Source: a virus. Taken from it: a stretch of 32,431 nucleotides of DNA. Each line of letters opens with the position of its first letter. Position 1 is the stretch's first letter. A program made the position numbers and the translations under genes. Location: the IMG/VR virus record IMGVR_UViG_3300025809_000067, positions 1 to 32,431 of that record. The stretch is one strand, 5' to 3'. The notes beneath the pieces are model-generated. The model had not been told where the DNA came from. It was given only the letters and a program-made list of their open reading frames with translations, and searched no databases. Shown piece after piece: positions 1 through 32,431 of this stretch.

Positions 1-1
1 A

Positions 2-331
2 GGGAGACCCCGACACCAAGTTTTAGCGACTACCCGAAATGAGGTTTATGAATTATCTAAAGTAGGTACTAGGTATGAAGATATCGCGACAGTGTTAGGA
101 TTCTCTGAAGATACATTGACAAAGTATTATCGGGAAGAACTAGACAAGGGTAGGATAGAAAGCAATGCAATCATTGCTGGAACATTGTTTGAGAAAGCTA
201 AACAAGGTGATACTGCCTCTATGATGTTCTGGTTAAAGACAAGAGCACAGTGGTCTGAAAAAAATACCACAGAATTAACGGGAGAAGGGGGTGCACCCAT
301 TAATATCAAAGTAGTAACAGGAATAGATTAA
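2..331 (+). CDS. HTH protein, putative terminase small subunit (5' end cut off)
   Basis: The reading frame is open from base 2, so the gene starts before the window; the ATG at 92 is internal. The visible 109 residues begin with GRPRHQV, followed by a helix-turn-helix-like stretch (YEDIATVLGFSEDTLTKYY, about residues 25-43) and then EELDKGRIESNAIIAGTLF and MMFWLKTRAQWSEK. This pattern is known from small HTH proteins encoded near phage large terminases and often annotated as the small terminase subunit, which recognises phage DNA for packaging. TerL lies 1.65 kb downstream on the same strand, which fits. The gene ends before the control element at 389-453, so it probably belongs to a transcript that starts near 32342, if the genome is circular or permuted. 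The family match is by eye, and a plain DNA-binding regulator is the alternative. Confidence 0.7.
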   Translation, partial: GRPRHQVLATTRNEVYELSKVGTRYEDIATVLGFSEDTLTKYYREELDKGRIESNAIIAGTLFEKAKQGDTASMMFWLKTRAQWSEKNTTELTGEGGAPINIKVVTGID

Positions 332-388
332 AAAACCCCAGTACCCAAAATTTTATTTTTTTAAAAACACACTATATATCTTATCTAT

Positions 389-453
389 TCTTATCTTATC
401 TGTTATAGACACCCTCTAGAATACCTCTAGAGCACCTCTAGACAGTCTCTATA
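389..453 (+). promoter_or_regulatory. Control element with five 11-bp-spaced TCTAGA-like repeats (copy 1)
   Basis: Hexamers TATAGA, TCTAGA, TCTAGA, TCTAGA and TCTATA start at 404, 415, 426, 437 and 448, exactly 11 bp apart, so all face the same side of the helix. Directly upstream is TCTTATCTTATCTG followed by TTATAGACA, which includes an extended -10-like TGTTATAGA. The same arrangement with identical spacing recurs at 32235-32299. The element sits in the only sizeable gap (332-475) at the start of the late block. An operator or activator array on the late promoter is the simplest reading; an iteron origin or a packaging site is possible. No convincing -35 box is visible. The rest of the gap is AT-rich, and I see no clear terminator after the gene at 2-331. 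Confidence 0.7.
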
Positions 454-475
454 ATTAACTAAATTAGGAAGTATT

Positions 476-997
476 ATGAATGAACAACTTTTAGCTCAAA
501 TCATCAATGGTATGAGGATGAATCAACAACAAGGTGCAGTAGGAAATGTATCTAATAATGAACTTGCTAGGTTTGCAGCAGACCCAATGAATAATACTGA
601 TGCAATTAATGCTATGCGTGCTGCTAATAACACAGGAGGTGCAGTTGGTAATGTATCTGATAATGAAATGTCTATGTTTAATATGATGGCTGGCAACGCA
701 ATGACAGGTGCAAATATAGGTGGTAATGTAGGTAATGTTAGTGACAATGAAGCAGCAGTGATGGCTCAAGCAGTAAATGAAATGAAAACATTGCAAGCAA
801 AAGGGGCAGCAGGTAATGGGGCATTAACAACTGATGAAATTAATAGATTTGTCTATTTACGAAATATGCTAAACCCCAACCTACCACAAGAAGAACCAGT
901 AAATTACAACACTATGCCTGTAGACATAGATGGAGCTTCTGCTGGTAGTCCAATGAGTCAAAAAGAATTAAATTTTATATTAAATAGGATAAGATAA
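476..997 (+). CDS. Protein with three GxVGNVSDNE repeats, related to a segment of the ejection protein at 20910
   Basis: This 173-residue protein has no recognised fold. It carries a short motif three times: GAVGNVSNNE (20-29), GAVGNVSDNE (55-64) and GNVGNVSDNE (83-92), plus a degenerate GNGALTTDE near 113. It is rich in Asn, Met and Ala and lacks Cys. The same motif (GGAVGNVSDRE) occurs once in the large ejection-type protein at 20910-22580, near residue 438, so the two are probably related in function or origin. It is the first gene after the control element, with an AGGAAG ribosome site 6 bp before the ATG. A minor virion component is the most likely role, by inference from the shared motif only. 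Confidence 0.7.
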   Translation: MNEQLLAQIINGMRMNQQQGAVGNVSNNELARFAADPMNNTDAINAMRAANNTGGAVGNVSDNEMSMFNMMAGNAMTGANIGGNVGNVSDNEAAVMAQAVNEMKTLQAKGAAGNGALTTDEINRFVYLRNMLNPNLPQEEPVNYNTMPVDIDGASAGSPMSQKELNFILNRIR

Positions 998-999
998 AT

Positions 1000-1158
1000 A
1001 TGTGGTCATGGCACTGGTTCTGTGGTTGTCACTTTGGTTTTGAATGGTATCAAGACAGAAAAGTAGATGATTCTAAAAACAAAACTTATTTTGATTTTTT
1101 TATTATTGATGTAGGATGTTTACGCATACAGAAATGTGAACAAGTGGAAAATGTGTAA
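1000..1158 (+). CDS. Small hypothetical protein (52 aa), Trp/Cys-rich start
   Basis: The frame runs from ATG at 1000 to TAA at 1158 and fills the gap after the repeat protein. The N-terminus is MWSWHWFCGCHFGFEWYQD, with a CxC pair and five tryptophans counting W16; a short hydrophobic stretch (YFDFFIIDVGCL) follows. The stop codon directly abuts the ATG of the next gene. Similar tiny HFGFEWYQD-type proteins occur in marine phages as far as I recall, but no function is known to me. The ribosome site is weak (AGGATAAG about 8 bp upstream). Confidence 0.55.
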   Translation: MWSWHWFCGCHFGFEWYQDRKVDDSKNKTYFDFFIIDVGCLRIQKCEQVENV

Positions 1159-1239
1159 TGAAACCAATGAAAAGACCAATGAGAAAAAGTCCGACCAAGA
1201 AAGGCAAGAAGAATTACGCAGATGGTTTGAGTCTATAGG
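1159..1239 (+). CDS. Very small basic protein (26 aa)
   Basis: The ATG follows the previous stop directly and the frame ends with TAG at 1239. The peptide is strongly basic (MKPMKRPMRKSPTKKGKKNY and so on). It lies in a series of three very basic mini-genes (1159, 1249, 1389), which suggests nucleic-acid-binding virion or packaging helpers. Its coding status is supported only by packing and composition, so it may be a leader or not translated at all. Confidence 0.35.
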
Positions 1240-1248
1240 GGACTGTGT

Positions 1249-1389
1249 ATGAGCTTATATGCCAATATAAACAAAAGAAAGAAAGCAGGCACTAGCAGAA
1301 CTAAAAAGAAATCTACTATATCTAAATCAGCGTATGCAAATATGAAAGCTGGTTTTCCAAAGAAGAAAAAGAAAAAAGCTAAAGCATAA
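1249..1389 (+). CDS. Small basic protein of marine-phage type (46 aa)
   Basis: The ATG is at 1249 and the TAA at 1387-1389 overlaps the ATG of the next gene by one base. The peptide begins MSLYANINKRKKAGTSRTKK and ends in a poly-lysine run (GFPKKKKKKAKA). The phrase SAYANMKAGFP is one I associate with small conserved proteins encoded near the terminase in marine podophages; its function is unknown. The charge suggests binding to DNA or RNA. The tight stop-start overlap with 1389-1640 indicates coupled translation. Confidence 0.65.
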   Translation: MSLYANINKRKKAGTSRTKKKSTISKSAYANMKAGFPKKKKKKAKA

Positions 1390-1640
1390 TGGTAGCAAAG
1401 AAGAAAGTAAACCTGTCTGTAGGTAGAGGTGAAAAACGCTCTGTTAAACAGGGTGCAGGACTAACAGCAAAAGGTAGAGCAAAATATAATCGTGCAACTG
1501 GCAGCAAGTTAAAAGCCCCAGTCACAGGTAAAGTTAAAGCAGGTAGTAAGGCAGCAAAAAGAAGAAAGTCTTTCTGTGCCAGAAGCAAGAGCTGGACAGG
1601 TGAACGCGGCAAGGCAGCACGAGCCAGATGGAAGTGTTAG
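1389..1640 (+). CDS. Basic DUF6321-like phage protein (83 aa)
   Basis: The protein is highly basic. It has VNLSVGRGEKRSVKQGAGLT near the start, the phrase KYNRATGSKLKAPVTGKV in the middle, and a Cys-containing end (KSFCARSKSWTGERG ... RWKC). This pattern matches small phage and bacterial proteins grouped, as far as I recall, as DUF6321, which have no established function. It overlaps the gene before it by one base and the HNH gene after it by 13 bp, so it sits inside one operon. A nucleic-acid-binding role near packaging is inferred from charge and position only. Confidence 0.7.
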   Translation: MVAKKKVNLSVGRGEKRSVKQGAGLTAKGRAKYNRATGSKLKAPVTGKVKAGSKAAKRRKSFCARSKSWTGERGKAARARWKC

Positions 1641-1954
1641 ACAAAGCAGCAAGAAATAAGATAGCCAGTAAAATCTGGAGGGCTAATAACCCCGACAAGA
1701 TACGCAGCAAGAATTACAAAGATAGATACGGCATTACATTAGATGATTACAATGCCATGCTAAAAAAACAAAAACATAGATGTTATTTATGTGGCAGCCA
1801 CAATGATGACACCAAGTTATATGTAGACCACTGCCATACAAAAAAGACAGTAAGAAAGTTATTATGTCAATACTGTAATACTGGATTAGGTCAGTTTAGA
1901 GACAATATAAAAGTAATGAAGAAAGCAGTGGAGTATTTAAAACAATTTAAATAG
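1628..1954 (+). CDS. Recombination endonuclease VII-like HNH nuclease
   Basis: This 108-residue protein shows the endonuclease VII layout. A basic N-terminal helix is followed by YGITLDDYNAMLKKQKHRCY, then CYLCG (first zinc-binding pair, about 52-55), VDHCHTKKTVRKLLCQYCN with the catalytic DH, and the second CxxC pair (about 80-83), ending in NTGLGQFRDN. T4 endonuclease VII resolves branched DNA so that heads can be filled, which fits a gene directly before TerL. It could instead act as a homing-type HNH nuclease, but its compact form and place in the operon favour resolvase or packaging work. The ATG at 1628 overlaps the upstream gene by 13 bp. Confidence 0.85.
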   Translation: MEVLDKAARNKIASKIWRANNPDKIRSKNYKDRYGITLDDYNAMLKKQKHRCYLCGSHNDDTKLYVDHCHTKKTVRKLLCQYCNTGLGQFRDNIKVMKKAVEYLKQFK

Positions 1955-1985
1955 GGTAACGACCTCGTAAGAGAGTTACAATAAG

Positions 1986-3251
1986 ATGGCAAAACAAATA
2001 ACAACAGGCTATAAGCCAAGAGCCCCACAAAAAGAAATACATGAAATGGTTAAAGGTAATCGTTTTAGTGTTGTGGTTGCTCATAGACGAATGGGTAAAA
2101 CAGTTTGTGCTATTAACCAACTGATACATAGTGCACTCAACTGTGATAAACCTAATCCTAGATTTGCTTATGTAGCACCGACCTACAATCAAGCTAAAAG
2201 AATTGCATGGGACTACCTGCTAGAATATACAAGACCATTAGAAGCTAAAGCCAACATTGCTGAACTGCGTGTAGACTTTATGGGCAGAAGGATAAACTTG
2301 TATGGGGCAGATAACCCTGACAGTCTGCGTGGAATCTACCTAGATGGGTGCGTTCTTGATGAAATTGGGAACATTAATCCTACACTATTCACAGAGATTG
2401 TCAGACCTGCACTAGCAGACCGACTCGGCTACTGCGTAGCAATGGGTACACCGAAAGGACAGAATCACTTTAAAGACTTGAGAGATAGAGGGTCAAGAAG
2501 TGAGGGTTGGGAATTATTAGAATTTAAATCTTCTGAAACAGGTATTGTTGATAAGAATGAGTTACTCGCTGCTAAAGCAGAGATGGGTGATGATAAGTAT
2601 GCTCAAGAATTTGAGTGTAGTTTTAACGCTCCAGTAGAAGGTGCTTACTATTCCTCTATCATTAATGATATAGAAGAACAAAATCATATTATAGATATTC
2701 CTAAAGACGAACTAGCAAGGACATATACTGGCTGGGATTTAGGTATGTCAGACTCTACTAGCATTTGGGTAGCACAGGTAGTTAATAAAGAAATAAGACT
2801 CATAGATTTTGTAGAAAATCATGGTGTAGGTCTTGATTACTATGTAAATTGGCTGCGAGAACATGACTATATGTACGCAACACACATACTACCTCATGAT
2901 GTCGCTGTAAGAGAATTAGGCACAGGCAAATCAAGAAAAGAGATGTTAGAAGAAGCAGGTTTAAACATTACAGTTGCAACCAAGCTATCAGTAATGGATG
3001 GCATTGCCGCAGCAAGAAAAATATTACCACGCTGCTGGTTTGATAAAGATAAAACAAAACAAGGATTAGATGCAATACGGAACTATCGTAGAGTATTTGA
3101 TGAAAAAAGAAATGTATTTCATGACAGACCTTTCCATGATTGGGCATCACACGCATCTGATGCGTTTAGATACCTAGCAGTTGGTATGGATGAGTCCCCT
3201 ATGGAAGCATGGACAAAACCACTAGAGATAAACACTTCATGGATAGTATAA
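1986..3251 (+). CDS. terL: Terminase large subunit (packaging ATPase and nuclease)
   Basis: TerL drives DNA into the prohead and cuts it. The N-terminal ATPase has Walker A VVAHRRMGKT (30-39), Walker B with its catalytic acid in VLDE (123-126) and coupling motif AMGTPKG (152-158). The C-terminal RNase H-like nuclease has D251 in GWDLG, D256 nearby and a late D392 in ASHASDAFRYLA. The length (421 aa) is typical and no motif is missing. The gene is followed without a gap by the portal gene, the classic order. A headful or terminal-repeat packaging mode cannot be told from this window. Confidence 0.97.
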   Translation: MAKQITTGYKPRAPQKEIHEMVKGNRFSVVVAHRRMGKTVCAINQLIHSALNCDKPNPRFAYVAPTYNQAKRIAWDYLLEYTRPLEAKANIAELRVDFMGRRINLYGADNPDSLRGIYLDGCVLDEIGNINPTLFTEIVRPALADRLGYCVAMGTPKGQNHFKDLRDRGSRSEGWELLEFKSSETGIVDKNELLAAKAEMGDDKYAQEFECSFNAPVEGAYYSSIINDIEEQNHIIDIPKDELARTYTGWDLGMSDSTSIWVAQVVNKEIRLIDFVENHGVGLDYYVNWLREHDYMYATHILPHDVAVRELGTGKSRKEMLEEAGLNITVATKLSVMDGIAAARKILPRCWFDKDKTKQGLDAIRNYRRVFDEKRNVFHDRPFHDWASHASDAFRYLAVGMDESPMEAWTKPLEINTSWIV

Positions 3252-5441
3252 ATGGCATACGATAAAGAAAATATGAATAGCAAGGAAGATAATGTAGAAC
3301 TTGCTAACCTAATAGATTCGCATATTAACGACTCATTAGGTTTTATAGAGACTGAAACATCTCAAGACAGACAGACAGCACTAGAGTATTATTTGCGTGA
3401 ACCTTATGGTAACGAAGTAGAAGGTCGCTCACAAATAGTAACAGGTGAAGTGGCTGAAGTAGTAGATGGTGCACTGCCACAAATTATGAAAGTCTTTACT
3501 AGCAGTAATAAAGCTGTAGAGTTTGAGCCAGTTAATGAAGGTGATGGTGCTCTAGCAGAACAAATGACTGCCTATGCTAATCACATATTCTATAAAGACA
3601 ACAATGGCTTTGAAATCATGCACGACTGGTTTAAAGATGCACTGTTGCAAAAAGTAGGTGTTGTAAAAGCCTATTGGAATGATAAGAAGAATACCACAAC
3701 AGAAAAGTATCAGAATCTGACAGAAGATGAATTAACAATGATTATGCAAGACGAGGAAGTAGAAATCGTTGAGCAAGAAGAAGTAGAAGAAGTTATAGAA
3801 CAAGACCCACAACCAGCAGTAGACCAAATGGGTCAGCCTATAATGGATTCAATGGGTATGCCAATGATGATGGAGACACCTCCAATCATTAATGTTTACT
3901 ACAATGTAAAATGCAAACGCACAAAAGATTACTCTAAAATTAAGATAGAGAATGTAGCTCCAGAAGAATTTTTAATTGATAAAAGAGCAACAACAATAGA
4001 AGATTCTGACTTTGTTGCACAAAGAAGTTTAGTAACTCGTTCAGATTTAGTAGCAATGGGGTATGACCCAAAAGTTGTTGAAACATTACCTATGGGTGAT
4101 ACATTAGATTTCACACCAGAGAGGGTAGCAAGATATGGTGCAGGTGAGCAACCTTTTAATACTAATGACTCTAATGATGAATCAATGGAATTGGTTGAGT
4201 ATTACGAGTGTTATGTAAAAACAGATTTAGATAAAGATGGTATAGCAGAGCTTCACAGAGTTTGCTACGCAGGCAATGAAGTGTTGATGAGTGAGGAATG
4301 TGATTATGTTCCTTTTCATAGTATCTGCCCTATTCCAATTCCACACAAATTCTTTGGACAATCTTTAGCAGACAGAGCAATAGACCTACAGTTAATTAAG
4401 TCTACAGTTACCCGACAAATGCTAGACAACTTATACTTAACTAACAACTATCGTGTAGGTGCAGTAGAAGGACAGGTTAATCTTGATGACTTACTAACAT
4501 CTACCGCAGGTGGAGTTATTCGTATTAAGAATCCTAATGCGTTAGTACCTATGACAGTGCAATCTAGTGCAGCACAATCATTTCCAATGTTGGAATACCT
4601 AGATGGTATTCAAGCAAAACGAAGTGGTGTGTCAGATGCACAACAAGGTCTTGACCCTAACCTTCTACAAAATGTAACAGCTACAGCAGTCAGTGCTATG
4701 ACATCTGCATCACAAGGTAAGCTAGAACTTATAGCTCGTGTATTTGCAGACACAGGTGTAAGTACATTATTCAAAGGTATTATGGCATTGGTATGTAAAT
4801 ATCAAGACAAAGAAAGAATTATTAAAATTAACAACTCTTTTGTTCCTATGAATCCTAGAGAATGGGACACAGAATATAACATTACTGTTAATGTTGGATT
4901 AGGTACAGGCGGTAAACAAGAACAACTAGCAACTATGCAAATGATTCTTGCTAAACAAGAAGAAGTTATTAAAGGATATGGTTTAAACAACCCGTTAGTT
5001 AATATTAAGCAATACAGAGATACGCTTGCAAGATTTGTAAATATGGCAGGGTTTAAAGACGACAGTCAGTTCTTGATGGAGATATCAGAAGAACAAGCTA
5101 TGCAAATGGCTCAAGCTGCTGCCGAAGCTCCTAAAGAAGAAGATAGCAATACTAAAGCAGCAATGATTCTTGCAGAAGTAGAAAGAGAAAAAGCACAGAT
5201 GAAGATGCAAGAGCAAATGGCTAAACTAGAATTAGAGAAGCAGCAAACAGAACTTAAAATGCAAAAAGAAATGCTAGAACTTCAACAAGAAAAAATGGAG
5301 TTTGAAAAAGAAATGGCATTGCGTGAGTTAGAGCTTGCACAAAAGACAGCTAACGACAAACAAAAAACAGATATAAATAAAACTACAGAAATTATAAACT
5401 CTTTAGAAAAAATACAAAATATAACAACACCTAAACTATGA
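3252..5441 (+). CDS. Portal protein (P22-like head-to-tail connector)
   Basis: The protein forms the dodecameric ring through which DNA enters and leaves. At 729 residues it is close to P22 gp1. The start holds the typical TALEYYLREPYGNE and GRSQIVTGEVAEVV segments (about 38-65), followed by the core that includes VGVVKAYWNDKK. An acidic insertion (EEVEIVEQEEVEEVIEQD, about 174-191) precedes a Met/Pro-rich loop. The last 120 residues are a Gln/Glu/Lys-rich helix (from about 595) that would form a long coiled-coil barrel as in P22, reaching into the head. The start abuts the terL stop and the end overlaps the next gene by 4 bp. Confidence 0.93.
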   Translation: MAYDKENMNSKEDNVELANLIDSHINDSLGFIETETSQDRQTALEYYLREPYGNEVEGRSQIVTGEVAEVVDGALPQIMKVFTSSNKAVEFEPVNEGDGALAEQMTAYANHIFYKDNNGFEIMHDWFKDALLQKVGVVKAYWNDKKNTTTEKYQNLTEDELTMIMQDEEVEIVEQEEVEEVIEQDPQPAVDQMGQPIMDSMGMPMMMETPPIINVYYNVKCKRTKDYSKIKIENVAPEEFLIDKRATTIEDSDFVAQRSLVTRSDLVAMGYDPKVVETLPMGDTLDFTPERVARYGAGEQPFNTNDSNDESMELVEYYECYVKTDLDKDGIAELHRVCYAGNEVLMSEECDYVPFHSICPIPIPHKFFGQSLADRAIDLQLIKSTVTRQMLDNLYLTNNYRVGAVEGQVNLDDLLTSTAGGVIRIKNPNALVPMTVQSSAAQSFPMLEYLDGIQAKRSGVSDAQQGLDPNLLQNVTATAVSAMTSASQGKLELIARVFADTGVSTLFKGIMALVCKYQDKERIIKINNSFVPMNPREWDTEYNITVNVGLGTGGKQEQLATMQMILAKQEEVIKGYGLNNPLVNIKQYRDTLARFVNMAGFKDDSQFLMEISEEQAMQMAQAAAEAPKEEDSNTKAAMILAEVEREKAQMKMQEQMAKLELEKQQTELKMQKEMLELQQEKMEFEKEMALRELELAQKTANDKQKTDINKTTEIINSLEKIQNITTPKL

Positions 5442-5668
5442 CCAAATCAGAAGCATTTAGAAATCTTCTACAAAGTCAAGAACTACATGACGAAGTAGAA
5501 ATGATGAAAAAAGAATTAATGGATTTAATTGTTAATTCTGATGATGATGAACCAAGCGTAAGAGAAGCAGCATATATCAGGATTAAAGTTATTAACGAAC
5601 TCATGGCTCGTTTTGAATCTATATCAAAAGATGATGAGATTAAAGACAAGGCATGGAAAATAATATAG
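5438..5668 (+). CDS. Small helical protein between portal and scaffold (76 aa)
   Basis: The ATG overlaps the portal stop as ATGA, so translation is probably coupled. The peptide looks all-helical and acidic (QELHDEVEMMKKELMDL, DDDEPSVREAAYIRIKVINE, SISKDDEIKDKAWKII) and lacks Cys. I do not recognise a family. Small genes at this place in podophages are often head-assembly accessories, which is only a positional argument. Between its stop and the scaffold start there is a 13-codon frame (5682-5723) that is probably just the scaffold leader. Confidence 0.65.
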   Translation: MTKSEAFRNLLQSQELHDEVEMMKKELMDLIVNSDDDEPSVREAAYIRIKVINELMARFESISKDDEIKDKAWKII

Positions 5669-5719
5669 GCATTTAGCCTGTATGGGAAAGCCACACCGAG
5701 ATGGCACAAGGAAAGAAAA

Positions 5720-6745
5720 ATGAGTGATGACACCATGACTTCCGATACAACGGAAAGTGGAAATCTAACAGTAACAGATGCAGCTTCAGCTATTGAAGGT
5801 ATGTTATCTGCACCAGAGGACTCCACAGAGGAACAACCAGAAGTTGTAGAAGAACAAACCGAAGAAGTAGTAGAAGTAGAGGAAACAGAAGTAGAAGCTG
5901 AACCAGAGGTGGAAGAAGAAGTAGAAGCCGAAGAAGAAGTAGAAGCTGAAGAAGAATCCGAAGTTGAAGAACCTGAAGAAGTTGAGGAAGAACAAACTTT
6001 CACCATTAAAGCTAGTGGAGAAGAAAAAGAAGTTACCCTTGATGAGCTAAAGAAATCTTATCAACTTGGCACTGATTATACTAAAAAGACTCAAGAAGTA
6101 GCTGAACAGCGTAAAGTCATAGAGCAAGAAGCTAAAGCTATTATTGAAGCTAGACAAGTTAGAGATAACTATTCACAAAAATTGCAAGCAATAGAACAAT
6201 TCTTAACTGGAACTAATGACAATCCAGAAGAATTAGCTGCAATGAAAGAGAACGACCCAGTAGGATATGCAGTTAAGGTCGCAGAAATGACCGAAAAAAA
6301 AGAACAATTACAAACAGTGCAGGCTGAAAGGATGCGAATTGCTCAAGAGCAAAAAACGCAAAATGATGCTCAAATGCAAAAGTTTGTAGAACAAGAACAA
6401 ATAAAACTAGCAGAATCCTTACCAGAGTTTTCAGACAAAACGAAAGGCGAACAAGTCAGAAACGACATTCGTAGCTACGGCAAAAAGGTTGGTTTCACAG
6501 ACGAGGAATTATCTCAAGTCTATGACTCTCGCCATGTATTGGTATTACATAAAGCAGCACAATACGACAAATTAATGGCAGGTAAAGCTGGTGTTAAGAA
6601 AAAAGTCGCTAAAGCACCAAAGACTGTAAAGTCTGGAGCTAAAGTGAAGCAGAATGTAACCGACATACAAAAGAAACAACTTAAAAAGCTACAGCAAACT
6701 GGTTCAGCCAGAGATGCCGCAGCTATATTTGAAAACTTTATTTAA
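5720..6745 (+). CDS. Capsid scaffold protein
   Basis: Scaffold proteins shape the prohead and then leave. This one has the usual build: a very acidic, low-complexity N-terminal part (about 30-90, mostly EVEAEEE-like repeats), then TFTIKASGEEKEVTLDELKK (about 93-112), a motif common in scaffolds of marine podophages. A long helical middle (about 115-235) and a basic C-terminal tail (KAGVKKKVAKAPKTVKSG) that would contact the capsid protein complete it. It lies between portal and major capsid. An AAGGAA ribosome site sits 7 bp before the ATG. Confidence 0.88.
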   Translation: MSDDTMTSDTTESGNLTVTDAASAIEGMLSAPEDSTEEQPEVVEEQTEEVVEVEETEVEAEPEVEEEVEAEEEVEAEEESEVEEPEEVEEEQTFTIKASGEEKEVTLDELKKSYQLGTDYTKKTQEVAEQRKVIEQEAKAIIEARQVRDNYSQKLQAIEQFLTGTNDNPEELAAMKENDPVGYAVKVAEMTEKKEQLQTVQAERMRIAQEQKTQNDAQMQKFVEQEQIKLAESLPEFSDKTKGEQVRNDIRSYGKKVGFTDEELSQVYDSRHVLVLHKAAQYDKLMAGKAGVKKKVAKAPKTVKSGAKVKQNVTDIQKKQLKKLQQTGSARDAAAIFENFI

Positions 6746-6754
6746 GGAAAAACA

Positions 6755-7717
6755 ATGGCAGAATTTAGAACTTATACAGCGATTGGTCAAAGAGAAGATT
6801 TAAGCAATACTATCTTCAACATTGCACCAACCGAAACACCAGTAGTTTCATCTATTGGTAAAACAAAGGCAACAGCAACATATCATGAATGGCAAACTGA
6901 TGACCTAGCAGCAGCTAGTGCAGGAGGCTTAATTGAAGGTGCTGATGCTTCAGGTGCTTCTGATACTCCTACAACTCGTGTAGGTAACAGAACACAAATT
7001 CAAGGTAAAACAGTACATATCTCTGGAACTCTTGATGCAGTTGATAAAGCTGGTCGTAAAACAGAAACAGCTTACCAACTAGCTAAAGCAGGACAAGAAC
7101 TAAAACGAGACATGGAAAAAACTATTCTTGGTAATGTAGCTGCAAGTAATGGTACTGCTGGTTCAGCAGCTAGACTACTTGGCTCTATTCAATCATGGCT
7201 TGGTACTAACTTTGTAACAATGACAGATGGTGTTGCTCCTGTTAATGCTAACGGCACAGCCGCTAGAACAGAAGGTGCTACTGCTTCTGCATTTACAGAA
7301 GATAAACTAAAAGATGTTGTTAAATCATGTTTTGAAAATGGTGGTAACCCAACTCTATTAGTTGTACCGCCAACACAAAAGCAAGTAGTATCTACTTTTG
7401 CAGGTATTGCAGCACAGCGTTATGAAGCTCCTGCTGCTAAAGCAACTACTATTATTGGTGCTGCTGATGTTTACTTATCAGACTTCGGTACTTTATCTGT
7501 TGTACCTGACAGATTTATGACTGCTGATACAACTCCAGATGCAGAGCAAGCATTAGTGCTTGACCCAACAATGGCATCTGTTGCTACACTACGACCATTT
7601 GAGTCAAATCTATTGGCTAAAACTGGTGACAGTGAGAAGCATCAAATGCTTGTTGAGTACACTCTACAAGTATCTAACGAGAAAGCACATGGTATCGTTG
7701 CTGACTTGGCAGTTTAA
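6755..7717 (+). CDS. Major capsid protein (DUF5309 / SU10 type)
   Basis: The 320-residue protein starts with FRTYTAIGQREDLSNTIFNI and TPVVSSIGKTKA, the signature of the DUF5309 group whose structural model is the phage SU10 capsid (HK97 fold). Other family phrases are YHEWQTDDLAAA, GNRTQIQGKTVHISGTLDAV and the end NEKAHGIVADLAV. It follows the scaffold at a 9-bp distance with a strong AAGGAA site, and a terminator hairpin follows it. That terminator would help make capsid mRNA the most abundant late product. Confidence 0.95.
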   Translation: MAEFRTYTAIGQREDLSNTIFNIAPTETPVVSSIGKTKATATYHEWQTDDLAAASAGGLIEGADASGASDTPTTRVGNRTQIQGKTVHISGTLDAVDKAGRKTETAYQLAKAGQELKRDMEKTILGNVAASNGTAGSAARLLGSIQSWLGTNFVTMTDGVAPVNANGTAARTEGATASAFTEDKLKDVVKSCFENGGNPTLLVVPPTQKQVVSTFAGIAAQRYEAPAAKATTIIGAADVYLSDFGTLSVVPDRFMTADTTPDAEQALVLDPTMASVATLRPFESNLLAKTGDSEKHQMLVEYTLQVSNEKAHGIVADLAV

Positions 7718-7732
7718 TTTAGGTTAAACATT

Positions 7733-7756
7733 ATATTGCCCCTTCGGGGGCAGTAT
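7733..7756 (+). terminator. Hairpin terminator after the major capsid gene
   Basis: The perfect core TGCCCC-TTCG-GGGGCA (7737-7752) has a stable UUCG loop. It can be extended outward by ATAT/GTAT pairs to about 10 bp including one G-U. The 3' side is TATTATTATTG, T-rich but interrupted, so read-through into the tail genes is expected. The place right after the capsid gene is where many podophages put a partial terminator. Confidence 0.75.
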
Positions 7757-7772
7757 TATTATTGAGAATAAA

Positions 7773-8060
7773 ATGAGAAAATTCAAAGAACATAATACAG
7801 ATGATGGCAAGATTGTAGAGACCAATCAAGATGTAACTGACATCATTGAAAAGAATAAACAAGAATACAATAACAGCTCAACAAAATGGGGTGAGGATGT
7901 CTTTGATAACAAGATAGCTTCTATACCTTTAACTGTTATTGATAAGTTAAACCAACAAGGAATAATGAGAGGGTTTCATGTATTAGACCAAAAGAAATTC
8001 TTTGCATGGTTAAACGACCCAGACAATAGATTTTTTAGAACAAAACAGGGCAGAATCTAA
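7773..8060 (+). CDS. Conserved hypothetical protein between capsid and adaptor (95 aa)
   Basis: I do not know a named family. The peptide is hydrophilic at the start (MRKFKEHNTDDGKIVETNQD) and ends with FHVLDQKKFFAWLNDPDNRF, which looks like a short folded C-terminal part. There is no signal peptide, membrane segment or Cys. It is the first gene after the capsid terminator, and its stop abuts the ATG of the adaptor gene. Head decoration, head closure or assembly are plausible roles from position only. Confidence 0.7.
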   Translation: MRKFKEHNTDDGKIVETNQDVTDIIEKNKQEYNNSSTKWGEDVFDNKIASIPLTVIDKLNQQGIMRGFHVLDQKKFFAWLNDPDNRFFRTKQGRI

Positions 8061-8684
8061 ATGGCATTTTTTACAGATTACACAACGCTACAAGCGACTA
8101 TAGCTGATTATTTAGCTCGTTCTGATTTAACAACCCAGATACCAGAGTTCATAAGATTAGCAGAAGATAGACTTGTCAGAGACTTACGCATTAGACAAAT
8201 GCTTAAAGTTGCTACGGCAAATACAACAGCAGGTGATGCAACAGTATCTTTACCTTCTGATTTTATTGCTATGAAAGATTTGCATTTACAAGGCAACCCA
8301 CCACAAACAATTAAATTTTTATCTACAAGTAATTTCTTTAGAAATGCACATACCGCAGAATCTGGATTACCTAGTAGATATACACTGCTCGGTGCAGAGT
8401 TTCAATTTGCTCCTATCCCTGATAGTGTTTACACGCTACAAATGGTTTACTTTTATAAACCAGAATATTTAAGCGGCACTAATTCATCTAACCTTTGGTT
8501 GGCAGATACACCTGATTTATTACTTTACGCTGCATTAGGTGAAGCAGAACCCTATTTGATGAATGACGAAAGACTTAACACATGGGCAAGTATGTATGAT
8601 AGAGGAATAATGGCTCTACGCAAAAGTGATGACGAATCTGAATACCCTGCTCAACCACTTACTATTACTAACTCAACGAGGTAA
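8061..8684 (+). CDS. Head-tail adaptor protein (SU10/P22 gp4-like)
   Basis: The adaptor ring sits under the portal and holds the nozzle. The 207-residue protein starts with TDYTTLQATIADYLARSDLT and IPEFIRLAEDRLVRDLRIR (about 25-43), the helical core typical of podophage adaptors. A beta part with VSLPSDFIAMKDLHL, the family phrase TLLGAEFQFAPIPD (about 107-120) and a final helical bundle (PDLLLYAALGEAEPYLMND) follow. Its place between capsid and tail genes agrees. Confidence 0.85.
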   Translation: MAFFTDYTTLQATIADYLARSDLTTQIPEFIRLAEDRLVRDLRIRQMLKVATANTTAGDATVSLPSDFIAMKDLHLQGNPPQTIKFLSTSNFFRNAHTAESGLPSRYTLLGAEFQFAPIPDSVYTLQMVYFYKPEYLSGTNSSNLWLADTPDLLLYAALGEAEPYLMNDERLNTWASMYDRGIMALRKSDDESEYPAQPLTITNSTR

Positions 8685-8690
8685 ATTATT

Positions 8691-9083
8691 ATGGCTGAAA
8701 TGTCGGATTATTTAGAAGTAGCACTTCTAAACGCAACACTTAACGGAACTGCATTTACAGCAGTAAACAACCCTTATGTATCATTACACACAGCAGACCC
8801 AACAGATGCAGGAACTGGTACAGAAGTTTCTGGCGGTGCTTATGCTAGAACTACTGCTTCTTTTGCTACAGCTTCAGGAACATCAGGTTTAGTTGCTACA
8901 GATTCAGATGTTACTTTTCCAACTTGCACAGCATCATGGGGAACTGTAGGATGGATTGGTTTATGGGATTCTGCTAGTGGTGGTAATATGTTATATCACA
9001 CAGCATTAGATACTTCTAAAACTATTGATACAGGTGATATATTTAAAATCACTACTGGTAACCTAACTGTAGAATTAGCGTAA
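8691..9083 (+). CDS. Phage tail fiber-type beta protein (130 aa)
   Basis: The protein begins with a short helix (MSDYLEVALLNATLNGT) and then an all-beta segment with PYVSLHTADPTDAGTGTEVS, the phrase VTFPTCTASWGTVGWIGLWD and the end TIDTGDIFKITTGNLTVEL. This layout is widespread in phage genomes and is usually annotated as a tail fiber or tail-associated protein; a defined function is not established for it. It opens the fiber locus and probably attaches to the tail hub. Confidence 0.8.
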   Translation: MAEMSDYLEVALLNATLNGTAFTAVNNPYVSLHTADPTDAGTGTEVSGGAYARTTASFATASGTSGLVATDSDVTFPTCTASWGTVGWIGLWDSASGGNMLYHTALDTSKTIDTGDIFKITTGNLTVELA

Positions 9084-9092
9084 GGATAAAAT

Positions 9093-9584
9093 ATGGCTCT
9101 TATCGTAAAAGATAGAGTAAAAGAAACCACAACGACAACAGGTACAGGCACAGTCACATTAGCTGGAGCAAGTGCAGGTTTTCAATCTTTTGCTGCTATA
9201 GGTGATTACAATACAACTTACTATGCTATTACAAGTGATGGTAACAGCTACGAAGTAGGTTTAGGTACTTATACAGCTTCAGGTACAACTTTGTCTAGGG
9301 ACACTGTATTAGAATCTAGCAATAGTGGTAGCAAAATTACTTTAGCTGGTACAAGTGAAGTATTCTGTACTTACCCTGCTGAAAAGGCTGTAGTTCAAGA
9401 TAGCAATAACACAGGTATAGCACCACAGCTAGGTGCAACTAATGGTGTGTTTATAAATAATTCAATTATAGGAACTAACTACACAGTCCCTACAGGTTAC
9501 AATGCAATGTCAGTATCTCCTGTAACTTTATCTAGTGGAGTATCAGTCACAGTTCCTGCTTCTAGCAGATGGGTGGTTATATAA
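9093..9584 (+). CDS. Tail fiber-associated protein with C-terminal beta module
   Basis: The 163-residue protein has a start typical of fiber-attachment proteins (MALIVKDRVKETTTTTGTGT, then FQSFAAIGDYNTTYYAITSD). Residues 45-95 have YEVGLGTYTASGTTLSRDTV. The last 40 residues (GTNYTVPTGYNAMSVSPVTL up to RWVVI) match the stand-alone 54-residue protein at 10557-10721 in layout, both ending in W-x-V-V/I. The stop overlaps the next ATG as TAATG. The role is probably structural, in the fiber base. Confidence 0.75.
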   Translation: MALIVKDRVKETTTTTGTGTVTLAGASAGFQSFAAIGDYNTTYYAITSDGNSYEVGLGTYTASGTTLSRDTVLESSNSGSKITLAGTSEVFCTYPAEKAVVQDSNNTGIAPQLGATNGVFINNSIIGTNYTVPTGYNAMSVSPVTLSSGVSVTVPASSRWVVI

Positions 9585-10243
9585 TGTCAAGTACAATAAA
9601 TGCAGATACAACTAATGGTGTTGTAGTTACATCAGATACAAGTGGTGAGATAAAGCTACAATCAGCAGGGGCAGATATTGCTACAGTTAATTCTACTGGT
9701 TTAGCAATGGCTAGTGGTAAGACTTTAACAGGTGATGCCATTTTTAAAGGTAAAATACTGCAAGTTATTTCTGGAGAAAAAGGTTCATCTTTTACTGGTA
9801 CTTCTGTAGTTGACAATGGTGGATATTTTTTAGATGTAACTGGTTATTCTGCTACGATTACACCTTCGTCAACTAGTAGTAGAATATTGGTTATGGTACA
9901 CGCTTATATCGGTCAAACTATGGTGGCAAGTGGGTATCAATCAAGTTTAAGAATAAAACAAGGGACTCGTTATCCATTTTTAGGAACTTCTGAAGGAAGT
10001 AGACCTGTAACTTCAGCAAGAGTAAATAATTATGTTGGTAATACACACGCAATGATGAATATTTCAGGGTCATGGATAGACAGTCCTTCCTCAACATCAG
10101 CACTAACTTACCAAGTACAATTAGGTGGTTATAGTGGTGCTCCTATAGTTTATCTAAATAGGTCAGAAGCCTTTCAAGCGGCTGCTAATAATTACGATAC
10201 GATACCACTTTCTACTATTACTTTAATGGAGATAGCAGGATGA
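9584..10243 (+). CDS. Short tail fiber, variant 1
   Basis: The ATG at 9584, in a TAATG overlap with the gene before, is a better start than the in-frame ATG at 9569, which lies inside the upstream gene. The N-terminal part (about 1-50) is SSTINADTTNGVVVTSDTSG and similar, the attachment type found in many marine phage fibers. From KILQVISGEKG (about 56) a beta domain follows with the typical TPSSTSSRILVMVHAY and the end TITLMEIAG. The same head domain, diverged, closes the gene at 10723-11364, so these are paralogous adhesins. Ligand unknown. Confidence 0.82.
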   Translation: MSSTINADTTNGVVVTSDTSGEIKLQSAGADIATVNSTGLAMASGKTLTGDAIFKGKILQVISGEKGSSFTGTSVVDNGGYFLDVTGYSATITPSSTSSRILVMVHAYIGQTMVASGYQSSLRIKQGTRYPFLGTSEGSRPVTSARVNNYVGNTHAMMNISGSWIDSPSSTSALTYQVQLGGYSGAPIVYLNRSEAFQAAANNYDTIPLSTITLMEIAG

Positions 10244-10560
10244 TTGATTTAACAAAAGCTATTATTTCGTTATATCCAGAAGCTAAATGGAGTTTAGATG
10301 GAAATGATTATGCTGGATTACAGTGGTTATCTGAAAATATAACAAAACCAACAGAAGAAGAACTTACTCAAGAGCATGAAAGATTAGAAACAGAAGTAAC
10401 GGCTAACGCTTACAAACAACAAAGAGCTGAAGAATATCCGCCTTATGCAGATTACCTAGATGGTATTGTAAAAGGCGATAATGTACAAGTACAAAAATAT
10501 ATAGATGATTGTTTAGCAGTTAAAGTTAAATATCCAAAAACATTAGAGGAAACAGAATGA
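10240..10560 (+). CDS. Fiber-associated small protein, family A (copy 1)
   Basis: The ATG overlaps the fiber stop by 4 bp. The 106-residue acidic protein ends with the signature KQQRAEEYPPYADYLDGIVK and VKVKYPKTLEE, known from small proteins following phage tail fiber genes (tail fiber assembly or XkdW-like proteins). A second family member lies at 13606-13977 after another fiber. The N-terminal half (IISLYPEAKWSLDGNDYAGL) may bind the fiber it follows. A chaperone role is inferred from family and position. Confidence 0.7.
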   Translation: MIDLTKAIISLYPEAKWSLDGNDYAGLQWLSENITKPTEEELTQEHERLETEVTANAYKQQRAEEYPPYADYLDGIVKGDNVQVQKYIDDCLAVKVKYPKTLEETE

Positions 10561-10721
10561 GCATAACTCTTAACGGCATAGGTTTTGTAGAAAACAGCAC
10601 AACGCTAGATACAAACTACACACTAGCAGATAATCGTAATGCTATGACAGCAGGTGCTATTACTGTAGCTGATGGTGTTACAATAACAGTAGGTGATGGT
10701 TCTACATGGACAGTAGTGTAA
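10557..10721 (+). CDS. Stand-alone small beta module (54 aa)
   Basis: This gene starts inside the stop of the previous gene (ATGA) and ends with TAA at 10721, two bases before the next ATG. It reads MSITLNGIGFVENSTTLDTN, then YTLADNRNAMTAGAITVADG, then VTITVGDGSTWTVV. The same module is the C-terminal part of the protein at 9093-9584, here as its own gene. It may be a decoration or a fiber-tip adaptor that binds in trimers; this is a guess from its all-beta look. Confidence 0.75.
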   Translation: MSITLNGIGFVENSTTLDTNYTLADNRNAMTAGAITVADGVTITVGDGSTWTVV

Positions 10722-10722
10722 T

Positions 10723-11364
10723 ATGAGTACAGTAAAAAGCAAAAAACTACAGCTAGGCACAGATGCTAGAGCAACTAATAACTTTACTATCTATCAACCA
10801 GCAACACCAGATGGCACATTAAGAGTTGGTCAAGGTAATGCAGATAATCCTACAGAAGTAGCAAAAATTACATCAGCAGGAATTTTTAGTTCTGGACATA
10901 TTTTGCAAGTAGTGAATAAAGTAATATCAACACAAGGTTCACAAACAATAGGGACAACAGATACACAAATTGGTACTGGTACAGACTTTGACATATCTAT
11001 TACTCCTAAAGGTAATGGAAGTAAATTTATTGTTACTGCTAGATGGTTTGGAGAGACGGAAGTTGCTTGGGATGTAGTTTTTAATATACACAAAGATGGG
11101 GTTAGAATAAATACTGGTGGGTCAACTAGTAATAGACTTGGATTATCAATGGCAACACAGACATATGTGGTGGATAATAATTCTACAACACCTGAAATTA
11201 TGCACATACAAACTGTAGACAGTACAGCAAGTACAGTTGATACACCTATCACTTATACTCTAGTTGCTGCTGCTAGTGGCAGTAGAACCATGTGGACTAA
11301 TAGAACTTTTGTTGGTGTAGAATACGGAATATCAGAGCTCATAGTTATGGAGATAGCAGCATAA
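10723..11364 (+). CDS. Short tail fiber, variant 2
   Basis: The 213-residue protein has an N-terminal attachment part (STVKSKKLQLGTDARATNNF, then DGTLRVGQGNADNPTEVAKI). A beta head domain from GHILQVVNKVISTQ (about 58) follows, with ITPKGNGSKFIVTARWFGET and the ending ISELIVMEIAA. The head matches the layout of variant 1 at 9584, but loops differ strongly, as expected for receptor-binding proteins under diversifying selection. It is followed by a family B small protein with overlapping TAATG. Confidence 0.82.
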   Translation: MSTVKSKKLQLGTDARATNNFTIYQPATPDGTLRVGQGNADNPTEVAKITSAGIFSSGHILQVVNKVISTQGSQTIGTTDTQIGTGTDFDISITPKGNGSKFIVTARWFGETEVAWDVVFNIHKDGVRINTGGSTSNRLGLSMATQTYVVDNNSTTPEIMHIQTVDSTASTVDTPITYTLVAAASGSRTMWTNRTFVGVEYGISELIVMEIAA

Positions 11365-11549
11365 TGTATAAAAAAATAATGGATATGAATGGCAATGATT
11401 ATGCGTATGGTGTTGTTAGAACATCTGATAATGAGTTTGTACCATTTGACCCTTCCCTTCCTGATTATCAAGTATATTTACAATGGGTAGCTGAAGGCAA
11501 TACAACTGGTGAAGCAGACTTGCCACCAATATATGTGGAGACTGACTAA
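11364..11549 (+). CDS. Fiber-associated small protein, family B (copy 1)
   Basis: The ATG shares a base with the fiber stop and its own stop shares a base with the next ATG. The 61-residue peptide has EFVPFDPSLPDYQVYLQWVA followed by EGNTTGEAD. This phrase (F-x-P-x-D ... DYQ-x-YL-x-W-x-AEGNT) recurs in the gene at 15068-15238 and is common in tiny genes that follow phage fibers. The function is not known to me; help in fiber folding or joining is likely from position. Confidence 0.7.
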   Translation: MYKKIMDMNGNDYAYGVVRTSDNEFVPFDPSLPDYQVYLQWVAEGNTTGEADLPPIYVETD

Positions 11550-12985
11550 TGACTATTAGTATAAAGCCTACCTCAACAGAAACAATTATTCAACAAAATG
11601 GCACTGATTCTTTAGTATTTGATAATAATGGAAATGTTGAAGGCAGACAAAATTTATACCCTACTGTTCCAGCGTTTTCTGCAACATTAGCAACAACTCA
11701 AACAATATCAAATGCAACATGGACTAAAGTTCAGTTAGATACAGAAGAATTTGATACAACATCTGCTTTTGATTTGAGCAATGCTCGCTTTACCCCTCAA
11801 GTAGCAGGGTATTATGATGTACAAACTCATATTAGATTTGCATATAGCACAATGACACAACATAATGTTTCTGTGTATAAAAATGGTGTTGCCAGTAAAC
11901 AAACTGCGTTAGTTAGAGGGCAGACATCTCCATCTGAAGCTGGAGGTTCATCTTTAATATATATGAATGGCACAACAGATTACATAGAACTATATGGATA
12001 TGTTAGTGGAACTGGAACTGTTCAATTTCAAGCAGCATCAACAGATGCAAGACCATACTTTTCAGCAAATTTAGTAAGTTACAAATATATAGCTCCTCCA
12101 TCAACACAGACACCTAATGAAAGTGATAATCTACAAGCATTTACTGGTACTGGTTCAGATGCTACATGGACTGTTCCTAATGGAGTTACTAGGGTACTTG
12201 TTAAAATATGGGGAGCTGGTGGTGGACATCCAACTTTTGGTGGTGCAGGTGGATTTACAAAAGGTTTATTGTCAGTTACAGCAGGTGAAACATTAACATT
12301 CCGAGTAGGTAAAACCCATACGGCAGAAGATAGTGGCACAGACTGTTCAGGTCAATGTTCAGGAAAAGACTTTATTGGTGGCTTTGGCGGTGGTGGTCGT
12401 GGTAGAGAAGGTAATGGTGGGGGCGGTGGTTCTTACATATTTAGAGGTGGCACTAATTTTGGTGATGTTTTAGCTGCCGCAGGTGGTGGCGGTGGAGCAG
12501 GTGCTCAAGGTAGTATGGTTGGTGCTCCATATTATGGTGGTGCAGGTGGTGGAGATTCTGGTTTAGCAGGTAAAGGTTATGGTACATACCCTACTGGCGG
12601 TGGCGGAGGAGGTACTCAATCATCTGGTGGTTTAGGTTCTCCTGCTGGTGCTAGTGGATATTCAACAACAGGCTCAACTTATAATGGTGGTACATTACAA
12701 GGCGGTAGTATTGCAGGAGGTGGCGGCTATGGTGGTGGTGGTGGTGGCGGTTACTATGGTGGCGGCTCTGGTGCTAAATCATATCCTACAGGGGTAAGTA
12801 ATGGTTGGGTTCATGTAGGTGCAGGTGGTGGTTCTGGATATTCAGGTGGATTAACAGATGTAACTACCGAAGCAGGTTCTAACTACAATGGTTCAGCAGG
12901 TTACGCAGGTGGAGATAATGAAGTTGATTGGGTAAATTATGGCATACCACAGTCTGATGGCAGAATTAATGTTTACTACATATAA
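11549..12985 (+). CDS. Large tail fiber with C1q-like and glycine-rich domains
   Basis: Of the 478 residues, about 1-35 are a fiber attachment segment (ISIKPTSTETIIQQNGTDSL). Residues about 40-180 resemble a C1q/TNF-like jelly roll (FTPQVAGYYDVQTHIRF, NVSVYKNGVASKQT, DYIELYGYVSGTG). From about 205 a glycine-rich domain follows (VPNGVTRVLVKIWGAGGG, AGETLTFRVGKTH), with many GGGGG runs up to about 445. Glycine-rich adhesins such as the phage S16 gp38 tip form polyglycine helix sandwiches that bind receptors, so this is probably the main receptor-binding fiber. The stretch is a likely place for recombination because of its repeats. Confidence 0.85.
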   Translation: MTISIKPTSTETIIQQNGTDSLVFDNNGNVEGRQNLYPTVPAFSATLATTQTISNATWTKVQLDTEEFDTTSAFDLSNARFTPQVAGYYDVQTHIRFAYSTMTQHNVSVYKNGVASKQTALVRGQTSPSEAGGSSLIYMNGTTDYIELYGYVSGTGTVQFQAASTDARPYFSANLVSYKYIAPPSTQTPNESDNLQAFTGTGSDATWTVPNGVTRVLVKIWGAGGGHPTFGGAGGFTKGLLSVTAGETLTFRVGKTHTAEDSGTDCSGQCSGKDFIGGFGGGGRGREGNGGGGGSYIFRGGTNFGDVLAAAGGGGGAGAQGSMVGAPYYGGAGGGDSGLAGKGYGTYPTGGGGGGTQSSGGLGSPAGASGYSTTGSTYNGGTLQGGSIAGGGGYGGGGGGGYYGGGSGAKSYPTGVSNGWVHVGAGGGSGYSGGLTDVTTEAGSNYNGSAGYAGGDNEVDWVNYGIPQSDGRINVYYI

Positions 12986-13003
12986 AGATAAGGAAATAAA
13001 ATA

Positions 13004-13609
13004 ATGCCAACAAATATTAACGGCAATTCAGGAATAGACAGAATACAGGATGGCAGTGTCCATGATGTAGATATTGCTCCAGATTCATCAATAGGATTTA
13101 TTAAGCAGTGGAAAATGACTTCTTCACCCACTCAAAATATAGTCATTACAGCAGCAGCTGGAACAACAGGAGCTACATCTGGAACATATACTGGTGTAGA
13201 AATTGCTATGACTCCAAAAGACATCAACAGTTGGTTTAGAGTACATTGGGACACTTGTTGTGATGACACTGGTGGTGGAGGTGCAGCTACTGGAGCTGGT
13301 GGTGTAGGTATTATTCTATCAATGCACACACCAACCACAGGTTGGGTAAGGGTGCGAGATACAGGCTCTCATGCTTTTTATTATAATACAATGTCGGATG
13401 AGTATTTTCGCCCTGCTCTAGATACTGTAGTAAAGGCAGTTAATACTGAAGAACATACATTTAGAATATATATGAAAATACACACTACTGTAAGGTATAG
13501 AATAAATATCAATATTGCTAATTCACTTTATTCCAACGGCTGGAATAATAACCATTTTGAAGTTCAAGAATTAAATGGAGCTACATTCAATAACGGAAAC
13601 TACACTTGA
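13004..13609 (+). CDS. Short tail fiber, variant 3
   Basis: The 201-residue protein has a short N-terminal part (MPTNINGNSGIDRIQDGSVH) and then a beta head domain with GTYTGVEIAMTPKDINSWFR, a Gly/Ala-rich loop with a CC pair (WDTCCDDTGGGGAATG) and the end NNHFEVQELNG. It differs from variants 1 and 2 in most loops. It overlaps the family A protein after it by 4 bp. An AAGGAAA ribosome site is 9 bp before the ATG. Confidence 0.78.
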   Translation: MPTNINGNSGIDRIQDGSVHDVDIAPDSSIGFIKQWKMTSSPTQNIVITAAAGTTGATSGTYTGVEIAMTPKDINSWFRVHWDTCCDDTGGGGAATGAGGVGIILSMHTPTTGWVRVRDTGSHAFYYNTMSDEYFRPALDTVVKAVNTEEHTFRIYMKIHTTVRYRININIANSLYSNGWNNNHFEVQELNGATFNNGNYT

Positions 13610-13977
13610 TGATTATAAGAACTATAACTAGACAAGATGCTTTAGAAAGTTTATCTAAAGAATTATTCCCTTCATATAAATTTATGGGGACTGATGATGA
13701 TATGATAATAATTGACACATCTATTGATGATGGTATTGTTGATGGAAAATATAAATCAAATACCACTTGCCCTTTTACAGAAGAAGAAATTGAAGCAGAA
13801 TTAAATAGACTTCAAACAGAATATGATAACAAAGAATATCAAAGAAAAAGAGCATCTGAATATGCACCACTAGCTGAACAACTAGATATGCAATACCATG
13901 ATGTACAAGATGGTACTGAAACATGGCTTAACCATATAAGAGAAGTAAAAGCTAAATACCCAAAGGATTCTGAATAA
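13606..13977 (+). CDS. Fiber-associated small protein, family A (copy 2)
   Basis: The gene overlaps the fiber before it (ATGATG) and the fiber after it (TAATG). The 123 residues end with YQRKRASEYAPLAEQLDMQY, then HDVQDGTETWLNHIREVKAK and YPKDSE, the same signature as the copy at 10240-10560 but with a different N-terminal half (IIRTITRQDALESLSKELFP). The conserved C-terminal and variable N-terminal parts suggest a common docking site with fiber-specific recognition; that split is my inference. Confidence 0.75.
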   Translation: MMIIRTITRQDALESLSKELFPSYKFMGTDDDMIIIDTSIDDGIVDGKYKSNTTCPFTEEEIEAELNRLQTEYDNKEYQRKRASEYAPLAEQLDMQYHDVQDGTETWLNHIREVKAKYPKDSE

Positions 13978-15065
13978 TGGCTAGTATAAAATTAAAGGGA
14001 GACACATCTGGTGAAGTTATCATATCAGCTCCTTCAGTTGCAGGAGCAAGTACATTAGAACTACAAGCTACTAACGGCACTATAGCTACCACAGCAGATA
14101 TAAACACTTTTTATAATTCTCTTGGTAATCGTAACCTTATCATTAATGGTAAGATGCAAGTTGCACAGAGGGGGACGAGTGTTAGTGGGATTACTTCTGA
14201 AAATTTTTATACTGTTGATAGATGGAGAGCTCTTGTAAGTGGCGGAACATGGACACAAAGTCAAGACACAGATGTACCACCAGCACAAGGATTTGGCAAC
14301 AGTGTAAAAATGCTATGCACTACTGCTAACCCATCTCTAGCGGCTGGTAATGTATTACAAATTAGAACAAGACTTGAAGGTCAAAATGTACAACAACTTA
14401 AATATGGCACTACATTTGCTGAAAGTTTAACATATTGTTTTTGGATAAAATCTAACAAAACTGGAACTTATATATCTGAATTATACAATATTGATGCAAC
14501 AAAACAGGTATCTAAAACTTTTACAATAAATGATGCTGACACTTGGGAAAAGAAAACTATCACTTTTGATGGAGATACTCTTTCTGGTTTTGACAATGAT
14601 AACGATAATTCATTTCAAATAGGCATTTTTCTTTCTGCTGGAACTAACTATACTTCTGGAACACTACAAACAACATGGACAGCGGCTAATAATACAAACA
14701 GAGCAGTAGGTCAGGTCAACCTAGCAGATGCAGTAAATAACTATGTTAATATTACAGGTGTACAACTAGAAGCTGGTACAACTGCAACCCCATTTGAACA
14801 CATACCATATGGTAGAGAGTTAGAAAGATGCAATAGGTATTTTTTTAATTTTTCAGGGACTTTACATGGTGGCAATTATAGTACCAGTGGATTTGTAACT
14901 GGAATATTTCCTACAGAAATGAGAATAGCACCTACCATAACTTATAGTGCTGCTAGGACTCCATTAGTAGGTATAGGTTTTGGCTATACTAAACCTGAAT
15001 TTTTTAGTGGTTATATGGGAGCTAATCCTTATGTAGCAAATTTAGCAGCAGATGCGGAGCTATAA
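13977..15065 (+). CDS. Tail fiber with carbohydrate-binding-like domain
   Basis: The 362-residue protein has the attachment start SIKLKGDTSGEVIISAPSVA and the phrase NRNLIINGKMQVAQRGTS (about 51-68), known from many phage and marine bacterial fibers. A jelly-roll domain of carbohydrate-binding look follows (about 68-280, with TVDRWRALVSGGTW and YVNITGVQLEAGTTATPFEH). The last 80 residues (RELERCNRYFFNFSGTLHGG on) are the variable tip. It likely binds a surface sugar. Confidence 0.83.
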   Translation: MASIKLKGDTSGEVIISAPSVAGASTLELQATNGTIATTADINTFYNSLGNRNLIINGKMQVAQRGTSVSGITSENFYTVDRWRALVSGGTWTQSQDTDVPPAQGFGNSVKMLCTTANPSLAAGNVLQIRTRLEGQNVQQLKYGTTFAESLTYCFWIKSNKTGTYISELYNIDATKQVSKTFTINDADTWEKKTITFDGDTLSGFDNDNDNSFQIGIFLSAGTNYTSGTLQTTWTAANNTNRAVGQVNLADAVNNYVNITGVQLEAGTTATPFEHIPYGRELERCNRYFFNFSGTLHGGNYSTSGFVTGIFPTEMRIAPTITYSAARTPLVGIGFGYTKPEFFSGYMGANPYVANLAADAEL

Positions 15066-15067
15066 TT

Positions 15068-15238
15068 ATGTATAGAATACTAACAGACAGCACTAGAGAA
15101 ATTATACCAGACGAAGATGTGCAATGTATTTTGCGAATAGAGGACAATGCTTTTATTCCAATGGACGAAAAAAACAGAGACTACCAAGAATACCTAGCTT
15201 GGTTAGCAGAAGGTAACACACCAGAAGAAGTAGAGTAA
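15068..15238 (+). CDS. Fiber-associated small protein, family B (copy 2)
   Basis: The frame runs from ATG 15068 to TAA 15238 and the next ATG follows immediately. The 56 residues read MYRILTDSTREIIPDEDVQC and then DNAFIPMDEKNRDYQEYLAW followed by LAEGNTPEEVE, which matches the family B copy at 11364-11549. Its position directly after a fiber is the same too. Confidence 0.8.
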   Translation: MYRILTDSTREIIPDEDVQCILRIEDNAFIPMDEKNRDYQEYLAWLAEGNTPEEVE

Positions 15239-16021
15239 ATGTACGGCATTACTGCATTTTCACAGAGTCCATACTCTACATTAGGAGGTAAGTCAGCAAT
15301 ATTTGGTTCTGCACAGATACAAGGTGCAAGTACCCTTACAGCTAATGCGTTAAGAGAAAGAACTGCGGCTGCATCTATCAGTGCAACTGCAACACTAACA
15401 TCAAATGGAATATTAGTTAGACTTGCTAATGCAAGTATTAATGGTCAAGCGACTGTTACTGCATTAGGTGGTCTGATTAATAATGCAACAGGTTCTATTA
15501 CTGGCACTGCAACTGTTACTTCTAATGCTGTTTATGTGGCATTTGGTGAAGGTGATATAAGTGGTCGTGCAACACTGACTGTTGCTTTATCTGGTTCTAT
15601 TATCTATGCTGATGCAAGCATTAGTGGTACAGCTACACTAACTGCTGATGGGTTAAGAATACAATTTGGTGATGCAAGTATTACAGGTACATCTACGCTT
15701 ACAGCATTAGGTGGACTAGTAATAGATGGTCATGCAGGTGTAGAAGGATTAGCAACATTAGAATTACCATCAACCACTGTAATAAGACAAGCAGATGCTT
15801 CTGTAAATGGTGTAAGTACAGTAGTATCATTAGGAACTTTACTTGGTGAAGAATGGAGTGATGTCCCAGTAGAAGGAAACACATGGTTAGAAGTATCAGC
15901 AAGTAGTGATTTATGGACTGATGTTCCTGTAGAAAATAATACATGGGATGAAGTATCAGTAGGTAGTAATGTATGGACAGATTCAACAACAGGAACTAAT
16001 AAATGGAAACGACAAGGATAA
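15239..16021 (+). CDS. Repeat protein of the tail, 20-residue beta repeats
   Basis: The 260 residues are nearly all repeats. Residues about 20-200 hold nine units of close to 20 residues of the form ASI-x-G-x-ATLTA-x-x-x. The last 57 residues hold a second repeat type of exactly 20 residues (EWSDVPVEGNTWLEVSASSD, LWTDVPVENNTWDEVSVGSN, then VWTD...NKWKRQG). The first part would form a beta-solenoid or fibrous shaft, and the Trp-rich end may be a binding surface. I know similar repeat proteins from marine phage tail regions, without proven function. Confidence 0.75.
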   Translation: MYGITAFSQSPYSTLGGKSAIFGSAQIQGASTLTANALRERTAAASISATATLTSNGILVRLANASINGQATVTALGGLINNATGSITGTATVTSNAVYVAFGEGDISGRATLTVALSGSIIYADASISGTATLTADGLRIQFGDASITGTSTLTALGGLVIDGHAGVEGLATLELPSTTVIRQADASVNGVSTVVSLGTLLGEEWSDVPVEGNTWLEVSASSDLWTDVPVENNTWDEVSVGSNVWTDSTTGTNKWKRQG

Positions 16022-16024
16022 AAC

Positions 16025-16954
16025 ATGGCAAAAACTAAAATATCAGAATGGGACAGTGTTGCAGCTAACAATACTGACATAAACAATATTAACATAAATG
16101 AAGGATGTCCTCCCAGTACCATTAACAATGCTATTCGTGAAACAATGGCACAAGTTAAAGATTACATAGATGGCTCTAGTGGTGATTATCTTATTAATAG
16201 TGGTGGAATTACATCTAATGGGCAGGCTAGTTTTAATGGAGACACGCGTATTAATGGGCAGTTTCGTTTAAACGGAAGCTCTGGAGTTTCTGGACAGGTA
16301 TTTACATCTAGTGGGGGTACAAATGTTCCTAGTTGGACAACTTTAGGCACTATTTCTACACAAAACGCTAATAGTGTAAATATTTCAGGGACAGTGCAAA
16401 CTAATAATTTTAATTCAACTGGTGCATTTAAAATAGACGGCTCAACAGGAGCGGCTGGTCAAGTATTAGTTTCTACTGGTTCAAATGCACATCCTAATTG
16501 GACAACATTACAAATTTTTGTTTCAGGTATGATAATGCTATGGTCAGGTTCTACAAGCTCTATTCCTAGTGGTTGGGTATTATGTAATGGCTCTAATGGC
16601 ACTCCTAATTTAAGAGATAAGTTTGTGGTAGGTGCAGGTTCTAGTTATGCAGTAAATGCTCAAGGTGGTTCAAATACAATAGCAACTAGTGATACTGCGG
16701 TTGGAATAACAAACGCAACTCTTTCTGTTCCAAGAGATGGATGGGGAACTACAGGCGGACCTTTGGGAACAGCAACAGCTGGAAGATTACTTGTTGGCTC
16801 TGGGCAAGCCGAATATTCTGAAGGGTTAGAGTCTATTCGTGCCGCAGGTAGTAATAGGTCACTTGGTGCTCATAGCCACACATCTGGTAATCACGGACAT
16901 ATTGTAGACACAAGAAGCCCATACTACGCATTAGCGTACATAATGAAAGTATAA
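16025..16954 (+). CDS. Tail fiber with phage tail collar domain
   Basis: The N-terminal part (about 1-55) has AKTKISEWDSVAANNTDINN and the phrase INNAIRETMAQVKDYIDGSS, an attachment type often seen with collar-domain proteins. The middle is a beta shaft with repeated GQVFTSSGGTNVPSWTTLGT and GQVLVSTGSNAHPNWTTL units. Residues about 170-210 are the tail collar domain (SIPSGWVLCNGSNGTPNLRD, then KFVVGAG). The end has a His-rich HSHTSGNHGHIVD, which in related fibers coordinates metal ions in a trimer. It closes the fiber locus. Confidence 0.88.
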   Translation: MAKTKISEWDSVAANNTDINNININEGCPPSTINNAIRETMAQVKDYIDGSSGDYLINSGGITSNGQASFNGDTRINGQFRLNGSSGVSGQVFTSSGGTNVPSWTTLGTISTQNANSVNISGTVQTNNFNSTGAFKIDGSTGAAGQVLVSTGSNAHPNWTTLQIFVSGMIMLWSGSTSSIPSGWVLCNGSNGTPNLRDKFVVGAGSSYAVNAQGGSNTIATSDTAVGITNATLSVPRDGWGTTGGPLGTATAGRLLVGSGQAEYSEGLESIRAAGSNRSLGAHSHTSGNHGHIVDTRSPYYALAYIMKV

Positions 16955-16955
16955 T

Positions 16956-18395
16956 ATGACAACAAAAAGATTACAATTTACAGATTGGCTACCAGACCAA
17001 CCAGCAAACGCAGGTAGTTTAAATGATGCTAAAAATGTATTTCCTGTTGGTATTGGTTATGGTGCTTTCCCTAGCTCGGTAGATTTTTCTAATTCTGCTA
17101 GTGAAAATATTAACAATATATTTGTAGCCAAGTTTGGTGCTAATGTAGAAGTATTTGCAGGTGGTGCTACAAAGCTGTTTAAACTAGATATTGCAACACA
17201 AAACTTAAATGATGTGTCTAAAGCAGGTGGTTATGGTGGTAATGGCACATGGAAGTTTGAACAATTTGGTCAGGTAGTATTAGCTTGTAACGACAACAAT
17301 AAAATTCAAGCATGGACTATTGGTGTATCTACTGCATTTGCAGATGTAGCAGCATCAGCTCCTATAGCTAAAGATATTGCTGTAGTTCGTGACTTTGTTT
17401 TTGCAGGAAATATTAGTATAGGCTCACAGCCAGACAAAGTTCAATGGTCAGATATTAATGATGAAACTGACTGGGTATCTGGTGCTACAAGTCAAAGTGA
17501 TTTTCAAATAATTGCTGATGGCGGTAATGTTCAAGCAATAACAGGTGGTGAGTTTGGTGTTGTGTTGTTAGAAAAATCTATAGTTAGATGTTCATATGTA
17601 GGTAGCCCTCTCTTTTGGCAATTTGATGCTATTTCTAATGGACTAGGTTGTTTGGAAGGTAATTCTGTTGCTAGGTATGGAAACATTACTTTCTTTTTAG
17701 CAGATGATGGATTTTACTCTACAGATGGACAAACAGTAACAAATATAGGATTAGAAAAATTAGATAGATGGTTTTTTGGTAGGGCTGATTTAACAAAACT
17801 TAATACTATGAGTGTTGCTATAGACCCTGTTAAAAATCTTGTCGTATGGAACTATGCTGATGTAGATGGTAACAGAAGAATACTTATTTATAATTGGCAG
17901 CTACAAAAATGGTCAAGAGCTGAAACAACATCAAATATTGTAGGTACTATTGCTACATTGGGAGAAACATTAGAAACTTTAGAATCTATTTTAGGTTATA
18001 CAGACATAGATACTATGCCAGTAATATCACTAGATTCCAGATTGTTTATTGGAGGTAAGTTTCTATTTGCAGGTGCAAGGGCAGATAAAATTGTAGTATT
18101 TACAGGTCAGTCTACAACACCACAACTAATCACTACAGACATAGAAGTTGGTTACAATTCTGTAGCTACACTAGCAAGACCACAAATAGACAATGGCACA
18201 GCACAAGTTGCAGTAGCTAGTCGTAGAGAATTAGATGACAACATTATTTTTGGTACATTTGTTCCTGCTACAACAGAAGGCAGATGTAGTTTAAGAAGTG
18301 CAGGTAGGTATCATAGATTTAATGTACAACCTACAGGTAACTGGACAACAGCTATGGCAGTAGATGTAGATGTAAAACCACAAGGTAATAGATAA
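16956..18395 (+). CDS. Tail nozzle / DNA stabilization protein (P22 gp10-like)
   Basis: The 479-residue protein starts with LQFTDWLPDQPANAGSLNDA and VFPVGIGYGAFPS, typical of the podophage tail hub (nozzle) related to P22 gp10 and the SU10 nozzle. It has beta-propeller-like segments such as VFAGGATKLFKLD, DKVQWSDINDETDWVSGA (about 166-183), VVLLEKSIVRCSYVGSPLFW and ITFFLADDGFYSTDG. The protein closes the tail channel and carries fibers. Stop and next start overlap as TAATG. Confidence 0.87.
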   Translation: MTTKRLQFTDWLPDQPANAGSLNDAKNVFPVGIGYGAFPSSVDFSNSASENINNIFVAKFGANVEVFAGGATKLFKLDIATQNLNDVSKAGGYGGNGTWKFEQFGQVVLACNDNNKIQAWTIGVSTAFADVAASAPIAKDIAVVRDFVFAGNISIGSQPDKVQWSDINDETDWVSGATSQSDFQIIADGGNVQAITGGEFGVVLLEKSIVRCSYVGSPLFWQFDAISNGLGCLEGNSVARYGNITFFLADDGFYSTDGQTVTNIGLEKLDRWFFGRADLTKLNTMSVAIDPVKNLVVWNYADVDGNRRILIYNWQLQKWSRAETTSNIVGTIATLGETLETLESILGYTDIDTMPVISLDSRLFIGGKFLFAGARADKIVVFTGQSTTPQLITTDIEVGYNSVATLARPQIDNGTAQVAVASRRELDDNIIFGTFVPATTEGRCSLRSAGRYHRFNVQPTGNWTTAMAVDVDVKPQGNR

Positions 18396-18709
18396 TGCCT
18401 AGAATGTATCGTACACTTCCCTATCAAGGGGGAGATGCTAGATTAGTGTCCGAAGTAGTTAATAACGCTATGAATGGTAAAACCAATAATAGTGGCACTT
18501 TTACTTTAGCAACATCAGTAACAGAAACTACTGTTGCTAATGAAAGGGCAGGTTTTGATTCAGTAATTTTATTATCACCAAGAACTGTAAATGCAGCAGC
18601 AGAATCAGACTATACATATATTAAAACAAAAGCTAAAGGTAGCTTTGTTGTAGGGCATAGAAATACATCTAATACTGATGTAACATATGATTATATCATT
18701 GTTGGATAA
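18395..18709 (+). CDS. Small beta protein after the nozzle gene (104 aa)
   Basis: The 104 residues include YQGGDARLVSEVVNNAMNGK and then a beta-rich part (GTFTLATSVTETTVANERAG, IKTKAKGSFVVGHRNTSNTD) ending TYDYIIVG. I have seen this form beside nozzle or fiber genes in marine phages; its function is not established. It overlaps the nozzle gene by one base, so a role in the tail hub or in fiber attachment is probable. Confidence 0.72.
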   Translation: MPRMYRTLPYQGGDARLVSEVVNNAMNGKTNNSGTFTLATSVTETTVANERAGFDSVILLSPRTVNAAAESDYTYIKTKAKGSFVVGHRNTSNTDVTYDYIIVG

Positions 18710-18714
18710 ATTTT

Positions 18715-19122
18715 ATGAAACTCTATGTAGTGCCTACGAATCAAGTGCAAAGATTTTGGTATCTTGCAGAACCTTTATTACAAAAAGCATTAGACAAAGG
18801 TAACAACGAATTTACTAGCGGTCAGTTAAAACTGTTAGTTACACAAGGTCAGCAACAATTACTATTAGTAATGAAAGACGAGATTTGTTATGTAGCACTC
18901 ACTGTACAATGGATTAACTATCCTAACGACAGGGTGGCTTATATAACTTATATAGGCGGTAAAAATACAAAAGCAGGAATGGAACAGTTTAAACAGTGGG
19001 TTAAAGAAAATGGTGGAACTTCAATACAGGGTTCTACTAAATTTGAAAGCATTACTAAACTGTGGAATAGGCTTTACGGATTCAATAAAAAATATCAATT
19101 AATGGAGTTGAAAATAGAATGA
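18715..19122 (+). CDS. GNAT-like podophage protein
   Basis: The 135-residue protein matches the layout of acetyltransferase-like proteins conserved in T7- and P22-like phages next to internal virion genes. It starts KLYVVPTNQVQRFWYLAEPL, has a middle QQLLLVMKDEICYVALTVQW and then an NYPNDRVAYITYIGGKNTKA strand-turn segment, and ends in LWNRLYGFNKKY. The acetyl-CoA pyrophosphate loop (Q/RxxGxG/A) is not evident, so activity is doubtful and a structural or regulatory use is possible. It overlaps the next gene by 4 bp. Confidence 0.75.
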   Translation: MKLYVVPTNQVQRFWYLAEPLLQKALDKGNNEFTSGQLKLLVTQGQQQLLLVMKDEICYVALTVQWINYPNDRVAYITYIGGKNTKAGMEQFKQWVKENGGTSIQGSTKFESITKLWNRLYGFNKKYQLMELKIE

Positions 19123-20234
19123 TTAAGTTAAAAATATGGTTATATAACTGGCTTGCTAAAGATTTAGGCAAATTAGGTAGAGAGGGAGATACTGAACTTG
19201 CTCATGTTAATACATGGGAAGCTAATCTTCTAAAGGCACATGGTGGTTCAGGAACAATTAATCCTGTTACTGGATTGCGTGAATACAAAGGTGGTGGTGG
19301 TGGTGGTAGTAGTCAAACACAAACAACCACACAAAATATTGACCCTGCTATCTTGCCATACATAACCTATGGTTTAGGACAAGCAAAAAATTTGTACCAA
19401 AGACAATCTCCAAGCTATTATCCAAGAGCAACTTATGTTCCAGCATCCGCAACTACAAAAACAGCATTAAGTTTAGCAAGTGATAGAGCAAGAACTGGTA
19501 GTCCATTAGTACCAGAAGCTCAATCAACAATTAGTGATTTGCAATCATCAGTAAATCCTGCATTATCAAACTTTAGCTCATTAAGGGGAGGAATACCTAG
19601 TGGAGCTTTAGCAGGGACAGAAGCTACAGCAAGAGGAGATTACCTATCAGCAGGTAATCCATATTTTTCCAGTATGATGGCAAGTGCAGCAAAACCAGCA
19701 GTAGACCAATTTAATTCAGCTATTAGAAACATTGGTAGTAGAACAGCAGCATCAGGTAGATATGGTTCAGGTGCTATGGGTGAAATGGAATCACAAGCAT
19801 CAGAAAATCTAGCTAACGCTTTAACTGACAAAGCAGCTCAACTAGCTTACAGTAACTATGGCAATGAAAGAGGTATGCAAGAACAAGCAGTAGCTAGATT
19901 AGGTGATATTACTAATCAAACATTTAACCAAAGATTAGCAGCAGCTCAAGGTCTTGGTAGCTTATCAGAGCAACAAGCAGCAAGACAAATGAACGCAGCT
20001 CAATTAGCTCCAGAAATGGCTATGGCAGATTATTCAGACATAAATCAATTAGCTAGAATAGGTCAGACACAAGAGCAGTATGCTAAAGACAAACTAAATG
20101 CAGATATAGCTAGATTTGAGTTTAACCAAAATAAACCATACAGTAAATTAACAAGTTATCTATCAGCGGCTTATGGTGCTCCAGCTCCAATTAATCAAAC
20201 TACAGTAGGTTCTTCTAGTGGAGGGGGTAAATAA
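19119..20234 (+). CDS. Ejection / internal virion protein 1
   Basis: The 371-residue protein begins with a short amphipathic helix (KLKIWLYNWLAKDLGKLG), then a poly-Gly linker (KGGGGGGSSQT, about 53-63) and a long helical Ala/Gln-rich part (about 100-345, for example NIGSRTAASGRYGSGAMGEM and ARLGDITNQTFNQRLAAAQG). This is the common build of proteins ejected with podophage DNA to form a channel across the envelope. The TGS-SS-GGGK end is low-complexity. Position right after the GNAT-like gene agrees with the family order. Confidence 0.75.
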   Translation: MIKLKIWLYNWLAKDLGKLGREGDTELAHVNTWEANLLKAHGGSGTINPVTGLREYKGGGGGGSSQTQTTTQNIDPAILPYITYGLGQAKNLYQRQSPSYYPRATYVPASATTKTALSLASDRARTGSPLVPEAQSTISDLQSSVNPALSNFSSLRGGIPSGALAGTEATARGDYLSAGNPYFSSMMASAAKPAVDQFNSAIRNIGSRTAASGRYGSGAMGEMESQASENLANALTDKAAQLAYSNYGNERGMQEQAVARLGDITNQTFNQRLAAAQGLGSLSEQQAARQMNAAQLAPEMAMADYSDINQLARIGQTQEQYAKDKLNADIARFEFNQNKPYSKLTSYLSAAYGAPAPINQTTVGSSSGGGK

Positions 20235-20908
20235 TGGGTGCTCCAGTATTAGGAGGAATGGGAATAGGTGCAGCATTAGCTTTAGCTCAAGGTAGAGACC
20301 CTTTTAAAGCAGCAGCTATTGGTGGTGTAACTGGTGGTATGTTTGGTGGTTCAGATGGTTTTGGCTCTGGATTTGAGTTTGACAAAATGGGATTTGATTT
20401 AGGTTCTGGTGCATTAGCAAACACAGGCAATCAAGGAGCAAATCTGTTAGGTGGTGCAAATACTTCTGTAGGCACAAATGGTTTAATAGGAACATCAAAC
20501 AACCTACAAAATGTAACAGGTGGGGTCACAGGTCAAGGATTTAGCCCTTACAATACAGACTATGTATTAAATACTGATGCTTTAATGGCTGATAATGAAG
20601 TAGCTAACATAGCACAAACAGCACAAGCAACATCACCATATCCAGCATTTGATAAAATAACTAAATCTACACCAGAAGAAATAGCAAAGGCAAAGGGAGG
20701 CTATGAAAAACCTTTATATGAAAGGGCATTTGATAGCGTACTAGGATTTGCGGAAAAAAATCCAATAGCATTAGCTACATTAGGTATGACAGCATTAGGT
20801 GGTGGTAGTAGTGCTAGCCCACAACAAGTCACGCAATCAGTAGGTAAAGTTGCACAACAAGCATACAACCCAAGTCAGGGCAACATATTAAAAGTAAGGA
20901 GAGCGTAA
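20234..20908 (+). CDS. Ejection-type protein 2, glycine-rich
   Basis: The 224 residues begin GAPVLGGMGIGAALALAQGR, with GGVTGGMFGGSDG shortly after. Short Gly/Ala-rich, weakly hydrophobic stretches of this kind occur in internal virion proteins of podophages. A second hydrophobic patch (NPIALATLGMTALGGGSS) lies near 180. The end (QGNILKVRRA) is basic. The start overlaps the stop of the gene before. Membrane insertion during DNA delivery is plausible but not shown. Confidence 0.65.
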   Translation: MGAPVLGGMGIGAALALAQGRDPFKAAAIGGVTGGMFGGSDGFGSGFEFDKMGFDLGSGALANTGNQGANLLGGANTSVGTNGLIGTSNNLQNVTGGVTGQGFSPYNTDYVLNTDALMADNEVANIAQTAQATSPYPAFDKITKSTPEEIAKAKGGYEKPLYERAFDSVLGFAEKNPIALATLGMTALGGGSSASPQQVTQSVGKVAQQAYNPSQGNILKVRRA

Positions 20909-20909
20909 C

Positions 20910-22580
20910 ATGGCAGATTCATTGCTAGATTTTGATTACAATACAATGATAGATAAAGCATTGGGAACGACTAATCAGCCCTTTAAAGGGCTTATTAATG
21001 ACCCTAACTATGAGGACTCTCTAAATATAAATACATTATTAGGTGGAGGTCTTGGTTATGTTAATTCTTTATATAAAGACAAAACACTTGCTGAAAAATT
21101 ACTTGCAACTGCTACTGGGGCTAAAGCAGCGAGAACAAAGGGTATTAATGATGCTGTTACAAACTTATTTAACCAACAAAAATTTAACAAAAACTCTTTA
21201 GATTTAAATAAGTTGCAACAAGATATTATGTTAAATCAACACAAACTTTCTGATGCTCCTATAAAATCAAAAAAACTAGCATACGAAACAGGAGCTGCTG
21301 GAACAACCTTTAGACTAGGAACACTTCGTGAGAAAGCAATTGAAAGTAAATTTAGAGAATTAGAAGAAAGGGGAGATTTAGATTTATTACAACAATATGC
21401 AGTTGACCCAGAAGCATTTGATGCAGACCAAAGAAAATCTGACCCAAGATTTAGAGAGCTTACTAAACTTTCTGTTGCTGAAGAAAATGTAGCAAAAGCA
21501 TTAAATATGAATATTAAAGACCCTACTAAAAATAGTGAGTTTCAAAATAATGCTTTTTTAGATTTAATTAATACTCCTAGTGATGAGGTAGTTGCAACTC
21601 ATAATGCTTCTGAACAAAGCAAACGACTTCAAGATGCTAATTACATACCTAAAGAACAAAAAACTCTATCACAAAAATTAGGTATGTATACAAAACAACA
21701 AAAAGATGGAAGTAACAAAACTTTATCAGAACAAGGAAAACAAACAGGTTTAAACAACTCTCCTTATAGAAGCCGTACATTTGCTCCAGAAGAAGGCTAT
21801 CCTGCTGTTAAAGTAAATGGCAAAGAAATTGGTGGGTATGTAGATTATTATGGAGACAAATACACCCCAGAGCAATGGGACAAACTAGGAAAACAACAAC
21901 AAAAAGCATTAGACCCAAGATTAAATGCAGATAATGTAATGTTAAAAATGAAAGAATTTGAAAAAAATGGTAATGATAGTGGGAAAGCTGCTGCTTATAT
22001 GATGGACACAGTTGCAAGAAGTAATAAAGTTATTAGAAGATTAATGGCTAACCCAGAAGCTGTAAAGGATATGCAAAGTGGTATGGGAAGGTTAATGATA
22101 AACCTTAAAGCAGGTAAGTATGGCTTTCAAACAGATGGTCAAGATGCAGCTAATCTTTTGTCCTTAATTCAAAATAAAGAATTTATTAAACAAATTCAAG
22201 AAATGAGAAATAACAACTCAACTGGTGGTGCTGTAGGTAATGTCTCTGATAGAGAAGTTCAGATGTTTATTAATGCCGCTGCTGCATTACAAAACACTAG
22301 TTCACCTCAAGCCTTATATAAAGAAATGTTACTGCTACACAGAATGGGTGAAGATATGGTAACAAAACAATCAAACAAATACTTAATGAATTTTGGTGAA
22401 GAATATTACAATAATTATGATTTAGGCGGTTCTTTAAAAGATGCTAATGTAGGACATATTTTTCCAGCTACCTTTAAAGAGGCATTACAAAAACAGCGAA
22501 CTGAAACAATGAATATGGATATGGGGTTAGGAAATAATCTGCCTGTTCAAAAGCCATATACAGTTAAAGAAATTTTTTAA
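20910..22580 (+). CDS. Ejection / internal virion protein 3
   Basis: The 556-residue protein is soluble-looking and mostly helical. Near the start it has a hydrophobic Gly-rich patch (NTLLGGGLGYVNSLYKD), followed by long helices rich in Lys, Gln and Asn. At about 436-460 it has the module TGGAVGNVSDREVQMFINAA, the same motif that is repeated three times in the protein at 476-997. This kind of module is, in my memory, common in podophage internal proteins before the last helical domain (LYKEMLLLHRMGEDMVTKQS). No catalytic motif (transglycosylase, peptidase) is visible. Confidence 0.72.
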   Translation: MADSLLDFDYNTMIDKALGTTNQPFKGLINDPNYEDSLNINTLLGGGLGYVNSLYKDKTLAEKLLATATGAKAARTKGINDAVTNLFNQQKFNKNSLDLNKLQQDIMLNQHKLSDAPIKSKKLAYETGAAGTTFRLGTLREKAIESKFRELEERGDLDLLQQYAVDPEAFDADQRKSDPRFRELTKLSVAEENVAKALNMNIKDPTKNSEFQNNAFLDLINTPSDEVVATHNASEQSKRLQDANYIPKEQKTLSQKLGMYTKQQKDGSNKTLSEQGKQTGLNNSPYRSRTFAPEEGYPAVKVNGKEIGGYVDYYGDKYTPEQWDKLGKQQQKALDPRLNADNVMLKMKEFEKNGNDSGKAAAYMMDTVARSNKVIRRLMANPEAVKDMQSGMGRLMINLKAGKYGFQTDGQDAANLLSLIQNKEFIKQIQEMRNNNSTGGAVGNVSDREVQMFINAAAALQNTSSPQALYKEMLLLHRMGEDMVTKQSNKYLMNFGEEYYNNYDLGGSLKDANVGHIFPATFKEALQKQRTETMNMDMGLGNNLPVQKPYTVKEIF

Positions 22581-22592
22581 TAAGGAAATTAA

Positions 22593-24377
22593 ATGCCAAC
22601 ATATGAAGTAACTTTAGATGGTAGAACTTTTCATCTTACAGGGGAGAGTCCTCCTACAGAAGAACAAGCTAGACAAGCTACAGGTTTAAATTTACCAAAA
22701 GATGAAATTACTGCTGACTCAACAGCAGGAGAGGTAGCTAGTGCTGCTTTTGGAAACATTGGTAGTGACCTTTATAATCTTGGTGCAGGAGCAGTTCAAG
22801 CCGTTACTTCCCCTGTAAAAACTATGGAAGGCATAATAGATTTAGGTTCAGCAGGTATGTCTAAATTAGTAGATGAATTAGGTTTATCTAAATACGCTGA
22901 CCCTCAAAAAATGGAAAAGTATCGTAAGTATAGGGGTATTATTGCAGACGAATTTAGTGAGCTTGCTACAGAAGGTGGTATAAAGAAAAGGTTAGCTGAA
23001 AAACCTATTACTAGTTTACTAGATTTAAGTGTTTTAGGTCGTGGTATAACTACCCCATTAAAAGCACAACAGTATTCTTCTAAACTTCAAAAACTAGGGG
23101 AGGTAGGAAATAAAGTTAGTAGTGCTATAGACCCAACACAAATTATTACTAAACCAACAGGTATGCTTTTTGATAAGATAAAATCTAAAGCAGATGTAAA
23201 ACAATCTCAAATGGCTGATGTAGATGCTACATTATCAAAATTTACTGAAGAAGGATTTGTTGTTCCTCCTAGCTCTACTAAACAAGCAGGAAGAATTAGA
23301 AAGACAGCAGAATCATTATTAGGCAACACAAAAGCCAACGCTATAAAAATTAATCAAAAAATATTTGACAAAAACGCTAGAAAGTTTGTAGGTGGAAAAG
23401 ATAAAAATGGTAATCCTATTATGGATATACCAGAAACAACTCCATTAACAAAAATGGTAGATTTCGTTGCAAACAAATACAAAAGTACATATGATACTAT
23501 TAAATCTTATAAACCTGTTGTTTTGCAAAAAAGTAAAACTACAAAAGGTAAACCAGAACAAATAGATACGGGGCTTCTTGATGGAAGTGGTAACCCAATT
23601 ATGAAAACAATAACCCCACCACCATCTAAAACTAAAACTGTTTATTCTAGAAGTGGAGCAGAAATACTAAAAGATATAAAAAAAATAAAATTAGATTATG
23701 CAAATGCTTGGAGAACTGCTAGAAAAAAAGCTGATAGAGATGGACAGGATATTAATTACAAAAAAATAGAAAAAGAAAAAGCACGATTAGACAAAGCAGA
23801 AGCAGAGCTTGATTTTGTGGCTAAAAAATATGGTGACAAAGAAATAATTCGTAACTTACAAGAAGCTAAACAAGGTTTTGCTAGAGCATTTAATGTAGAA
23901 AGTTCTGTTAAAAAAGGAAATTTAGATGCTTTAGACTTTTACAAAAAAAACACAAGAAACAAAGCCCCAGTAAAAGATGAAGGTAAAATAATTATGGACT
24001 TTGTTGAAGAATATGGAGGTGTAGTTAAACCTGCTGGTAAATCATCCAAATATGATTTGCTTAAAGATGGGCTTCTTCAAACTGCAAAATATGGTAGTGT
24101 TGGGTTTGCTTCAAGTGGATATGGTATTCCTTTATTATTAGGAGCAGAAAAAGCTATTCCTAATTTATTATTAAGTAAAAATTCACAAAGAAAATTAAGC
24201 TCTGGAAATTATATGCCTACAGGTAGTGGTATGTTAAATGCTTTAGCAAGTAGAAAAGGTGTGGGAGCAAGTGCATTTATTCCTAGCTTATTAGACTCAA
24301 CTAAAACACAATACGCTCCACTGTTAGAAGATGATAACAAATACACCACAATAGATATTATTGGGGGTGGAAGATAA
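22593..24377 (+). CDS. Ejection / internal virion protein 4
   Basis: At 594 residues this is the last large virion gene before lysis. It starts PTYEVTLDGRTFHLTGESPP with a small beta module, then a Gly/Ala-rich patch (AASAAFGN-like, near 50-75) that may insert in membranes, followed by long charged helices (about 180-470) and a final hydrophobic patch (YGSVGFASSGYGIPLLLGAE, about 505-524). No enzyme motif is visible. The layout and place suggest a DNA-ejection protein. The AAGGAAA site lies 7 bp before the ATG and the stop overlaps the next gene. Confidence 0.7.
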   Translation: MPTYEVTLDGRTFHLTGESPPTEEQARQATGLNLPKDEITADSTAGEVASAAFGNIGSDLYNLGAGAVQAVTSPVKTMEGIIDLGSAGMSKLVDELGLSKYADPQKMEKYRKYRGIIADEFSELATEGGIKKRLAEKPITSLLDLSVLGRGITTPLKAQQYSSKLQKLGEVGNKVSSAIDPTQIITKPTGMLFDKIKSKADVKQSQMADVDATLSKFTEEGFVVPPSSTKQAGRIRKTAESLLGNTKANAIKINQKIFDKNARKFVGGKDKNGNPIMDIPETTPLTKMVDFVANKYKSTYDTIKSYKPVVLQKSKTTKGKPEQIDTGLLDGSGNPIMKTITPPPSKTKTVYSRSGAEILKDIKKIKLDYANAWRTARKKADRDGQDINYKKIEKEKARLDKAEAELDFVAKKYGDKEIIRNLQEAKQGFARAFNVESSVKKGNLDALDFYKKNTRNKAPVKDEGKIIMDFVEEYGGVVKPAGKSSKYDLLKDGLLQTAKYGSVGFASSGYGIPLLLGAEKAIPNLLLSKNSQRKLSSGNYMPTGSGMLNALASRKGVGASAFIPSLLDSTKTQYAPLLEDDNKYTTIDIIGGGR

Positions 24378-24580
24378 TGCCTGATATTAACCCACAAGAA
24401 TTTGGAAGAATGAAAGAGCAGATAGAGCATCTACAGAAAAGCCAAGATGAACTTTCAAGAGATATGAAAGAAATGTTAGCACTAGCTAATCAAGGAAAGG
24501 GTGGCTTTTGGGCAGGTATGGCAATCGCTGCATTTATATCTTCACTAGTTACTATTGTGTTTAAACAATGGATAAACTAA
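24377..24580 (+). CDS. Holin-like protein with one membrane segment
   Basis: The 67 residues consist of an amphipathic coiled coil (EFGRMKEQIEHLQKSQDELS, about 8-27) and one C-terminal membrane segment (GMAIAAFISSLVTIVFKQWI, about 46-65). This resembles small phage membrane proteins of the hemolysin XhlA or pinholin sort found beside endolysins. It overlaps both neighbours. It could be a holin, an antiholin or a membrane anchor for lysis control. Confidence 0.72.
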   Translation: MPDINPQEFGRMKEQIEHLQKSQDELSRDMKEMLALANQGKGGFWAGMAIAAFISSLVTIVFKQWIN

Positions 24581-24681
24581 AAAAAATATTATTTAAACCT
24601 ATTGTTATTGGATTAGGTTTATTAGCCGTATTACCTGTTACACCTATTGCACTTTGTTTATTATATGGATGGATTGAATAA
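24568..24681 (+). CDS. Small membrane peptide of the lysis cassette (37 aa)
   Basis: The ATG at 24568 lies in the end of the gene before (12-bp overlap) and TAA at 24679-24681 overlaps the ATG of the 3TM-type holin by one base. The peptide has a basic start (MDKLKKILFK) and one long hydrophobic span (PIVIGLGLLAVLPVTPIALC). Overlaps on both sides and its charge pattern support a real gene. Modulation of the holin is plausible. Confidence 0.65.
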   Translation: MDKLKKILFKPIVIGLGLLAVLPVTPIALCLLYGWIE

Positions 24682-25052
24682 TGTTACAAGCACTTATAGC
24701 ACCAGTTTCTGCACTATTAGATAAGTTTATACCTGATGCAGACACTAAACAAAAAATAGCTTTTGAAATATCTACATTAGCAGAAAAACAAGCACATGAA
24801 ATTGCATTAGCACAGATAGCAGTAAATAAAGAAGATGCTAAAGGAGCATGGTTTCAATCAGGGTGGCGACCAGCAGTAGGTTGGATATGTGTTGCAGGTT
24901 TTGCTGTAAACTTTCTTATATCGCCATTATTACATCCTTTAGGTATTATAGTTCCACAAGCTGATACATCTACAATGCTACCAGTGTTAATGGGTATGTT
25001 GGGATTGGGAGGTTTGCGTAGCTACGAAAAGAAAAATGGATTAACTAAATGA
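24681..25052 (+). CDS. Holin (3TM / GTA holin type)
   Basis: The 123-residue protein has an amphipathic start (LIAPVSALLDKFIPDADTKQ), a helix (STLAEKQAHEIALAQIAVNK), the family phrase GAWFQSGWRPAVGWICVAGF (about 55-74) with the first membrane segment continuing to about 83, and a second hydrophobic segment near 95-112 (MLPVLMGMLGLGGLRSYEKK). This is the layout of holins grouped as the 3TM type, known from gene transfer agents and many phages. It directly precedes the endolysin, with a 4-bp overlap. Confidence 0.88.
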   Translation: MLQALIAPVSALLDKFIPDADTKQKIAFEISTLAEKQAHEIALAQIAVNKEDAKGAWFQSGWRPAVGWICVAGFAVNFLISPLLHPLGIIVPQADTSTMLPVLMGMLGLGGLRSYEKKNGLTK

Positions 25053-25492
25053 TAAAAGCATCTCCTAATTTTACTGTAGAAGAATTAACCTTTAGCGAGA
25101 CAGCAACAAGAAAAGATATAGATAACACACCATCTGACGAGGTGTTAGATAATCTATTAATAACAGCATGGAGCATGGAAAATGTTAGAGAACTACTTAA
25201 TAATAATCCTATACTTATTAGCAGTGGCTATCGTTGTTTGGAGCTTAATACATTACTCGGCAGTAAGCCAACTTCGGCACACATTAGAGGACTGGCTTGC
25301 GACTTTACTTGCCCAAAGTTCGGTGACCCTCATGACATTGTGGATGCTATTTTTAGGTCTGATATTCTTTATGACCAGATTATTTTGGAGTTTGATAAGT
25401 GGGTTCATTTGGCTTTTCCAGAAAATGGAAAGAGTGCTAGGAAAAAAGCGTTAATCATTAACAAGAAAGGAACAATGATATACTCTCAATAA
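25049..25492 (+). CDS. Endolysin, M15 family D-Ala-D-Ala peptidase-like
   Basis: The enzyme would cut peptidoglycan peptides at lysis. The 147 residues have FTVEELTFSETATRK at the start, ISSGYRCLELNTLLGSKPTS (about 57-76), and then the zinc motif H78-x6-D85 (SAHIRGLACDF) with the third ligand H120 in WVHLAF; E114 just before is the likely catalytic acid. All key residues are present. No signal peptide is visible, so export through the holin is expected. A 90-codon hydrophobic frame lies inside this gene in another frame (see findings). Confidence 0.93.
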   Translation: MIKASPNFTVEELTFSETATRKDIDNTPSDEVLDNLLITAWSMENVRELLNNNPILISSGYRCLELNTLLGSKPTSAHIRGLACDFTCPKFGDPHDIVDAIFRSDILYDQIILEFDKWVHLAFPENGKSARKKALIINKKGTMIYSQ

Positions 25493-25653
25493 TGGATATA
25501 TTACTTATAGCCAAGCACATGATGGACAAAACAATAGATGATATTGATATTGTTTATGGTGAAAACACAATGACTATATTTTTAGATGATGGCTCTAGTG
25601 TTGAGCTGATTGTTGATTCTATACATTTAAACACAACAGAATATGACTCGTAA
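25492..25653 (+). CDS. Small acidic hypothetical protein (53 aa)
   Basis: The ATG shares a base with the endolysin stop and the TAA overlaps the next gene. The peptide (MDILLIAKHMMDKTIDDIDI, then VYGENTMTIFLDDGSSVELI) is acidic and probably a small beta fold. The packing supports a real gene. I do not know a function. Confidence 0.6.
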   Translation: MDILLIAKHMMDKTIDDIDIVYGENTMTIFLDDGSSVELIVDSIHLNTTEYDS

Positions 25654-25747
25654 ACAAAAAAACCTATTAAATACATTAGCATCTTTAGCAACAGTTATTT
25701 TGGTGTTATTGCTAATATACTTCATATTCTTACTACTTATCGTTTAA
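25643..25747 (+). CDS. Small membrane peptide at the end of the late operon (34 aa)
   Basis: The frame from 25643 overlaps the gene before by 11 bp and ends within the GTTTAAAC at 25742-25749. A basic start (MTRKQKNLLN) is followed by one strongly hydrophobic helix (ATVILVLLLIYFIFLLLIV). Single-span peptides downstream of endolysins can be spanin-like or lysis-timing factors, but there is no lipobox or periplasmic domain, so spanin function is not supported. Confidence 0.55.
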   Translation: MTRKQKNLLNTLASLATVILVLLLIYFIFLLLIV

Positions 25748-25802
25748 ACGCTTTGTTTTGGCTTCGCCAGAGGCTCGTGGTGAGCTTTAAATAGATTAGT
25801 TA

Positions 25803-25824
25803 AGGGGTAGCCCTACCTACTTTT
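25803..25824 (+). terminator. Candidate terminator between the converging operons
   Basis: GGTA-GCCC-TACC (25806-25817, with a possible G-U extension) followed by TACTTTTG could end rightward transcription. The stem is short. A second weak hairpin, TGGC-TTC-GCCA, lies at 25759-25769. The late genes and the early genes face each other across 25748-25816, so a stop signal is expected here, but neither hairpin is strong. Confidence 0.35.
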
Positions 25825-26314
25825 GTAGTTCAAAATGCTTAATAGTTTTAATATCTTTAAATAATACTTTAGTTACTTTATCCTTTCTTTTGTATCTTGT
25901 ATGAACAAGATAAACACCCTTTCCTTTTTTGTAATTATTCTCTTTTAATTTTAATAAAGTTAAATTTAATAATTCAATTCTATTTACGACCATCCAAGTA
26001 TCTTCTCTTTCAAAAACAATATAATCAGAATTGCCTCTTATCCACCCATCTTTTCCATTTACATTCTTACCTTCTACCCAAACTGATTCCATTACACCCA
26101 CACTTGGGTCAGAGCTATGGTCTAACCTTTTAGTAGTTTTAACATCAAACTTACTAACATTACCTATTTCTTTTAAAAGTCCCATTACATCCCAATGCTC
26201 ATAAATATCTTGATTTTTGTTTGAATAAACAATATTTGTCATATGCTTTTCTGCAAATCTTTTTTCAGCAGATTTACCATAATCAAAACAATATTTAATT
26301 TTGTCTTTAAGCAT
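25817..26314 (-). CDS. PD-(D/E)XK nuclease-like protein
   Basis: The 165 residues show a possible PD-(D/E)XK core: E17 in the first helix (YGKSAEKRFAEKH), D42 in IYEHWDVMG, and D57-V-K59 in SKFDVKTTKR. Behind it are VWVEGKNVNGKDGWIRGNSD and YIVFEREDTWMVVNR, the strand part often seen in phage nucleases of the resolvase or restriction-like sort. The last gene of the leftward operon, it overlaps the gene before by 8 bp. Cleavage of host DNA or recombination intermediates is possible; the enzyme class is inferred from motif spacing. Confidence 0.6.
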   Translation of the reverse strand: MLKDKIKYCFDYGKSAEKRFAEKHMTNIVYSNKNQDIYEHWDVMGLLKEIGNVSKFDVKTTKRLDHSSDPSVGVMESVWVEGKNVNGKDGWIRGNSDYIVFEREDTWMVVNRIELLNLTLLKLKENNYKKGKGVYLVHTRYKRKDKVTKVLFKDIKTIKHFELQK

Positions 26315-26633
26315 ATATCTTTCTTCCAGCGATAGTTAAAAGATTGTCTATAGCTAACTCTAAATCTCTTTCATAATACATAGGCTTGTTGCCACCTAGA
26401 AAACGATAGTTAATGGCTTGCTTTTGTTGCTTTGGTAAGTCGTCTATAATAGAGTCAACAATCTTAACATTGTCTATATCAGATTCAGATACCATATCCT
26501 CAAACACTTCAGAAGTAGACTCTCCACCCGTAGAAAAATAAGATGTCTTGTTAGGGTAACCTAACCTATGGCTATCTTGCTTCATCCACCTTGCCCAATC
26601 TTCTAGTATGTTCATGAGCCGAACTATCCTCAT
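26307..26633 (-). CDS. Putative antitermination protein (Q-like)
   Basis: The 108 residues contain LEDWARWMKQDSHRLGYPNK (about 10-29), a Ser/Gly-rich middle and then IVDSIIDDLPKQQKQAINYR (about 58-77) leading into a final helix. The pattern WARWM...LGYP...D...ID-x-LP-x2-x2-A-x2-Y is reminiscent of phage Q-type antiterminators or small sigma-like regulators, which switch on late genes. Only a partial helix-turn-helix is visible. The ATG at 26633 overlaps the stop of the gene before (ATGA); an ATG at 26615 is an alternative start. It is placed near the end of the early operon, fitting a delayed late-gene activator. Confidence 0.5.
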   Translation of the reverse strand: MRIVRLMNILEDWARWMKQDSHRLGYPNKTSYFSTGGESTSEVFEDMVSESDIDNVKIVDSIIDDLPKQQKQAINYRFLGGNKPMYYERDLELAIDNLLTIAGRKIYA

Positions 26634-26866
26634 TTCTTGCTTAATCCACCCAGTATTGTTCCCCAGTTACTTGCTTTTCTTTTCTGTTGTGGTGTCATAG
26701 GTTTTGGCATTACAAAGCCGTATTCTTCTTGTATTCTATCTAATGTTCCTGCATAAACACCTGCATAAGCCGAAATTCTACTTCTACTAGCATCAGGATT
26801 TTTTTCTATAAACTCTTTTGCCCTTGTGCCAAACTCATCATATTTTTCTTTTGTGTATCTACTCAT
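26630..26866 (-). CDS. Small HTH-like protein (78 aa)
   Basis: The peptide has KYDEFGTRAKEFIEKNPDAS followed by RSRISAYAGVYAGTLDRIQE, which reads like a helix-turn-helix (about 28-46). A basic tail (MTPQQKRKASNWGTILGGLS) follows. It lies between the VRR-NUC-like gene and the Q-like gene with 4-bp overlaps on both sides. A regulator or a DNA-binding helper is plausible; I know no named family. Confidence 0.6.
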   Translation of the reverse strand: MSRYTKEKYDEFGTRAKEFIEKNPDASRSRISAYAGVYAGTLDRIQEEYGFVMPKPMTPQQKRKASNWGTILGGLSKK

Positions 26867-27186
26867 GATATATCTACCTCTCTACAAACCCATTTGTTAT
26901 TCTTCTTATGCCACCCTTGAACAAGTAGCACCCAATTTGCTTCTCTTAAATAGTGAATAGCATCACTATCCTCCATCTTTTTTACCCTTGCACTAATGTT
27001 ACTGTAGCTAGTAACTTGGATTCCTACTGTGTTGCCTTTAATATCTATTGCTAGTAAATCTATTATGCCAAACAAGTCTTGTCGTATCTTGGCAAATGCG
27101 TTCCATCTCTCTACGATAGCGACTAAAGGGTAATCACCACTATCCCGTAGCTTCTTCAGAGTCCTTTGCGTTGGGCTTATCGCCAT
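26863..27186 (-). CDS. Holliday-junction-resolvase/VRR-NUC-like protein
   Basis: I place the start at the ATG 27186 because an AGGAGG site lies 8 bp before it; the longer frame from 27213 would put that site inside the gene. The peptide starts MAISPTQRTLKKLRDSGDYP, has AIVERWNAFAKIRQDLFGII, and the core DLLAIDIKGNTVGIQVTSYS. The D of IIDLLAI is kept, but the usual E-x-K is here Q-V-T. This form (IQVTS) recurs in phages, so it is a family trait and not damage; whether it still cuts DNA is open. It overlaps the gene before by 47 bp. Confidence 0.62.
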   Translation of the reverse strand: MAISPTQRTLKKLRDSGDYPLVAIVERWNAFAKIRQDLFGIIDLLAIDIKGNTVGIQVTSYSNISARVKKMEDSDAIHYLREANWVLLVQGWHKKNNKWVCREVDIS

Positions 27187-27295
27187 CTTTTTTATCCTCC
27201 TCTCTGACAACATTGCCTTTAAATATTCTGTTCCAATTTTCTTCTAATTCTTCATCAGTAATATCTTGCTTTCTTTTTCCACTGCCTTTACCCAT
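27140..27295 (-). CDS. Small charged phage protein (51 aa)
   Basis: The frame from ATG 27295 to TAG 27140 reads MGKGSGKRKQDITDEELEEN, then WNRIFKGNVVREEDKKDGDK. The phrase start (MGKGxxxR ... NWxRIF) is one I associate with small conserved phage proteins without known function. A good AAGGAGAG site is 7 bp before the ATG. The end overlaps the next gene by 47 bp in another frame, so the C-terminal part may be less constrained. Confidence 0.7.
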   Translation of the reverse strand: MGKGSGKRKQDITDEELEENWNRIFKGNVVREEDKKDGDKPNAKDSEEATG

Positions 27296-27569
27296 CACAA
27301 TCTCTCCTTACTTTACATACTTTATGTTTATCATAATATCTTACGCTGTTGTTTTTCATGTCTATGTTTTTAATTTGTGTATCTTTTGGTAGGTGTATAT
27401 ATTCTTTGTTTAAACACTTGTATTCCATTTCAACTTTGTTTGGGTCTGGATAGTGCAAGTCTACATATAAAACGGCTTCTTGACAGCTATTAAATGAGCC
27501 AACATATTGCCAATCTGTTAAAGGTTCTGGTGCTAAATTGATTACCATTACAAATGCAAACTCAATCAT
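27288..27569 (-). CDS. Hypothetical protein, possibly exported (93 aa)
   Basis: The N-terminus MIEFAFVMVINLAPEPL is hydrophobic but short and carries an acidic residue, so a signal peptide is uncertain. The body has TDWQYVGSFNSCQEAVLYVD and YKCLNKEYIHLPK, with two Cys that could pair outside the cytoplasm. Similar small FxSCxxA...C-x-EYI-x-LP proteins occur, from memory, in marine phages; no function is known to me. An AAGGAG site lies 7 bp before the ATG. The end overlaps the next gene by 8 bp. Confidence 0.65.
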   Translation of the reverse strand: MIEFAFVMVINLAPEPLTDWQYVGSFNSCQEAVLYVDLHYPDPNKVEMEYKCLNKEYIHLPKDTQIKNIDMKNNSVRYYDKHKVCKVRRDCDG

Positions 27570-27572
27570 GAT

Positions 27573-27737
27573 TTACTCCTTAAAGTTTCCTTTAGTTATA
27601 ATCCTTCCTGTTAGTTCATGTGCAATATTAAAATCTTTTTTATTGTAAGTCATTGTAAATTTATACCCATCATATATAAACTGATGTTCTTTCCATTCAT
27701 CTTTATTCTTTTTTAGTGCTTCTTTTCCCTTCGCCAT
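27573..27737 (-). CDS. Small basic hypothetical protein (54 aa)
   Basis: I prefer the ATG at 27737 over the upstream in-frame ATG at 27758 because GAGGAAG lies close before it. The peptide (MAKGKEALKKNKDEWKEHQF, then IYDGYKFTMTYNKKDFN) has a helical basic start and a beta-like end. It overlaps the Cys-rich gene before it by 35 bp. No family recognised. Confidence 0.5.
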   Translation of the reverse strand: MAKGKEALKKNKDEWKEHQFIYDGYKFTMTYNKKDFNIAHELTGRIITKGNFKE

Positions 27738-27891
27738 CTTCCTCACTCCAATATACATTAACTATCGTTTCACACTTTGGGCAACTATACTGACTCCATA
27801 TTAAATATTTACTATCCATGTCATCATCATTGTCCCAATCATTTCCCCATATCATTTCTACATCTTTACATTTAGGACAACTGATATTCAT
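27703..27891 (-). CDS. Zinc-ribbon-like mini-protein 1 (62 aa)
   Basis: Two CPKC knuckles, one at the start (MNISCPKCKDVEMIWGN) and one near 37 (YSCPKCETIVNVYW), could bind one zinc ion, with an acidic loop (NDWDNDDDMDSKYL) between them. The ATG overlaps the stop of the next Cys-rich gene (ATGA), and AAGGAGA lies before it. Such mini-proteins in phage early regions often act on host transcription or translation, but nothing here shows the target. Confidence 0.7.
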   Translation of the reverse strand: MNISCPKCKDVEMIWGNDWDNDDDMDSKYLIWSQYSCPKCETIVNVYWSEEDGEGKRSTKKE

Positions 27892-28043
27892 TTCTTCTCC
27901 TTACAAAAACCTGATGAATTAAACTCTCCCATTTCTGTGTTTAAACAACACCACCATTTCCCATTAGAATATATTTTTGCTTTCTTTTTACATGAATGGC
28001 AAACAGGATTACTTGGTATTTTTATCGTTTTTGCAGATTCCAT
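27888..28043 (-). CDS. Cys-rich mini-protein 2 (51 aa)
   Basis: The frame from ATG 28043 to TGA 27888 reads MESAKTIKIPSNPVCHSCKK, then a KWWCC pair near 32 and a final FCKEKK. The pattern CHxC ... KWWCC ... GFCK also occurs in the neighbour at 28009-28182 (CHKC ... KWYC ... GICK), so the two genes are tandem relatives. It overlaps both neighbours. Confidence 0.65.
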   Translation of the reverse strand: MESAKTIKIPSNPVCHSCKKKAKIYSNGKWWCCLNTEMGEFNSSGFCKEKK

Positions 28044-28182
28044 GATTTTCCTTTATGTCATACCAATTAAACGAACAATACCATTTCTTATCACTATCCA
28101 TAAACATAGCATCACGACCACACTTATGGCAAACAAACTTATCTCCATATAAATATACTTCTTGTTTATTAATCTTCGTCAT
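28009..28182 (-). CDS. Cys-rich mini-protein 3, relative of the gene at 27888 (57 aa)
   Basis: I prefer the ATG at 28182, giving MTKINKQEVYLYGDKFVCHK at the start; an in-frame ATG at 28206 would lie deeper in the DUF3310 gene. The peptide has CHKC near 18, KKWYC near 36 and GICKND at the end, matching the Cys spacing of the next gene closely. Four Cys probably bind one zinc ion. It overlaps the DUF3310 gene by 14 bp. Confidence 0.62.
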   Translation of the reverse strand: MTKINKQEVYLYGDKFVCHKCGRDAMFMDSDKKWYCSFNWYDIKENHGICKNDKNTK

Positions 28183-28465
28183 GCAATTCGTCATCAATCC
28201 ATTCATCTTGCTTGGCTTTAACTTCCAAAACCTTTAGTTCTGTTTGATGGACTTTAATCATTTGTTCAAGATACCATATTGCTTTCTTACAGTCATCTAT
28301 CTTGTCAGTTAATTTTTCTGACTTCAATCCCTCTCTACTAATATACTTTAGTGCATTGCCTTTGATGTAGCCATAAAACTCATCTTTGCTCATCTTGGCT
28401 TGCATATATTCTATTGTTTCTATACCCCCTTTCTTGTAATGGTCAGGGTTTATCGTATCACTCAT
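28169..28465 (-). CDS. DUF3310 protein
   Basis: The 98 residues hold the DUF3310 hallmark: INPDHYKKGGIETIEYMQAK (about 5-24), then FYGYIKGNALKYISREGLKS and a helix KIDDCKKAIWYLEQMI. The family is widespread in phages, sometimes described as nucleotide-kinase-associated, with no firm function. This is the first gene after the terminator at 28641-28665, so it needs its own promoter, for which there is a candidate at 28531-28559. An AAGGAG site lies 6 bp before the ATG. Confidence 0.9.
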   Translation of the reverse strand: MSDTINPDHYKKGGIETIEYMQAKMSKDEFYGYIKGNALKYISREGLKSEKLTDKIDDCKKAIWYLEQMIKVHQTELKVLEVKAKQDEWIDDELHDED

Positions 28466-28512
28466 TTTTACTCCTTATAATCATTAGGTAAAACTCATAC
28501 ATTGTTCACTCT

Positions 28513-28520
28513 GTTTAAAC
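28513..28520. promoter_or_regulatory. GTTTAAAC palindrome downstream of the DUF3310 promoter
   Basis: This copy lies in the shared 14-mer TCTGTTTAAACTTA. It is about 10 bp past the predicted -10 of the leftward promoter, so near the transcription start, a common place for a repressor. The same 14-mer is found at 30453-30466 and 32294-32307. Confidence 0.5.
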
Positions 28521-28530
28521 TTACTTTGCA

Positions 28531-28559
28531 ATTAAAATAAAGCCTTGATTAACCAACAA
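28531..28559 (-). promoter_or_regulatory. Leftward promoter candidate for the DUF3310-to-nuclease operon
   Basis: On the minus strand TTGTTG (28559-28554), 17 bp, then TTTAAT (28536-28531). The -10 matches the sigma-70 consensus in five of six places and the -35 in three. It would restart leftward transcription after the terminator at 28641-28665. It overlaps the leader of the pqqA-like gene on the other strand, so the two could interfere with each other. Confidence 0.5.
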
Positions 28560-28570
28560 GGAACTTAATT

Positions 28571-28642
28571 ATGTGGACAAAACCATCAGCTACTGAAATG
28601 AGATTTGGCTTTGAAGTTACAATGTATGTAATGAACAAGTAA
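28571..28642 (+). CDS. pqqA: PqqA-like PQQ precursor peptide
   Basis: The 23-codon frame on the plus strand starts MWTKPSATEMRFG and goes on FEVTMYVMNK. This is the whole PqqA pattern: W2 and P5 near the start, R11, G13, then E15-V-T-x-Y19. In known PqqA peptides PqqE joins that Glu and Tyr by a C-C bond, and the pair is then cut out and turned into the cofactor pyrroloquinoline quinone. Length and residue numbers equal those of Klebsiella PqqA. AAGGAA (28558-28563) lies 7 bp before the ATG. No pqqB, C, D or E gene is in the window, so host enzymes would process it. Both flanking genes are on the other strand. Methylotrophs use PQQ in methanol dehydrogenase, hence the host inference. Confidence 0.92.
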   Translation: MWTKPSATEMRFGFEVTMYVMNK

Positions 28643-28665
28643 AAAAAAGGGGGCGGTTAGCCCCC
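28641..28665 (-). terminator. Strong leftward terminator after the SSB-like gene
   Basis: The stem GGGGGC/GCCCCC (28649-28654 and 28660-28665) has a 5-base loop and, read on the minus strand, is followed by eight T. It ends the transcript that carries the replication and recombination genes. Its T-run overlaps the stop codon of the pqqA-like gene on the other strand. On the plus strand the hairpin lacks a T-run, so it might protect the 3' end of the pqqA message but would be a poor terminator. Confidence 0.88.
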
Positions 28666-28676
28666 AATCCCCCTAG

Positions 28677-28979
28677 TTAAAACGGCACATCTTCTGACAC
28701 TTGGTCAAAACCTTCTTTAGCTTGTGGAGCAGTTGTATTACTACCTCCTTCATCCGTAAAAAATACCCTTGTGTTACCTAATATAGCACCTCTAGTCCCA
28801 GCTTCTCTTTCTTCTGCTGTTACTGATTGAGTTACCATACCATTGTTGTCATATTGGTCTTTCTCATCTAAATTAACAAATGCTGTTAAGTTAAGATAAG
28901 TGCCTTTCTTACCATCAATAAGTTTAGACTTATCAATTTTTGTTACATCAATACTTGCTGAAATTCCTACTGTTGCCAT
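28677..28979 (-). CDS. Single-stranded DNA-binding protein-like
   Basis: The 100 residues look like an OB-fold protein: ATVGISASIDVTKIDKSKLI, then GTYLNLTAFVNLDEKDQYDN and TRGAILGNTRVFFTDE. A flexible part ends in SEDVPF, like the acidic SSB tip (DDDIPF) that binds partner proteins. It follows the exonuclease gene with a TAATG overlap, and with the DUF1071 protein makes a recombination set. An AAGGAG site lies before the ATG. It is shorter than bacterial SSB. Confidence 0.78.
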   Translation of the reverse strand: MATVGISASIDVTKIDKSKLIDGKKGTYLNLTAFVNLDEKDQYDNNGMVTQSVTAEEREAGTRGAILGNTRVFFTDEGGSNTTAPQAKEGFDQVSEDVPF

Positions 28980-29596
28980 TAGTTGTTCTCCTTAATAAAT
29001 TTAACTGAATCCATGACCTCTATTGCAAACTCATGAATATCTCTTTCTAGACGACCTATTAAATCATCATCTCTTTCTACTCTTTTGATAAAGAGTTTAT
29101 AGTCACCAAAATCAGGGTGATAGCAAACAAAATCACACCACTTCCTACCTGTGCAAGCCATCTGCCATTGCATTTGATGAATATATCTTTTTGGGATTAC
29201 TGCGTTTTGCAATATTTCCGTATGCGTTGTTGGTTGGGGACATTTGATTTCTATGAGTCCCTCATCTGATACCATACCATCAGGACTAGCCCCTGACATC
29301 ATAACTGTTGGGTGGTCTACAAAGCCCTCCTCTTTAACATCTACATCTTTAAGAAGTCCTAGCTTTGCTATGTAAGCGTTTCTAGCTTCATCTTCATACT
29401 CAACCCCATGTCTCATAGCCTCATTCATAAATATCTTTACAGGCTTTCCTGTCAGTTGCTCGGTAATGAGTTGCGTTCTGTATTTTCGTTTATACATACT
29501 CTCGCCATTCTTAACCTTAACAATGACATTATCTACATTACTAGCAGTGACCTTACCTACCCTAGCTTGAAACCACTCATCTGTGCGTTGCTCCAT
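28979..29596 (-). CDS. YqaJ / lambda-exonuclease-like recombinase nuclease
   Basis: The enzyme would chew one DNA strand to give tails for annealing. The 205 residues start MEQRTDEWFQARVGKVTASN, have RHGVEYEDEARNAY (about 62-75), and the catalytic set D106 in SGASPDG with E116-I-K118 in LIEIKCP. YIHQMQWQMACTG (about 138-150) is the family's Q-x-x-Q helix. GTTTAAAC ends right before the ATG, where a ribosome site would be, and only a weak AAGG lies further up, so translation may be coupled to the gene before. Confidence 0.93.
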   Translation of the reverse strand: MEQRTDEWFQARVGKVTASNVDNVIVKVKNGESMYKRKYRTQLITEQLTGKPVKIFMNEAMRHGVEYEDEARNAYIAKLGLLKDVDVKEEGFVDHPTVMMSGASPDGMVSDEGLIEIKCPQPTTHTEILQNAVIPKRYIHQMQWQMACTGRKWCDFVCYHPDFGDYKLFIKRVERDDDLIGRLERDIHEFAIEVMDSVKFIKENN

Positions 29597-29598
29597 GT

Positions 29599-30096
29599 TT
29601 AAACAGCCTTTTTAATTGTTTCTATAAATGGCATACATAACTTTCTGTCTGCCTCGTTTAAACCATTAAAGTATTGTCTAGCCGTAGCTACACCTTGCTC
29701 TTTGTATATGTTCTCTATGCGTTCTAAAACATCTCCTTCTGGCAAATCTTCTCCTTGATAGATATACAAACCAATGCCATGTAATGATATAGCTTTTGCT
29801 AAACATCTTTGCATAGCTGTGTTGAGTTGCATAGCATTAGGATTCTTAATGGCTTGATTCTTAAAGTCTATAACAGGTAGTTGAGATGTCATCTCTTTAC
29901 CAAATGCTCTGACTATGCAGAACACCATTATACTGCCATCAGGTAATTTATATGGCTCTCTGTATTCCCATGTTGCTAACTCATCATGTTGCAATAAAGT
30001 ATCTACTGCCCAAGCCCATGATAGATAAGTAAACTTACCTTTCTTCTCTGTATATTTGCTAACATCTATCTTTCTTAACTCTGCGTATTTACTCAT
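29599..30096 (-). CDS. DUF1071 single-strand annealing protein (Sak-like)
   Basis: The 165 residues start SKYAELRKIDVSKYTEKKGK and have FTYLSWAWAVDTLLQHDELA (about 22-41) and the hallmark LNTAMQRCLAKAISLHGIGL followed by YIYQGEDLPE (about 96-125). This is the DUF1071 group of phage annealing proteins, distantly Rad52-like. It works with the exonuclease downstream. It overlaps the 52-residue gene before it by 4 bp. The C-terminal part (GVATARQYFNGLNEADRKLC) is helical. Confidence 0.9.
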   Translation of the reverse strand: MSKYAELRKIDVSKYTEKKGKFTYLSWAWAVDTLLQHDELATWEYREPYKLPDGSIMVFCIVRAFGKEMTSQLPVIDFKNQAIKNPNAMQLNTAMQRCLAKAISLHGIGLYIYQGEDLPEGDVLERIENIYKEQGVATARQYFNGLNEADRKLCMPFIETIKKAV

Positions 30097-30251
30097 GACT
30101 TACCCCCAAATATTTCATTTATGATTTGTTGTTTGTAGGCAAGTTGAGACATCTGTTCCATCTCTTGATAGTCTTTAGCCATCTCTTGTTGTAATTGGTC
30201 TTGTGATTCTGCTTGCTGAACTGCAAGTGATAATTCTGTTGATTGACTCAT
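30093..30251 (-). CDS. Small Gln-rich coiled-coil protein (52 aa)
   Basis: The frame from ATG 30251 to TGA 30093 reads MSQSTELSLAVQQAESQDQL, then QQEMAKDYQEMEQMSQLAYK, a single amphipathic helix. The stop overlaps the ATG of the annealing protein gene (ATGA). AGGAGAAACACA precedes the ATG, a fair ribosome site. It probably oligomerises or binds a partner in the replication set; no family is known to me. Confidence 0.68.
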   Translation of the reverse strand: MSQSTELSLAVQQAESQDQLQQEMAKDYQEMEQMSQLAYKQQIINEIFGGKS

Positions 30252-30295
30252 TGTGTTTCTCCTTTCTTGTTAAAAGTTATTATTACAATACACTG

Positions 30296-30436
30296 TTAAT
30301 TTTGTTTGTCAAACTGTTTATTTAATTTATCAAAACCTTTTGATTTATAAACCTTTCCATCTTTACTTGTTGCTCTATATTCTGCACTTTTAAAAGTGCG
30401 TTTAAACTTCTTAATAAACTCATTAGCAGTTAGCAT
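30296..30436 (-). CDS. Small basic protein after the helicase gene (46 aa)
   Basis: The frame from ATG 30436 to TAA 30296 overlaps the helicase end by 7 bp. The peptide is very basic (MLTANEFIKKFKRTFKSAEY, then RATSKDGKVYKSKGFDKLNK). GGAGAGACC lies before the ATG. A 16-bp perfect palindrome next to a GTTTAAAC falls inside this gene (30384-30407). Binding to nucleic acid is likely from charge. Confidence 0.62.
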   Translation of the reverse strand: MLTANEFIKKFKRTFKSAEYRATSKDGKVYKSKGFDKLNKQFDKQN

Positions 30437-31344
30437 GGTCTCTCCGAAAATCTCTGTTTAAACTTATTAAACCAAAAAGAAAATGTCCCCTCAAACGGAT
30501 GGTTTCTTTGTTTCTGAACCATCAAGTATGAAGTGCAAGGATTATCTCCTTCCTCTAACTCGCCTAACATCTTTGCCTGTTCTATATCTTTTCTTCTATG
30601 CAAACAGATAATATTGTCTGTTAGGTTTCTAATGTGGCTACTACCTAAAATGTGTGAAGCGTCAGGTATCACTGTTTCATCTGCTAATTTTTTAGTATGA
30701 GCAACCAAGAACACATGAATGTTAAGGTCTCTTGCAAGGCAACTAATTTTGTTGATAAACTTTTTTTGACTTGCGTAATCATCTTCTGCAATGCTATCTA
30801 CTTTCATCAAACTGTCTATAACAAAGACATCACAATCATGCACATTTTTTCCGAAATGTAGGCTAGCAACTAAATCATCTTCAGATGTTGTTCCTTGAGC
30901 ATTAAATAACCACAACTTATTTTTGTATTTTTCACAAAACTCCTCAATATGTTGGTCATTCGCTTCTCTGATTCCTGTTTGTTGAATCATTTTTGCTATC
31001 TGTATAACAGGTCTCATCTCCATACTTGCTACTAAAACATTTGTATAGGTCATTAAGTTAAGTAATACCTGTGATAAGAAAGTAGTTTTTCCTGACCCTG
31101 AACTGCCTGTCAAGATTGTTACCTCTCCTCGCCTTACAAGAAAATTACTATCCTCATCAGTTTTTTGAAAGCCTAAAGAAAACCCAGAGTTTTTCTCATT
31201 ACGATAATAATTTTTTACATCATCTACTAAATTATCTGTCGTTTTTACTTTAAAGTCTGTTTCTTCTTCATAAAACCCACCCTCTTGCAAAGTTTTTCTG
31301 TTGATAGTCAACTGCTCTACAATGCTACCGACATCAGTTTTCAT
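30430..31344 (-). CDS. Replicative helicase, DnaB / T7 gp4-like RecA-fold domain
   Basis: The 304 residues are one RecA-like ATPase with Walker A GSSGSGKT (80-87), the family phrase VLVASMEMRP (103-112), Walker B VFVIDSLM (173-180, acid D177) and the later VFLVAHTKK (211-219) and ASHILGSSHIRNLTDNIICL (arginine/glutamine part). There is no primase or long N-terminal domain, so a host primase or the initiator upstream must help. The gene is followed and preceded by overlaps (4 bp with the initiator). Confidence 0.88.
   Translation of the reverse strand: MKTDVGSIVEQLTINRKTLQEGGFYEEETDFKVKTTDNLVDDVKNYYRNEKNSGFSLGFQKTDEDSNFLVRRGEVTILTGSSGSGKTTFLSQVLLNLMTYTNVLVASMEMRPVIQIAKMIQQTGIREANDQHIEEFCEKYKNKLWLFNAQGTTSEDDLVASLHFGKNVHDCDVFVIDSLMKVDSIAEDDYASQKKFINKISCLARDLNIHVFLVAHTKKLADETVIPDASHILGSSHIRNLTDNIICLHRRKDIEQAKMLGELEEGDNPCTSYLMVQKQRNHPFEGTFSFWFNKFKQRFSERPC
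30466..30494 (-). promoter_or_regulatory. Possible internal leftward promoter at the end of the helicase gene
   Basis: On the minus strand TTGAGG (30494-30489), 17 bp, then TTTAAT (30471-30466). The -10 hexamer is the same as that of the candidate at 28531-28559. GTTTAAAC (30456-30463) follows 2 bp after the -10, within the shared 14-mer. It lies inside coding sequence, so chance is possible. If real it would boost the recombination genes. Confidence 0.35.
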
Positions 31345-31934
31345 AAAGCACCTCTGATTTGTGTTGGTGATTTAGGATTATCATTCCACCTTTCTTGATT
31401 AATGATAACTTCAGGGCTAGGATTAAAACCCTCTAACCACTCTCTCGTTTTTTTCATAGTAGAAGTCCAAGAAATAATTTTTTTAGAAATGTCATCTAGT
31501 TTTTTTGATTTCCATTTTTCTAAACAACCTTTCTTGTTTACTTTTCTTTTGTCAGGTAACGACTCCCACCATTTTTCAAAATGTTCAGCAGTGCCTTTTA
31601 CAACTTCAGATTTTAAAACTGATAACATTGATTCTTTTTTTAGGTCTCGCTCTGTTACTTCATAGAACCAATTTTTTGCGTTTAAACTGTCGTATATTTT
31701 TTTTAACTTTTCCTCATCTTGTCTTAAGCGAAAAGCACACGATTTCATGTCAGGTAATACACCATTAAACTGCGAAGCCAAATCCCACGCTTCTCTTAAA
31801 AACAATCTCTCCGTTTCTGATAACTCCATGTAAGTTACATCATTTAAAATATCGCCACCATACATTTTATACCAACTCATTTTATTTTTATGTTTGTAAT
31901 GTTGGAACTTGTCCCAATTTTTTATTTTAAACAT
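31341..31934 (-). CDS. Replication initiator / helicase-loader-like protein
   Basis: The 197 residues start FKIKNWDKFQHYKHKNKMSW and have WYKMYGGDILNDVTYMELSE (about 21-40), followed by a winged-helix-like part (TERLFLREAWDLASQFNGVL ... EKLKKIYDSLNAKNWF). The second half is basic and helical (KWWESLPDKRKVNKKGCLEK). Such proteins precede phage helicase genes (O/P-like sets) and bind the origin. The gene after it is the helicase, with a 4-bp overlap. Its ribosome site is AAGGAAAA. The origin itself may be within this gene, as in lambdoid O genes, but I see no clear iterons there. Confidence 0.7.
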   Translation of the reverse strand: MFKIKNWDKFQHYKHKNKMSWYKMYGGDILNDVTYMELSETERLFLREAWDLASQFNGVLPDMKSCAFRLRQDEEKLKKIYDSLNAKNWFYEVTERDLKKESMLSVLKSEVVKGTAEHFEKWWESLPDKRKVNKKGCLEKWKSKKLDDISKKIISWTSTMKKTREWLEGFNPSPEVIINQERWNDNPKSPTQIRGAL

Positions 31935-31952
31935 TATTTTTCCTTTTTATGT

Positions 31953-32120
31953 TTAAACAGTTTTTGTTAAATACTCCTGAATTTCGTATTGTCTTAATTT
32001 TGGAATCTGCTTATTGATAAACCATTTTGAAACTGCTTGTCTACTGATTTGTAATTTGTCTGCAATGTCAGATTGATTTCTAAAATTTTCTAGCAGATAT
32101 TCAAATGTAATTTTTTCCAT
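31953..32120 (-). CDS. Cro-like repressor (55 aa)
   Basis: The frame from ATG 32120 to TAA 31953 reads MEKITFEYLLENFRNQSDIA, then DKLQISRQAVSKWFINKQIP and KLRQYEIQEYLTKTV. Residues 16-36 are a clear helix-turn-helix (QSDIADKLQISRQAVSKW) of the Cro/YdaS type. It is the first gene of the leftward operon, 26 bp after the predicted transcription start, and an AAGGAG site lies before the ATG. An inverted repeat at its promoter suggests self-control. No CI-type repressor or integrase is seen, so a lytic phage with a lambdoid-like early switch is likely. The GTTTAAAC at 31951-31958 overlaps its stop. Confidence 0.82.
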   Translation of the reverse strand: MEKITFEYLLENFRNQSDIADKLQISRQAVSKWFINKQIPKLRQYEIQEYLTKTV

Positions 32121-32145
32121 TTCTTAACTCCTTGTTAATTGATTG

Positions 32146-32163
32146 AGATGTCATCTTATGATG
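32146..32163. promoter_or_regulatory. Operator-like dyads at the leftward early promoter
   Basis: AGATG-T-CATCT (32146-32156) is an 11-bp dyad and CATC-TTAT-GATG (32152-32163) a second one sharing a half-site. They cover the -10 box and the predicted start of the leftward promoter. GATG/CATC half-sites also occur three times at 32201-32212. The likely binder is the Cro-like protein next door. Confidence 0.5.
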
Positions 32164-32181
32164 AACAAAAAAGATTGTCAA
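32153..32181 (-). promoter_or_regulatory. Main leftward early promoter
   Basis: On the minus strand a perfect TTGACA (32181-32176), 17 bp, then TAAGAT (32158-32153). Start of the RNA is expected near 32146, giving a short leader to the Cro-like ATG at 32120 with its AAGGAG site. It would drive the whole replication and recombination block up to the terminator at 28641-28665. Confidence 0.82.
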
Positions 32182-32234
32182 GTAAAGTCTGAAAAATAAA
32201 CATCATCATCACCCATACATATTCTCTTTTCTAA

Positions 32235-32304
32235 TCTTATCTAATCTGTTATATACATTGTCTAGAGGTTGTCTAGAGCCTCTCTAGAGTAAGTCTGTTT
32301 AAAC
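32235..32304 (+). promoter_or_regulatory. Control element with five 11-bp-spaced TCTAGA-like repeats (copy 2)
   Basis: Hexamers TATATA, TCTAGA, TCTAGA, TCTAGA and TCTGTT start at 32250, 32261, 32272, 32283 and 32294, exactly 11 bp apart. Upstream is TCTTATCTAATCTG and TTATATACA, matching copy 1 (389-453) without gaps; 21 of the first 26 positions are equal. A GTTTAAAC (32297-32304) overlaps the last repeat and a very AT-rich stretch (32305-32340) follows, which would melt easily. Transcription control and an iteron-type origin both fit. Confidence 0.7.
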
Positions 32305-32341
32305 TTATAAATCAATAACTTAAAAATAATAAATAAAAAGG

Positions 32342-32371
32342 TTGACATTTATTTACATAGTATGTCATTAT
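32342..32371 (+). promoter_or_regulatory. Rightward promoter for the CxxC gene
   Basis: TTGACA (32342-32347) is perfect. CATTAT (32366-32371) at 18 bp is the best -10 (four of six places). The ATG at 32401 has a strong AAAGGAGA site. If the genome is circular this promoter would also reach the small-terminase-like gene at the start of the window. Confidence 0.65.
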
Positions 32372-32400
32372 GTCTTTACATTAATAAAAGGAGACGAAAA

Positions 32401-32431
32401 ATGAACTGTCCTAAATGCAACAAAATAGTAA
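32401..32431 (+). CDS. Start of a CxxC (zinc-knuckle) protein, cut by the window end
   Basis: Only ten residues are visible: MNCPKCNKIV, with one CxxC knuckle. The gene has its own good promoter and ribosome site. It resembles the start of the zinc-ribbon mini-protein at 27703-27891 (MNISCPKC), but is too short to assign. Confidence 0.7.
   Translation, partial: MNCPKCNKIV

Follow-up and report, generated by a model that had tools for sequence, protein, structure and literature searches.

A lone pqqA gene, encoding the PQQ precursor peptide, in a Venkman-like phage and in other phages of methylotrophs

Identity and setting of the pqqA frame

Why should a small phage carry a gene for PqqA, the precursor peptide of PQQ, without the enzymes that process it? 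The question is raised by a frame of 23 codons and a TAA stop at positions 28571-28642 (plus strand) of the window, by which we mean the entire 32,431-base IMG/VR record that was analyzed. Its translation, MWTKPSATEMRFGFEVTMYVMNK, matched PF08042 over the whole profile (1-19 of 19; 43.3 bits, E 3.2e-11, cut-off 21.1) in a profile search, and the NCBIfam equivalog TIGR02107 over its full length (40 bits, E 2.3e-10, cut-off 20). Because both curated PqqA models were matched at about twice their cut-offs, chance is excluded. The family residues W2, P5, R11, G13, E15, V16, T17 and Y19 are all found in the peptide, and the Glu-x-x-x-Tyr core, from whose side chains PQQ is built, reads E15-V-T-M-Y19. 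PHROGs held no family that matched the peptide. At the level of sequence, these results confirm the frame as a real and full PqqA gene.

The window encodes a terminase and a major head protein and may be an incomplete genome. Over its right-hand 5.2 kb the record shares 93.5% identity with Methylophilales phage Venkman, which was propagated on OM43 strain H5P1; the two have identical pqqA coding sequences. The structural genes, together with the nine isolate phage genomes described below that also carry pqqA, identify it as a gene of true phages rather than of contaminating host DNA. As a separate observation, the motif VGNVS[DN]xE occurs three times in a 173-aa protein near the packaging genes (476-997) and a single time in a 556-aa protein encoded 20 kb from there (20910-22580).

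No match to PqqE, PqqD or PqqB was found in the window record, which thus holds pqqA outside any pqqB-E biosynthetic operon, and the complete Venkman genome lacked all of PqqE, PqqC, PqqD and PqqB. Each of 47 pqqA-bearing phage records contained one pqqA copy. None of the 47 had PqqE, PqqC or PqqD above the cut-off, and PqqB was absent from all 30 records tested for it. In the host control, LSUCC0665, all four proteins were recovered. Radical-SAM fragments on two contigs (G022 and G038) were rejected as PqqE, scoring 27.7 and 22.2 against a cut-off of 381 bits.

The larger gene-like open reading frames between about 25.8 and 31.9 kb all lie on the minus strand, opposite to pqqA. The divergent neighbor (28169-28465, minus) encodes a DUF3310 protein (PF11753, E 1.5e-18). 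The convergent neighbor (28677-28979, minus) had no Pfam match, and its homologue in phage ctXG6705 is annotated as a putative ssDNA-binding protein. With a YqaJ-type exonuclease (28979-29596, minus; PF09588, E 3.6e-24) and a Sak single-strand annealing protein (29599-30096, minus; PF06378, E 1.2e-36), this small ssDNA-binding-like gene makes up a leftward recombination operon, whose intrinsic terminator (28649-28665, minus; stem and T8, fold -16 kcal/mol, z -1.5) starts 6 nt beyond the pqqA stop.

Upstream of pqqA, a Shine-Dalgarno sequence, AAGGA (28558-28562, plus), is placed 8 nt 5′ of the ATG, and an AGGA/GGAG-type ribosome site precedes 141 of 149 viral pqqA copies. A weak CCTTG..CAAGG stem over the ribosome site (28543-28561) was discarded, as it is not conserved in relatives. 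A putative -10 element, TAAAAT (28533-28538, plus), reads TATAAT in many relatives. Within the window lineage, a -10-like hexamer about 30-40 nt 5′ of the ATG was present in 28 of 29 distinct leaders versus 14.7 in shuffles, the leaders being related rather than independent sequences; host pqqA leaders showed no comparable excess over shuffles. A sigma-70 consensus scan called no promoter and no full sigma-70 match for pqqA, so the evidence for the putative -10 element is the alignment of relatives and the shuffle counts. Since pqqA has a putative leader of its own and the opposing operon ends just past its stop, it appears to be a separate transcription unit, convergent with the recombination operon.

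These results bear out most of what a first-pass annotation had proposed for this locus: a phage-encoded, orphan frame with the full PqqA pattern that would score against PF08042 and TIGR02107, a well-spaced ribosome site, a strand opposite to its neighbors, and a methylotroph host, for which closeness to Venkman points to OM43.

Conservation and selection in phages and hosts

Relatives of the locus were fetched with the convergent neighbor gene (28677-28979), that is, without using pqqA. Where at least 400 bp of sequence lay past the neighbor gene, which was so at 76 loci, pqqA was sought within 400 bp; 53 of these loci had it at the same spot and invariably on the opposite strand, including relatives with as little as 53% neighbor identity. 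The neighbor-fetched set comprised 58 pqqA copies with 22 nucleotide variants and 10 peptides. E15, T17 and Y19 were invariant in this set, whereas W2, P5 and G13 are uninformative for conservation because the copies were recognized by them. Pooled pN/pS was 0.13 (pS 0.50, pN 0.065), from related sequences with synonymous sites near saturation, indicating that this host-like gene is under purifying selection in phages. The first-pass annotation had named loss of the frame or of E15 and Y19 in related phages as grounds for abandoning its reading, and had suggested a same-locus search and a dN/dS-type comparison; as far as sequence can decide, the reading passed.

The same data bear on whether the peptide or its mRNA serves infection in some other way, by regulating the host genes for pqq or methanol dehydrogenase, by acting as a redox or stress signal, or by giving rise to a PQQ-like product that methanol dehydrogenase does not use. 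Such a role would suit a pqqA that stands alone, convergent with a recombination operon and, in the window lineage, behind its own leader. We regard it as unlikely, since the constraint falls on the amino acids, synonymous sites being variable, the residues needed for PQQ chemistry are the ones retained, and the leader structure is not conserved.

The gene was absent from a 35-kb Venkman-like contig with a 93% identical terminase (G203) and from some more distant relatives. Either pqqA is not essential, or G203 is incomplete or belongs to a phage of another host; in this phage group pqqA is therefore common but dispensable, or host-dependent. A close Venkman-like relative (IMGVR_UViG_3300030390_001059, 35 kb; L336 / L425) has the convergent neighbor gene and no pqqA.

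On the host side, pqqA was present in all 150 sampled Methylophilaceae genomes, at 1-12 copies and mostly several, and at the OM43 loci examined it stood alone, followed by a terminator-like hairpin. Published genomes carry 3-12 pqqA genes versus one set of pqqBCDEFG (PMC4109929), suggesting that extra pqqA dosage is favored in hosts too. Host MAGs (L149, L152, L221, L231 and L239) contain tandem pqqA pairs about 200 bp apart, with peptides ending in CNK/CNR versus MNK.

No position separates phage from host peptides, and four nucleotide coding sequences are common to the viral and host sets, although the exact peptide of the window was not among the sampled host copies. This near identity is what would be expected of passive host DNA, whether a fragment lately acquired from a host, the remnant of an attachment site or contamination of viral contigs by host sequence. 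We give this explanation hardly any credence, as nine isolate genomes carry the gene, it occupies the same site across divergent relatives, and pS of about 0.5 is combined with strong constraint. In addition, among the matches listed, other proteins of six reference phages were matched by 129 of 155 viral loci versus 2 of 120 host loci. Host contamination and an attachment-site origin were rejected on the synteny in relatives, the pN/pS ratio and the phage proteins around the loci.

Distribution of pqqA among phages

When 50,697 phage records were searched with the window peptide by tblastn, 12 matched. Nine are Methylophilales phage isolates (Venkman, P19250A, MEP301, MEP401, MEP402 and four Melnitz strains), so that pqqA was present in 9/9 of the Methylophilales isolate genomes found, representing about five lineages. 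The tenth is the spring-water phage ctXG6705, whose host is not recorded. The remaining two, labeled 'Acinetobacter phage MD-2021a', were rejected as phage pqqA because they consist of bacterial DNA that includes a complete pqq operon; public records under this label, e.g. CAKLQF020000010.1 (L008), look like host contamination.

Host-type, L036-type, Klebsiella-type and Pseudomonas-type PqqA probes returned the same twelve records and nothing further, and a Methylobacterium-type probe returned no match in the 50,697 records. TIGR02107 served as a check on the Klebsiella-type and Pseudomonas-type probes. As several probes led to the same records, phages of other PQQ-making hosts in this collection have no recognizable copy. 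Among the named records, pqqA is thus restricted to phages of methylotrophs, with ctXG6705, of unrecorded host, as the one further carrier; no true phage of another host had it.

The gene has been overlooked in these genomes. Venkman, P19250A, MEP301, MEP401 and MEP402 have no annotation at the pqqA site. The Melnitz strains and ctXG6705 have an overlapping hypothetical protein annotated there, in antisense in the two genomes checked for strand, Melnitz EXVC044M (gp152; L007 2961-3056) and ctXG6705 (L002 2067-2195); these antisense calls are probably gene-calling errors. PQQ is nowhere mentioned in the papers on MEP301, MEP401/402 and Venkman, and the Melnitz paper names it only as a growth-medium vitamin.

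These phages have few proteins in common with Venkman (6 of 56 open reading frames in MEP301, 4 in P19250A, 2 in Melnitz), compared with 21 in ctXG6705, and the surroundings of pqqA differ between them. We consider it reasonably probable that a lone pqqA is near-universal in phages of obligate methylotrophs, in largely unrelated lineages (Venkman/ctXG6705, MEP301, MEP401/402, P19250A and the T4-like Melnitz) and at different genomic places, as a convergent strategy in which supply of a consumable substrate controls C1 metabolism and which annotation has missed.

In IMG/VR, a DNA pattern for GFEVTMY retrieved at least 120 stretches, and among the matches listed all were PqqA-like, with the right length and motif. 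A second pattern was fixed at residues 1-13 only and allowed any residue from position 15 to 19; E15 and Y19 were kept in 119/119 complete copies so retrieved, the 120th being cut by the contig end. This retention bears on a decoy or inhibitor role, in which phage PqqA would occupy PqqD/PqqE and block host PQQ synthesis, e.g. redirecting metabolism or starving competitors. Carrying the whole family profile, the peptide should indeed bind PqqD/PqqE. An inhibitor, however, need not keep both crosslinked residues, yet both were retained in every copy examined; phage and host peptides have no diagnostic difference at any position; and a PQQ block in an obligate methylotroph would presumably cut the phage's own energy supply. 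A decoy, which the first-pass annotation had offered as an alternative, is therefore disfavored and in our judgment very unlikely. That interpretation as a whole is partly supported: the phage-borne, orphan PqqA, its OM43 host and its conservation hold, and the decoy does not.

Copies not of the Methylophilaceae type (L032, L033, L036 and L083) share their contigs with genes for a phage head, portal, terminase or tail, and another such copy (L068) with T4-like replication genes, so the trait may extend beyond phages of Methylophilaceae. A Melnitz-like 72-kb contig (IMGVR_UViG_3300025120_009955; L051/G012) combines pqqA with a full methanol dehydrogenase 92% identical to an OM43 enzyme (features at 34049-35731 and 41887-41943 of that contig); the phage enzyme contains a DEWDYDG stretch typical of XoxF. 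A 356-kb viral contig (IMGVR_UViG_3300023174_000036; L252) also has pqqA, which suggests that very large methylotroph phages carry the gene as well.

Proposed function and relation to known systems

The best-supported reading of phage pqqA from these sequences is substrate supply. We think it likely that the gene is a functional, host-derived auxiliary metabolic gene, with the phage giving the consumable part and the host the enzymes, and we infer its transcription, processing, timing and benefit as follows. Upon infection, host RNA polymerase would transcribe pqqA as a monocistronic unit from a small promoter that belongs to the gene itself, and the resulting peptide of 23 residues would join the host PQQ pathway. 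PqqD would present PqqA to PqqE, which would crosslink E15 to Y19; joining of the Glu and Tyr side chains by PqqE is known to require PqqD (PMC8326336). A peptidase would then excise the crosslinked pair, and PqqB and PqqC would complete PQQ. One PqqA would be destroyed per PQQ, while the enzymes recycle, are stable and persist. PqqA protein has been found at about 20-fold the level of PqqC or PqqE (PMC2294125). As the only component consumed one for one with the product, the peptide would be the part that runs short and needs resupply as host transcription falls. With PQQ synthesis continuing, the PQQ-dependent methanol dehydrogenase from which obligate methylotrophs draw their energy would stay charged while the cell is infected.

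Substrate supply is consistent with multi-copy pqqA in hosts, the absence of the enzymes from phages, the confinement of pqqA, in the named records, to phages of methylotrophs, and the retention of the reactive residues. Against it counts that hosts already hold several pqqA copies, so that any marginal gain from one more is putative.

If phages of OM43 and its relatives, which oxidize methanol in coastal seas and lakes, generally supply PqqA, then a 23-residue gene that escapes standard gene calling would give virus infection a means of tuning how fast one step of the C1 cycle runs. Existing phage-host cultures would allow a clean test of whether a host pathway can be steered by its consumed substrate alone rather than by an enzyme. 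The locus also warns that phage annotations lack metabolic genes of fewer than about 30 codons.

Whether phage pqqA had been described was left in doubt by the first-pass annotation; viral pqqA was in fact reported in 2020 and 2026, so the gene type is already known. PqqA and methanol dehydrogenase were found in VP_266, a T4-like population from Lake Baikal with a predicted Methylophilaceae host (Coutinho 2020; PMC7678222). A 2026 reservoir-sediment study lists viral pqqA, pqqD and pqqE as phosphate-solubilizing auxiliary metabolic genes (PMC13188868). No paper in the open-access literature searched describes how broadly pqqA occurs in methylotroph phages, every isolate genome found being a carrier, and its near-universality and standalone form there appear to be new.

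The present phages share virus-encoded PQQ genes with the reservoir-sediment viruses and differ from them in habitat and interpretation, the orphan, conserved, methylotroph-linked pattern being absent from the passages of that study covered here. As in VP_266, where the gene was proposed to support methanol oxidation, pqqA in the window occurs in a predicted Methylophilaceae phage. Unlike the T4-like VP_266 with its methanol dehydrogenase gene, the window is a small Venkman-like phage, and it and the isolate panel have pqqA without that gene. The window copy resembles bacterial PqqA and the standalone pqqA of Methylophilaceae in length, full motif, E-x3-Y spacing, ribosome site and location apart from pqqBCDE. 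It differs from the latter in being phage-borne, in its distinct synonymous codons and leader, and in abutting the terminator of an opposing operon instead of having its own. The situation resembles that of cyanophages that carry only psbA, the gene of the short-lived D1 protein: in both cases the phage brings just the fast-consumed component of the host's energy machinery. The product of psbA is a full protein, that of pqqA a substrate peptide.
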